From Rhizodiscina lignyota (taxonomy: Eukaryota; Ascomycota; Dothideomycetes; Aulographales; Rhizodiscinaceae): a stretch of DNA of 64,000 bases. Under the pieces are notes generated by a model. It did not search any database. It saw only the letters and a list, made by a program, of their open reading frames with translations, and was not told the origin of the DNA. The position numbers were made by a program, and so were the translations under genes. Shown piece by piece: positions 1 to 64,000 of this stretch. Every line of letters starts with the position of its first letter. Position 1 is the stretch's first letter. Location: positions 620,001 through 684,000 of the forward strand of contig ML978133.1 of assembly GCA_010015805.1 (NCBI GenBank), in the 5' to 3' direction.

Positions 1-959
1 CGGGTTGTCTCGACATAAATCTTCCCGTTCTCTTCCCAGCCTGATGCAGTGTGACTGTGCATGCAGTTCTTGTTGTAATTGTAAACTCGGTATTCGCCTG
101 GCTTCCAGCCCGCAGGGGGTTGATTCGGGCGTCGCGGGATTACGATGAAGGTTGATGGGAGGTCGTAGTTGTATGTAAAGTGATGTCCACCAGCCTTCAT
201 CCGGTCCACGCTCGCCTCGAATGGCCAAAGAAGTAGAGTGATGAAGTTCTCACTTAGCGCCATGTCGTGTATGAACGTGACATGCGGAGACTTGACCCAG
301 ATCTCGTTGTGCACCTTTCCATCTCGGTCTATGGAATATGCAACGACGTCATCTGATCCTGGGCCCTTTGCTTCGTATCCAAAAGTCACCAATTCGTTGG
401 TGAACGGGTCAATTTTGGGGTGGGCTGTAAAGGCTTTGGAATCTACTTGATCTCCATACGGGTCGTACTCCAGCGTCTCCAATGTGTCAGGGTCCATGGA
501 ATAACAGTTCGCAGACTCCCTCAGAACGAGGAGGCGCTTGTTCCAGTGAATGATGTTTGTCTGTGCCGTAGAGTCGACCACGCCACGGACACATGGATGG
601 TCGGACCAAGGATTCTTGAACAACCCAAACAGGCTCCTGCGCGCACGTCGCTCGACCAAGTAGCGCTCAGTCTCGACATATTTGATCTTGAAGTCTACTC
701 GTCCGTCTTTGATGCGGAAGGCGGTGACAACGCCATGACCATCAATCGGGCTTTGTTTGTTATGGGGCGGAGTGAATGGGTCTTGCGCAACCCGGTAAAA
801 GGTCCCTTCAATCTGTGAAGGAATCGTCCCGCGGACGATAACATCGCCAATCTCTCCTTCCAAGCGCACTGGAGGGTTCTTGCCGCTCAAGTCTATGGTA
901 TTAGACCATTTCGACCCAAGCTCCTCCGTCCCAGTCAGTGGCTTGGTAACGAAATCCAT
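1..959 (-). CDS. Carotenoid cleavage / lignostilbene dioxygenase family protein (3' end outside window)
   Basis: This is the N-terminal 319 residues of an RPE65/carotenoid oxygenase family enzyme. The family cleaves carotenoid or stilbene double bonds using a non-haem Fe(II) held by four histidines. The ATG at 959 opens a frame that stays open without introns to the window edge. Visible family marks are EGTFYRVAQDPF (residues 51-62), IDGHGVVTAFRI (72-83), the first iron ligand in TAHPKIDP (His180), the second in FIHDMA (His231) and a third-ligand region around MHSHTASGWEE (300-310). The C-terminal third with the fourth histidine lies outside. Fungal relatives include Neurospora Cao-1, which cleaves resveratrol-type stilbenes; I cannot tell the substrate from this fragment. 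A SnoaL-like gene lies upstream on the same strand. Family assignment is firm, substrate unknown. Confidence 0.9.
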   Translation of the reverse strand, partial: MDFVTKPLTGTEELGSKWSNTIDLSGKNPPVRLEGEIGDVIVRGTIPSQIEGTFYRVAQDPFTPPHNKQSPIDGHGVVTAFRIKDGRVDFKIKYVETERYLVERRARRSLFGLFKNPWSDHPCVRGVVDSTAQTNIIHWNKRLLVLRESANCYSMDPDTLETLEYDPYGDQVDSKAFTAHPKIDPFTNELVTFGYEAKGPGSDDVVAYSIDRDGKVHNEIWVKSPHVTFIHDMALSENFITLLLWPFEASVDRMKAGGHHFTYNYDLPSTFIVIPRRPNQPPAGWKPGEYRVYNYNKNCMHSHTASGWEENGKIYVETT

Positions 960-1359
960 TTCCAAACTGTTTCGTGAATTAGCAGTAAAGATGTGGAAAA
1001 TTATGCTTTAGAAGATATTTGAGTTGCAAATTGGCGATACTGAAAGCGTATCCCTTTATCTGTGAAGCTGCTTATTGGAATTTAAGTGGCCGTGTCGGAA
1101 ACTTCGGCTTTCACAATATTCAATTTCCGACGGAATAAACAGAGTAAATACCAGCTTACCCTATGGACTCTGATGGAAGTATGAACAACCCATGAGGTAA
1201 AAATCCTACGAGGAAGCAGTCAGTAAATGGAGAGCGGCGGATCGTGGCCACTTACAGCGGATATCACACCTACCTGCCAGTACGTGCATCGTAAGCAGCT
1301 TGCAAAGCCTCCGACAAGGGTCAGAATGCGATAAGGTAATACTTTACAACTACCTCCAA
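960..1359. other. Intergenic, carotenoid oxygenase promoter region
   Basis: About 400 bp between the 3' end of the SnoaL-like gene and the start of the oxygenase gene. I see no coding frame, repeat or clear regulatory motif in it. Confidence 0.5.
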
Positions 1360-1836
1360 CTATGAGAAAAGTCCCTCCGTGTCCTCCCCAATAGCGAAAA
1401 ACTTCCTGAGATGCTGTTTCGCAACACGCCATCCCTCCGGCGTCCTCCTATACTCAAACCGATAAGGCCCACCCCAACAATAATTCGCTTCTGGCTTCTT
1501 GACATCGGGGGTGACATAGAGCGTGAGATATGCCGTCGCTGTCGCAGTATCTGAGCCATCAACCTCAAAGTGGAGGTTGGTAATGCTGTGGATCACCCCT
1601 TGGAACACTTCTTCGCACGACGCGGCTTTTGCAATCTCTGCACGGCCACGTTTGGGGCCCCAGTTTTCGACTTCCATGACACCGTCTTCGGTATAAGTGT
1701 TTGCGAACGCTTCCCAGTGGTGGTTGTCGACTTCTGTACAGTAGCGGTTCATGAGCGTCCAGAGGGCGTCCTTGTCCTCGAGGATTTGGAGGCGCTTTTG
1801 CATATCCTCGATCGTTTTCGCTAGGTTGGCGTCCAT
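1360..1836 (-). CDS. SnoaL-like / NTF2-fold protein
   Basis: A complete intronless 158-residue protein starting at the ATG at 1836. It begins with a helical stretch (MDANLAKTIEDMQKRLQIL) followed by a SnoaL-type core: ALWTLMNRYCTEVDNHHWEAF, then YTEDGVMEVENWG and a C-terminal strand region with YRFEYRRTPEGWRVAKQHL. This is the cone-shaped NTF2-like fold found in polyketide cyclases, dehydratases and many uncharacterised fungal proteins of 130-170 residues, so the length fits. The fold tolerates many active sites and I cannot assign a reaction. It sits in tandem with the carotenoid/lignostilbene oxygenase gene, so the two could share a small catabolic or secondary-metabolic role; that is inference from adjacency only. 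Confidence 0.8.
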   Translation of the reverse strand: MDANLAKTIEDMQKRLQILEDKDALWTLMNRYCTEVDNHHWEAFANTYTEDGVMEVENWGPKRGRAEIAKAASCEEVFQGVIHSITNLHFEVDGSDTATATAYLTLYVTPDVKKPEANYCWGGPYRFEYRRTPEGWRVAKQHLRKFFAIGEDTEGLFS

Positions 1837-2257
1837 TTTGATGATAAGAATATATTCCAGCTAAGTTTCTGGCAACTGAAGGGAATGAAACTGTACAGGA
1901 AGCCCCCGTTAAAGAACTCTAGTTCAGGCTACAAATGGATTCTCAGTCCCCGCAGCTTGGTATCAAAACCTCGGACTCTACCGAGGAGAATGAGGAGAAC
2001 GGGAAACATCATCCCTTATGATGTAACTAGTCCTGATGCTACTAGCCAGAGCAAGTTTGATCGATAAACCGAAGTTTGCAGTACATGTGAAATGATAAGG
2101 GCACGGACTCCATGGAGGTACGCGCAAACTAGGCCCGAATAGGAAATATTGATGATACGAGCGCCCAACATCACATTCTCAAATAAAGGATATCACAACG
2201 GCGGCAAAGCTAGAGAAGAGGTCGTATCCAATTAAGTTCTCAAGAGTAAATGACCAA
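1837..2257. other. Intergenic
   Basis: About 420 bp between the SnoaL-like gene and the 3' end of the WDR48-type gene. It would hold the SnoaL promoter. Short open frames occur on the plus strand but none resembles a protein. Confidence 0.4.
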
Positions 2258-5200
2258 TCACGTCACCGCTGCCTCGCCGCTAGCCCTCTGACTACCGCTT
2301 CCACTGCCATCGCCACTAGCAGGCTGCGATCCAGCAGCATTATCACTGGCACTCGAATCCGGTACCTCCTCCGGTTCAGTCGCTGCAGGCGCATGCTTGA
2401 TCTCCTTCTTGCCATTCGCTTTATAATATAAAAGTACATCGCCGCCTCCGCGCCAAACGTGCGCACGAATCGTTGCGAGTGTCATCGTTGGAGAGACGAG
2501 CTATGCCGGGTCAGTGGCTCTGTGTATAATAGACGAAGAGAAAGAATAGAGATTATGGGGACCAGAATTGATTGTCAATGCTTACCTGATTCTGGCAGTA
2601 CAGCTCTAGATACTCCTCTGGTCTCATCGCATTTGGTTCCGGCTTCGCTGGTTGCGGCTCAATTCGCTCTGCTACATAAGCTAGGACCTTACGAGCGCGC
2701 AACATCCTGTTAGCGTTCAGACGGTTATTGCTATTCGGTTTGGTTAGCCCCATACTCAGATAAATCTGGAAGGTATCATACCCATCGCTCGCAATAGCCG
2801 GCAATTGATTTTGCCAAGGCTCTAGGATAAACGCGACTTTGACGATGTCTTTCATAGGGACCTGATTCCTCAATAGAACATCTCCTAGCCACATCGGCGC
2901 CACCTTCTCTATTAGATCCGCCTGGCCACCTAAGCTTCCGACCGTGCCTTCAAACAGATCCGCGACTCCGCCGCTTCCTGGTCTATCCTCTTGGATCAGA
3001 ATAGTTGTGGCGGTAGGAGGCTTGATGACTGGCGTCTCATTCGGCAAGCTTGGATTGACTGCGCTGCCCATGCTCTGCATCGTCACGCTTGTACCAGGTT
3101 CGCGATCTTTGGCTTCTTGTATATGGTCTTCGTAGCCTTGCCGTATTCGCTGCACACAGCCTAGGAAGTTATCTTCAAACGTGCGATGTTCAGTGGTCGA
3201 TGATCGGGAGTCCGAGTCCTCGGACTTTTCCTCTGTTGCTGGGGCGGGGGTAGGTTTATTGGCCTCTGCTGTAGTGGTTCGAGCGAGCTTCTTCATGCCG
3301 AACGACATGTCCATACGGAACTTCTTGCCAAAAACAGCAGGCGATTTCTTTTTGCCTGCGTCCGTTGGTGATGCTGTCGTATTTTCGTCATGAGATTCCG
3401 CAGCCGTGCCACCGTGGCCATTTGTTTGATTGCCTGGAGTAACTGGATTTTGCTGCCCAGTCGGTGCAGCCGAGAAGTAGTCACCCTGCTTCTCTCCTGC
3501 CGGCGTTCCAGCTCCACCTCGAGTAGAGGGTTTCGCAGATTGGGAGTTCTCCTCTCCCGTTGGCACACCCGCTTGATTTGAATGGGCTGCCATTGGCATT
3601 GGTCCTGGCGTGGCTAGGCCAATTCCCATACCCGGTGTGTTCGGCCGATTTGCGCCATTTGTTGGCTTGACTGTGGTCGCAGATGTGGGTGTGGAAGCAC
3701 CTTCAGGCCAAGTGTTCAAGCCTTGTCCTGGGAGCTCTATTGAACCGGGCGCATTCTCACGAAGGATCGCTTGGCCCTTCTCAGCGATAAGCTGCTTTCG
3801 AAACGCTTCATCGCGCCTGATTTCTTCGTCGATGAGATTTGCAAAGAGATACCGCAATATCCACTTCCCGAGATTGATCCGCTGATCCTCTCGAAATTCT
3901 ATCTGCTCGTCAAGTTGCAGCTCATCGGCATACATCTCTGCGTCGAAGCAGTAGTTCTCCTCGAGCACACATGTGAGACTTCCTGTCCGTGTATCGACTG
4001 CACACCAGTGTGCTACTGTTTCTGTTATATTTACTTCTGGAAGTACATCTTCCATATGGCGTTTGCCGAACGACTTGATCGGAGCGCATTGAATGAGATC
4101 CCACATCATAACCTCTCCAGCTGTGTCCAGGGTCAGGACTCTCCTTCGATCATTCAGCATGATGTGCTTTATCAATCCATTTTGGCCTTCGATCGTATGG
4201 TCCGGAAGAGCTCGCACTGGCACGGTTCCACCAGTATCTATCTCAGGTAATGTTTCAGATGGCTTTCTCGCACTGACATTGGAGTACAGCGTCGTAGTAT
4301 CTGCATCACGGTTCGGATACATGTGAAAGGGAGCTGCATTGGACACGCGTAGGAGGGAGCGGAAGGGAATTTGTCCCTGTTGCGAGCCTGAACGCTGCGG
4401 GTCTGCTGTTGGGGCAGACAAGGATGCTTTCGTGCGTGCAGTTGCAATGCTCGCGCGGTGCGCCTTCAAAGCTTCTGGTACTTGCACCTCGGACTCGGTG
4501 TCAACGTCGTTCCAGCGATTGATGCTAGAGCTTGAAGTTGACGTCCAGACATAATCGCCTGCATGAATGACTTTGTTGACGCCTTCGTGCTCCTGGCAGA
4601 TGGCGACAGACATGCCTTCGTCCATCTCGTTGCAGCCTCGAGCGTCCGTTTTTGCAACAAGACCGGATCTATCGCTTGAGTAGAAGACTGATAGCCGGGG
4701 GTGATCTGAGGCTATTGACCAGACGCTGTCGTTATGCATCGTGAGTGTATACATGCACCTGCCTGCGGTCATCGACCACACTTTGACTGTCTGGTCCGAT
4801 GAAGCAGTCATGATGGTATCGCCATCTTGCGCAATAAGCACGTCTCGGATGTTGTCCGTATGTCCGACGAATTTTGTGATTCGCTTCCCTGATCGCGGAT
4901 CCCATACTCTTACTATGCTCTCGGGACCGCCACTTGCTAGTACATTCGGCGTGACTGCAAGCGCATAGACCGAGCCTTTCGCAGTGCTATCATCTTCGCC
5001 AACATGGATCTTGAGCCTCTCTCCTTGCCCTTCCAGGTCCCAGAGACATATTTTCCGGTCCAGTCCACCGGATGCCACCCATGTAGCTTGTGGGCCTGGG
5101 GAGGCCAGGCATTTCACGTAATCGCTATGCAGCCCAATTGTTTGGGGAGGTAGAACATCCTCCGCAGCTGGTCTCCAAACCTTTACTGTGATATCTGAGG

Positions 5201-5667
5201 ACGCAGAAACAAGCGCCTGGTTGTTCTCCGCGAGCACAATGTCGTTGATCCAGTGTGTATGCGCCTGGACCTGCTGGCGAAACGTGGTCGCGGGCCCATT
5301 TTTCGATGCGCCCTCGGCGGGCTGCTGTCGCTGGGAGGAGGCATCGTCGGCGAAAGGGTCGAGCTCGAGGTTTAAGTCCCAGGCGCATATCACGCCGTCC
5401 CTGCCACCAGAATAGCTGTTCCACTGCAGTCAGCCGGGCCGTCGCACTTTGCGCTCGAGAGAAGTAGGACGCACAGGATCGAATTATTTGGATCTACGGC
5501 CAGGCCATTGACACCAAGTCGGTGCCCGCCGGCAGATTTGGCAAGCGGCAGAACTACGCGATCGCATGTAAGCGAAGCTCTTCATGTTGGGAGGGGGGAT
5601 TGGAGCAGCATGCAAGGGCAGTAGAGCTCATACCATAGGAAATGCGCTTCCTCTCCTTACGAACCAT
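2258..5667 (-). CDS. WD40 repeat protein, WDR48/UAF1-type (DUF3337), 4 exons
   Basis: Fungal homologue of WDR48/UAF1 (S. pombe Bun107), the WD40 partner that activates and places ubiquitin-specific proteases. My model has exons 5667-5634, 5553-5475, 5415-2586 and 2500-2258, joined by introns of 80, 59 and 85 nt, giving 1061 residues. The first two short exons restore the family N-terminus: KRISYVLPL, then [10 protein letters not shown], then [15 protein letters not shown] across the second junction. WD40 blades fill roughly residues 20-400, a low-complexity linker follows, and the C-terminus carries the DUF3337 region ([15 protein letters not shown], then [14 protein letters not shown], spliced into [17 protein letters not shown]). 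The tail is rich in Ser, Gly and Ala. A short out-of-frame ATG precedes the start (see findings). Family and splice model are well supported; biological role follows from the family. Confidence 0.92.
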
Positions 5668-6124
5668 CACATTGACTTTTCGGTGTCGCAGAAGACATGG
5701 GAGAGAAGCGACAGTCGCATCAATAGCTAAGGGTAGTGGAAGCGGGACAAGGCAGACATGGAGCTGGCTAATACGACGGGCTCAGGACTTTGCGGCGATC
5801 CGGTCGCCGCGTCAAGGCGTTCGGTTGATTGCGCGCGATCCTTGTCGCTGCGGAGGAGAACGGTTACGGAAGGTCAATTGCTCGTGGCGAGGGAGCTGTT
5901 AACGTGAATTTCTAATAATTCATGCCAGACTTGAAAACACTCGCAGAATTCGACTTTTGACGACATAATGTTCGAATTATTGGTGCGAGCTTCGAGGACC
6001 TCTACTTGAAGAGTATCGAGCTCCTTCGCTCGCGGGGGCATGTTCTGCCAGTACGGATTTATGAATTACACGCTGCCACCTCGACAGGAAGCCCTCCAAT
6101 TTGGTGAATTACAAGTGTAAGCAC
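5668..6124. other. Intergenic between WDR48-type gene and CEF1 3' end
   Basis: About 460 bp containing the leader and promoter of the WDR48-type gene. No separate gene is visible. Confidence 0.4.
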
Positions 6125-8514
6125 CTAATGGTAGCCATTGGGTATCTCCAAGCCGTCCAGCTCATCCTTCCTCGCCCTGTAGAGGTCTTGTGCTTGCCTC
6201 TCCCTCCGACTGATAAACGCCACTTCCTCTCGAAGAGCATCAAGCCGCCTCGGAATGGCTTCCTCTTCTGCTTGCTGCAGAGTGCGGAGCGAGCTCAACT
6301 CCATCTTCGCCTTTTCCAGCGTCTCATGGGTATCGCCGATTTTCTTCCGAAGAGCCTTCGACCTTTGCTGGTAGCCTCCCAGGTGCAAAGCAAGCTTCTT
6401 CTCCAGCCCATGGCTCTTTGTTGCGGACTGAGCTATCTGGTCTTGTACATTCTACGTCACGTTAGTTATTTTGTGCGAGCCATAGCGGCAGATTGTAAAC
6501 TTACCTCAAACGTTTTCGATATCAATTCATGCTCATCAACCTCGTCTTCGTCGTATGCATCTAGACCAAGCACCTTCATCGACCGCTTCATAGGCTTAGC
6601 ATCCTCCATGCTCGGCTCTGTGCCTGCATTCCCGACCTCCGCCGCCACAGCGATCTTCGCTTTATTGATGACTTCTTCGTCCATAATCTCAACTGGACGC
6701 GAGTCTCCCTTGACTTGGGACCCACCGAACTTCAGAGCATCATTTGCGATTAAATGGGCAGCTTCGATGGCGATTTGTCTAGCAACAGGATCCGCACGCT
6801 GTGAGGCGCCCTGTATCAAGGCGTCGATATCGATCTTGGGAGGCCGGGGTAGTCCCCGCTGGACTACTTGAGTTTGTCGCCTGAACTCAGCAACCTCGGC
6901 GGCTTTGCGTAATTCCTCATTTCTCCTGTCACGCACAGCAGCGTCCTCCTCACTCAGCTCAACTTCATTTTCCTCCTCCTGGTCCTCCGGAATCTCAAAC
7001 TCCCAATCGGTCTGCGTGGGTCTGGGTAGAGAAGCAAGCTTGCTCATGAGATCCTGCCTCCGCGCTTTCTCATACAATCTGAGGTCGCGAGGAGTCTGGG
7101 CCACCAGAGCGGCATTTTCTTGATTCAGTCGGAAGTTGTCTCGTGGCGTACGCATTGGCGTTGCTCCTGGCCCGGCACCATTGCGCATGGGTGTGGAACC
7201 GATACCTACACCGCCTTGACGCAGTGGTGTTGCTAGTGGATTAGGAGTGTGAATCTGCTGCTGGCTGGGAGCCACTCCACCGAATCCAGTAGAACTCTCT
7301 CCCTCGTAGAGAGGTGTGTTTTCTCCGCCCAGAAGTGCTGATTGGGTGCCAGTACGTGCTATTGCGTTTCGGACCTCGTTCGCGACGCGATCTTCTTCCT
7401 TTGGAGCCATTGGTGTGCGGATCGGCGTACTTCCAACAATACCAGAATAGTTGCCGATCAGACCTCGTGTAGCCTCGTTCTCACTGCCACCTGCAGTCTT
7501 AGTTGCTCGTTCATCCGCCATGCCCATTTTCACAATCTCCTCAAGTTCGCCATCCCCAACCTGGGGCGATGGAAGAACTAAAGCTTTCCTCTTGCTCCGC
7601 TGTTCCGCCTCCCGAATCTTCTGCATCTGCGCTGCCTTGGCTGCGGCAGCGGATATGTTCTGCCCACCGCCCTTATCCCCTTTCCGCTTCTTCTGATCGT
7701 TGCCCTCATCCTCCGGATCACCCCGCCTCTTGAGCGCAAGCTGCTGCTTCCGAGGGTCATAAGCTTCTCGTTGCTTTTCGTTCCGCACTGCTTCATCTTG
7801 TGTGTCGTAGAAGCCCGGTGCTGGCTCATGTTCGAATGGGATGTCGGCATTGTAGTCCATCTCGCCCTTCTTCCGCGTGACTACTCTGATGTTGATACCT
7901 GCATTCTTGAGCTCTCTCCGTTTCTGCAACACCGCGAGCCGCCTAGACTCCTCTAGTTGTCGCTCTCGAGCCTTTCTCTTCGCCTTCTTGCCCTGAGTAT
8001 TTGCCAGACGTGCTCGTGCCTCGCTAAGCATCTCTTTCTCGTCCTCGTCTAGATCGATAGTATCTGGCCTTGCGGGTTTGGACTCTGGATCAGGATCGAG
8101 TTCTCCCGGACGCAGTCTGCGCACATCATCTGCTGTTGGCGCACTGGTTTCGCCCCCTTCTGGTCCTGCAAGACCAAAATCCTCATTCTCTCTCGCCTCT
8201 GCATCATCCAGCAGCTTCTGATATCGCTCCAGACATTGTGTTGCTGTCCTTCCCACTATTGGTGCGATCGTCCGCCATTGCGTGGGCATCAACTTTGCCA
8301 GATGCAAAAGCTTCTCATCCTCCTCCTTCGACCACTCAATCTTCTTGATGTTGGGGTCAAGCCATTCTGTCCATCGCGCCTTGCACTGTTTGGGTGTTTT
8401 CCGCGCGAGGAGGGAGGAGACGCGTGCCCATTGGTTTAAACCATATTTCGATATGGCAGCTTTGAGAATTTCATCTTCGATGTTAGTCCAGACTCCGCCT
8501 TTTGCGGCAACCAT
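6125..8514 (-). CDS. CEF1: Pre-mRNA splicing factor Cef1/Cdc5 (Prp19 complex)
   Basis: Core component of the Prp19/NineTeen complex that activates the spliceosome. Two exons (8514-6505 and 6451-6125) flank a 53-nt intron and encode 778 residues, a normal length. Two Myb (SANT) repeats open the protein at residues 6-105: [19 protein letters not shown] and [20 protein letters not shown], each followed by the W-x-R helix-turn-helix that ends in CKARW or CLERY. A basic Lys/Arg-rich middle ([18 protein letters not shown]) and the conserved Cef1 C-terminal region follow. The second exon is a coiled coil ([19 protein letters not shown]) used by the family for contacts inside the complex. The junction reads KTFE then NVQDQIAQ. 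The gene is divergent from a small predicted mitochondrial protein across a 380-bp gap. Confidence 0.96.
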
Positions 8515-8894
8515 GTTGGTTAATGGCGAAGGAGAGGTGACGAATTATAGGGAACGAGGATCGAACGGAGGGGGTTTAATCGTGTAGATATTGCGATCCG
8601 TGAGTATGAGAGGTTCAAAGCATGTGAAGCGACTTTGAGAGATATGGATTCCTCCAGTGTTGCCTCTGGCCTAAGCACGGCTGTGTTGATGGTTCAGAGT
8701 TGGGTGTAAAAAGTCGAGGATAGCTTTTCGCGTTTCGCGGCGGATAGATCCGATTCAAGCATAAAATCACGTGATCTGCATAATGACTCGTGCCAGAATA
8801 CTCCCCCTTCTTCGATGCTTTGAATCCAGAAAGACGATGTTATATTACGATGCTCTTCCAAAATTGCATTCAATTACTATTATCTAGTACCACG
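8515..8894. promoter_or_regulatory. Divergent promoter region, CEF1 / small mitochondrial protein
   Basis: A 380-bp gap with transcription leaving on both sides, so it must carry both promoters. I do not see a convincing TATA box; the shared-promoter call rests only on the geometry. Confidence 0.45.
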
Positions 8895-9300
8895 ATGAAT
8901 CGAGTGCTGCCTAGGAGCTGGGCTTTGCTGTCGAGAGAATGCCAACTTGTACCGTCTTCAATCACCCCAGTGGCGAAGACTCGACATGCGTCCTCAAAAT
9001 CAGAATCGAGCTCTGTTGGGGAATCACCAGAGGTATGAGAATGCTACGCTTGTACAGTTCATATCAAAATTTAACATACTAATGCAGAAATCGAAATTGA
9101 ACAATGATGAAACTCCAGAGCCCTCCAAGTCCGATCAACAGCCCGCTCGGCGGAAGAGCGTCACGGAGCTCGATGAAGAGCTGAAGCAGAAAATGGCCGG
9201 TATCGCAGGAGATGGAGGCGATGCAGGTATTGAGCTGGAAGATGGCCAACCCGTATCAATGAAGCGGGGCGTCCGAGAGAACATGTTTCGATATATATGA
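8895..9300 (+). CDS. Small conserved-looking protein with predicted mitochondrial presequence
   Basis: Exons 8895-9032 and 9088-9300 flank a 55-nt intron (donor GTATGA, acceptor TGCAG) and encode 116 residues. The first exon looks like a mitochondrial targeting peptide: MNRVLPRSWALLSREC is rich in Arg, Ser and Leu with few acids, followed by AKTRHASSKS, a plausible cleavage zone. The second exon is hydrophilic and charged (SVTELDEELKQKMAGIAG) and ends in MKRGVRENMFRYI, a terminal block that looks constrained. I do not recognise a named family, so function is unassigned. The intron phase and codon pattern support a real gene. An alternative is an intermembrane-space or matrix assembly factor; nothing seen decides this. 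Confidence 0.75.
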
Positions 9301-9403
9301 TTTCTTTTGCAAGGTCTGACCATCAACTCTGTTTACTGCAGACCACAATTCATAGGTCTTACATGCATTTTTAGAGGTCCGTTGGCATGTGTTGGGAGGG
9401 TTA

Positions 9404-9439
9404 CCCCTCTGCGCTCCCCTCTGCGCTCCCCTCTGTGCT
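9404..9439 (+). repeat. 12-bp tandem repeat, three units
   Basis: Unit CCCCTCTGCGCT occurs at 9404, 9416 and 9428; the third copy has one change (CTGTGCT). It lies in the pyrimidine-rich leader region upstream of the 2EXR/F-box-like gene. Confidence 0.85.
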
Positions 9440-9744
9440 CTCAACGTCTTCACATTGAAATCCTTCTGCTCTCCTTCTACCCCTCTTTCGCCTACTATCT
9501 ACTTCAAGTTCGATTCCTCTCAAATTCTCCGGCATCTTCGACGAAGTCATCAGATTTACCATCTATCACTCCGCTTCCTTGGATATATCAACACTTGCGG
9601 CAACTCATAGTGACCGGCCTAAACGGACCATTCTCGTCGGGACTGGTTAGCGGACTCATTCGAGTGACGGTAGCCGATTCAACACGCAAAGGCTATAGCT
9701 TGAAACCCAAAAGAAAAGTGAGAACAAGAAGCAGGACTCCGAGC

Positions 9745-10603
9745 ATGGCACTATCTCAGTACGTTCATCAATATCCAAGTATCCAACTCTGGCTTACTTT
9801 CAATCAGACAAAGTGAACAGCAGCGTTTGGAGTTTATTTATCTCCCAACAGAGATTCGTCTCATAATCTATCGCTTCTTGCTCGGCCATTGGAGAGATGA
9901 ATCTTGTCTGTCGCTTGATGGATTTCTCATCCCGACTTGTCGACTTCCTTCGGGCGAAAGGGCAGAGATACCAACTGCGCTTCTCTCGACTTGCAAGGTG
10001 ATCCATGGCGAAGTGATTGGCGTACTCTACGGCGAGAATAATTTCTCCACTACGGTCATACCTCAGTATCCCACAGTAGACTGGCGGGCGTATGGTTGGC
10101 CGGAGATGCGCTTGGATCGTATTCACAAGCTACACATTCTCATCGAGTTCCGTTTTTCCTGCAGTACACAGATCGAGCGTGACTCCTTCAAGTTTCTGAA
10201 AGATTTTAAATCACTTCGATTCCTGTCGGTCGCTGTCGAAGACGATTATTCATGCAGAAACCGAAGATTCACTGGCTGGGCTCCTGGAACTACGATGTGG
10301 AAGCAGAACCTCCAATTTGTCCAGACCATGAATATGCTCCGCGCGTCGATCCCTCCAACAGTCAAAAAGTTAGTTTGGAATGGACACAAGTGTCAACAAT
10401 GCGATGACCAGGGATCCAAGTTTCCTGGCCGCAAAATTCCTCGGCTAGGCGGCTGGTTCCTTCGTGAGGTCTTTCGCGACATCCGGGAAGTAGTTAAGAC
10501 ACCATCGATTCAGTCTCGGCTTCCATCTGTGCTCAGGCCAGCGACAGAAAGTTCTACCGAAACAGATATTGTGGAGAGTTATTACGAATCGATTGACGCA
10601 TAG
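9745..10603 (+). CDS. 2EXR/F-box-like fungal protein
   Basis: Exons 9745-9758 and 9808-10603 encode 269 residues across a 49-nt intron. The tiny first exon gives MALSQ, which joins QSEQQRLEF. The N-terminus carries the fungal 2EXR/F-box-like motif FIYLPTEIRLIIYRFLL, and about 40 residues on comes the usual ALLSTCKVIHGEVIGVLYGENNF, where short helices end in a tyrosine-gly-glu block. The rest (FLKDFKSLRFLSVAVEDD and beyond) has the leucine-spaced character seen in this large lineage-expanded family. A CxxC pair (CQQCDD) near residue 203 is unusual. Members are mostly uncharacterised; an adaptor role in ubiquitin ligases is possible but not shown. A paralogue with the same short-leading-exon design lies at 14109-15179. 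Confidence 0.8.
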
Positions 10604-11070
10604 ACCTACATACCAAGAAACAGCTTCTTAGCGCGTGAGCAGATACAGGGAAAGGGAGAAGCATTGTTTGGAATTTGGACCAGAGGTGGAGGCTTCGGTC
10701 TTAAATTAGGGTGTGACATAGTTACATACGGATTGAAGAATGCAATCATAGTTGCTCAATTTGATGTCTGAACGTGTCGACATAAATTCCATCTACACCT
10801 ACACCGTGCAGTCTCGTTCTTCTCAAATCGATCGCCCTGGCATAGGCTTTCCATGCGAACTGTTTCCTCCTGCCCTTCAGGAACATATGTAGCATGATCT
10901 CTGGTATGGATCGGCGATAACTGGGTCGCAATGGCTTCCACCTCTGTGACCTCTACAGTTTTACCGACGTGGCCTAGGCTGTTCCGGAGATTCCAGTGTC
11001 TGCCTTAGCAGTGGTGCTCATATGATGATTCAAGCCGGTAGCAATATTGGCGCAGGCTACCGTCTAGCTT
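10604..11070. other. Intergenic downstream of the Sas10-like fragment
   Basis: On the minus strand this stretch would be where the rest of a Sas10/Utp3 gene should continue. I find no Sas10-like continuation in any frame, only short unrelated open frames. Confidence 0.5.
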
Positions 11071-11415
11071 TCATGACTTTGACTTTTTGTCCTTTCCATC
11101 CCCCTCAACCTCCACGCCCGCCGCGGCAGCTAGCTCTCGATGCAGAGGCAATAGCTCTAGGAACTCTTTCGCGAGGTACCTAAACTCTGGATGTGCGTTC
11201 TTGACTCGCTCGACGACATCTTCTTGCGCAGGCGCGTCCTTCTGCTCTTCTTGCTCCTCGTCCAAGTCTGCTCCGAAATCATCCTCTTTCATTGCCTCTA
11301 AATGTTTCTGCTGAAGCCTCCTCGCCTCTTGCTCTTCGTCCAGAGCATCTTGCTCGGTTTCGATGATGTCTGCGTTATAGTCCTCGTCGGGCTTGCGCTG
11401 CTTCTGCTTCGGCAT
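11071..11415 (-). pseudogene. N-terminal fragment of Sas10/Utp3-like gene
   Basis: A 114-residue frame starting at the ATG at 11415 matches the acidic N-terminal part of Sas10/Utp3, an SSU-processome component. It contains the recognisable DYNADIIETEQDALDEEQEA, then LQQKHLEAMKEDDFGADL and HPEFRYLAKEFLELLPLHRE, the start of the Sas10/C1D domain. Full-length Sas10/Utp3 is around 600 residues. Here the frame ends in KKSKS soon after the domain begins, and its N-terminus also starts late compared with the family. No continuation is visible downstream. I read this as a partial duplicate rather than the working gene. It might still be transcribed as a small acidic protein. It lies about 210 bp from an inverted-repeat element. 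Confidence 0.6.
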
Positions 11416-11631
11416 GACGCGCTGTGTGTCGACCGATGAGGGTAACTAGGTCGTGAAGGTTTCTATAATGACTTTCGGCGGCGGACCCGAAGTGTTCTCG
11501 TACGTTGATGGCCTAGACAGGCAGCTTTCAAGCGTTTTGGAGGACGAGGTTTGGATGGAAAAAGGTGCAGGCCAAGTCTAGAAAATTACAAGCTCAGACC
11601 AAGATTTTTATCGATAAGCCACAAAGCTTGG

Positions 11632-11836
11632 GAAATGTCCGATTTTGACCCTAAGCTCAAGTTTAGCACTCTAATCCAGGCTCCGATAGCTATTTAATTT
11701 TTATTTTTTCTTAAAAAATAATACTGACTACGTACTGTATTTAAAAAATCTATTTTATTCAACTATCTCTAATATTATGGTTGAGAAAATACACTGAAAA
11801 GGAGCGTGTGTCTAAGGTGTCAAATCGGACATTTCA
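11632..11836. mobile_element. Small inverted-repeat element (MITE-like), AT-rich core
   Basis: GAAATGTCCGATTTTGAC at 11632-11649 is matched on the opposite strand by GAAATGTCCGATTTGAC ending at 11836, with weaker similarity beyond both arms (flank to flank about 11628-11841). The interior around 11690-11775 is strikingly AT-rich compared with the rest of the window and codes for nothing. The right arm continues into a stretch with a tRNA-like A-box (TGGCTCAGGGG on the minus strand, near 11865). A related sequence occurs near 30176. This fits a non-autonomous DNA element or a relic of one; the true ends and target-site duplication are not resolved. Confidence 0.5.
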
Positions 11837-11882
11837 GCCCCGACGTAGAGGATAAGCTCCTTTACCCCTGAGCCACGGCGCA
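11837..11882 (-). repeat. tRNA-like fragment beside the inverted repeat
   Basis: Read on the minus strand it starts GCGCCGTGGCTCAGGGGTA, which has an acceptor-like 5' end, an A-box (TGGCTCAGGGG) and a D-stem pair GCTC/GAGC. No B-box (GGTTCGAATCC type) or anticodon stem follows. I take it as a tRNA-derived repeat head, not a working tRNA gene. Confidence 0.3.
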
Positions 11883-12100
11883 ATTCACAGTGATTGGACA
11901 GCCGTTCGCGACCGCGCCTTGCATGCTGTTGATGAGTAAGACCATTTCCTCTAATTGACAATGCGTAAGAAAGGCGCATGATTCATAATACATCGATTAC
12001 CCAAAGGTCGGCGAAGTCGTCGGTTGGCAGACGTCCCTTAGGTAGTCCTACTGCATATGCTCGTGCGCCTGCAGCTCTTCAGGCCTACAGCTCTTGAAGG

Positions 12101-13327
12101 ATGGCGGTGGGTATGTTTTTGCTCGTCTTTACGGGAACATTCGTCCTAGCTCTGGTTCCAATACTCGCCATGAGTCTATTGTCGAAGAGGAAGAATCAAT
12201 TTCCTGTCACTGGGAGGGTAAGCTACCAGAACACCGTTTTGTTCGTGATGGGCCCTAACTCTCGATACAGACCGTTATCCTCACAGGTGCCTCTCAAGGC
12301 ATGGGACGAGGGGTGGCGAAGCTACTGGCTCAGAAAGGCGCCAACGTTGCGATAGTTGCGCGGGATCTGAAGAAACTCGATGCAGCTCTGGAGTACATAC
12401 GCGTCTGTTTGCGATTCCTCATTCGTGCTGTTACCCAATGCTAACTGATAGCAGGCCGCAGCATCCTCACCCTCTCAGCGATTCATCCGTATCTCGGCCG
12501 ACCTCACGAAGTACGAAGAGAACATCAGAGTAATTGAAGAAGTCACAAAGTGGAACGGTGGACAGCCTCCGGATATCGTCTGGGCTATCGCTGGGACCTC
12601 AATACCCAAGCTGTTTCTCGATGCGGACATTAAGACTCTTCGCGACCAGATGGATATCAACTACTGGGCTGGGGCATTCATGGCACAAGCTTCGCTCAAG
12701 GCGTGGTTCGGGCCGTACATCGACTCGTACAGTGCTCCTCCACCAGATCCCAAAGCTGCTGCAAAGAGCAAGGAAAAGCCTCCGCCCAGACATGTCATCC
12801 TTACATCCTCATCTGCAGCTTTCGTTGGTGTCACTGGCTATGGCATATATTCTCCTCCAAAGGCTGCGCTACGTAGCCTATGCGACAACGTACAATCAGA
12901 ACTCAATCTTTACCATGGCGCGTTCGCCTCTCGGCCTTCAAGCACGCTCATACCACAAGTTAAGATCCACACCGTTTTCCCTGGCAACATCTCATCTCCC
13001 GGACACGCCGCCGAAGATTTGATAAAGCATCCAGTTACTTTCGCTCTGGAGAAAGACGACCCAATGCAATCTGAGGACGAAGTCGCTGCTGCTGCAGTGG
13101 CTGGACTGGAAAGAGGAGACTACCTGATAATGACGAATTGGCTCGGGCATTTGATGAGATGGGGAACGATGAGTGGAAGCCCAAGAAATGGATGGGGGTT
13201 GTTGGACACTGTTATGAGCTGGATAGTGAACGTCGCGTGGTTATTTATTGGACCGGATATGGAGCGGACGGTGTGGAAGTGGGGAAAAGCAAATGGGATA
13301 TATGGCAAAGACGGGAGGAAAGGATAA
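12101..13327 (+). CDS. TSC10: 3-ketosphinganine (3-ketodihydrosphingosine) reductase
   Basis: Short-chain dehydrogenase that reduces 3-ketosphinganine to dihydrosphingosine with NADPH at the ER, the second step of sphingolipid synthesis. Exons 12101-12217, 12271-12402 and 12455-13327 give 373 residues. An N-terminal membrane helix (residues about 3-27, [20 protein letters not shown]) precedes QFPVTGR. The nucleotide-binding loop TGASQGMG is at 44-51 and the catalytic set is a Ser in ILTSSSA (about 201-203), Tyr215 and Lys219 in YSPPK. A second hydrophobic segment lies near the C-terminus ([11 protein letters not shown]). The second donor is GTCTGT, less usual than its neighbours, but it restores the family sequence EYIR then [10 protein letters not shown] and has a good branch site (GCTAAC). 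The gene is essential in yeast. Confidence 0.95.
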
Positions 13328-14108
13328 ATAATTCAACAAATTTTTCATTCCTTAATGATACGTGTAATGGGCTTCCCAGAGGCACAAGATGAGGCTATGG
13401 CATGAGCAATGCGAGTGTAAGTGGCCAATTGGCCGACCTGGAAATCCCGTTTCTCATTGTATAACTCAGCTCGTCACAATAATCTGTGGTCCAGATCCTG
13501 CTTGCCGGTACTTCTGCGATTAGAAGGCCGCCATTCTGTCCTCGAACACTGCTGCTCTAGCACATCAATTCTGTTGTCGTCCTCTGCACTTGTCTCCATG
13601 TGACGAAGAGACACCAGCAATTATTTACTGCAAGAACTTCTCTCATACGCGTTGGTCGCCTCAAACACTCTCTTGTCGATAAGTCGGTTCAATGTCTGAA
13701 AATTTGCATCACCAGCATTACTCCGGATTGAAAGAACTGGCTCGGAGATAGCAGTAATTGTGCAATAAAGCCTTAAGTTCTCCCTTGTAAAGAACCATTC
13801 AAAGGTTCAGAACCCTTAAGAAGCTCTTAAGAATACACAATCTGTATTTGAAGCAGTCAGGTGAATGAACTATCCGAGACTTCATAAATGGCGAGGGCGG
13901 TAAACAAAGGATAGCAGCGGAGCTACAACGCCACAAACTGTTAAGCAACACACACCTCATGGCTTTCCGTTTCACCCAAATTAGGCTTCCACGGAGCAAC
14001 GGGTTGACCAGGCAGCAATTTTTTTCAAACTAGCGTATAAAGTCACTGAATATAAAATCCTCCCCACCCTTCCCTCCAACTTTCTTCCACTTCCATCAAC
14101 AGTTCGCA
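13328..14108. other. Intergenic
   Basis: About 780 bp between TSC10 and the second 2EXR-like gene. No gene or repeat was recognised; the last 100 bp is pyrimidine-rich (CCCACCCTTCCCTCC), a usual leader feature in these genomes. Confidence 0.45.
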
Positions 14109-15179
14109 ATGGGGAATGGCCAATCCCGCCAGACGGGGGCTTCCTCTGCTCCAGCCATGCCTCGTTCCAAGGTAAATTCTCGCAAAGCCTCACTCACAAC
14201 AAAGAACACCACTACTTCTCACCCGTTGCGCATTTGAACAGAAGTCCCTCAAACCAGCTTGCCTACCAAGTCAAAATGCGAACAACACGTCGATCGCAGC
14301 TCTCTCTGAGCCTAGGAAGCACCTTGAAGGATGGTCTGATGCTCAGTACGTAAACACTCTTCCGAGAAACAAGACTTGAATGGGGCCTTGCATTTGATTT
14401 TGGCCAGGAAGCAAGCGTTTTTCGGCAAACTAGAGTTTCTGAGGTTCCCCGCGGAGCTGCGACTGATGGTCTACGATATCCTCCTCCTGAGTGCAACGGA
14501 GTACATTGAACTCGAGGAGCAGCCTGCCCGCACTGGTCCACTCTTCCAAGCAACCCTCCGGTCGAAATTAGGCATCTCAACTGTCATCCTTCGCACCTGC
14601 CGCCAAATCAATGAAGAAGGAATGCGCACCCTCTACGGCATGAACCACTTCAAGCTGCAAATTAGGGACAAGCGACACCATTTATTCGATGCTAGCTTGC
14701 CTAAGCTTCGCGAGATACCACTGAATAGGATCAAGACTCTAACAATCATCATTTATACCAACCCCCACTACCCCGACTCTAATGACCTCACCACCTGGGT
14801 TTTGGAGCGGGAGAAAAGGCGTAAGCGTTGTCACTTCTTCGCTGAGATGTCTGCGCTACAATCCGTGTCAGTCGGCATCACGGAACGCGCGCATTTCCTG
14901 CTCAATACTCCTCGGAGCGCCCTAGTCAGCATTGCTGGTGACATCGGCTGCGTTCGCTATCTTATGAGGGGGATTCCCAAGGCCGTGGAGCTCAAGTGGA
15001 TTCAGCCATCGATGAAGGCGGGTGTCCTCTCAACAACCGAGGATGGTGTGACTAGATTCCGGTATAATGGCACTGCTCTGGCAGTCAGCAGGCTCGAAGG
15101 GATAGAGGAACACAGCAGTGCGATTCGAGGGACGGAGGCATGCCTAAAGAGTCGTGCGGTTTCGAATAGCAAGAAGTAA
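14109..15179 (+). CDS. 2EXR/F-box-like fungal protein, paralogue
   Basis: Exons 14109-14171, 14242-14345 and 14408-15179 encode 312 residues. The first two exons give a disordered basic leader (MGNGQSRQTG, then PRSKKSLKP) and the third begins at QKQAFFGKLEFLRFPAELRLMVYDILLL, the family motif shown here in short pieces: FLRFPAELRLMVYDILL. The second landmark is ILRTCRQINEEGMRTLYGMNHF, equivalent to the TCK-IHGE-LYGENNF block of the gene at 9745. The remainder alternates Leu-rich and basic segments. The MGN start leaves open N-myristoylation (Gly2), though the downstream positions do not make this strong. Uncharacterised family; both paralogues are on the plus strand with TSC10 between them. 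Confidence 0.8.
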
Positions 15180-15377
15180 GGTGAAAGAGACTGCAGGGAC
15201 CAAGATCTCTAAAGCTTGCAGAGAAGGCGTGAAGTTGAGGAATAGGGTTCATTGACGGGTAAAAAGGGGGCTTCAGCGAGAGATACAAAGCGTGTGCCAA
15301 TGTTTTCACAGTGATGGTTAGATCGGCTCGATACGACGTGCTGGCGAGCTTTGCCTTTCTGCACAAGATGTCATTAG

Positions 15378-16271
15378 TTACGACCACTTCTTGACGAATT
15401 CCATCAGTGCTCCATCCACAATGTCCGGGTGACTCGCGCTCAAATAATGCTGGCCGCCATTTACTACCTGTAGCTTCGCCTCCTTCGCGTTCACAAACAG
15501 CTTGATCTCCTCCTGCGCATTTTGAACACTATACGCAGCGTCTTTATCGCCATGCATCCACAGCACCGGACATCTCACCTCCGGCAAGCGATTATGCATC
15601 CCATCTCTATCCCTCAGGTTGATGCAGCACTCCTTCAACCTCAGCCTGCCCTCATCGCCACTGTAGTTCTGCATCAACTCCTTGTTCCAGAACTCCACAG
15701 CCGACGAATTGATGTCCTGCCCGAAGCCCGTAAAGATGGGAAACTTGCGAAACTCCTCGCTGATGACGAAATCCGGCGTCGGCGTCGGCGACTGCAGGTC
15801 CGCGATTGGCTGCGTGAGCGTCCCTAGACAGTCGAAGTTTCCCAACTCCCTGCTCCTGTCGCTCTCGTAGTCCAGGCTCGTCCCCAGCGGAATGATACCT
15901 GCCACGCGATGCGGCTGCAGCAGCGCCATCCGCACCACGATCCAGCCCCCTTGACTCGTCCCCAGGGCGAATATCTTTCCCTGTATGCCTAAAGCGTCGA
16001 GCACCTGGAAGACCATGATCGCAGTGTCCCAGTATGTAAAAGTCGGCGTGCTCGTGCGGGTCTGGCCGTGGCCGTATGGTTCGATGGCGACGATGTTCAT
16101 CGCATCTAGGAGGTCCTTGTTCTGGTATTGTGCGGCGTAGAGATCAGATGTCATGGTGAAACTATTAATGAGGACGCAGGTGGGTTTAGACGGGTCGTAT
16201 GGACGGGGCATTTGGTACGCCGCATCCGTCCCAAAAAGATGCGGGACTGTGACGGTTTTGGTGTTTGGCAT
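15378..16271 (-). CDS. Alpha/beta hydrolase
   Basis: Intronless 297-residue protein; the ATG at 16271 (MPNTKTVTVPHLFG) is preferred because no ATG lies upstream in frame. The serine hydrolase triad can be read directly: nucleophile Ser in LGTSQGGW (GxSxG), Asp in MHGDKDAAYS and His in GGQHYLSASH. The oxyanion region corresponds to CVLINSFTMTSD near residue 35. Such 290-300-residue enzymes act on small esters, C-C bonds or thioesters and often sit in catabolic or secondary-metabolite clusters. It lies just downstream of a phenol 2-monooxygenase on the same strand and near a P450, which suggests, as inference, ring-cleavage or ester hydrolysis in the same pathway. Substrate not determinable. 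Confidence 0.88.
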   Translation of the reverse strand: MPNTKTVTVPHLFGTDAAYQMPRPYDPSKPTCVLINSFTMTSDLYAAQYQNKDLLDAMNIVAIEPYGHGQTRTSTPTFTYWDTAIMVFQVLDALGIQGKIFALGTSQGGWIVVRMALLQPHRVAGIIPLGTSLDYESDRSRELGNFDCLGTLTQPIADLQSPTPTPDFVISEEFRKFPIFTGFGQDINSSAVEFWNKELMQNYSGDEGRLRLKECCINLRDRDGMHNRLPEVRCPVLWMHGDKDAAYSVQNAQEEIKLFVNAKEAKLQVVNGGQHYLSASHPDIVDGALMEFVKKWS

Positions 16272-16834
16272 TGTGGATAATGCGAATACTACTTTCTTAC
16301 TGTGAGTATTGAAATACAGAGTTTCAATTGGAGTTACGAGATGGTAGCTGGGATATAAAGACGACAAATGGAATCAAGGACCAGACGACAGAAGGAAATA
16401 TCGCAAACGGAGGCATGATAGAACTTAGCTCGTCGCTGAAGCTGTATGTACATATCCGAGGATCCAGACCCCGCATCCTGTTCACTGTGTAGGTGGGAGG
16501 TCCAGCTTGCACTAGACTGCGGGAACGGAGGAAACTCATGACACGCTTTTGGAGTGAATTGGAGGGTGCCCAGTCGACTTTAAAAGACCGAGAGCCTTGT
16601 CGTCACTGTACAGGGGTGTGTAATACGACACTTGAACTGGGGAGTCTTGGCATTGTCTGGGCACCCAGATACACATGAAATAGTGAATTATGAATAGATC
16701 GCAGGTCATCAGTCAATATAGATTCTGATTGGCAAAGGGCGACTAGATGCTCTATCATGCCGTTGAGTTCAAATACGCAATACCGATTTTCCAATGCTGC
16801 AAACGCCGGATCCATGGCATCAAGTACAGCGCCT
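16272..16834. other. Intergenic between hydrolase and phenol monooxygenase
   Basis: About 560 bp holding the hydrolase promoter and the 3' region of the monooxygenase. No further gene seen. Confidence 0.4.
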
Positions 16835-18824
16835 TTAAAGCTGTGCTTGCTCTCCACCGAGCTTCTTCGTAACAAAGGCTCCGAAATAGTCATTCAGAGC
16901 ATCAATAGTACCACTGCCCTCCACCAGCTTGACCACGCACCCAACATAACCATCCGGCCGCACAATCACGACTCCGCCCTCGTCTTGGTCGAGCCCCATC
17001 TTTGCGTGTGCAGCGGCTTTCGAATCTGGAACGCGATGGTCCCAGATGTCGTCCGCGTATACGTGGTCCCTGTATCGCGCTAAAACGGGAGGTAGTGCCT
17101 CGCTAATGTCTACGCTTGCTCTCGGTGCATTGAAGACGGTTGCTACTGTGAAGAACTTTGAGTGTGGGTTCTCCCGCTCGTGATACGATACGCTGTCTAC
17201 GTCTTCGCGCGTGAAGGCTCCGAAGAATGAGCGCTTCGAACCGAGGCCACGAGCGAGGTCGTTGATAGCGCGGTGCGTAGTCGAGGGCTTGCCAGCGAAT
17301 ACGTAGATGCGGAACGAGCCATTTAGGGGGATCTCTTGCTCGAGATGGACAACGTTTGCATCGACAATGCGAGTCACGGTGGCTGGGATGAGAATACGGC
17401 CGGTTCGGAGCTTCGTGTTTTCTGGGTAAGTGAGGAAGAGAGGCGATCGAGCTGAATGATCAGCAGACCAGTTGAAGATGTTTGGATCGTACGCGACGCC
17501 ATAGCCAGAGGTGAACTCGCAGCTCGCCTTGAAAGTCTTCACGAACTCGTTTTCCTCGGCGGGTTCGTCTTTGTGTGCGCCTGCCACCTCGCCCGCCGAG
17601 GGCAGACGTGCCGAGAAGAGCTTCGCATACTTTGCGTCAAAGTTGAGGAGATTGTCGGCAATAAGCTTACGCTCGGTTTCGTAAGTTGAGAGGATATTGC
17701 GGGATGCGAAGCCAGATTCAACATGGTGGATCTTCCATGCGAAGTTCTGGGCGTCCAGGAAAGCAGTGTTCATGCCTTGCCCTGCCTTGGGCTGCGGAGC
17801 TTGTCAGCATGCTGTAAAATTACCCAATAATTGCAAAGCTAAATCTTACGCTATGAGTGTGGCAGCAGTCGCCACCCATGAATACTCGCTCGTCTAGGGT
17901 GTACTTCTCTGCGATGCCCTGTCCGATTGGATATACTGAGTACCATTCGACACGGTCCCACTCAATATAATAAGGTTGTAATATTTTCCTCGCGTGGTCT
18001 TGCACCTCCTGCTCCGTTGCGGATTTTCTTGGATTCCAGTCCGGATCGGTTGAAGATGCAATCTGTATGTATAATCGAACCATGTTGTCTTCTCGAGGAA
18101 TGACCATGATCGAACCGGCATCTGAGTGTATTGTGCATTTCATCTACCGAAATGTTAGTAGACAGCCTTGACTGGTCAATGGCATAGGCACCTTGATATC
18201 TGGGAAATCTGTCCGCACCACGCCATCCATGACACCCCAGACATGCGCAATTGGATCCTTGTAGTGCATCTGGACTCCAAGCTTTTCCCTTACGAAGCTC
18301 CTCGCGCCCTCCCCACTGAACAAATACTTTGTGCGGACTGTCTCCCGAGCCTCTCCGTCAACATGCGCCAAGCTGACCTCCACTGGATATTCGGTGTCCA
18401 TGCCATTGTTCTCAAACCCGGTAATCGTCCATGGTCTCTGGATCCTCCCCCCATTCTTCTCGATATCCGCAATGAATACTCTCTCGATCAAGCCCTGATG
18501 TAGCAGTGTTGTGAACGGGTACCGCGCGTCTATGAATTTCGGACAGCTCGCCCACGTCCCCGTCCTCTGTATGCCCCTAGCGCTTGGATCCCAAAATGCG
18601 ACCTCGTACACTTTCGCTGGCTCGTGCGCCATGACTGCGCGTTTAAGGCCCATGTTTCGGAGAAGGTCGAGAGAGCGCGGTTGAATTCCGTCGGCACGAC
18701 CGGTGGGTGTAGGTTCTGCCCTGTTGTCGATGTGCTTGACTTTGTAGCCCCATCTCTGCATGATGGTCCCCAGCATGAGTCCCACAGGACCGGCACCAAT
18801 GATTACTATGTCATACTTCTCCAT
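16835..18824 (-). CDS. FAD-dependent phenol 2-monooxygenase (phenol hydroxylase type)
   Basis: Flavoprotein monooxygenase that hydroxylates phenolic rings next to the existing hydroxyl using NADPH and O2. Exons 18824-18192, 18143-17850 and 17791-16835 (introns 48 and 58 nt) give 627 residues, the normal length. The FAD-binding Rossmann motif [10 protein letters not shown] is at residues 7-16. The second FAD motif reads [17 protein letters not shown] across the second junction. The C-terminal thioredoxin-like phenol-hydroxylase domain is complete: [12 protein letters not shown] and, near the end, [18 protein letters not shown]. The first intron has a perfect branch site, TACTAAC. Its neighbours are an alpha/beta hydrolase on the same strand and a divergent P450. 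Family sure; substrate may be phenol, a resorcinol-like compound or a polyketide. Confidence 0.94.
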
Positions 18825-19757
18825 GGTGTTGAGAGAACCGGAAGAAGCAAATAAAGGGAAGGAGAGAGGGTATCGGAGATGTAATGAAAGAAACAACAAG
18901 AGAATAGCGCGGGTATAATCGCCAACACTTATAACACTCCAGAGGCCTTAACGAGGCATGTTCATTTTATAGAGCTTCACTGCGGTTAGTCGCGGTGGAG
19001 GTGCAGTGAGGCGAAGGTTGGAGGAAATTCGGAGGTGATAGCTCCCACGGTAGCGAAAGCGGCATCGTGAATCGCCAATGCAGCGGCGAAGCTATCACTC
19101 GCTGTGTCATCGTAGGTTGCACCCGTCCCAGCTGGGATCCCGTGCGCGTCGATGATGCGCGCCGGTGGGGTCTGAGAGATACAGGAGGTCACGGAAGACA
19201 GACTCGGTACGTGAAATAAAGGGCGGGGTGGCCAAGAGACTCGGTCGGCCAGCATTTTATCCGTCTGGACTCGGCCTTTTCGGGCGACTGGTGGACTTTA
19301 GGGATTGTGAATAGAATACCAATGCTTCCGTAATACCTCCGTTCTCACTCTCGGATAGATGCCGTTCGACGGAGCGCTGCGCTGTCTGCGGCCACAGAGA
19401 TGGGCTTTTGCATGTAATCTACTCCGTACCCTCTCCCGGGTGCCATTTCCGGTACTTTACCCTTCACGACGTATTTCCGTTATTTCCTACACCGTCTCAT
19501 TGTTCCTGATTGGGCGCATGGGCTTGATACGAAACCGCTCTATGAGCATTTCGACCGAGAGCGGCTGTTGGTAACTGTGCGGAGGACCCACGAAGTAATC
19601 TTGTCTCCACGATCAGCTAAGATTCGGAGCCTTCTCCTCTCCACATCCCGAGTTACCCAGTTGAGATTAGAACTGGTATCAAGTCATATTCGTAGCGAAG
19701 ACACATATTTCTCTAATGTAAAACTCTCTGGCCACGCAAAGTGCAACTATCCTCTCA
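18825..19757. promoter_or_regulatory. Divergent intergenic region, phenol monooxygenase / P450
   Basis: About 930 bp between two oppositely oriented oxygenase genes, so it carries both promoters. It contains a short sequence CTACTCCGTACC near 19418 that recurs elsewhere in the window. An 89-codon minus-strand frame (19255-18986) is present but resembles no protein I know. Confidence 0.4.
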
Positions 19758-21632
19758 ATGGCTCCGTTGAACGTGAACTCGGCGATCCTTGGGTCCCTCT
19801 TGCGACCAGACGCCTGGCTATTGATTGGCGTCCTTGCTGTCGTGGGCTATGTCGTGTACGAGCGCTTCCTGTCCCCTTGTGCAGGCATTCCGGGGCCTTT
19901 CTTCGCCAGCCTCTCCCGCTGGTGGATGATCAAGCATACTCTGGAGGGAGATATGCACAGAGTCATGATCCAGCAGCATGAAAAATACGGAAGCCTTGTC
20001 AGGACAGGGCCGAATGAATTGAGCATATCAGACCTCAGCGCAATAAGGAAAATATATGGTAGGACAAAGAGGAACTGTAGCGTGTGGACTGGCGCTAACG
20101 CCCTTCACAGGCCCCGGGTCGAAGTTCAGAAAGTCGGACTGGTACTCTGTGTGGCAGGGCCACCGGAAGTTCGATCTGTTTGCGGAGAGAAATGAGAGCA
20201 TACATGGCGCACAACGAAAGCTGGTGGCCAGAGCCTATGCGATGGAAACGTTGAAAGACCTCGAAGAATATGTCAATAATGCCACTCGTGTCTTCATTCA
20301 ACGAATGGACGAGATGCAAGACCAGGTTGTGGATATGGGAAAATGGGTTCAATTGTATGCATTTGGTATGTACACCGCTTCCTCGGCCCTCCACGTCCGA
20401 ACCTGATATCCTATCCAGACGTTATTGGTGAGATTACATTCTCAAAGCGCTTCGGCTTCATGGACGTTGGTGAAGATGATGGGACATTCGGTGCCATTGA
20501 AGGTATATTAGGATCGGCATCCTGGATAGGCCAAGTCCCATGGCTCTTCTGGTTACACGATTATCTTCAACCTGTAATTGGAAATCACCTGAAGGTCAAC
20601 GCCCGCCACGGCGGTGTCCGTAACTTTGCAGCTCGTGAAGTCGCCGCTCGGAAGGATCGCGGCAGTGACCACAACGATATTCTAAGCAAGCTGTTTGCGG
20701 TGCAGAAAGACAAGCCCGAGTTTGAGGACACTTCCGTGCTGTCCATGGCGACGTCAAATGTAGCTGCGGGTAGTGACACGACTGCCATCTCTTTGCGCGC
20801 AATGGTGTGGTATTTGCTCAAATACCCAGAGTGCAAGCAGAAGCTCGTCGAGGAGATTGATGAGAGACGGAGGCAGGGCAAACTTAGCGATCCCGTCCAG
20901 CTTGAGGAGGCCGATCAGATGCCTTACCTGCAAGCTGTCATGTGGGAAGCGCTGCGGCTTCACCCGGCCGTCGGCATGAGTTTGCCACGAGTTGTGCCAG
21001 TAGGTGGGACGGAATTCGATGGCCATTACTTGCCTGCTGGTGTACGTTATGACTTAATCTCAGTAGGCATGGCCGTGAAAGCTGACGTGTGTTCGCACAG
21101 ACTATTGTGGGAGTCAATCCGTGGGTTGTCCAACGGAACAAAGAGGTTTATGGCGAGGATGTTGAAACGTTCAGACCTGAGCGTTGGTTGAACAAAGAGG
21201 ACAAAGGCGACATGCGTACGAGTCGACTCGCCGAAATGCCTTACGGTTTGAACTGACGCATGTTGTAGAGCGGTATTTCTTCGCTTTTGGCGCTGGAGCA
21301 AGGCTTTGCATTGGAAAGAGTAGGTGCAGTGTAAATTGTTGGATGCTATACACCGCTAATACCGTCATAGACATAAGTTGGCTTGAAATGTCAAAGGTGA
21401 GCTCGTGTCTCCAGATTCTGCCCGATGATCTACTGACTGTGCGCGCAAATGCAGCTTATTCCGACATTGTTCATGCACTTTGATATCACCCTTGAAGATT
21501 CGGACGCAGAGTTGAAGGAAACATGCTGGTAAGTTCTTGAAGTGGTCGTTCATTGTTTCGGCTGACATTCGCAGGTGGTTCGTGATCCAGAAGGGCTTGA
21601 ATGTGAAGCTGAATCGTCGTATCCGTGCCTAA
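19758..21632 (+). CDS. Cytochrome P450, pisatin-demethylase-like, 8 exons
   Basis: Membrane-anchored haem-thiolate monooxygenase. Exons 19758-20058, 20111-20365, 20419-21041, 21101-21215, 21269-21319, 21371-21396, 21455-21528 and 21575-21632 join in frame to 500 residues. Landmarks in order: N-terminal anchor ([15 protein letters not shown], about 20-35), PG hinge (GIPGPFF), I-helix AGSDTTA (302-308), K-helix EALR (362-365), PERW, and the haem loop [14 protein letters not shown] with Cys445. The last four exons are very small (51, 26, 74 and 58 nt), and every junction restores conserved sequence, for example CIGK then NISWLEMSK. The sequence resembles the fungal group of pisatin demethylases, but substrate cannot be inferred. 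Divergent from the phenol monooxygenase, hence possibly one aromatic-compound pathway. Confidence 0.93.
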
Positions 21633-24600
21633 GGAGTAAGTAGCAGCTGTAGTCTAAATTTGGTTGTGACCCCAATGTTACTGTTGCCGACGGTGACGCC
21701 GTCCCGTATCTACGTGTCCTGTTGATGCTCCCTCTTCACAACCACCATTTCTTTGCCCAGTTCGCCCTTCACCTTGCAACACGACAAATATGTTCTCTTC
21801 ATCCCAGAACCACCATACTGTCCTTCCTCCCTCTGGCTGTTACTCTCAGCCATAACGAGATGGATCCAAACGCACCCGCCTGCTCCCTCTCCCTCCGCAC
21901 CGAAGCCGAAGCCCAAAAGTGGTTCGAAGATAACTTATGTCCTACACACAACGCGACAGCTGTTGTCATGCCCCAATACACCTCTCGGCAGAGTACAATA
22001 TCGCCATGGGCAAGATGACACTGGTGCGAGAGGAGATTCGAGAGTCCTTCAGGGAAAACTTGACGGAAGCCTCGGCGGACGTCGAGAATCTGAGGCAGGA
22101 AGCCTTGCTGCTTGAGTAGACCTTCGGTAGTGCGCATCCTTTCGGAGGCGACATACTCCTTCTAACGCTTTAATCATGGGAAGGGAAGCATCCCAATAAC
22201 AAGCATCAGCTTTGGTATACAAGGGAGGAAACTCCTCTCAGCAAGCGCTACCGTGAACACTCCCGTAGCTCTCTCAGCCAGCACTGTGACTCCATCAAAG
22301 GCAACAATATGATCTCTTCTCGCAGTGCTTTGAAAGAATAGGCATAAATGGTAACGGATTGGCAGATGTTACAATGCCGAGGGAGACACAGAGTGAAACG
22401 GCGACGTCTATGCTACTGGTGCAGCACGTCCATGTTCTCTGTGCAGCGCCAGACAACCCAGTGTCTGTCTCGATACCTGGATTGGGATGGAATAGGTACT
22501 CAAACTGAATCGTCAATTGCATGCCAGGGCCATCACCGCTACCAGATGTGAACCGCTTAAGGCCTGAAAAAGGTGTCCCAGGTGGCTTTTACAGGATATG
22601 ATGAACATCTCTTCAGGGACCAAGTCTGTTCCAAGAGGGGTGACGGGTCGTCTAAGCCAGGGACGAGTTGCTGTTACGATTGATACTCCCAAACTTGTGC
22701 TTGGATCTGCTGTCAAGCACCACTGGCCCATCTTATTCCGCTTTGCCAATGTTTTGGCAACATGGTCTCAGACTCCTCAATTCTTCAATTGACATGAAAG
22801 CTCCGGCGGAGCCGACATGCACATTGGCTATGCATTGCTTTACCACTTGAGTCGGTACATTGCACTTTCCTCCCTTAGCATTTAGCATCTGAGCTCAAGT
22901 CACTGCGGAGTCTTTGCTTTCTGGTGCTGCGGATGTCATTTGCGAAGAGATGATTGATGTTTGACCGTCGTCAGGAATCAATATGAAAGAGCTTGGGTTG
23001 GTGCAGCCAATGATCGATGCCATCGATCATACGAGGAGATTTATCGTCCCCCTTTCACAATAATGAGTCCTGATCCGTTCTGAGCGTCGATGCGAAGTGT
23101 AATTTCAGCGATTCCGGTACCAGCAGTTGGCAAAACCACACAACGTGCTGTTCCAGGTGCTGAAGTATGCTCCATCCTGAGGTCGATGGTCCAATAGGGC
23201 CCGCATTTGGCTCGGTTCCAGGACACTGAGGACACTGGACCTTCAATGTCCTTGCTCTTTCTCTCCTGCCCCGCAGAGGCCTGCAAAAGTACCTAGCTGA
23301 GAAAACGGGGTTCGCCGTCCGGGGCGTGCGCTCGGTTCAGGGGCTTGCACGTGACCGCCGCTTCACTCCAACGTCTTGTCTTGCAGTTGATGGCAGCGAC
23401 AAACGCCAGCGCTGCAAGATGCCCAAGTATTGACCATAAGACCTAGATCCTGCCTTGGACATGGTATAGTATCTGTTGCTCCATCGTCCTTGCTCTGTTC
23501 CTCTCTTCCAAAGCAGCTTCCATCGATTGTGCGATGGGAATCTTGGACAAACGCTCGCGTCCGGCAGGATGGGCAATGCCATATTTAGCCCTTGAGCAGT
23601 CGTATTGTTCTCTCCAAATGTGCTACCATGCAGCTACAGGCGGGCGTGGTTCAATCCTTCTCTACCCATGCTCACTGTGCTGCGAAAGGAGCCTCGTCGT
23701 ATCGTACTCGAATGTGCGCTTCAGGTTGAGTTAGCGCCATTCGTTATGACTTTGTGGAGGTATCGTGGTCGATGTAGGTCTCATGGCTATAGTGCCCATG
23801 ATTGTAGTTATGGTGGGAGCAACTATCCTGTGGATGAATGTCGACTGCGTCAATGTCGTCCACCTTTCCCTTGGGTAAAGTCTCTAGCAGTTCTCATTAT
23901 CATATCTCAATATGGAGGCCGGAGCTCCTGATTTCATACCTTGCTACTCAATATCTGGGTGGCTACGTGGTCTTAGAGGCGGAAGCTCGCGTCTCCGTCG
24001 CCAGGCTCACAGACTACCAGACATGCTGGCAGCATTGAAACTCTTCTGTTGCATCTCTTATTGTCTCCAGGCAGTTTCTTGACAGCGCATGCTCTCTCCC
24101 CGCCACGCTCCCTGAGTTGTGTCTTATAAACCTCCTCTGGTTGTGTGGCCATCATACAAGGTCGTGCTGGGCATAGAGCGGTTCGCGCCGCAGCTACTGC
24201 TGAGCGCTCGATCGTATGTTCATGCCAAAACGAAAGAATGTAGTGGTTGTCGTATCCTTAGGCCTTAAAAGAGGAGGTGCATAGGTTAAGCTTGAAAGGG
24301 AGAGAGGGAGGTGGACTTCGTTCGTTCGGCGTTGCGTTGACGTGTAGGGAATTTGGGCTAGGCCTAGGTAAAAGCTTTGTCGTGAAGCGCTTTTTTTGTT
24401 TGTCACTTCTCTTCTTTGCTGCAGCCTGGATAGGCTCTTCAAAATCGACGAAGAATGTTTGTCCACCGTACTGTCCTATCTATGCATAGCATCGTGCCCT
24501 GCCTTTGCTCTGGGTTGCTGTGGTGTCTATGAGCGGATGCCAAGCTATGACCACCTTTGCAAGAGCTGTTTATCTCCCAGTACCCTCTCCACAACCACCA

Positions 24601-24850
24601 TCCTCCACTCCACACGTTGCTCTAAAACCCTTTCAAAGTCGCTCTTCAGACCTTCTTCTGCCAGCCGAAATGCAAAAGAGGGCGTCCATCTAATCCGGTC
24701 CCCTAATCCCATCCCAATCTTCACTCAGAATCACTCTCGCCCTCCCGCGGCAACCGTGGCAACCGTGCGTCACTAGTGCGTTCTGCCTTACAAGAGCTCT
24801 TCTCCGCCGCCGCTCTTCCTCTTCCTCTTCGCACTCTCTCCAACCAACAC
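21633..24850. other. 3.2-kb stretch without a supported protein gene
   Basis: Only short frames occur. One at 21937-22119 (60 codons, ending DVENLRQEALLLE) overlaps another frame that starts MDPNAPACSLSLRTEAEAQ at 21860; neither is complete and no intron joins them, so I do not call a gene. From about 24560 the plus strand becomes strongly pyrimidine-rich, with a repeated GGCAACCGT near 24750, as expected for the promoter and leader of the non-coding locus that follows. Confidence 0.45.
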
Positions 24851-25362
24851 CACCCACACTACAACAACCTTCTTCTCTTCATCAATACCCATCTACGACA
24901 CCAGCTGAGCTGGCTGTCAGAGATCTTGCCCCTTTGATCCTTTCTTGTCGCTGCCACTGCTCTGGAGAGCTCACTGCCTCTCAAATCACGCGTCACGCTC
25001 AAGTCTGACGCCACGGGAGCACACACAAACAACAAAATTCCAGCACACACTTAAGGTAAGCTGCGGCTTGGTATTGATGCATCTATTCCCCCTTCGGCCC
25101 TACGCGTTTGAGAGAGCCCGAGATCTCGAGAGCTCAAGATCTCATCGCCGTCGATGCTTGCCTTTTGTTTTCGAGCCGTGTCAAGCTCAGCTTGAAAAAA
25201 AAAAACACGCACACACACGCACCCTTTCGTTGTGCACCCAACTCCACACCGCACGCCTGGCCCCTTTCTTACAATATACATTACCACTCATGTACCTTTG
25301 AAGTTTCGATGTTCCTGTTGATAAAACAAAACGCGGTACGTCGACAGCTTTCCTTTTGTTTC

Positions 25363-25464
25363 TTTACATGATGAGCAAATTGATACTGCACGCATAGCCT
25401 TTGAGCTCCTTAGGCTTTACTCTTCGGCAATGGTTGAGATATATGACATTACTCTCTGATCCAA
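25363..25464 (+). ncRNA. Box C/D snoRNA candidate 1
   Basis: Box C ATGATGA at 25368-25374 and box D CTGA at 25456-25459 lie inside intron 25336-25538. Box C is 32 nt after the donor and box D 79 nt before the acceptor. The guide stretch directly upstream of D is ATATGACATTACTCT. Terminal pairing is weak, so the ends are approximate. I could not assign an rRNA target. Confidence 0.7.
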
Positions 25465-25611
25465 TATGACACTCTACCACAGTTTTCGTCCGGATAAAGA
25501 CTTTGCTGTTGTGGTTTGCTGACATGCCGATACTCCAGAGATTTGTCGGCCTCTCGATCTCTTGATCTGTAATACACAGCCCGGTACGTTATACCTTCTT
25601 TTCTTCTTGTT

Positions 25612-25703
25612 CGTGAATGATGAAATTGGTAAAAGGTGTAGAGAGCCACTTGGCTACGAGCCTCGGTGGCTCTCCATGACATACTTTGCATCGTCTGATC
25701 TCA
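25612..25703 (+). ncRNA. Box C/D snoRNA candidate 2
   Basis: Box C ATGATGA at 25617-25623 and box D CTGA at 25695-25698 lie inside intron 25584-25779. Spacing mirrors candidate 1: 33 nt from donor to C, 81 nt from D to acceptor, and the intron starts are similar (GTACGT, then a T-rich run). Between the boxes a 9-bp perfect stem, GAGAGCCAC with GTGGCTCTC, brings C and D closer. Guide stretch upstream of D: ATACTTTGCATCGT. Confidence 0.75.
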
Positions 25704-26059
25704 CCTCCGAGACCTTCCTTGGGACGCGTTCATTTTCATACATGGCTGGATGCACATGCTAACCTCCCAATACTCGCAGTGATGATTTCGAATTCCCGAT
25801 TGGCCGTTCGAAGCGCAGTGAGTCCAAACTCTCTTCATTCCACATTTTGATTGTTCAATCGGCTCATCATTTTCCGTCGTCATGTTCGCCAGCATCTTCA
25901 GGACAGCCCGGGCCCCTGGCGTTTGTCCGACTTTGTCGATCCCATGACATTCACTGGGCTTCAGGAGTCGGTCATCCGAGGACATTGTGTCCTGTCCGAG
26001 ATCAAACAGCCGGCGAGCCAAGGGCCCCTTTTCCACTGTAGAAGTCGGCCCTTTCAAAG

Positions 26060-26082
26060 TTAATTTCTCGGCCAGAAATTAA
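26060..26082 (+). other. Perfect 9-bp stem-loop next to a snoRNA
   Basis: TTAATTTCT, loop CGGCC, AGAAATTAA. The hairpin ends two bases before the terminal stem of snoRNA candidate 3. It could be a processing signal or chance. Confidence 0.5.
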
Positions 26083-26083
26083 T

Positions 26084-26226
26084 CTCTGGGTGTGATGATT
26101 CAAATCTAATAATGGGCTACACGCTTGGCTCCCGGAAGAGTTATGAAGGGTTCCTTCTGGTTCCCTTCAAAACCGCCGGGCAGCCACTCGTACGCCATGC
26201 AGAAATAAAGGCAATCTGATCCAGAG
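26084..26226 (+). ncRNA. Box C/D snoRNA candidate 3
   Basis: Box C GTGATGA at 26092-26098 and box D CTGA at 26216-26219, closed by a perfect 6-bp terminal stem CTCTGG/CCAGAG (26084-26089 with 26221-26226). This is the best-closed unit in the set. The surrounding intron is less clear: acceptor candidates are 26349 and 26420 and the donor may be near 26037. Guide stretch upstream of D: GAAATAAAGGCAAT. Confidence 0.78.
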
Positions 26227-26588
26227 TTCTGACCGGCTGACAACCCATCCCTCCAATCTTTTCAATGTTCCTCGGTTTGCACTGATGCTCGTCGGGAGCG
26301 GCGAGAATGTATCTGATTGGCATTGATTTCCCGCTGACGCACTTATCAGATCACTTTGTCCCCTTCTCTTTCTCTCATGCATAACCCTGTTTGAGCTTGC
26401 TAACAACTCGTCTTAAACAGGCTTCGGAGGCAGATCCTTTCGCTGGCGGTCTCATTTTTCGCCTGTCACTTGCTCCGTTTGGAGATTGAGACACGGACGA
26501 GACGCCGTCAAAGACATTGATGGCGAAAAGATTGAGGCGAGCCCAGATTTCTCTTTCCATTCTTTTGCACGAGTTCCTGCACCCACTC

Positions 26589-26678
26589 CCGTATCATGAT
26601 GAACCTACCATGCTAATGCTGAGCCGTCGGCTGTGACCATCTTCTATTGTTTCAAATCAATTGTCTGATCCAACACGG
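26589..26678 (+). ncRNA. Box C/D snoRNA candidate 4
   Basis: Box C ATGATGA at 26596-26602 and box D CTGA at 26665-26668. Box D is 80 nt before the acceptor at 26748, which has a CTAAT branch sequence. A short outer pairing CCGT/ACGG closes the unit. The donor of this intron is not obvious. Like candidates 1, 3, 8 and 9, box D is followed by TCC. Confidence 0.72.
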
Positions 26679-27077
26679 AGAGCTATTTGCCAATCGAGCT
26701 TTGAGACTTCTCTTTAAATCCGAGCTAATACATACGATCTCCGCGCAGGCTTTCCCCTCCACCAGTGTGACGAAACACCTCTACTTCCTCCTCCTCACGC
26801 ACAACGCGAATCACCCAAGCTGCGAACGATCGATCGTTGTCTCGCCGGACTCGTGAATGACTTCTGCATGGCCTGGAACACATGTCCAATATAACAGCCA
26901 GTATTGTCGAAGCGGTTGGTTGAGCACTGTCGTACAATCCAAGGAGCCTGGAAGCTGCATTGTCTGGCCACGCAGCGGGGAAGCTGTCGTTGGATAAGAC
27001 TGGAAGAGTCAGCTTGTCCTACGTGGCCACTGTCATTGTGAGTCTGCCGTTGTTTCCTCCTTTATGGGTAGCACCAC

Positions 27078-27207
27078 GTTGGAAGGATGACAAAGATTAC
27101 GGCAAAACATACCTACCTTAGCTTCTCTTCTGCTCAAGTCAGGGTTGAGATGCAAACGGGATGAAATGACTCCCGTGGATGACCGAAAAAATCTTCGCCT
27201 GACCAAC
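27078..27207 (+). ncRNA. Box C/D snoRNA candidate 5
   Basis: A box C variant, AGGATGA (27084-27090), and box D CTGA (27199-27202) are closed by a perfect 5-bp stem GTTGG/CCAAC (27078-27082 with 27203-27207). It lies in intron 27038-27274, with 72 nt from D to the acceptor. An internal hairpin CGGGA/TCCCG lies around 27157-27175. This is the first of three tandemly related introns. Confidence 0.7.
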
Positions 27208-27374
27208 ATAAACACATAGCCACGACTCTTTCTGCCATTTAAAAGTTGCTTGGGCTAACAATATGTACGGACAGGCTCGCCGCTGCCCCGACAAGATGCA
27301 CCAGAGGAGTCTGGTCCCGCACGAGAGCTTTTGCGCGTGAGTCGCTCCATTTATTTCTTCATGAGTACCACTAC

Positions 27375-27481
27375 ATTGCATGATTACAACAACAAGATCT
27401 AAGCCAAGCGAGGAGAACTTACCGGCGGTATTGGGCGGGAACGCCTGATGACGACAAGATCTCAATCTTCTTCTGACCCAC
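27375..27481 (+). ncRNA. Box C/D snoRNA candidate 6
   Basis: Box C variant ATGATTA (27380-27386), C'-like CTGATGA (27445-27451) and box D CTGA (27473-27476) in intron 27337-27548. Box D lies 72 nt before the acceptor, exactly as in candidate 5, and the introns are clearly paralogous: both begin GTGAGTC and share a CTnTTTCTGC block and an ACAAnATGTAC block before the acceptor. Terminal pairing is poor. Confidence 0.55.
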
Positions 27482-27673
27482 ACAAACATATTGCGATGAC
27501 TGTTTCTGCGTATCACAAGTTACTGAAGCTGACAAAATGTACCACCAGATTTGCCCGGAACGAAACGGAGACAAAGACGCATGCAGGACAGGTGCAATCC
27601 GGAGAAGTCTGGTGCAAGGAAATGGCCTTTAACCGTGTGAGTCTGCACTCTGCTTTTCTTCATCAGAGTCCCA

Positions 27674-27810
27674 TGTTGTCTTGAAAGTGATTCAAAAAGA
27701 AGACAATAATGGCTTGGTTCCTTGTGCCATGTGCATCGAATCCCAACTCGCGTGTTGAACTTGTAGTAGCAGCGATATGATCTGCAATGACCCTGCGTTC
27801 GTTGTTCAGC
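27674..27810 (+). ncRNA. Decayed box C/D snoRNA copy
   Basis: Intron 27637-27853 is the third tandem relative (same GTGAGTCTGC start). At the place of box C it has GTGATTC (27687-27693), and at the place of box D it has ATGA (27787-27790), where its sisters have CTGACC. No intact D box exists, so I take it as a non-functional copy. Confidence 0.5.
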
Positions 27811-28143
27811 TCCGCTTTATATGTTACTTCGGCTAACGGAATCGTGTTTCCAGGCTCCAAGACAGCGTGAAAGTGACGGCGCCGAAGTCGTCAAAGCCAC
27901 ACTTGGACGGTACCAGCTGGCCTCCACGAGTAAGTGACATCTCAGTCACTACTGTGCTCGAAGAAACAGCTTGAACGGCGATGCTGACACCGAGAGAAGC
28001 AACGGCCAGGCCAACAAGATCATAGTCGAATACAGGCTCGAATCGAAGTGCGAATGAAAGCATAGTCGGCGGTAACGATTCAGACAGTATAGACAACCTA
28101 AGCACGTGAGTCCGGTCTCGTACTTCTGAAACCCAAAGCAGCA

Positions 28144-28322
28144 TATTTCATGATGACAACCCATAATCCAATCGTACAGGCGTCACAGCTTCGGTACACA
28201 TCGAAGTGGTTTCGCCTCGTTGCCTAACCTGCATTGCACATCGAAGTGGTTTCGCCTCGTTGCCTTAACCTGCGGTGTGTGCCGGAGTGCCCATGACGAA
28301 TTTGAAGAACATCTGATCCTTA
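28144..28322 (+). ncRNA. Box C/D snoRNA candidate 8 (long, with internal duplication)
   Basis: Box C ATGATGA (28150-28156) and box D CTGA (28313-28316) in intron 28106-28402; D lies 86 nt before the acceptor. The unit is long for the class (about 175 nt) because a block of about 36 bp beginning CACATCGAAGTGGTTTCGCC is present twice at a 40-bp period (28197-28232 and 28237-28273). The guide stretch GAATTTGAAGAACAT before D is related to that of candidate 9. Confidence 0.7.
28197..28273 (+). repeat. 40-bp tandem duplication inside snoRNA candidate 8
   Basis: Two nearly identical copies start CACATCGAAGTGGTTTCGCC at 28197 and 28237; the second has one extra T near its end. Near identity points to a recent event. 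Confidence 0.9.
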
Positions 28323-28523
28323 ACAATGCCTTTGGAGCTCTGTCCTGAATTGCAAATCTTGCTTTGTCCATCCTTTGCTAACACTATTATCATCGAATAT
28401 AGGCTCAAATTGAACTTTGAAGGGAGAACGAGAGCATGGTCGACGGCAACGATTCGGACAATATGGACAACCTAAGCACGTGTAAGTCCAGTCTCGTACT
28501 TCTGAATCCGAAGCAACTTACTT

Positions 28524-28699
28524 CATGGAAATGATGAATATCCTATAATCTTCGTACCCTAATGGGTTTTTCATCTTAGTCCATTCCATGGCTCCAACCA
28601 GACTTGTGAGGTTTCGCCTGCCATGGCACACTGGTGGAGCAATACCCCGTCTGTGTGGAGTTATGACATGCAGAAAATGAGGAACATCTGATCCAATGA
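28524..28699 (+). ncRNA. Box C/D snoRNA candidate 9
   Basis: Box C ATGATGA (28531-28537) and box D CTGA (28688-28691) in intron 28482-28763, with D 72 nt before the acceptor. The outer stem TCATGGA/TCCAATGA pairs with one bulge. Its intron start and preceding exon are visibly duplicated from the candidate 8 unit (GTCTCGTACTTCTGAA in both introns, GACAACCTAAGCAC in both exons). Confidence 0.78.
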
Positions 28700-28991
28700 C
28701 ATTACAACTTCATTCTTCTCAAGCACCTTGGATTTCCCGCGCTAACAAGGTTTTGGTAAACAGGCTCAAGACAGACGGCAGACGAAGAAGGAAGAAAGGC
28801 GTCGCGCAGACACTAAAGAGGCGTAATTGAGAATTGAGATTGATTGAAAGAGAAAGTGGAGGAGAAAGAGCTAGTCATTGACGTTCACGAGCCGAGAAGG
28901 CAGGCAGCACAGGAAGTAGACCGGCGGACTGAACCACACACACACCTTCAGTCCCAGTAAATAGCCTTTGACTCAAGATGACTTCTATATT

Positions 28992-29580
28992 CTACCGCGC
29001 CGCACTATCTCGTGATTGCATCAGCTTCCTCGCTTCCGCCTTCAACCAGCTCGCATCTGGCGGCAGTTTCGATTTTCCCTCGGGCAAAAGTTTCTCTTCC
29101 TCTTCATCTCTCATCGCATTGGCCGCGTTATAGCCCTTCCTATCCCACGGTGTGTAGTCCTTTGGTTCTTCCGGCCATACGAATGGCTTCTCCATCCGAA
29201 TTGTCATATACTTTGTGCTTATCGGTCTATGCCATTGTCTCTTTGAGGCTCGTGTCTCTGCGGGCTTGTTCGGCTGGATCGGTGATATCCTGACAACCGA
29301 TCGCACATGTAATGCTTCGACTCCATATGCATGGTAGAGATAGTCCTTCAAATCGAGTTTGTTCCAGTTCAGCGGTACGCGGAATCTTGCGAAGGTCGGA
29401 GGTAGGTGCTTTGTACGGAGAAGTGTGACAACGGCTTTGATCGGCGGCCTGCGTAGTATGTGTCAGAGAGAGTCCAGCGAGCAATGCAAACACTTTACTG
29501 AAGAGCACGACTCACAAGTATATCTCCTTCTGCCCAATCACCTTGAATATATTGCCGAATTTACGCATAGCGGTAGCCAT
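28992..29580 (-). CDS. MRP20: Mitochondrial large-subunit ribosomal protein uL23m
   Basis: Component of the mitochondrial 54S ribosomal subunit near the peptide exit tunnel. Exons 29580-29516 and 29448-28992 (67-nt intron) give 173 residues. The N-terminal MATAMRKFGNIFKVIGQKEI is basic and doubles as a targeting region; the junction rebuilds IYLPPIKAVVTLLRT. The uL23 core continues with PLNWNKLDLKDYLYHAYGVE and VRSVVRISP, followed by a fungal-specific extension (KPFVWPEEPKDYTPWDR). The charged tail DASWLKAEARKLMQ ends the protein. The gene converges with the snoRNA host locus, their ends being perhaps only tens of bases apart. Confidence 0.93.
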
Positions 29581-30811
29581 CACTGCAATATTGCACTCTC
29601 ATATATGCATTCCTCGGCACAATGTTGACCTCTTCCTCTTTTTGTAGTCGAAGGGATCTTGTTCTTCCCACGGTCGCCGGAAGCGGTGGTAGAAGATGCT
29701 CGATATGCTGCTGATGTAGACAATGTTTGTGGACGAGTCAGAAGTTGAGCTTGAGGTGATGTTCGAGCAGCAAGTGGAGTGGAGTGGATGGAGCTCGAGC
29801 TGGAATACAAGAGGAACGTGGTGGAATCGCGATTATAGTGTCGGCGGAGCCTGGTAGATATTTCCGTGCCAGAGGTTGAGAAATTGGGCGTGTCTTTACT
29901 GCTACTGCGTGGCAGATGGATATAGAGCTGGTGCTGTCTCCGTCAAAGTAGCAGACGTAGATTGCAGAGATGAGAGAAGTGGTTTCAGGGTAGGTCGCCG
30001 CTCTTGTTGGAGATGTCGCAGTTTGTGTCCACTATAGAGCAATTATTAATTGAAGAGACAAGAATGGAAGCAAGCCTGCAATTGAGACGAGAGGAACAGA
30101 AACGCGTTGTAGACGGTCAAATATGGGAAGAAGGCGTGTAGCTCCCTCAAAAACTCACATGGGCACTCGGCTCAATATCGGACATTTCCGAGGCCGACGC
30201 AGAGGGCGCCTGAGGCACGTCTAGTATGTAAGAGCCCATACTTAAGAGATTTTAGAATCCCTTAAGATGCTGCTTCACCATTATGTACTTCTCAGGCCGA
30301 CATTCACCTCGAATCTTGCATGTCATCGAATTCTGAAGTACAAGTTCAAGCATCCCTGAAGCACTCGCCTCGAGCGATTTCCCATTTAGCCAGAAGAACG
30401 TGTCGCTTCGCCCAATTTGTCAAACAAGACACCTCTCAGTGCCCTATGATACTTCTCTCGCGCTGGACTCACTTGCTCTGACGTTCAGCCGGACACTCCT
30501 CAGTGCTATTTAATACGAGCAAACCAGGGCCCTCAGTGGGTCGCACGACGTACGGATCGTTCATTGAGAAAGATCTGCGTTAGCGAGAAAGCGACGTGAG
30601 ATTCTTGCGAGATTCGTCGCGATACAACCTCCTGCTTCGTTTGCGAGGCCCCATCCTAATCTCCGTCAGCTCTTGCCACCATGTTATAGCATGGCAATCT
30701 CGTCTTAAAACACATAGCCCTCTGTTCGTGCCAATATCCTCCGCAGAGAATAACCCCGTCGCTGTCAACCTCAGATTTGCCATCGATATTGGTCTTCTTA
30801 CTGTCCAAATC
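29581..30811. other. Intergenic, divergent promoters of uL23m and P450
   Basis: About 1.2 kb without a supported gene. It carries a second copy of the repeat core seen near 11836 (annotated separately at 30176-30207). Confidence 0.45.
30176..30207 (+). repeat. Second copy of the ATCGGACATTTC repeat core
   Basis: Shares ATCGGACATTTC, a 4-5-nt gap, then CCGACGCAGAGG with the right arm of the element near 11823-11852 (there CCGACGTAGAGG). No matching inverted arm was found within a few hundred bases, so this is a solo or truncated copy. Confidence 0.55.
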
Positions 30812-32763
30812 ATGTGGCCCCAAGCTTGCGTCATCACCGCGCTGGTGCTGTACTTCTCTCTAACAATACTTCCGCTCTATCGCAACTATGTGGTTGCGAG
30901 GAAGGTCGGATTGCCAATCATCATCAGCCCCGTCAATCCCTTGGGAGTATTTTGGCTCCTCTTGGGAGTACGTTTCATACCACTGATACGATTGCTTCCA
31001 AACCGTCTCTCCCTATGGACTCATTGCACCGAGTACGGCGGAGGATTCAATGACAGGACCGCCATCCACAAGCGAGTCGGGCCAGTCTTCATGCATGTCA
31101 ATCCTGCTTGGAATGAGTTGGTGGTCGCCGATGCAACCTCTGCGGCCAGCATTCTCAATAGAAGGAAAGACTTCATTAAGCCCCAAATATTTTATGGTGA
31201 GTAACTCCCGACTATCAGATTTGGTTCTAATTGAGCCCAGAGCGTTTGAACGTCTTTGGTTCTAATGTCGATACGGTACGTACAATCTTAATAAATTCTC
31301 TCATGCAGATTGCCCTTCTTTCTAACGGGCCCTTCATTTTTCTAGGTTGAAGGCGATGACTGGCAGAGGCAGCGCAAATTAACGGCGCCTTGCTTCAACG
31401 AAAAGACTAGTAAGGGCGTTTGGGATATCGCCTCCAATCAGGCAAAATCAATGGTAGAACACAACATGTCTCTGTTCGATACTTCCACGAACTCGCTGCA
31501 AGATGACTCCAGGACAATAGCTATGAATGTCCTCGTTGGCATTGGCTTCGGTATTATGCAAGACTTCCTCACTGGACAGAAGAAGGTCGACCCAGGCTAT
31601 TCCATGAGCTACGTGGACTCGCTAAGGACAATCATCCGCAACATTTTGTTCACCTTTATCTTTCCTCACAAGGTTCTCCTTTATGGATTTATGCCGAGGG
31701 CACTACGCAAGGTGGGCATCGCCATAGCAGAGTTCGGCCGGTACAACCATGAGTTGCTAGCCAAGGAACGCGATGCTATACAGCACGAACAGCAAGCTGT
31801 CCGGAACAACCTCTTGAGTACATTGGTCCGATCATCAGATGCCGAAGATTCAAAGACAGGCAAGAAGCAAGGACTTTCCGAGGAAGAAATTCTCGGAAAC
31901 ATGTTCATTTTCAGCCTCGCAGGACACGACACGACAGCCAACACTATTACTTTTGCTATTGGGCTTCTTGCTGTCCATCCAGAGTGGCAAACCTGGATAC
32001 AAGAGGAGCTCGACTACGTCTTTGGAGCGAAGGCGGGAGGAGAATATGAAGATGCATTTTCAAAGCTCAAGCGGTGTCAAGCGGTAGTAGTAAGCACCTC
32101 ATCTGCTCTTTCATTCGTTCCATGACCATATCGACGTGACTCATGTATACGGACCACTATCCTTGTTCTCGCTGACGCCTGTTGCAGTTTGAGACACTCC
32201 GACTTTGGGGCTCGGTCCCATTTATTGTCAAATCCACTGGAGCTGAAGCCCAACCTCTCGAGCTTCCATTCGGTGCTCCAGGGTCCGCGTACCGCCAATG
32301 CATCCTTTCGCCTAATACTATGATACATATCAACCTCCCAGCACTTCATATCTCTCCTGAAAACTGGGGTTCTGACAGCCTCACATTCCGACCATCTCGC
32401 TGGATCCAGACTGGTGGTTCTGTTTTGCCGACTGACTCTGCACTGCCAAAGGATCTCGAGTCGGAGAGGCTAATCACTCCCCGAGCTGGCGAGTTCATTC
32501 CTTGGGCTATGGGCCCGAGGAATTGCCTCGGTATGAAATTCGCTCAGGTAGAAGCCGTATCGGTGCTGAGCACGGTGTTCAAGAGCGCGCGAGTCAAGCC
32601 AAGCTTGGCGCCGGAACTGCGCACTGGACAGTATGATCTGTCTGATGGAAGATTATCGAGAAAATTGGCGATGGAAGTGCTCAAAGAGAGGCGTGTGGAA
32701 GTTACAATTACGATTGCCAGGCCTCACGACCTCTGGCTGAAGTGGGAAATGAGAGAGGGATAG
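30812..32763 (+). CDS. Cytochrome P450 monooxygenase, 4 exons
   Basis: Exons 30812-31196, 31241-31275, 31346-32089 and 32188-32763 give 579 residues. The ATG at 30812 starts a membrane anchor (CVITALVLYFSLTILPLY). Landmarks follow: LNVFGSNVDT on the 35-nt second exon, then EGDDWQRQRKLTAPCF (helix C WxxxR), I-helix AGHDTTAN, K-helix ETLR (390-393), FRPSRW and the haem loop WAMGPRNCLGMKFAQ with Cys501. Splicing places the ExxR motif at the start of the last exon (VV then FETLRLW). At 579 residues it is longer than usual P450s because of a longer N-terminus and insert region. No neighbouring biosynthetic genes are obvious, so its substrate is open. Confidence 0.92.
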
Positions 32764-33125
32764 CCCTGGCTGCCACCTATCCAACTGCCCTTATGTCTAT
32801 CCTCTGTAGTAAATGTAGATTATGCTCTAAAAAGTCGAACATCTTCCGAAATGAAATAGTGAAATACGGTCCAAAGTTTCAGAATGCTCTCAGATGCGCC
32901 TTTGCTTGCGTTGAAGGGCAAAGTTCATCCACATTATAATTTGTCGCACTCGAAGTGGGGTTCGTGAAGAACGTAAAACCAAACTTTTCGGTCACGATCG
33001 TATTGAACCTATTGTAATTATAGCACTCATAATTCCATGTCGATCCACCATCCAGCTTGTTTATCGCCACAAAGACTAAAAAGGCCCATCGCCATATTCA
33101 CTCTACCAGTACGATATCTTCAGCC
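32764..33125. other. Intergenic
   Basis: About 360 bp between the P450 and the DUF202 gene; nothing recognised. Confidence 0.4.
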
Positions 33126-33863
33126 ATGGAGCTGAACGCGTCAGATCGGCTTCTTCTCCAGGAAAGATACAACCCCATATACAACCCATTTCCGGCGAAG
33201 CCGGTCCTAGTGAAACAGTATAGCCGATGGCCACAATAGATTACGCTTGTTCATCATCTGACAAGGCATTAGGAGCAACGCATACGACCGCACCGCTTTC
33301 ACCGAGCGGCCGCTACTCGGATCACTCCTCTTCGACAACAACGATTCTGACGCTCGCGACCATTGTGCCAATGAGAGAAGTGAATCTGCCCAATCCGAGA
33401 ATGCGCTTGCTTCGGTAGTTCTCACGCGTTGTATTAGCATTCTTGTCGTGGCTCCGCTTGTCCATGTACATGGCGATTGTCGCCGTCGCCATCGTCATCT
33501 CGTTTCATCTGAAGCATCAGCCAACGGACACGGAACGCCGCGTTGCTCTGCCGTTCGGCATCATCTTTTGGCTGCTCTCGTTGGCGTGTCTTGTAAGCGG
33601 GCTGGCGAATTATATCAAGACCGTTACAAGATACTCGCAGCGGATGGCTCTTGTGCAGACGGGATGGAAGACGCAAGTGGTATGTGACACCTTACTATCG
33701 CTTAAATCGACTTTTTTCTGGTTGTTTGTTTTGCCACAGGATGGCTTCATTGGAACTGTATAGACGCCGCTAACATGATGGATAGGTTTTCACAGTTGTG
33801 GCAGCTGCAATAGTGGCTGCATGTGTACTATTCCTTTCCACCAATTCAGAAAATACCAGTTAA
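33126..33863 (+). CDS. DUF202 (YidH-type) small membrane protein, 4 exons
   Basis: Exons 33126-33217, 33273-33379, 33438-33679 and 33786-33863 encode 172 residues. The splice model rebuilds the family signature DHCANERTFLSWLRLSMYM (usual form: D-H-x-A-N-E-R-T-x-L-A-W-x-R), which spans the second junction with the Thr codon split. Three membrane segments follow: MAIVAVAIVISF, PFGIIFWLLSLACLVSGLANY and VFTVVAAAIVAACVLFL on the last exon. The first 60 residues are hydrophilic. Fungal DUF202 proteins include vacuolar transporter chaperone-like domains and small stand-alone proteins; this is the latter type, with unknown function. It ends close to a minisatellite and converges with RPA2. Confidence 0.9.
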
Positions 33864-33999
33864 GCGACATGATGAACCCAGAACGGAAATCGAAATTGGT
33901 GGCCTATTTTGAGCATGTCGTCCCGGCAATACATGAACAGTGAACCGATCCAGTGAACGCCAGCCATGCAAACCTATCCTTTCCCGTTTGCTATATCGT

Positions 34000-34083
34000 C
34001 CTGCAAAGCATATCCTGCAAAGCATATCCTGCAAAGCATATCCTGCAAAGCATATCCTGCAAAGCATATCCTGCAAAGCATAC
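34000..34083 (+). repeat. 14-bp minisatellite, six units
   Basis: Unit CCTGCAAAGCATAT is repeated six times in perfect or near-perfect copies from 34000, spacing 14 bp, the last copy ending CATACC. It lies between the convergent 3' ends of the DUF202 gene and RPA2, starting only 22 bp after the RPA2 stop. Confidence 0.95.
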
Positions 34084-34104
34084 CCGCAAACCGTTCTTCC
34101 CACC

Positions 34105-35112
34105 TCACATGTTTAGTATGGCCCAGGTGTGGTCGTCCGTAGTGGTGTATATCACACCCATGTCCAGCAACTCATTACCAGCCTGCAGAACGTCCGCAGT
34201 CTGCCATCCCAGTCTCGTCGCAATGTCGCTGAAATGCAGGCCCTCGTTGGTCTGTGGGCTGGTAAGGATGGCCTGGTAGACCTGCTTCGCCGCTGGCGAT
34301 GCTCTCCCAACTTCTGGATTTCCACCATTCGTCATGCCCTCATTACCATGTCCTTCTGTCTGTTGCGCGCCGTATCCTCCATTCTGCGCCCCCTTTGCTC
34401 CGCCTGGCGGGCCACGCGTGAAGTACAAGTGCACGACTGCCGCCTCGAGCAGGTGGTATGATACCTCATTGTAGTCGGTGATGGGTCTGATGCAAGTGGC
34501 GCCGAGATGCCTTTTCGTATTGAAGGACTTCAGCTTGCCCCAGACGCGCACATACATGTTTTCCGCAAGCTTTGAGCTCTCATTTGAGTCCTCGTTGTTC
34601 ACGGCCTCACTGTCGGTCCATTGTTTTACTTCGATCGAGCCTGTGCCGTCGTCGAGCTTGTAGGTGACGTTGGTTGTTTGCTGAGCGACGTTGCGGATTT
34701 GGCCCACAATCGTGACCTGTAGTGAAGAGACTGTCAGGAACATGAAGGACACGATGTATTGGGGCATTGTGCAGGGGGGAAATGGCGCACTTGAGTTATT
34801 TCTGCTCCATCGGACTTGAAGTCTTGATCGCTTATTTGCTCCGCTTCCATAAGCTGCTTAATGGTGACAGGGCGGAGGCTGTCCTTAGTGTAGTTCTACA
34901 GCATGTCAGACCAATGGGCAAAATCATGGAACGACAATGAAGACTGACCTTTTCACCGCTGGGACTGGTCTGGCTTCCACCCATAAACCCTCCGCCACCT
35001 GCTCCACCTTGAGCGCCATATGAGGTGGTGGAGTATTGGTTGTCGTAGTTGTTGTAACCTGAATTGCATGAGAACGCGTCATATATTCTTCGCGTCGAGT
35101 TCACTCACTCAT
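34105..35112 (-). CDS. RFA2: Replication protein A 32-kDa subunit (RPA2)
   Basis: Middle subunit of the trimeric single-strand DNA-binding complex used in replication, repair and checkpoint signalling. Exons 35112-35109, 35058-34949, 34895-34791 and 34716-34105 encode 276 residues. The first exon is only four bases (ATGA); the second opens with SYNNYDNQYS, giving the glycine/serine-rich phosphorylation N-terminus typical of RPA2. The OB fold is spread over exons 3 and 4 (RPVTIKQLMEAEQ, then VTIVGQIRNV, TYKLDDGTGSIEVKQW and VRVWGKLKSF). The C-terminal winged helix contains NEGLHFSDIATRLG and GVIYTTTDDHTW. It is divergent from the J-protein gene across about 340 bp. Confidence 0.93.
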
Positions 35113-35451
35113 TCTTTCTGCTACTTTGCGATGGTCTTGTGGGAAATTCAAATGAGGCAAAGTTTGCGCGCTGCGGAGACGCGTTCGGACGCGACGTGAG
35201 GCAATTAAGCCGGAACGGTAGCACGTGGTGTCTTGGCAAGATGGATGCGAGAATCTTATCTTAGCGCACTCCAAGCTGCACAACATGGAATAAGGGAACC
35301 TTGCGACCTTTCACTTTGCGCCATCACTTTCACTCCAACCCTACAATAACCGAACACTTTCTCTCTCGCAACTCTGCATTCTCAGAGCACACCTAACACA
35401 AGCTCTCCCAATTATCATCTACATTTCACCGTTTATCGCATTCCGGGCAAT
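35113..35451. promoter_or_regulatory. Divergent promoter region, RPA2 / J-domain protein
   Basis: About 340 bp shared by two divergent genes. No canonical TATA box is seen. The side next to the J-protein gene is pyrimidine-rich and ends in an A-rich context before the ATG. Confidence 0.45.
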
Positions 35452-36294
35452 ATGGCCGACGCAGACCCCGCAGACCTCGCAGACCTCGCAGACCTCGCAG
35501 CTCTCGACACGCTCGAGAAGGAAGCCAAGGAGTTCGATAAGGTCAGTTGCCACCTCGACCCACACATGCATCTACGAGCTTGGATACTGCATTTATTTCT
35601 GACTATTGTTTCATGTTTAGGATTCAGAGATCGACCGTAAGTGACTATTGGTCCCACCCTGCCAACTTCCAATAAAGCCTCCCAAAACCCGCCGAATCAT
35701 GCGCTGACAACTCGCCGAGCAGGCATCATGAACGCCTTCCGGCTCGACGCCTATGCCGTGCTCGACCTCCAGCCCGGTGTGCCTGAGTCGGACATCAAGG
35801 CCTGCTACCGCAAGAAGTCGCTCCTCATCCATCCGGACAAGACCAAGAATCCGCAAGCGCCTGAGGCGTTCGACCGCTTGAAGAAGGCGGAGGGCGAGTT
35901 GAGGGATGAGAAGCAGCGGGCGCGACTCGATGACGCGATTGCGGACGCGCGCATGCTGCTGATGCGCGCGAAGAAGTGGGACAAGAACGACGAGGGCCTC
36001 AAGACCGACGAGTTCTTGAAGGAGTGGCGTGAGAAGACCAAGGAGGTGCTCATAGACAACGAGCTGCGCCGCCGCAAGCAGATGAAGGGAAAGATGCAGG
36101 AGGAGGGACGCGAGAGAAGGAAGGAGGCAGAGGCGCAGCAGGCGTACGAGAAGAAGCGCAAATATGAGGCCGACTGGGAGGAGACGAGGGAGAAGCGCAT
36201 TGACAGCTGGAGGCAGTTCTCTAACAAAAAGAAAGAGGACGAACCCAGCACCGATGGCAAGAAGAAAAAGAAGAAGATGAAGGTCCTTGGTTGA
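35452..36294 (+). CDS. J-domain protein, Spf31/DNAJC8-like
   Basis: Homologue of human DNAJC8 and S. pombe Spf31, J proteins found with spliceosomes. Exons 35452-35541, 35621-35636 and 35723-36294 (the middle one only 16 nt) give 225 residues. The N-terminus has an Ala-Asp-Leu run from a short in-frame repeat (ADLADLADLA). The J domain covers about residues 37-105: LDAYAVLDLQPG, then HPDKTKNP, where the essential HPD is intact, and AFDRLKKAEGELRDE. The C-terminal half is a long charged helix (ELRRRKQMKGKMQEEGRER), ending in a Lys run plus MKVLG, a likely nuclear localisation signal. It is the second predicted splicing factor in the window after Cef1. Confidence 0.9.
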
Positions 36295-37389
36295 GGATCC
36301 TGACTCGTAACTTTCTTCATTCACTTTCATGAATACCCAGAGGTTTTCAATGGTGGCCTTAAACGGGGTGAAGACCATAGGGTGGTTTGCATACATATTT
36401 ACTTGGGAAGCATAGCATGGCGTCAACGTGGCCAGCGGCTGTCTATATCACGCCTCTACTGGAACTCTATAGGCATTTGAGTTTCTCGATAGCAATCAAG
36501 CTACAACTGTCAAGTTTTCCCGCGTCTTTAACCCTGCATTATGCCTGCCTTAGGGCATAGTCCACCGTTTCTCTTATACTCGCCTCAGGGACATGCAGCG
36601 CTTCGGCAACACTGCATAATAGCCTGTGCCGCAGACTCCCCGAGCACCTCATAATGAAAGGCTCCACGCCATCCCGCCCTCAAAAAACACGCTCAATTTC
36701 CGTCCAATGAGAAACCACTCCATCTCCGAAAAGCATCCCAGCATCCGAATAGCTGGAAATGGCGGTTCGAGTCTCTTGCAGCCGCCCCTCAGCGATCATC
36801 CCTACAACGTGCTGCAAGCGTGCAGCAGGTCCTTCCACCAACCACGATCGCGATCGCGAGGCCTTTCCGCCGCCCGCGCCAATCACAGTCGCCGCTGGAC
36901 TATAATCTCGTGCCTACTTTATGTATAACGACGCGGACGGGTATGTTTAAATTGCGAAAGTGCGGTGAAGGGCGCACCAGTGGCAAATGCGATGTATAAG
37001 TAGAGGCAGCCTGCCGCGCTAGAGCGCGCAGATCCTTCTGCGTCTCAGTTGCAAACGAAACGTTTAATCCTTCGAAGATTCGCATCGCGAGCTTGCTTCC
37101 TGCGGTGTCTGGGGCTAAGCGAGGGTACTTGAGAGACAGCAAACACCTCCGAGGCGACGGCACAGACGAAGAGCTGATGCTAGGAATCTGTTTGTATATG
37201 CACGTATGTACTATCTATCTCTGTCACTTGTCCTATCGTGCTGTGGACTTACTCCTCTCATTCATCTACATCCACGTCCTGACAATGCATCATCCACACC
37301 TCATGCCATCTCCGTACTAACTACAAGCTTTGCGCCAAATAGTGGTATCTCAAAAAGAAAACAGGTTCAGCCAGGACGAGGGGGCCCGA
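36295..37389. other. Intergenic, with coding-like but unassignable minus-strand frames
   Basis: Two minus-strand frames, around 37080-36900 (MRIFEGLNVSFATETQKDL) and 36886-36680 (VEGPAARLQHVVGMIAEG), look protein-like but I could not join them by a sensible intron nor recognise them. They may be a degenerate or unusual gene. Confidence 0.3.
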
Positions 37390-37608
37390 TCAATGCACAA
37401 TGAGCCCATGGTCCTCCAAAGGACAGAAGTATGCCACAAGAAGAGGAGATAAAAAGATGCAGAAAAACAAAACGAGGCCAATAACGATGCTTGTGCCGTT
37501 CCATGAAATATGCTCATAAAGACCCCCCGAGTCGATCTCAATCGAATCCGTTCCTGTGGGTATTTTTCCCTTTATCCCGTTGTCCCTTTTTGTATATGCC
37601 ATCATCAT
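37390..37608 (-). CDS. Possible small single-pass membrane protein
   Basis: A 72-residue frame from the ATG triplet at 37608. It has a hydrophilic front (KGKIPTGTDSIEIDSGG) and one strong membrane segment (SIVIGLVLFFCIFLSPLLVAY). The frame is open further upstream through LALAWTGY, preceded by a possible acceptor, so it could instead be the last exon of a longer membrane protein; no such upstream exons are visible before the neighbouring regulator gene ends. No family recognised. Confidence 0.35.
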   Translation of the reverse strand: MMMAYTKRDNGIKGKIPTGTDSIEIDSGGLYEHISWNGTSIVIGLVLFFCIFLSPLLVAYFCPLEDHGLIVH

Positions 37609-37802
37609 ATACCCAGTCCACGCCAGCGCAAGAAGATGCGATTGTGCGATATTAACGTCGCGTATGCCGTGAGGCGATGATCCAGTCAGGCCCTGAATTG
37701 TATGTACAATGTTGAGTTATATTATCTTGTTCCTCCTCTTTCTTTCATTCTTTCATCATGGCAGGGACTCTCAAACATTCAAGCACTTGTCCGAGCCTCT
37801 TT

Positions 37803-39808
37803 CTAGTCCGTGATCTCTCGTATGTTCAACCTCCTCCTCTTTCTCGCGTCATCGTCCTCGCCCTCTCTCTGGCCTTCTCCTTCCCCAGGAGTCCTGGGAC
37901 TTCCCTCACTCTCGGCTTGCATGGTGTGAAAGCTTCTTGGCTGGCCAGGATAGCTAATGGGCCGGCTTCCGGACGTGGTCGAGCCGGTCGTGGTGCCAAG
38001 AGGTTCGCTCACTGTGGAGGTTGGTCGACTGCTGGTGCTATACAAAGAAGGGGGCTGTCCAAATCTAGCTGTTGGGTCGAAACCAGGAGGCGGCGGTTGA
38101 GTAGATGGTTGAGTTCGGGGTTGAGCGGGAAAGTAGCCGCCTGAGGAGAGATCGAATCGTGCGGAAGAGAGCCCGTATGCTGTTACGGGCACGCTCGTCG
38201 GCGGTAAAGAGGATGCGAGGGACTGAAGGCTAAGAGACGGAGTCGACGGGCCAGATCCTGTTTGAGGATATCCGCCTGGAGAACGCTGTTGATATACCGG
38301 TTCATACTGCGGGGGAATCTGAGGAACCGCAGGAGTCACGCTGAACGGGTTCATGTGTCCCGCCGGAAGAGCTGACGGCAGAGAGCTTGCCCCATAGTGA
38401 GGAAGCGTCAAGACCACGAAGGGAAAACTGCCAACTTTGCCGAGCTGGATGTACATTTGGCGCGTAATAAGCTGCCGGCCAGCTTGTACAAACGTCCAAA
38501 GTTCGCCGCGCTCCCTGCTGCCAGCAGTATAAGCGCCCAGCTCGGCCTCGTTTATGCCTTCAATGGCTCGAGTCTCTTCGTCTGAGTAAATGGTGGGAAG
38601 CGAAAGTGGCTCCATCACCTCGCGCTCATTTCGAAGGTCCGTTGCTAGGCGTTGGATGTCGGGTTCGTGTCTACGGTCCACAAAGTCGTTCAGTTGCCGG
38701 TCTGTCAAGTCACCTCCAGGTGCGAACTGATCGCGGAATTGCTGGTTTGCTCTAACAATGCGTAGATTGAGGTTCATAAAAATGCGCGCTTCCAGGCCGC
38801 GTCGCGGAGAGTACGGAGACGGTTGGGAGGCACCTGCTCCGGTAATGGTGTGTCGTTGGGTTAATCGTGGGTCAGGCTGGACTGGCTGCACCATCTGCCC
38901 GACGCTGGCTCGATGCGATCTCAGAATCCTTCCTGACTGTGTTCTTCGGTGCCCAGGAGGGAAGCTCGACGTATGACCGCCTTGCGCTTCACCGAGCATT
39001 CCACCTTGTGCTGCAGCCGCAATTTCACGGCCTTGGCGGGAGTCGCGGTCATCGCGTAATCGTGGTCGCCCTCTTTTCTTGTGTTCCACGTCCTGGCAGG
39101 TGTCCTGCGAGGAGATAGGATTAGTTCCCTACTTGTCTAAAGATAATTTGATGCCTGACTAACCTGCTTCCCAGATGCGACGCACCGCGCACATGGCCTT
39201 TGCGCGTCGCAACTCAGATGCGCCTTCTTGCAATTTATGCAAGCTTTCTGGACATGTGTCTTCCCTCTTCTGGATGATCTTGCTCCTCGTAAGGCTGCTT
39301 GTGCGGGACGTCCAATCTCGGTCTGGACAAGAGCTGGGCCAATGCTTTGACTCGAGATGGCAGCGCGCTGGGGAAAGTACTCCGCTCGGCCCAGCAGGGC
39401 ACTCTGGCCCAGAGTCGGAGGTGGTCCAACAGGCGAAAACAACGCGCGTGAAACCGGCTGGTACTGACTTGGGCTAGGAATTGCAGCGCTCGCAGGTATG
39501 GCTTCCCGCCTGAAAGCGGTCGTCGATTCTGGTCTACTCTGCGGAGGCGCGTGAGCACCTCTGCCGGCTTCCTGAGAGATTGGATAGTCCTCTGGAGCAC
39601 TGCTGGTTGGAATATATCTTCTGGGCGGTGATGGCGGGTTTGACATGGGAGGAGACGGATAGGTGTAGGGTTGAAACTTTTGCCCTGAGAGGTGTGGCGG
39701 TGACGACTTGACCAGGGCTGCTGTTCCCGTATCAAACGCCTTTCGACATCCAGCGACCGGATGAGGGAGATAGTGACAGGGAATGGACGTCAAAGGCTGA
39801 ATCTGCAT
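37803..39808 (-). CDS. Zn2Cys6 transcription factor with PAS-like region
   Basis: Exons 39808-39164 and 39104-37803 around a 59-nt intron encode about 648 residues. The binuclear zinc cluster reads ACINCKKAHLSCDAQRPCARC plus the sixth cysteine in DTCQD; the intron falls between the fifth and sixth cysteines. A basic AT-hook-like block KKRGRPRLRDD follows at once. A PAS-like region begins near LEARIFMNLNLRIVRANQQF and runs to FPFVVLTLPHYG. N- and C-terminal thirds are Pro/Ser-rich, and the end is acidic then basic (DDDARKRRRL). The domain order (cluster, basic block, PAS) resembles the AcuK/Ert1/Rds2 group of carbon-source regulators, but I do not claim orthology. The start is uncertain; an extra upstream exon is possible. 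Confidence 0.85.
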
Positions 39809-42800
39809 AGCGCCTATGCCGGGCAGCAAAAGATCCTGGGTATAGGATGGGTTTCTGGGTGTTTGGAGGTGTTCAGAGTCGCGGTTTTCGACGGTATGCT
39901 GGACCAGTCACGTCGAGGGGAGCTACTTCTACACCTCCAGGCAAAGGCTCCTCAGTCTTACTCAGATGGAGCTTCGGCACGCGAGCATTGTGTATTTGTC
40001 GGAGGCTATCGAGCAGCTCTGGAAGAGGGGACTGAAAGCAGTAAGCATACTGACTGATGGACAGGACCGCTCGCGTGTGTGCCTCGCAGGACAATGAGGT
40101 CAACGGCGTGTCGTGGGGATGCGGTCAGACGCGTCTGATGGAGGGGCAGCGCGGGCAGGTAGAGATGGAGTGTCGGGGCAGCTTGATGTTGAGGGTACGC
40201 GTTGCAGCACGTTGAGGGCAGAGAATGGAACAACTCACATGTAGTAGGGCTGTTCACTACTCACAGCTGAGCTCGTGGTGCCAGGAACCAGACTGCAGTC
40301 ATACGCAACTCTCTGCGCTGGTTGGCAGAGGGCCGGAAACGGCAGCAAGGATGAGAGAGTATGGGAGCGGTCCGCTGGGGAAGGCCTGAGCTATTAACTC
40401 GGGCGAATGAAGGCATTGTCAGTAGCGATGCTAGTGATCTTCATTCCCCGTCTGGCGACCCATGCCCGCCGCCGAGCGCAGATGGAGGTTGACAGGCGTA
40501 TGGCGGCGCGTGTGGCAGCAGTGCGGCGGCAGAACGGGGCATGGCGTTCGAAGGCTTTCTGATGGTGCACGCCCGGGGCAGGGCTGAGAAGGGAATAGGG
40601 TAAATAGAGCAATAGAGTTAGTCGAGCCACTGCAGGATGGAGGATCATTGATCATTACTGGGCGTGGCACCGGCATGGGGGGTGGGCAGTGGGCGCGGAC
40701 AGTGTGGAGGTTAGCAGCAGTTGGGCAGAGGCGCCCGATGGGGCAAAGGCTGGCCGGCCGAGGGGGAGGGCCGCCGAAAGGGTGCGAGGCAATGGAGGCA
40801 CTCGAGCCAGGCGCTGGGAGCGGGCGTTCTGATGGGGCATGATGGGTGATGCAAGGCCCAGCGGTGCGGCCAGCAGCCAGGGTGCAGAATCGAGCGGAGC
40901 ATGGAGCTGCCATGCGGCGCCGACTCCTTCGAGCAGCAGCCCTGTCGAAGCCTGGCGGCATCTCCTCTCCCGATGCCTCTAATTAAGGACGACCGCTCCA
41001 TTCGTGCCATCTCCACCCGCGAAATTTGACGGCCACTTCGAGAGATGGATATTGCGTCAAATTTGCACACACGGCTCGTCGCGATGAGATGACTACTGCC
41101 TCCGGATGCTCTGTGCGCGCTCACACTCGCGTTGACAGGCGTGTTCCCACCACTCGACGCGCACGCTAGAGCAAGGCGCGCAGCGGGAAGCGTTGCCAAT
41201 CAGCACGCGATGCTCGACTGTTCACTCGCTTGCGGCGCCGTCTGCTCGCGATATGCTGGCGGCTCGCAGCCCGATAGGAGAGCGTGCGACGGCAGCCGGG
41301 GATCGTGGATGTGCTGCAGCAGCACCGTCCACTCAAGCTGTGCTCGCTGCTGACTGGCGGCCCAGAGGCAGGAGTCGACATCTCGCATGCACGCCGATGG
41401 GCATTGGGCCTGACGCGCCCGTTGATCGTTGAAACGTCTCTGCTGTGGCGTAGCAGCGGCAGGGAAGCTTCAGCTGCCCTCGAGCCCTCCATAAAAGGCA
41501 TCCTCACGCTTCTCAACGTCCATTTGCGGCGGCACCATTGCGGTTATGGAAGCGTGTCGACGCGACGCTCGCTTGTCCTCTGCAGACGCTGAAACCTTGC
41601 TGTGCTTCTGCGCAGCTGCCGAACCCGCCGGCAGCGTTCGAGAAGCACTGTGGCATTGGTGCGCTACGCTGCCCGACGGACTGATGCAATCATGGAAGCT
41701 CAGCAGGCCCGCCGTCGTCGCGTGGTACTCTACTCTAAGCTCGCGCATGAGACGACCATTTCTGCAAAGCTCCGCATCCAACCACGCAGTCTGCGCGACG
41801 ATTTGCACAAATCCAGCGCCTGTCATTCTCCGGAAACGCCGATCTGGGACTACGCGTGCCGGCTAAATCGTATCCCCATGCTTGACTTCGTGCCCTGGAG
41901 GCCCTAGAGGAAAAAGTGGTTGGAAATCCCAGCCAGAGCCTCCAATCACAATTCCACGGCCTGCGAAATTCGCCATGCACCTGCACGCTTCTGCCTCTGA
42001 AATATCTGGCCCACAACAGACCGAGCTGATGTCCATCAAGCTTCGTGGACCTCACTAACGCGGTGTTACTCGGGCGCATTAGCCACTCGAGCTTCCTCAG
42101 ACCGCAATGACATCAATTTGGAATGCTCAGCCGCTTCCAATATCGACGTCGATTGAGATCGGCCATTTGACAGCACCAACCGCCGTTGGGTGGGGGGTGG
42201 ATTGTGCGCTCGTATGGGCACGCGAGGGAGTGGCAGTGAGTTTTAGTGAAGTTCATGCGCGCTGTCAACTGCTGCCATAACCGTACGCATCGACCGGCTT
42301 CAGGTACGACGCCAATACTATCTACGTATACAATATTCAATGCGAAGCCTCGTGACGATCTGCGGGAAGGCCATTGATGCGGCTTGTGCGCCAGAACAAC
42401 GTTTGAAAACTCCGATGAGACGCACAGATGGCAGGCAGTGCTTGTCTATTTTCCGCCCTGGTCACCCAATATTTGATGGCAATTAAGGCTCCAATAACTC
42501 GCCTGAACGGGATGACTTTCGCATACTAAGCCAGTAAGGGGGATTCGCGCAGCTCCTCAACCGCACAATCTCAAATGCCATAAGCATGACCGGCAGCATG
42601 ATGAGCATCTCACCGTTGGCACTGCTCTGATCTATCTGGATATGTATCGTGGCATCGTCATGGTCGTGATCATATTGGACTAGATCCCGCCTGGTCACTT
42701 GCAAGGGCCCTCGTTACGCAAATGTCCGACACATCACTGAGGATCCCCATGCCTGGTCCTGGTGCAAGTCGGGGCCGTTAATCCATGCTTGCCGAAGCAC

Positions 42801-45800
42801 TATGTCTCCGAAAATGTCGACGTTGGCATCCGCACGTAAGCTACAGTACATTAGGTCGAACGGAGAAGACTTGGAAACCAGCAAAAGACAGTCAATCAGG
42901 CCTGGCAGTTGCATGTGGTTACACAGCAAAGCCGCCGATGCTGCCATCCTGGAGGCTCCCTGCAGGCGCATGCATGATGTACGAGCATGTCTCGCGAGCC
43001 GATTCCTGAGCAAACTGATTCGGCGTGTCCATACGCGGATGAATAGGCGCGTATGTCGACAGTTAAGCGCAGGAGGATTTGCAACAACCGGCAGTAAACT
43101 ACTGGGAAGCAACGGCGGAATCACTCACCGACCTTCCTGAACCATGTTGAATCTGGTGGAGCTCAGAGTGTGGTGATCACACGAACGTTCAGCTTTTTTT
43201 CCGCCCACTACGCCCAAGGCGCTCGAGACAATGGCACATGTTCCCGGTCTACGATCACGGCCATCGGTCCCGGGCTTGATGGCACGTCGTCCAGGAAGAT
43301 TACGTGGAAAGTTACGAAAGGACAGAGACACAAGAGCCGCCCCATCCACTATCGATAGGCTGGCGGGAACGCTATCCACTGAGCCCACTTCTACTTCGGG
43401 GCAAGTCTCATCTCGTCCTTGTTCCGAACAAAGGGCGCCCTGCTTTGCAAGGGAGCAATCCGACACTTCTTCCCTGTGCTGCAGCTTTCCGGCAGCCTTC
43501 TGCAAGTACAATCCCAAATTCACGGGCCTTACTCCGGTTACGTAGTGTTCACAAAAGCCTCCTGTCCTTTGCCATCCTTCGCGTTGAGGACAGACTCTTA
43601 CTTACTTCCTTCTGCTTCTTTGCCGTCAATAACAACCGCTCACGATGGCGTCAGCCATCTTCTGCCGCCACGATTTCCCTGTGGCGCCAGCTCGAGAACG
43701 CAATGGCTGGAAATGGCTTTTTGCCATGAGGCTTGAGCTCGCGGGATCCCCGCCCCGCGTTCGCAGAGGGAGAGATCTGCACGCGGCTCTTTTCCGAATC
43801 CACGTCCTCGGGTAGAGTGAACTGGAGGGTTTCGAGCCGACCGTGAGGGAGGTGACAGTGCCAAAAGCAATTCTGCTGCAGATCCACCTGCCTCGTTGCA
43901 ACGGCTGCGGTGCTCAAGCCTCAATGTCTCTGCCCGGCTTCATCACCCGCTGAATTGATCGTTCACTTGCTTCCATTTCAACCGTGGGAATCCTGTCATT
44001 GCATGTCTGCACGGTCATGGTTTCATGGCTAAATGTCCCACGTTTTCTGCACGAGTCGCCTCGTCTTACACGCAGAATGAGAACGCCGCAAAAGTGAACA
44101 GGACAAGAAGAATTATCGATAAATTGCTAATTGCGGACCGATTATCATATAGAGGCCACGTATTGACCGCTAACAGCTTTGAAGCTAAGGAAACTTGAGG
44201 ATATAAGAAGATCAATTTCCCCATCCCCCCTCGTGTCTCGCTTGACTCAAGCCTCGCGCGACGCCAGCCGCATCCTTCCCGCAATCGATAATCCGTGGCC
44301 TAAATCCGCATCTCAAATGACTTCATCTCGTGGATGCTCCAATCTCCGCAAATGCAAGACATTCCTCAGACCCCTTCAGATTTCTCATATCGAGTTCGAG
44401 GGAACACGAACAATCCTTCTCCGAGATGAACGACGCCATAGCTTCGTCGATTTAACCTCCGTACCACTGAGCTTCCGCCTGTGAAATAGTGAGGCTGAAG
44501 AACAGCACCACAGTGCGCCCCGGCAAGGCTCGGAACTGACGCAATCAATTGGTCTCTGCTCTGTCGCTGCGTCGCTTTTCTCGTGTGACCTTCCTTTGGC
44601 TAGGCTGCCGAATCACCAGCCTGTGGCGTCGTCTTCTCGAAAATTACCCGACTCGGACGAAATGGAAATTAGACCAATATATTTACGGAAATTACCGAGG
44701 CGTTCGCATGTTCCTTTTCCAGCGAAGGGACCTCCGAAGAAGTAAAGTGAACACAGATGAATGTTCTTTTTGGAAGCCTAGAACTGCGTGATTGACCGCT
44801 TCTACTCGGCAGATCGATCTTTCCTTTGTATGGCATCGCGGAGGTCACGGACTCATAATATCTCAAACTACGGAGTACGGACACGGAGATGGTTGTACGG
44901 GATCCTTCTAGCTACGGCATTTCTCCGTCCCTAGACCTCCAGTCGGAGACTTCAATACCAGATCTCGTATTGAGATTAAATCTAGGTAACTTTTCATGCC
45001 CGAGTTGACCGTACAAATTTTCCTAATTTCCATGACTTCCTTGACCTTGCTGGAGGAGCAGAAATCGGAGCGCGGCTACACAAGCGAAACGCCTCTGCCG
45101 CGAGGCGGCTTTCGCGCTATCGATATCTAGACCAGGGGGCCGAATTCCTAACAATGGGTAGAATGTCATTTCATAAGCTTTATTCACGGCCAGGAACGAG
45201 GCGTCACAGCGACAGGTCAACCGTCATTGTTTATTGATCGCCGAGGCAGTGGTGACGAGCTTACAACTACCAGCATCCCGCCTTCTAAAATCCGCTATCT
45301 ACTCCACATGGCTCATAAACTTTCGAAAGAACTATTGTCAAAAGACGGCCTGGTATTGACAGGACAGCCACTAGTATCGATCGCTGCTTCTTTGGGCACG
45401 GTGGATGTGCGACATGTGCTGATCTTGCCTCGATCTCGAACTTACTCAATAGTGAGCTCAGGAAAACGCCAAGATCAGGACAATGGCTGCCATGCTCTCT
45501 GCGGCCACGTTGAGCGGCGTTCGTATGCACAGTGACAGTGACCCCATCGAATTGGCGCAGATCTGGTGGAGTGGGTCAATATAAGAGTTTGCCGGCCCAA
45601 CGGAGATCTCCATGCACCTCCACGATACAAGCCATGTTGGCTGAGAGATCTGATGGCTGGCTGAATCACCTTGTCGTTGGTCATTGCGAGATACGGCACA
45701 CGGCACGGTGAAACAACATGGAATCTCTGACAACGCGATATCCTCGTCAGAGACCGTTTGTTTTCGAGATGAACAAGACGGAGAGACTGGACATTGACAG

Positions 45801-45887
45801 TGGTATTCAAGGTGAATTTGCGAAATAATCATGGGGCTCATAGGTAAGTACCTAGCAGTGACATTGAGAAAGCAATTTAGGTACAAT
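39809..45887. other. 6-kb stretch without a supported gene
   Basis: No recognisable protein, tRNA or repeat array. Base composition changes along it: 40400-41900 is GC-rich, while 43900-45800 is more balanced with GATA-like motifs near 44110 (TTATCGATAAA) and TACGGAGTACGG at 44867. It most likely holds a large regulatory region or long leader of the Zn2Cys6-PAS gene, and the 3' region of DBP10. Confidence 0.4.
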
Positions 45888-48689
45888 TCAAATCTTCCTT
45901 TTCCTGCTTGGTCTCGCATTCTTCGCCATCTTCTTCTCCTTCAGGTTCCTTTCCTTCCTCACATCATCTACACTCTTCAGCTCACTCCTCGCGCCCACGC
46001 CATCTCTAAACTTGCCAATCCTCTTCTCCTTCGCCTCCGTAACCTTCTTCTTCTGCTTGTAATAATCATCTCTCCACTTATCAGCTTCCTTCGGAGCTCT
46101 CTCCGCCTTGTGCTTGAACCTCTTCCCACCCACTGACCTAGCATCTCCAGCTGACGCTGTTCCTTCAGCTTCTCCAATGCGAGGCTGACGAACCTTATTC
46201 GCCTTCCTCCAGGCATCAAACCTACCACTACGCAGACTAGCCGCGATCTTCATCCCGCTCTCGCCCTTAACCATCTTCTTCCCTCTGCTGCCGTCGTCGT
46301 CGTTCGCACGAGCCACGTACTTCTTGCTGCGCTTGTCCCACCGCATTCTGCTGGGCTCGGCGAAGGCAGTGGCTTCGTCCTGCGCGAGGTTCATCGAGGC
46401 GTTTCGCGCGGCCGTGACGAAGGAGGTGCTTGATTTCTCGTTCGAGCCGGAGGAGACGCCATATGCGCGATCGGAGACGAAGTTATTGGAGGCGGGGAGG
46501 TAGGACATGAAGTGTTCTGTGTCTTGGAAGGTGTTGGCATCAGAGGAATCATGCTTGGCCCTTTTGGACGGAGCCTCCGATATCGTGACTTCGAGCTCGT
46601 CATCATCATCTTGCATGTTAAAGTCTTCCTGCTCTGAATCTGCCGCAGATTCAAGTTCATCGTCAAAAGCGTCACTTGTGTTTTCGTCGTTGTGCTCATC
46701 GATTGGTTCGTCTGTTTCCACTGTAGGCATCTCACCAACACCGCGGTCAGCTGCCTGTTTTTTCTTCATCTCGATCCTCTTCCTTCTAGCTTGCATGATC
46801 TGAGCAGCAACTTCGCCATTGCCTCTCTTCCCTATTTCAAAGACAGTTTCTTGAGGCCTGAACCCGCTAACACGCTTTAGCATCTCTTCTCGCTGCCTCT
46901 CAGCTCCACCTTCTTCTGCCTCTTTGCTTGCGAAAAGCATGTTCAGCTCGGCAATCTTCGGGCTTGAGAGTATCTCTTTCGAGCGTTTTGCACTCTCGAC
47001 AGACGCCGAATTCCGGGTTCGGTTGTACAATTTCTCGCCCTTTGCAGCTACGGACCGCAAAGCTGTGAGGTCCTCATCTTCGTCTAACAGTTTTGTTCCC
47101 TCCTCGACGCACTGCTCTAATCCGTTCCGCGGGAGACACCCAACCACAACGTCCTCCGCAAAACTCGGTCGACTTTCTGTTCGGCCCAACACCAGCTTCC
47201 TGCTGAGAAAGAGCTGCAGATCGAGCAAATACGGCACGTCTGCGTCTCTCACGAGACTGTAGCTCCACCCCGTCTTCCCTGCTCTGGCCGTTCTACCGAC
47301 TCGGTGGACAAAAATCTTCGCCTGCGAGGTGAAGTCGTAGTTGATGACGTTTGCGAGAACGGGAATATCGATGCCGCGCGCTGCCACGTCCGTGACGACC
47401 AGGATGTTAGAAAACCCGGCGCGGAAAGACTCCACTTGCTGCTTTCGCGCTGTCTGGTCGAGTGAGCCGTAGACGTATGAGACGCTGTAGCCTGACGCGC
47501 GAAGGAGTGCAGCTAGATACTCGACGTGATGCTTGGTTGCCGTGAAAATGATTGTGGAGTGTGGTGTTGGCGAGTCGGTTGCGTTCGCCACGGGTAGGTC
47601 TTTGCCACGCTTTCGCTTCTTAGAGCCAGAATCTGGAGGTTGCTGTTTGCCCTTCAGCTTTTGAGTTGCCTCCGTTTCGCCGATGGGCATGTTGATGACA
47701 TCGCGAAGAATGTACAAGAGTGCTCCTTCTTTCTCAGCGCTCTTTATAGTGAAGAATGCACTTTGAAGGTCAGGCGAAACTTTACTTTCCGCATCGAGTC
47801 TTATGAGTTTGGGTTCCTGCAAGCCTGCTCTTGCGAATTCAACGAGCGAGCTTGGCAAGGTGGCAGAGAATAGCAGAGTCTGCCTGGATGCGGGCAGAGC
47901 TGCCAGAATCTCGCCCAACTGTGCCGCGAACCCCATCTCGAACAATCTGTCGGCTTCGTCGAAGACAACGTATTGAATTGACGAGAGCTCCAATTGCATC
48001 TCGACTTTGAGATGCAGGAAGCGGCCCGGTGTCGCAATGATTACATCCGGATTTGTTGAAGTCATTGCAGAGAATTGATCCTCCAAACTATCGCCTCCCA
48101 CCAGCAGCACTGTCCGCAAATCCGTGCCCCGTCCCAGCTCTTTGACGACCTTGAGCGTTTGTAGCGCCAACTCCCTCGACGGACTCATTATCACTGCCCT
48201 CGCTCCCACCTTCGCGCTGTGCGATTTGAGCTTCTGTATCATTGGGATGACAAACGCAGCCGTCTTGCCAGACCCAGTTCGCGCCATTCCTACCACATCT
48301 TGCCCATCGATAACAAGAGGTATCGTCTTGCGCTGAATCGGCGTTGGAACGGAGAACCCTTTGCGCGTGATTGCCTTGAGGAGCAGAGCATTGAGTCCCA
48401 TGGCTTGAAATCCACCACCTTTTTTGACCGTCTTGCCTTTCAGATTGGATGACTTGCGGTTCGAGGCCGCTTGCGTCGCAGCGATGAAGGACGCATCGTC
48501 GCCGCTGTCATCAAAGTCCGGTTCTACATCTGCGATCGTATCGATGTCGAGCTCGTGCTCGCTATTTCCGTTATTCTTTTTGGCTCGGGGCCCGCTTTCA
48601 TCGTCGCTTAGAGTTGATCCATTGAAAAGAGCGCCAGTTATATCGAGGTCGTTCTCTGACTGAGCCGGTGAGGGCGCTCTGTGAGGCAT
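45888..48689 (-). CDS. DBP10: DEAD-box ATP-dependent RNA helicase Dbp10
   Basis: Nucleolar helicase needed for 60S subunit assembly. The gene is intronless, with the ATG at 48689 ([10 protein letters not shown]), encoding 933 residues. After an acidic N-terminus ([18 protein letters not shown]) come the Q motif ([18 protein letters not shown]), motif [12 protein letters not shown], Ia [38 protein letters not shown] and [12 protein letters not shown]. The Dbp10-specific C-terminus has [12 protein letters not shown], a long acidic tract ([12 protein letters not shown]), the [12 protein letters not shown] block, [15 protein letters not shown] and a basic end. All helicase motifs are intact. Head to head with DBP4. 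Confidence 0.97.
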
Positions 48690-48999
48690 TGCACGAATCT
48701 CTCGTGGTCCATCAAACACCCTCTTATCGATGTTGAGAGCTTTTCTTAAAAGATGACCTTCAAAGGACCGTGGACAGTCTCTCTAAGATTTTTTCTAAAC
48801 CTCCGAAGGCGGTGAGTTTCTCCGCAAAAAGTTTTGCCGTTTGCCAAGACTTTGACTTCATGAAAATTCCCAAGTCCGACATCAACCCACATCCGTCCAA
48901 CGACTCACGCTTAAACAGCTACCTTTCTGCGAATTTAGAGGTGCTTTTATATGATGAGTGTGAGACTCATGTCACAAAGTCTATCCACCCTCTGTCACG
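48690..48999. promoter_or_regulatory. Bidirectional promoter region, DBP10 / DBP4
   Basis: A 310-bp gap between two divergent ribosome-assembly helicase genes. It contains several A-rich stretches (AAAAGATG, AAAAAGTT) but I recognise no named RRPE or PAC element. Confidence 0.5.
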
Positions 49000-51348
49000 A
49001 TGAACCCTCGCTACACTGGTCGCACGCGACCGACGAAGCCTAAGAAGCAAAACCGCATTCAGAAGCGCAAGCGCGACGATGTAGATGCCGACAAGCTCGC
49101 ACAAGCAGTGCAGGACCTAGATGTAAATGAGCCTTTTACCTCCTTCACCGACCTTCCGCTCTCCCAATCTACAAAGGCGGGCCTCAAATCGGCGCACTTC
49201 ACCACTTTGACCGATATCCAATCTCGTGCCATACCTCTCGCGCTCAAAGGCCACGATATCCTCGGCGCGGCGAAAACAGGCTCTGGGAAGACCCTCGCAT
49301 TTCTCATTCCAATCCTCGAGAATCTCTACCGCTCGCAATGTATCGGTGCAGACGCAGGTCTCGGCGCTATGATTATCAGCCCGACGAGAGAACTTGCTAT
49401 ACAAATATTCGATGTTTTGTGTAAGATTGGGCGGAAAGGACATTTATTCGCAGCTGGTCTCATCATTGGTGGGAAGAGTCTTCGGGAAGAGCAGGATGCT
49501 TTGGCGAGGATGAACATTGTAGTTTGCACCCCAGGGCGGATACTGCAGCATCTAAGCCAGACAGCAAGTTTCAGCTTCAGCGTGGACAGTTTGCAGATGC
49601 TGGTGCTTGACGAGGCGGATCGCATCTTGGACATGGGATTTCAGAGGGATGTCGATGCTATCATCGAATATCTACCTAAAGACCGACAAACGCTGCTCTT
49701 TAGTGCGACGCAAACGAAAAGAGTATCAGATCTAGCTCGATTGTCGCTTCAGGATCCCGAGTATATCTCTGTCCATGAGGCCGCCCCGACTGCCACTCCA
49801 CAAACGCTCCAACAAAACTACATCGTGACCCCTCTCCACGAAAAGCTAGATACACTATACTCCTTCATTCAGTCTGCGAAAAAGTCCAAGATACTTGCAT
49901 TCATGTCTAGTGGCAAGCAGGTCCGATTCGTGTACGAATCATTCCGCCATCTCCAACCCGGCATACCCCTTCTTCATCTCCACGGACGACAGAAGCAAAC
50001 GGCAAGATTGGATATTACGCAGCGATTCGCTGCTGCAAATGCATCCTGTCTCTTTGCTACCGATGTCGTCGCGCGTGGTCTAGATTTCCCAGCTGTCGAC
50101 TGGGTTGTACAGGTCGACTGCCCGGAAGACGCCGATACCTACATTCATCGAGTTGGCCGGACTGCGCGGTACGAGCGTGAGGGCCGGGCAGTGCTATTTC
50201 TCGAGCCTTCTGAAGAGGAAGGGATGCTCTCGCGTCTTGAATCGAAGAAGGTGCCAATAGAGAAGATTAATGTTAAGCAGAAAAAGAAGCAGAGCATCAA
50301 GGACCAGCTGCAGAACATGTGTTTCAAAGATCCACAGTTGAAGTATCTGGGCCAGAAGGCGTTCATCAGCTATACTAAGAGCGTATGGCTGCAGCCTGAC
50401 AAGGAGGTCTTCAAGCTGAAAGAGCTACCGCTGGAGGAATTTGCGACGAGCCTTGGATTACCCGGTGCGCCGAGGATCAAATTCCTGGGCACAGCGCAAA
50501 ACCAGGATGAGCAAAAGATGAAGAAGAATGCTCCGAGGAGAGGATTGAGTCCTGCGAGCAGCGATGAAGAGGAACTTGCCAATGACGGCGAATCGGAAAT
50601 GAAAGATGGCAAGAAAGACAAAGATGGCGTTAGGACGAAGTATGATCGAATGTTCGAGAGGAAGAATCAAGATGTGTTGGCGGAACATTACACGAAATTG
50701 ATTGGCGACGAGGAGGATACTGACGAAGCTCATGCGAATGGACTCAATGGCGACCATTTGGATGACGATGAAGAGCACGAAGAAGTGGGATTCTTGACCG
50801 TAAAACGACGGATTCCAGCACAAGACGCGACCTTTGGCCGTGTGGCACCGCAACCTCTACCAAATGGAAGGCAGCAGAGAACGGTGCATATTGAGGGCGC
50901 AGCACAACCTCTGATTGTCGATTCGAAACGTCGCGAGAAGCTACTCCAATCAAGAAAGAAGGTTACAAAGCTCAAAGACAAGGGAACGCGCACCGTTTTC
51001 GATGACGAAGGAAGACCACACGCTTTGTATGAGTTCGAAGACGAGGAAGGCTTCAAAGCGAAGGGCAAGCCGGAGGAACAGAGGGCAGCGTTTGAGGAGA
51101 GGGAAAAGGCTAGGGTACAGGCTGTAGATGTTACAGATAAAGCAGAGGCGAAGAGGAAAAGGAAGGAGAAGATATGGAAGCGTAAGGAGAGGGAGCGTGC
51201 AGAGGCTGAAGCTGGGGTTGAGATGGATGATGAAGACGAGGATGAAGAAGGGCGTTATGAGGGCACCAAGCAGATGAGAATTGAGGAGGATGAGCCAGAG
51301 GGAACACTCGAGGATTTGGAAGATATGGCTAAAGGTTTGTTCGGGTAG
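49000..51348 (+). CDS. DBP4: DEAD-box ATP-dependent RNA helicase Dbp4 (Hca4)
   Basis: Nucleolar helicase that helps release U14 and other snoRNAs from pre-rRNA during 40S subunit assembly. The gene is intronless and encodes 782 residues. A basic leader ([16 protein letters not shown]) precedes the Q motif ([11 protein letters not shown]). Motif I AKTGSGKT is at 90-97, Ia SPTRELA at about 128-134, II DEAD at 204-207, III SAT at 235-237, and [10 protein letters not shown] at 383-390. The Dbp4 extension follows ([20 protein letters not shown], then [13 protein letters not shown]). The C-terminus is charged, with alternating acidic and Lys/Glu-rich helices ([20 protein letters not shown]), and ends EDMAKGLFG. 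All catalytic motifs are intact. Confidence 0.97.
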
Positions 51349-51750
51349 GCGCTATGCAAGTATGCCAAGGGCATAAAGTTTGAAGCTCCATTGCGTATGG
51401 TCCACTCTCAACTTTGACTACTACGAAAAATCAGGGATGGAACATAGTTTGTCGTGGTTTTCAACTTTCCCGAGGTTGTCGTGGCCAGCCCGGCTTTCAC
51501 CAACACTACTTTATCATACAGCTACAACGCTCTTGTGCTGACAGTTGCTAATGGAGATGAGATGCGTCCTATTGATAATAACAGCTCTTCCCCTTGGAAT
51601 TAGCCCTCTTCTCAAGCTCCCCATACGATTGTAGTAAAATAAATCGGAAAATGCCCATTATACCAGCCCTCATGCCCCGACTGATGAAGTATGACCGCAT
51701 GATTTCCGGAAATCCTCTCCCCATAAAGATCTTGTCCCCGTCTTCTCACT
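51349..51750. other. Convergent intergenic region DBP4 / MFS
   Basis: About 400 bp between two 3' ends; no gene or repeat seen. Confidence 0.45.
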
Positions 51751-53319
51751 CTATTCTTCTCTCTTTTCTATCTTCGGGAGGAAGAACCAGCTCGCGAGCA
51801 TAGCACTAAATAGCCCTATGCAAATAGGGTTAAGTACCCATGTTCCACTCACTCCTGCTAAAAGACCTGTTAAGAATGGCGCAACTGCACCTCCCGAGCT
51901 ACCAGCCGAGCTAATGAAGCTGATACTACTCGTCTGAATCTTCCTCGGTAAGAGCCTCGAAAATACTGCTTGTGCGCAAGGATATACAGGTCCAAGTAGT
52001 AATCCGACAAAACTCACAGCGACTGACGGTCCGATGACGTTTGGGATAAACCAAACGAGCACCTGGAGCACAGTTGCTCCGAGCGTCAGGCATATTACAC
52101 TTCTTTTCTCACCAATACGATAGCATACCGGCGACAGTAGAAACCGTCCAACTGCTATTCCTGCCCAAAAACCGGAACTGACGTATCCAACTTGTGCTGG
52201 ATTACCGTTACGGAAAGAGATAAGGAACGAAATCACCCAGCCCGAGATGCTAACTTCAGCACCTTGGTAGGCGAATATGAAGAGCGCGCCAATGAGTGTC
52301 GTCCTATTCCTTAATGCCTGCCAGAACAGCTGTCGCTTAGCTGACTGGCGCGCTTCTAGTCGGAGGTTGATTTGAGCCTCTTTCTCGTGGCGCCACCAAC
52401 TGAAAGCCACGGTGAAGACGCAAAGCACACGGAGGCCGAGCGTAACCAGCCAGTATCTGGTCCAGAGGATTCCGTTAGCGACGAAGGAGGTAGCGATAAT
52501 AGGACCAATGACACCACCAACGCCGTAACTGCCATGCGCTGCACCAAGTATAACAGTTCCTTGCGCGAGATTGGCGCAGAATACATTATTCAAGGCAGTA
52601 TTAATAGCCATACCGATTCCCTGAAACAGGTATGCGAGCACAACAACACCAAATGGCGGATTGCAGACAAGCAAGACGTATGCGAGGATAACCATAAGCT
52701 CGGAGAAAATCAGTGTTTTCGCACGGCCGACTTTGGATAAGATGATGTCCGCAAAGAGCGCTGCAAGGAGGTATCCAGCAGCTTGAGTGATGAAAATAGT
52801 CGACACAATGGCGTAGCCTATCTGGTAGTCCCTTTCGATGTACGGGATAAGCGCACCCGCTGCACTAGCTGTCATACCATTGGTCAATTGCTCGAAGCAT
52901 GCGGACAAGACGCGCCATTTATGGTAGGAGAAGCGCTGAACAACGTCGGTCGTAGTGTCTTGCTGTGGACTGTCTTGCTGCGGATTAGGCGGACGGCTTG
53001 CGAGGACGCCATTGGTAGTTTGAGCACCCGTGGGAGGGGCTTGTTTTGCTACATATGGAGTTTGATATCCATTGTCTGGCGGTCGCTCCTCGCTTGGGCT
53101 AGGCGGAACCGCAGAATCAGATGGGATGTCCGGGCCATTGTAACGAGTACCCCAAGTGAGCTCATCAAGTTCGACAGGTGAAGGAGCTTGAGCTACTCTC
53201 TGGGCAACGGGCGAAGGGGCTTGAGCTACTCTTTGGACAGCGGGCGAAGGTCGAGTGATTCTCTCAGGATGGCTTTCAATGTCGACGACGGCGCCGAAAG
53301 CTGTGGCGTAAAAAGACAT
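51751..53319 (-). CDS. Major facilitator superfamily transporter
   Basis: Intronless 522-residue protein starting at the ATG at 53319. A disordered cytosolic N-terminus of about 125 residues contains a duplicated VAQRVAQAPSPV block, and is followed by about 11-12 predicted membrane segments, for example AYVLLVCNPPFGVVVLAYLFQ, shown here shortened as VVVLAYLFQGIGMA, and GVGGVIGPIIATSFV. The MFS loop 2-3 motif appears as ADIILSKVGRAKT. The sequence resembles the fungal BSC6-like group of the MFS, where substrates are mostly unknown. It is convergent with DBP4 and upstream of a cell-wall protein on the same strand, which tells nothing about substrate. Confidence 0.88.
   Translation of the reverse strand: MSFYATAFGAVVDIESHPERITRPSPAVQRVAQAPSPVAQRVAQAPSPVELDELTWGTRYNGPDIPSDSAVPPSPSEERPPDNGYQTPYVAKQAPPTGAQTTNGVLASRPPNPQQDSPQQDTTTDVVQRFSYHKWRVLSACFEQLTNGMTASAAGALIPYIERDYQIGYAIVSTIFITQAAGYLLAALFADIILSKVGRAKTLIFSELMVILAYVLLVCNPPFGVVVLAYLFQGIGMAINTALNNVFCANLAQGTVILGAAHGSYGVGGVIGPIIATSFVANGILWTRYWLVTLGLRVLCVFTVAFSWWRHEKEAQINLRLEARQSAKRQLFWQALRNRTTLIGALFIFAYQGAEVSISGWVISFLISFRNGNPAQVGYVSSGFWAGIAVGRFLLSPVCYRIGEKRSVICLTLGATVLQVLVWFIPNVIGPSVAVSFVGLLLGPVYPCAQAVFSRLLPRKIQTSSISFISSAGSSGGAVAPFLTGLLAGVSGTWVLNPICIGLFSAMLASWFFLPKIEKREE
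53176..53250 (-). repeat. 33-bp in-frame tandem repeat in the MFS N-terminus
   Basis: Copies at 53176-53208 and 53209-53241 and a partial third to 53250. Read on the coding strand they give VAQ(R)VAQAPSPV twice. The array is in the disordered tail, where length changes would be tolerated. Confidence 0.85.
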
Positions 53320-54139
53320 GATGTTCGGTTTGTGGACCAACTTGAGTAGAGAATCAAAGAGAAGGTGGAAATACCGAAGCTTGGAATTCCTTTTAAGAAT
53401 CCGCCTCTCACCTGAGAAGCGCGATTTTATGAGTCAAGGTCGCATAATTCTGTCTATGACACCCCCTGAAGTTGATGATGAGCCCAATCGACGCAAGGAA
53501 GGGCACTTTTTGCCGTATCCGCAAGTGCCAGAAGGTCTAGGAAAGGACTTGCTTTCCATTCTCCTGTCACGCGCTTTTCAACGCAAAGCTCTCGCGCGAG
53601 AGCCCAGTCCCCAAAGGGATCTTTTCAGAAGCTGGGGAAGTCTTGTTCGTATCCACTTATGCATAGCCTGGGGAAATCTCGATCCATATCACGTGGCAGC
53701 GGAAATAAATCCGTTAAGTGTTCCGTGAATCGTACCTTTGAGAGAAGTTAAATGTCTGACAAGAAGTGCGATAGCATCTGGACTTACGGCACTGTAGACT
53801 ATACGCTGCTAGCACAGATGTTAAGAAATTGATCTTTAATTAAGTAAAAGGTCGGTAATAGAGTTGAGCTACAAGGATCAACCTCATCAGGCGATGAGAG
53901 TCAGCCCGGTTCGCTGGACAGGTTGTATCAGCCATCTCTATTGACGGGGAAATAGCATTTATAAGAGAATTCTATCGATGCAGAACTGCTAACGGCTTAT
54001 GTCTCATGTACTGAATCCCACAATGGCTGTGCGGCATGCGAAGCTGACGAAGCACATATGTCTCTTTGCATGTGCATATATCTAAAGCTTATGTCCATGT
54101 ACAACCGCCGCAAAAATATTGGTATCGTAGAAGTCGAAA
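53320..54139. other. Intergenic, MFS promoter and 3' region of the cell-wall gene
   Basis: About 820 bp. A 136-codon plus-strand frame overlaps the MFS start antisense, but it has no recognisable domain and I do not count it as a gene. Confidence 0.4.
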
Positions 54140-54748
54140 TCAAACATCTTTCCCAATCACTCCTTGGCCCTCATCACAGTCCTCCAGCTTGATGAACCTC
54201 ATCTGTACCGGCCCGCACTGCCCGCCAATACTCTGATCGTACAGGTTGTAAAAGGTGCCGCTTAAACATTGGTAGAATGTCTTGCTCCCACCGAGCGCTA
54301 TTGTGTCATCATCGCATACGGAGAAGCCGGCTGTGTAAATGGCTCCGGCTTGCGGTGGCCCATCGAATTGGAATTGCCTGTTCGACGCAATGTACGCTGT
54401 CCTCTGTTTGTCGTCTTTCATGATGGTGTTCGAAAGAGTCATGGTGAGTGTGTTGTTGTTGCGGCAGGCCACCGGGGTGGAGTCGCTGTCGGCTCTTTTC
54501 ATTCTCTCAGTGTCTCTCTTCTGGCGTTCCGCTTTGGAGGATGGAGTCGCCGCGGCTGATGTTGTAGCAGAGGTGGAAGTGCTGATTGGTACGATGGCCA
54601 TGCCGAATTCCCCAGCATAAGAAGCATGGCAACCAGATGGCGCTGGAGCAGCAGGAGCGATGGCTGAAGTGACGGCTTGCGGGTAAGGCGAGGCGCTCGC
54701 AGCGGCCACAAGGCCAAGTAGAATACTGGCAAAGCGCCTCATCGTCAT
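54140..54748 (-). CDS. PIR-type covalently linked cell-wall protein
   Basis: Intronless 202-residue secreted protein. Signal peptide MTMRRFASILLGLVAAASAS is followed by a Ser/Thr/Ala-rich stretch suited to O-mannosylation and a Kex2-type site (RMKR, then ADSDST), as in PIR proteins. The C-terminal half carries the family block: TLSNTIMKDDKQRTAYIASN, RQFQFDGPPQAGAIYTAGF, FYQCLSGTFYNLYDQSIGG and a closing CDEG, with the spaced cysteines that fold this domain. Classical internal PIR repeats (SQIGDGQ type), which provide alkali-labile glucan linkage, are absent, so wall attachment may rely on the C-terminal domain only. The promoter stretch upstream contains a telomere-like motif at 55180. Confidence 0.85.
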   Translation of the reverse strand: MTMRRFASILLGLVAAASASPYPQAVTSAIAPAAPAPSGCHASYAGEFGMAIVPISTSTSATTSAAATPSSKAERQKRDTERMKRADSDSTPVACRNNNTLTMTLSNTIMKDDKQRTAYIASNRQFQFDGPPQAGAIYTAGFSVCDDDTIALGGSKTFYQCLSGTFYNLYDQSIGGQCGPVQMRFIKLEDCDEGQGVIGKDV

Positions 54749-57435
54749 AGAATGATATCAACCAGTTACCATTATCTAAAGTGACTGAAAATGGCCGCGA
54801 GAGCAACTCTACAGAAAGACTGAGCCGGCAGAATAAAGTAACTGGATGCTGATGACATTCAAGAACAGAGATGAAGAGGCAGAGCAGAGCACAAAGCCAG
54901 TTTTTGTTGACATCACACAAGGACGGTCAAGATTCTCAGGGTGAAAACAGGGTGGCTGCTGTGCATTCCAACCTGCCGCTCGGAGGACGTCATTGGCACA
55001 TGTGCATGAATTTCTTGTGGAGCAGGATCAAGCAAGTCCAGCGTTTCGGTGCAAGCTGTTTCATTTCGCACGGCGGGCAGCAAGTCGGAGGTTGGAGCGC
55101 GCGTGGATGTTTCGCAAACGTTTTAAATGGAGGGATCGGGATCGGCGTCAGGGGCAAGTTGGGTGACACGGTGGCTGGCTTAGGGTTAGGGTCGGTAATT
55201 TCGGCGCTAAACCAAATAAGGAGAGGAATGAGCTGCGTTTCAGCTCACTTTCATCAAATGTTCCCTTTTCTCTCGTCATCACGCTCTTCTTCAGATGATA
55301 AACACATACTCCTCCCCGCAGTGAGATGCGGGTCCGTCATATTGCTCCACTCTGTTCTCAATTGGCATTCTGTTACTTTCTTTACGTAGACCAATACTCT
55401 GGCGTCGATCCCAGCCGTACTCTAGCCTCTGCAACGCCACATTCTCCTAGCTTGCAACATGTATATTGTCTATGTTCTTCGTAATGTCATCTAATGTGAT
55501 TGCACAGCGAGATTTCCTGATAGTTTCAGAATCTTGAGAATCCATCAGCCTTATGTATTCTCTCAAATGTGGACTTCATAGCGGACTCTCTGCTGTATTA
55601 GACGATGCGTGTCGTCACTGAAGACGATATACGAATCCGCACACTACCCAATAGTATGCATGAAGAGATGATCTCAGCATCATGGAGACTCCCATATACA
55701 ATATCGCCCGTCACTGGCAGGCCGGAGTCAAAGTTCACCCTGTGTGCGAATTTTGCAGGCAGTCGGAGATGTGCATTGCAACATAGAACAGCTCATCGGA
55801 CGGAGTATCCGACGGCTCACGGTGTTACTGGATGAATCATTTAGCCTATTAGACGAGAGACTTCCAGAGTTGTCTTTCGACGCGAATCATACGTATACTA
55901 CGCTGCGTATATGCATCGCGAAACGTATACGGTCAATCGAGCGCAGCCGCAAAGTCCAGTTGACGAGGCCCAAACTACGAATTAAAGAGAGTCTGACCTG
56001 GAAGAGGACGTTACAGTCAATAATCAATCTCACTTGTTTCCCATGGACAATTCACATCTGTCGGCCGCAGATTTTTTCGGTACAAATGTAGTATCCGGTC
56101 ACTTACCTGCTGCGGCTTCGCTTACTATGACCCAGGCTGTGGTTTCGCACGTTTTAATGCCCTCGTTAGGCAACAACTCATCTGGTAATGCCCCTGGATG
56201 TTGGCAAAGGCATCGAAAGCGAGTGTGATGAATCTGATGGCGGATATTTTCAGTCGGCGCCATTTCAGGGATCCACATTGATGCTGAACTGGCCCTGTAA
56301 GGGTAGAGTCATTTACGGACCAGGCACTGGCACTCTTGTCTTGATGGATTAGAGGTAACTGTTAACCGGCCTTAACCACATGCTTTTAAACTCTGTTCGA
56401 GCCCTTGTCTCCTTTCTTGACATTTCCATTGCAAAATAAAGCCAAAAAAAAAGGGACACCCAATATTGGAAGTGTGCTGGAGGGGCTGGATGTCTTCTCT
56501 ACCATACCAGGGTATCTGCTGCAGCGATGGTGATGATAAGTAAGAGGCGAAGGTGCTGGTGGTAAGTGAGCGGTGGTGGTGATGGGTGGGGCGGTAGTAA
56601 GGGCGGATGGGGTGATGGAGATTAGAGTAAGCGAGAGATGGTGGTAGAGGGGTTCTCTATCATTAGAACAGAGAGGGGATCATTATCAGAACAAGGAGAT
56701 GGTCATCAACGAACATCAGCGCTGACCAGATGACCCGACTTCTTTCTTAATGCTAATCGCAATTGCTTTATCTCTCATCCTCAATCGAGCGGCCAATTTT
56801 CGGTAATCTGTGATCTGCGCAATTTGGGTGCTCTCCTGGAGCACTTTAAAGACAATTCCATTGTTCAGAATCACCGGGATCTTCTCTTCGTTCGGAATTT
56901 TTCCAGAACGTTTGGGCCTCTCAGGGTGATCGCCAGACTCAACAAAAGTTTCTTTGTAATGTGCAGCCTTGCAAGGTATGAGTAGCAAACATAAACAATT
57001 GTGGTGATAAAGTGCTTGCGTGATTTTCGCATAGCATTCGTGATGATGACCGACCAATCAGACACCACCTTGGAGAGTAACCTTGGCAGAAAAGCTTGGT
57101 TAAAAGCTTATGATCTCGTCCGTCATTGAAAATCTTTTGGCAGTTCAATTTACACATAATGAGTTCTTGGGGGAAATGCTTGGACAGGCAAGTGAGATAT
57201 CATTTCTGTTTCTCTTATATCTAAGCAGTCCCTTCGTGTAATCTTGTTATCTGAAGCAGATGTGGCAGGTGCATCTCCCTCATTTACATCGAAGCCGAGT
57301 CTTTGCCCTTTTTCAATCATTCATATGTAAAGGCTCCATCTCCGACTGTCGTATAAAATGATCTGATAGACAGATCAACTTTTGCTTCTTGCATTCCATT
57401 TCGAGTCCATGGGCCAGGACAGAGGCTTCGTTCAC
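54749..57435. other. 2.7-kb gene-poor region with low-complexity stretch
   Basis: No supported protein. Frames at 55605-55835 and 55744-56091 (plus) and 56716-57057 (minus) are open but unrecognised. A G/T/A-biased low-complexity run (GGTGG, GATGG, GGTAGT) spans roughly 56525-56660. A telomere-type sequence lies at 55180-55192. Confidence 0.45.
55180..55192 (+). promoter_or_regulatory. Telomere-type motif TTAGGGTTAGGGT
   Basis: Two TTAGGG units in the stretch upstream of the PIR-type gene, 430 bp from its ATG. TTAGGG boxes bind Tbf1/Teb1-class Myb proteins in fungi; binding here is inference. Confidence 0.5.
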
Positions 57436-57667
57436 CTAGCAACAGTTCACACCACCGCAGTCGAGCACCGGCGTGCCGCAAGGAACACATTCACATGGGC
57501 CAATGCCATCTCCGCACTAATTGTCTATCAGCAAGTGTCAACAAAAAACACGGTCTACATACGGAGAATTGACCATCCGGGCAGCAATGCTGGCCGTCGC
57601 CGCCAGGGCATCCGGCACTGGCATATCCGGCCGCGAAGGCAAGGACGATCAGGGAGAGGAAACGCAT
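57436..57667 (-). CDS. Small secreted cysteine-rich protein (effector-like)
   Basis: Exons 57667-57563 and 57516-57436 around a 46-nt intron (donor GTATGT, branch CTGAT, acceptor TTAG) encode only 61 residues. The start is a clean signal peptide, MRFLSLIVLAFAAGYASA, followed by about 43 mature residues with ten cysteines, including two CC pairs (GQHCCPDG and the final NCC) and CECVPC. All ten fall after the predicted cleavage site, an even number that would allow five disulphides. A TATAAAA box lies 112 bp upstream. Small size, signal peptide, high cysteine and gene-poor setting match fungal effector candidates, but wall or antimicrobial roles are equally possible. No named family recognised. 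The splice phase joining FS to CGDG supports a real gene. Confidence 0.8.
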
Positions 57668-59572
57668 CGTCGGAATTTCGAGATTGGAAAGGTGATCTTG
57701 AGATAGTAGTTGGGCAGAAAGGTAAGGCGCTTCTGTGGAGTGAGGACACAGAATTCAAAATAGCCAAGAGCTCGCTCGTTTTATAGTCACATTTTCCACA
57801 AGCCGGCGGAGTTGGTCATGTCCTTTTACCCCGGCAGACCGGTCCTGCCTTCCTATTGCTTATTATCCATGCGTTATTTCTTGCATTGCTTTTAAGCCCA
57901 CAGCGTCACTATACGACGCATCTAGATGTTGGCTTGGCAGATCTTCTCCGTCTCTGGCAATCGACACATGTAAAGTTCAGGCTCGCGTGCACGAAAGAGC
58001 GAAAGCTGTTGGACTCCTCACTGCGGCTGAATGGGAGATTCTGACTCCAAGTGTACCGGGCCACTAGAATCGAAGAAGAGCGTTCCGTCTTCGGGGCTTT
58101 CAGCTGGTTGTCGCATGTCGAAGGATCGAATAATGTGGGGATTCAACTCAGCTACCCCGAGCGGTAGGAGGTGATTGGAAGGCTCACCGTAGAGGAGAAA
58201 CAGAAAGTCGATGCTCAAGCCGGTCACATTCTTGTCTGTGGAACACAGGATTGCGGAGTTTTCTCGAGTGAGTTGATGCTGTTTATCCAACAAAGAGCTA
58301 ATCCGCCCTTGCATAGTACCTTGTTATACTATGCAGCTTCTGCGTACGTGGCCCGCCGTATAGGCTGAGCCACCTTCCTCGATCGTTAAAGGCCGCATTG
58401 AAGACCGCGTTACTGTGCAGATGCATAAGCTGTAGTGGCTGTTGTAGAAGGAAGCGGATGGGGAGGCGTCGCAGAGCGGTTCACCCGCAGCCATCCGACG
58501 CTTGCGGAAGCATCCAACCTTGATGAACTTGCTCAAAAAGCGCAGCATGTGCTAAAGAGTTTAATATTTTGTCCCCTCGCATATTGGAGATACCACTGAG
58601 GCAATTGTCTCGCCAGCAATGCGTATAACAATTAAACAATTAGCAATTTAATAGTCAGCAATTTCGATTCTTACTTGTGGTCGGGCGATATCCCACAACC
58701 AACAAAGTTAGGTGGGGCAGTACCGAAGTTCAGGTGGGGTAAGCTCCTGGTACTGGTTGATCTCCGCTGTGCTTCCCGCTCCCGCTGTACATAGCTGTCA
58801 CTTCGTATCACTCCATATATCTCCGACAAAAGCGAACATCATTCACTTTTCAACCCATGACAAGGACACATCCGCTGTTCAAATTTGCCTATGTCTATAG
58901 ATCTCAATATCGCCTGAGTTCCGCCGTACTAGGCTAACCTGTAATGCAGATCGAGCCACATTGTCAGTCCCCATGCGAGCCCACTAGCTTTAAACCCCCT
59001 CGCAGCAGGATTGTATCCTTGCTGATGAAGAAAGTCACCTGCATCTTGAACGATAGCATGAGAATAACACTCCGCAAATTACTGAGTTAGGTAAAGCGTT
59101 CGGGGGATCGCTAGCAGGCATATCGTACTTGATCTGTCCCGTCTCTGTACTCCGTACATAACAAATGGATGCAATTTCAGAACCACCTCGCTTAAAATCT
59201 AGACGGCTCCTTCTCCGCTCCAATTCTGTGTCTGTAGGGGGTCAACTTCCTCGCTCTCAAAGTAGCGTGTTGGGACCCTCGGCTCGCATGCCCACGTAGG
59301 ATGCATTTGCTAATATACGGAGTCTACTTGTGGCTCTTACGCAGACTTGTAAAAAGTTTAAGCCATCTCCATTCCATAGGGCGATCTGGAACTGCATTTG
59401 TAGGGGTGATGATTTTATAGCTTCAACTTTATCAAGGGAGCTTGCGCAACATATTAGGCACGCAATTGTTCACGCTACTGCCTTCTTCATGCGAGTTTCT
59501 ACTATACTCGAACCAACTATATGTTTTTGCTTCATGAGACGCTTGTTTGCTAGTCTAAGCTACTGAACGTGC
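57668..59572. other. 1.9-kb gene-poor stretch
   Basis: Contains the promoter of the small secreted protein and the 3' region of the kinase gene. Local AT-rich patches (about 58555-58675) and the motif TACTCCGTAC near 59149. No gene supported. Confidence 0.4.
57779..57785 (-). promoter_or_regulatory. TATA box of the small secreted protein gene
   Basis: TATAAAA on the minus strand, 112-118 bp upstream of the ATG at 57667. Position and match are typical for highly regulated fungal genes. Confidence 0.6.
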
Positions 59573-61801
59573 TCAAGTGCCAGTTTGCTCGAGATGTCGA
59601 ACAATCGCTAAGATCCTCTTCCGCACACCTACAACAGAGACTTGAGAATCCTCGCTGACCGATACCATCTCAACAATTGCCTTTCCAATATCACCTCCTC
59701 CGGAGCCAATCGTCTCCACAAATCTCTCGGGCAACTCACCGCCCTTCAAGCGAGACAGCGTCTCATGCCTTTCCATCCTGGTACCAAATGGCCATAAGAG
59801 TTCAAAGAGGATGACGCCCAACGCAAAGATGTCCAGCTTCTCATCCGCAACGCCAACGGTAGCTGAGCGAGGTCGATAGTGCTCTGTCCCCACCGCTCTT
59901 GGCGTTTGCTGTGCAGATTCTGGCAAGGAGCCTTCGCTCGCTAAAGCAGCGACGAGACCGAAGTCGCCGATTCGGAAGTTCATGTAGATCGGAGTCTTGT
60001 CGAAGTCGTCCGATGACAAGCAGCCGCGGCAGCGCGAGCGATCGATGCTGGATGGCGATGATGAGAGGCGGTCAGAGAGTGACACGAAGATGTTGGCGGG
60101 CTTGAGATCTCGGTGGACGAGGCCTTGTGAGTGGAGATATTCCACGCCATCTAGGAGCGCAAGGAAGACAAGAAGAGACATCAAGGTGTGGAAACAGTGT
60201 CTGAGGCCTTGGTACTGGCGTGAGAGACTGGGCATGCTGACGTGCCGGGAGTCGGGGAATTGGCTGTTGTAGCTGAGGAAGTCGGTAAGAGTGAGTGGAT
60301 AAAGCGACATTTGGACATGTAGAGTGAGCACAGGGACAGTGGTGGCGTGCGAGGTCAACCCGGTGGTGTCCGAGGGGAACATGCTACTTTCAGTGGGTGC
60401 GTATGATGGTTCAGCGCCTGCTAGCGTAGGAGGTTCGCGAGGAATGGTAATGATCTCTTCCTCTTCTACACTGGCTTTGGTAGCGTTGCTTTTCCGTGAC
60501 GTGGTTGAGGAAAATGTTTCACTCCGACGCCGTCTCTCAGCTGCCACTGGGGAGGATCCAACGTCATCTTCAACAGCGGAAGTGTCCGTGTCCGCAGCTT
60601 TGAAGGAGACATCTACGCCTGCATCACTCTGTTCGAAGATGATATCAATGCTTCGCGAACGACCGTCTGCGGATCGAGCTTGAACTGAGAACGGGTTCTC
60701 TGGATGTTCATCGTCTAACGAATCATATGGTCGATCTTGTAGCAAGCGAGCATTCGTGTCTCCAGAGTGAGAGCGACCGAAGGTCAGAGAGCTGTGGTTG
60801 TACTCTAACCATCCGCCGAAATATCGAACAATGTTTGGATGATCCAATCTCGCAAGCGTACGCAGTTCGTTGAGTAAAGCGTCAAGCTCCATTTGGCCCT
60901 TCTCTTGGATTTTTTTGAGGCGTGATTCACTAACGGCAATTTTCTTGACAGCATACTGGATCCCATCCAATCTATTCTCGACACGAAAGACTTCCCCATA
61001 ACCTCCTTTGCCGATTCTCTCATACTCGGCAAAATCACGTTCATATCGAGACATGCCTACCATTGGGTGAGTAGCATAGGGTTCAAGTACGCTCGGCACA
61101 GATCGCATGTAAGGCGAAATGTTCAGACGCTGCATACCATCAAGGGTTGCTTGAAGCTCTCGTCCTACGGAAGGTGAATCGGATCGTGGGACGGCGGAAG
61201 CGCTCAACATCCGTTGAGGTCCAACAGGGAATGCAGGATTGTGTCTAAGTCGTGATAAGTGCGTACCCGAACTGGTGCGGTTGATAACTCCCGAAACCAT
61301 ACTCAAGGCATCTCGAAAACTCTCACGCTCGTTTCGATGATGTTCTTGTTCAGGACCAAGTGCGACAATACCGCGAGAACCCAGCTCCTGACAGATTCGT
61401 TGATAGAGCTCTGCTGCGTGGGCTTGGACCTCTGGATCTGACCTAGTGTAACGTCTCGCGGATCCTGGAAGGTTGTTCATATATTCCAAACTCTCGAGAA
61501 TACAGTTAGACTCGAGCAACGAATGCATGAGCATATCTTGCGGGCCAGCGGATTGGTTGAAAGCAGTCATTCCTGTGTGGGCATTCCTGGTCGGTGGGGG
61601 ATTTGAAGCTGGACCAGCTCGAGCATTTGGAGGACTCTGTACACCTTCTGCTTCGTCGTTGTCGGAAGATAGCGTCGTGATACGATTCAGTGAAGGAGAC
61701 AGCCCGACGTTCGCCTCCTCGGAAGATGATGAGGACACTTCCTGAGACTCATCCTCATATGAGGAACTGATATCATTTGCAGAACGAAAGAAGGAAGACA
61801 T
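59573..61801 (-). CDS. eIF2alpha kinase, HRI-like
   Basis: Stress kinase that would phosphorylate eIF2alpha, related to S. pombe Hri1/Hri2. Intronless, 742 residues. The first 250 residues are Ser-rich with helices (LMHSLLESNCILESLEY). The kinase domain has the glycine loop GKGGYGEV (264-271), the ATP lysine in YAVKK (286), HPNIVRYFGGWLEY, then a long insert (about 340-490) that is the hallmark of eIF2alpha kinases, the hinge (VQMSLYPLTLTDF), catalytic loop HRDLKPAN (563-570), DFG (613-615) and KLDIFALGVILFELLWPF with MERHETLSRL. The APE position is unusual: GTEHYRPRSA (638-647) instead of GTxxYxAPE. The gene is divergent from SFH1. Confidence 0.88.
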   Translation of the reverse strand: MSSFFRSANDISSSYEDESQEVSSSSSEEANVGLSPSLNRITTLSSDNDEAEGVQSPPNARAGPASNPPPTRNAHTGMTAFNQSAGPQDMLMHSLLESNCILESLEYMNNLPGSARRYTRSDPEVQAHAAELYQRICQELGSRGIVALGPEQEHHRNERESFRDALSMVSGVINRTSSGTHLSRLRHNPAFPVGPQRMLSASAVPRSDSPSVGRELQATLDGMQRLNISPYMRSVPSVLEPYATHPMVGMSRYERDFAEYERIGKGGYGEVFRVENRLDGIQYAVKKIAVSESRLKKIQEKGQMELDALLNELRTLARLDHPNIVRYFGGWLEYNHSSLTFGRSHSGDTNARLLQDRPYDSLDDEHPENPFSVQARSADGRSRSIDIIFEQSDAGVDVSFKAADTDTSAVEDDVGSSPVAAERRRRSETFSSTTSRKSNATKASVEEEEIITIPREPPTLAGAEPSYAPTESSMFPSDTTGLTSHATTVPVLTLHVQMSLYPLTLTDFLSYNSQFPDSRHVSMPSLSRQYQGLRHCFHTLMSLLVFLALLDGVEYLHSQGLVHRDLKPANIFVSLSDRLSSSPSSIDRSRCRGCLSSDDFDKTPIYMNFRIGDFGLVAALASEGSLPESAQQTPRAVGTEHYRPRSATVGVADEKLDIFALGVILFELLWPFGTRMERHETLSRLKGGELPERFVETIGSGGGDIGKAIVEMVSVSEDSQVSVVGVRKRILAIVRHLEQTGT

Positions 61802-62316
61802 GATTGAAGGAAGGGAAAGCCTGTCAGTACGGCCAGTCAGGTGTCGTGTGCTTGCGCATTGCTGCTACACAAGTGCAGGGCAGCGCAATTGAAAGGTAGA
61901 AAAGACTTTGGTTGATAGAGTGAATCAAGCGAATAACAACACAGTACCGTAATAGGCAAGCTGTCCTGACTACAGGGCGCGGCTGCCTGAATTTCGTGGA
62001 CTTCCACAGAAGATTCGATGATGGCCTGGTGGGGCTAGTACTATTATGGCATGGCGTATCCGTAATGTTGGTAACTTTTGGTGTGGGCATTTGCGCAAGG
62101 GAGATCGCGACACCATCTGAAAACACCAAGCCCATTCAATTTGACCATCACACAAACAACAACCTCTCACGCGACGAGGAAACTCAGGAAGCTGCCTGCC
62201 ACGCGATGGTCCATCTTCAACATCAATCGACTCGTCGCGACCAACCCTACCTCCTGTAAAGGCCCCAACAATCACCCCTACCGTCGCAAAAGCGCTGCGG
62301 CGCGTCGCTCGTCACG
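61802..62316. promoter_or_regulatory. Divergent promoter region, HRI-like kinase / SFH1
   Basis: About 515 bp shared between divergent genes. No clear TATA box or named motif seen. Confidence 0.4.
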
Positions 62317-64000
62317 ATGGCCGGGCCAAACCCATACAAGCCAAATCCACCACAGGCGTTCATATCCAGCTATGCGCCGCGCATTCGGACGTTCGCCAAT
62401 TCTCTCCTCACGCCCGTCATCCCCCCTCCAACAGCCGTACCGGGCGCGCGAACAACGAAGCGTGGCACAACTGCCATAAATTACGCGGAAGATGGCTACG
62501 ACGACGACGATTTCGACGATAGCGAAGGTCCCCGACGGCTCACTGGTCTGCGAACTCGGCCACGAGAGGAGCCAAAAGATGACAAGCAGGGCGGTGGAAA
62601 AGAGCTTGGAAAGGAACTCACAGCTCCTGTGGATGTACAAGGCATATGGCGAGATTGGATGGGAAAGCCAAGGCGGAGCCAGTAAGTGTTTTTCCATATG
62701 TATTCCAATTCCTTTGCGCTGCGGCCACTCTTGATATATGTCAATGTCTGTGCCACTTCATTTTTACGAGACGATTACGAACATCAGGTTTTGTATTAGA
62801 ACCGAACGCCAACTTCAGATCCAAAACGCGTTGCCGCTCGTCCTCATCCCAATCCGCATCGACCTGAACGTTCAGCCATTCCGACCAGACCCTCCCCTTC
62901 CGACTCCGAACAACTTTCGCGAATTCGGCATCGATGAGACGCTTCCCGCCTACAAGCAACCAGAACAGACTCCTGAATACCGACTCAAGGATGCATTTCT
63001 GTGGAATCTGCACGAGGCACTCATGACACCAGACCAATTCGCGAAAGTATTTGTGGACGAGATGGACTTCCCGTCAGAAAAGAAAGGCGTCTTGGCTATC
63101 ACAGTCGCCGAACAGATACGTCAACAGCTTCAGGAATACGCAGGCGTTGCCATGCATCCCCTGTTCAGCCCACAGAGCAACGTTACAAATGGCGTTACAA
63201 ATGGCGCCGCGGCTGCCAGCGATGGCAATCCAGTAAAAACTACGCAAGCAACACCAACAGTCCTTTCAAGGGATCAGTCATCCACTCCTGCGCCAGCAAC
63301 GAACGGCGTGCCCTCATTTTTTAGCGGTGCTTTCAAATCTGGCACGCAGACTCCTGCACCTGCCACCCCTGCACCTGCCACTTCCGCACCTCCAGTGGAA
63401 CAAATCACTGCAACGGCGCGACCTCTGCCTGAAGAAGATATCCACAATCCTGATGACACATACCGCTGTGTTGTCAATCTCTCCATCAACCTCCTCAACC
63501 GCCTCTACACCGACAAGTTCGAATGGTCCCTACTCCATCCGCCCGGCTTTGCCGAAGCATTTGCAAAACAGACCTGCGCTGACCTTGGTCTAGCCGGCGA
63601 GTGGGTGCCCGCAATGGCGCACGCCATCTACGAAGCTGTCCTCAAGCTGCGGAAAGAAGCATGCGAGAACGGTGGCATCGTCGGCACTGCAGGCGGCGGC
63701 GTGGGCGGCGAGGTCGACAACGATGCAGCGGAAGGTGCGGAAGCGGGCTGGCGATACGAGCCGGAGCACCTCGGCGACGAGTGGGAGCCCAAGGTCGAGA
63801 TATTGTCGAAAGAGGAGATCGAGAAGCGCGAGGGCGACCGCGAGCGCCAGATTCGCAGACTTCGGCGCGAGACGGCGCGCTTCTCTAGCACGGCGAATAT
63901 TGGTGGTGGTCCGCCGGTGCAGATCCAGAACGAGTATCCGGATGGTGAGCAGCCGATGGGCAGAGGTGAGAGGAGCAAGAAGAAGAGGCGCTTCAGGAGT
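62317..64000 (+). CDS. SFH1: Sfh1/Snf5, chromatin-remodelling complex subunit (3' end outside window)
   Basis: SNF5-family core subunit of RSC or SWI/SNF-type remodellers. Exons 62317-62681 and 62788 onward (106-nt intron) stay open to the window edge, giving at least 526 residues. The N-terminus has the fungal Sfh1 signature PQAFISSYAPRIRTFANSLL and RTTKRGTTAINYAEDG. After the junction comes the first SNF5 repeat (LPLVLIPIRIDL, then RLKDAFLWNLHEALMTPDQF and VFVDEMDFP). A Thr/Pro/Ala-rich linker (about residues 290-360) separates it from the second repeat (CVVNLSINLLNRLYTDKFEW, then FAKQTCADLGLAGEWVPA). An acidic then Arg-rich tail follows (RERQIRRLRRET) and continues past the edge. Confidence 0.94.

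Follow-up and report, generated by a model that had tools for sequence, protein, structure and literature searches.

A predicted non-coding, multi-intron host gene for box C/D snoRNAs in Rhizodiscina lignyota, with an snR53/CD11-like unit and tandemly copied orphan units

Results

Box C/D units at the locus

We analysed a 64,000-nucleotide window from Rhizodiscina lignyota, a saprobic fungus of the Dothideomycetes. The region at 24.9-28.98 kb of this window, which adjoins the uL23m gene, contains nine candidate box C/D units, six strict and three weaker (Table 1). The strict units (A, B, D, G, K and L) all lie on one strand and contain RTGATGA...CTGATC, and the six observed pairs compare with an expectation of 0.02 derived from 273 kb of this genome, the CTGATC motif having been chosen post hoc; with plain CTGA as the D box the expectation is 0.35. 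Units H, I and J lack an exact C box, and J is imperfect in both boxes, its D box being an ATGA selected with the spacing already known. The earlier note on this DNA counted at least eight snoRNAs: six have exact motifs, and eight or more are reached only by including H, I and J. The three terminal stems it quoted can all be located by eye, TCATGGA/TCCAATGA with a bulge; such stems stand out in D and H, carry a bulge in L, and are weak or absent in the remaining units. Compared with shuffled sequences, units B, D and H have negative fold z scores, units A, G and J fold slightly worse, and unit I folds no better. A search of the region against Rfam returned no family at gathering score, and snoU6-53 reached an E of only 0.59; the proposed motif and Rfam check gave strict C/D enrichment and no family at gathering score. 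Two further candidates were set aside: GTGATGA at 25779 was dropped because it has no D box, and a possible unit at 26282 has neither an exact C box nor an above-chance guide.

Table 1 Predicted features of the locus, in window coordinates. Boxes are given as C box/D box and intron signals from 5' to 3'; distances run from the unit to the splice site (ss). Fold z is relative to shuffles.
Feature	Position	Strand	Details
Proposed non-coding host gene	24830..28990	+	extent of splice signals and units; ends approximate, by eye
Intron of unit A	25336..25538	+	GTACGT...CTGAC...CAG
C/D unit A, candidate orphan	25368..25459	+	ATGATGA/CTGATCC; 5'ss 32 nt, 3'ss 79 nt; no above-chance guide
Intron of unit B	25584..25779	+	GTACGT...CTAAC...CAG
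C/D unit B, candidate orphan	25617..25698	+	ATGATGA/CTGATCT; strong internal hairpin; fold z -3.1
Intron of unit D	25818..26420	+	GTGAGT...CTAAC...CAG; 603 nt, internal structure uncertain
C/D unit D, candidate orphan	26092..26219	+	GTGATGA/CTGATCC; CTCTGG/CCAGAG terminal stem (26084-26089/26221-26226); fold z -4.7; 3'ss 201 nt
C/D unit G, snR53/CD11-like putative 18S-A796 and U6 guide	26596..26668	+	3'ss 26748, 80 nt
D' guide of unit G	26608..26618	+	D' box CTGA directly downstream, at 26619-26622
Accessory element of unit G	26642..26657	+	can pair over 13 bp with either U6 or 18S 800-812
Intron of unit H	27038..27274	+	GTGAGT...CTAAC...CAG
Weak C/D unit H	27084..27202	+	AGGATGA/CTGA; GTTGG/CCAAC stem (27078-27082/27203-27207); 3'ss 72 nt; fold z -2.0
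Intron of unit I	27337..27548	+	GTGAGT...CTGAC...CAG
Weak C/D unit I	27380..27476	+	ATGATTA/CTGA; 3' part duplicated with H; 3'ss 72 nt
Intron of unit J	27637..27853	+	GTGAGT...CTAAC...CAG
Weakest C/D unit J	27688..27781	+	GTGATTC/ATGA; 3'ss 72 nt
Short intron without unit	27930..28009	+	GTAAGT...CTGAC...CAG; 3' end may be 28035
Intron of unit K	28106..28402	+	GTGAGT...CTAAC...TAG
C/D unit K, candidate orphan	28150..28316	+	ATGATGA/CTGATCC; internal 29-nt repeat; 3'ss 86 nt
Intron of unit L, duplicate of K module	28482..28763	+	GTAAGT...CTAAC...CAG
C/D unit L, candidate orphan, K paralogue	28531..28691	+	ATGATGA/CTGATCC; 3'ss 72 nt

Splice geometry and coding potential

Splice signals define nine introns, eight of which contain a unit. 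In seven units the start is 32-51 nt past a 5' splice site, and in eight the distance from the end of the unit to a 3' splice site is 72-86 nt. The pattern [CT]TRAC...YAG is found 60-90 nt 3' of the D box in seven of the nine units, compared with 13 of 233 CTGA motifs on the + strand elsewhere in the window. Other C/D genes of the same genome have a similar layout: in U14 the 5' splice site is 40 nt upstream of the C box and a YAG lies 61 or 71 nt past the D box, and L028, L030 and L035 have 3' sites at 65, 64 and 67. Two units do not fully follow this arrangement, as G has no convincing 5' splice site and D lies too far from the 3' site of its long intron. A UHG-like layout, with intronic snoRNAs and exons without a conserved ORF, thus fits seven units by sequence signals.

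The longest ORF in the joined exon model is 86 aa, a length matched by 35% of 300 shuffles, and no homologue of it was found. The region does lack a long reading frame, as had been claimed, and the search for a conserved protein across the exons, which would have contradicted the host-gene proposal, gave no homologue for this longest exon ORF. We rejected a protein-coding gene on these grounds. A coding gene or chance motifs within intergenic DNA would agree with the empty Rfam result and with the lack of long-range support beyond sequence signals, but the chance-level ORFs, the C/D enrichment and the D box-3' splice site spacing make this explanation highly improbable.

Motif enrichment, snoRNA-gene-like splice geometry and the absence of coding potential make a non-coding, multi-intron C/D snoRNA host gene a well supported reading of the locus. 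The host-gene proposal of the earlier note is largely upheld, apart from the poor fit of units D and G to the intron layout. Such a gene would be transcribed and spliced, and its debranched introns would be trimmed to box C/D snoRNAs from D boxes positioned 72-86 nt upstream of the 3' splice site.

Unit G resembles a known 18S and U6 guide

The D' guide of unit G can form 11 bp with 18S 792-802 and 10 bp with U6. By the +5 rule it points to 18S-A796, the site of yeast snR53; the targeted U6 adenine, within ATTAGC, is presumably the one counted as A53 in human. A second element in the unit can pair with either target, 18S or U6 (P about 0.002 each), and the guide score of the D' match by itself corresponds to P 0.095. 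The complementarity of unit G fits a known guide of the snR53/CD11 type for 18S-A796 and U6, and the claim that no guide matches any rRNA site fails for this unit. The snoRNA would guide 2'-O-methylation of 18S-A796, the same D' guide would direct 2'-O-methylation of the U6 adenine, and the accessory element would stabilise the duplex.

Unit G shares with Neurospora CD11 and yeast snR53 a D' guide that matches U6 as well as 18S-A796, which is A793 in N. crassa; the excerpted text of the Neurospora crassa survey (PMC2780460) lists 18S-Am793/snR53. Unit G, at 73 nt, is close in size to CD11, at 79 nt. The D-box guide of CD11 to 26S-Am356, reported in those excerpts for N. crassa only, was not found in unit G, whose best D guide lies at 25S 3050 (P 0.175). 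The excerpts contain no mention of a dual-target accessory element for CD11. A second snR53-like match in the genome, at C6:320246, was taken as chance; its surroundings are GC-rich and coding-like by eye, and Rfam found nothing there.

Guide searches for the other eight units

Guides were searched against yeast rRNA as a surrogate and against the species' own U1, U2, U4, U5 and U6. For the eight units besides G, complementarity to these targets is not above chance overall. The nominal leads are unit L D' to 25S-G3327 (P 0.029), a 12-bp match of unit B to 25S 857-868 and 13 nt of unit I with U2; none is above chance counting all tests, and B and I lack a good D' box. Within the limits of the surrogate rRNA, orphan status of eight of the nine units is supported. 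The guide comparison suggested earlier thus leaves eight units at chance level and singles out unit G, for which the suggestion of new or orphan units was wrong. The remaining units would assemble into C/D snoRNPs in which no guide to rRNA or snRNA can be recognised.

The eight units could also be ordinary methylation guides with missed targets, at lineage-specific rRNA sites, in tRNAs or at rRNA positions that differ from yeast. The rRNA targets came from yeast and the target set comprised rRNA and snRNAs, the three nominal leads point in this direction, and many Neurospora sites are not known in yeasts according to the excerpts of PMC2780460. Against this, the surrogate does recover the sites of U14, L028 and L035, and no lead exceeds chance; we regard missed targets as rather unlikely. 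A search of the genome for its own 5.8S was negative, and a 25S segment used as a DNA query returned a decayed fragment only.

Acetylation guides were also considered. An initial pocket model returned nominal P values of 0.03 (D, C1280), 0.02 (J, C1280) and 0.01 (H, C1773), and was rejected because the guide positions in the excerpted PMC5464676 lie elsewhere. With the snR4/snR45 positions taken from those excerpts, the two snR45 elements (GS1 upstream of the C box, GS2 pairing around 18S C1773) occur together in none of the nine units. For snR4 (GS1, 18S 1286-1290; GS2, 18S 1264-1271), no unit has a full GS2, and the partial match of unit D (5 and 6 pairs) is short and was scored without shuffles. 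Yeast snR4 and snR45 are C/D RNAs without a methylation guide, and units K and L are long (167 and 161 nt).

Tandem copies

Two pairs of units sit within tandemly duplicated stretches: 27190-27281/27464-27555 (H/I) are 72% identical, and 28010-28152/28377-28527 (K/L modules) are 77% identical. The K and L interiors do not align, and exact C/D boxes and splice signals are kept in both. No paralogues of 25040-27600 were found elsewhere in the genome, and 28100-28420 matched only its neighbouring copy. Some guide units seem to have arisen through copying inside the gene, and the orphan array would have grown partly through duplication.

A different view of these copies is that unit G alone, perhaps with A and B, is functional and that the tandem H-L units are decaying snoRNA-intron copies. 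The imperfect C boxes of H, I and J, the imperfect D box of J, the poor folding of I and J and the unalignable K and L interiors would all suit decay; the exact boxes and splice signals retained in K and L despite diverged interiors argue against it, and we judge it unlikely. It is very unlikely that the conserved intron elements act only in cis, for example in splicing of the host RNA, with the orphan units making no snoRNA: effects of intronic snoRNAs on host-RNA splicing are reported in animals (excerpts of PMC10324135), but C/D boxes at the spacing of U14 in the same genome point to processing.

Comparison with known host genes

The evidence in hand consists of motifs, geometry, complementarity and duplication. 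We consider it likely that the locus is a UHG/GAS5-like non-coding host gene for one 18S/U6 guide snoRNA and orphan C/D units, two pairs of them in tandem copies. UHG-like host genes are described in N. crassa (clusters I-V; excerpts of PMC2780460) and other fungi (PMC3596301), and have in common with this locus non-coding exons with short ORFs only and intronic C/D snoRNAs. Those clusters carry yeast-conserved guides, such as snR72-78, snR57-55-61 and snR41-70-51, whereas here no guide was recognised for eight of the nine units, and tandem duplication involves two unit pairs. In human SNHG14, likewise a non-coding host gene, successive introns carry the orphan C/D RNAs SNORD115 and SNORD116 (excerpts of PMC11608373). 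The fungal copies are few and strongly diverged, and the likeness is one of organisation, with no claim of homology.

More tentatively, the locus may be a lineage-specific, expanding orphan C/D array that grows by tandem exon-intron modules of ~375 bp, smaller than the RIP size of ~400 bp, beside an 18S/U6 guide with a dual-target accessory element, and would be a counterpart of SNORD115/116 in organisation. Repeat-induced point mutation in Neurospora acts from about 400 bp, and snoRNA sets of fungi other than yeasts and Neurospora are thinly annotated. If expressed, the locus would provide orphan C/D snoRNAs as a compact set that can be removed to probe the roles of such RNAs, and unit G a clean example of a single guide for 18S rRNA and U6 snRNA.

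A probable snoRNA host gene with intronic C/D units

In all likelihood the locus is a genuine snoRNA host gene, of a type already described, with a single recognisable guide for two targets and an unusually high proportion of units that are orphan and in part duplicated. The genome searched comprises 33.4 Mb in 29 contigs, with the window at G000:C13:620001-684000. The proposed gene and the uL23m gene are arranged tail to tail, and beyond them each flank has a P450 reading frame.

RTGATGA followed by CTGA within 45-175 nt occurs six times in 24900-29000, where 0.35 are expected from the background (23 per 272,993 bases), which consists of the window + strand outside the region, the entire - strand, and 19 loci, selected without regard to C/D motifs, read in both directions. 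All six pairs have the CTGATC version, found once in the background (0.02 expected), a requirement that was a post hoc choice made once the region had been inspected. Genome-wide, ATGATGA-N53-83-CTGATCC gives 17 matches, including units A and G, and the reversed reading gives none; the majority of the 17 have no splice signals at the usual distances, and not all are snoRNA-like. An isolated GTGATGA...CTGATCC pair at window 238-360 (+) is the only further one on either window strand.

Nine introns are defined by 5' sites of the GTACGT, GTGAGT and GTAAGT types, a branch point and a 3' site, and eight of them carry a unit, the intron at 27930-28009 being empty. The D boxes of seven of the nine units are followed by a [CT]TRAC branch point and YAG 60-90 nt downstream, compared with 13 of 233 control CTGA (window + strand outside the region). 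The two exceptions are unit D and unit G, the latter with CTAAT as its branch point. Two points count against the intron layout: unit D is 201 nt away from the 3' site of the 603-nt intron in which it lies, and unit G has no convincing 5' splice site. Splice signals support the series of introns holding C/D units proposed in the earlier note, with units D and G deviating.

In an exon model that leaves in place the unit G intron and a candidate first intron starting at 25056, each with just one clear end, the longest ORF of the joined exons is 86 aa, equalled in 35% of shuffles (n=300), and a search for its homologues found none, which agrees with the proposal that the gene is non-coding. Expression, processing and methylation are what we infer for this host gene from its sequence.

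Features of the locus and comparison C/D snoRNA genes of the same genome, with distances to splice sites (nt)
Feature	Position	Strand	5' site to C box	D box to 3' site	Remarks
P450 reading frame	20343-21191
Proposed host gene	24830-28990	+			ends approximate
Unit A	25368-25459	+	32	79	strict
Unit B	25617-25698	+	33	81	strict
Unit D	26092-26219	+		201	strict
Unit G	26596-26668	+		80	strict
Unit H	27084-27202	+	46	72	weak
Unit I	27380-27476	+	43	72	weak
Unit J	27688-27781	+	51	72	weak; D box ATGA, chosen with spacing already known
Unit K	28150-28316	+	44	86	strict
Unit L	28531-28691	+	49	72	strict
uL23m gene (mitochondrial ribosomal protein)	28992-29351	-			best PDB match E 5.4e-8
P450 reading frame	31451-32125
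U14 (L027)			40	61 or 71 (71 read by eye)	GTACGT, YAG; 52.1 bits, below gathering score 64
L028			40	65	guide near 25S C2959
L030			33	64	snR60-like; 25S G908 and A817
L035			36	67	guide near 25S 2795

Unit G matches 18S rRNA and U6

The earlier statement that no rRNA site is matched does not hold for unit G. Its D' guide, immediately 5' of CTGA, forms 11 bp with 18S 792-802, with A796 at the +5 nucleotide, which is the yeast snR53 site. The guide also pairs with the genome's own U6 gene at ATTAGC (10 bp). In the Neurospora crassa study (PMC2780460), the site given for CD11 is A793, and its D' element is likewise assigned a U6 target. Rfam snoU6-53 scores 20.6 bits (E 0.59) on 26591-26665, not reaching the gathering score of 36. 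The genome has two places where the unit G guide lies no more than 25 nt from a TGATGA, and the second of these we take as chance.

The element between D' and D can form 13 bp with 18S 800-812, sharing three nucleotides with the guide duplex, or alternatively 13 bp with U6, reaching the first A of ACAGAGA. In 3000 block shuffles, P is 0.002 for the 18S stretch 780-840 and 0.0023 for U6, and no shuffle matches the element on both; among 1424 genomic 42-mers, one equals it on 18S and none on U6. Two points count against the assignment: the guide-score P of the D' match alone is 0.095, and snR53 has no reproducible rRNA hybrids in yeast CLASH, as reported in PMC6171561. Additional pairing near a site stimulates methylation with Schizosaccharomyces pombe sno530, according to PMC10484740. 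The same paper gives A41 as the sole 2'-O-methylation of S. pombe U6 outside the internal stem-loop, so the unit G U6 site may be absent from that species.

Probable orphan units and tandem copies

Guides were compared with yeast 18S, 5.8S and 25S rRNA and the genome's own U1, U2, U4, U5 and U6. Exact-CTGA guides of units A, B, D, H, I, K and L give P of 0.14-0.81, unit J has no such guide, and one inexact D' of unit L reaches a nominal P of 0.029. For complementarity at any position, these eight units give P of 0.11-0.98, and the comparison genes give 0.085 (U14), 0.035 (L028), 0.01 (L030, arising away from its D guide for 25S G908) and 0.015 (L035). This yardstick is imperfect, as the P of 0.03 for unit G comes from a 25S match entering the D box and not from the 18S/U6 guide. 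Against this yeast surrogate rRNA, the eight units appear orphan-like, as the earlier note allowed for some units, but unit G does not. Elements of the snR45 acetylation guide are absent from the nine units, and those of snR4 are short and partial at best, in unit D. Titles in the literature surveyed name no orphan array in a fungus, which does not prove absence.

Predicted folding is clearly better than in shuffles for units B (z -3.1) and D (z -4.7), somewhat better for H (-2.0), L (-1.8) and K (-1.7), and average for I; A, J and G lie above the shuffle mean.

Tandem likeness is found between 28010-28152 and 28377-28527 (77% identity) and between 27190-27281 and 27464-27555 (72%). In K and L it runs from the exon into the intron as far as roughly the C box, and a second stretch, 44 nt long (73%, E 0.05), takes in the end with the D box; the interiors align poorly. 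Units D and L have short 3' stretches in common (76% over 21 nt, 87-88% over 15) that could be chance. The tandem spacing of ~375 bp is under the N. crassa RIP size of about 400 bp given in PMC2780460.

Other RNA loci in the genome

A further ATGATGA...CTGATCC unit (L029, G000:C2:512123-512205, -) shows extensive predicted pairing, is followed after 86 nt by a 3' site and has no match for a guide; it is possibly another orphan C/D snoRNA. U1 snRNA has seven matches, every one under the cut-off, and U2 has 15 over the gathering score, at loci L006-L013 and elsewhere, with scores from 159 down to 71 bits; C6 carries five of the 15, at 1596-1673 kb. Another locus (L002, ~1150-1560; G000:C23, ~66.35-66.8 kb) contains a decayed 25S rDNA fragment interrupted by segments that bear the signals of spliceosomal introns (GTAAAG...GCTAAC...TAG); it looks as though the rDNA here once had introns of this type. 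Such introns in rDNA are known from lichen fungi.
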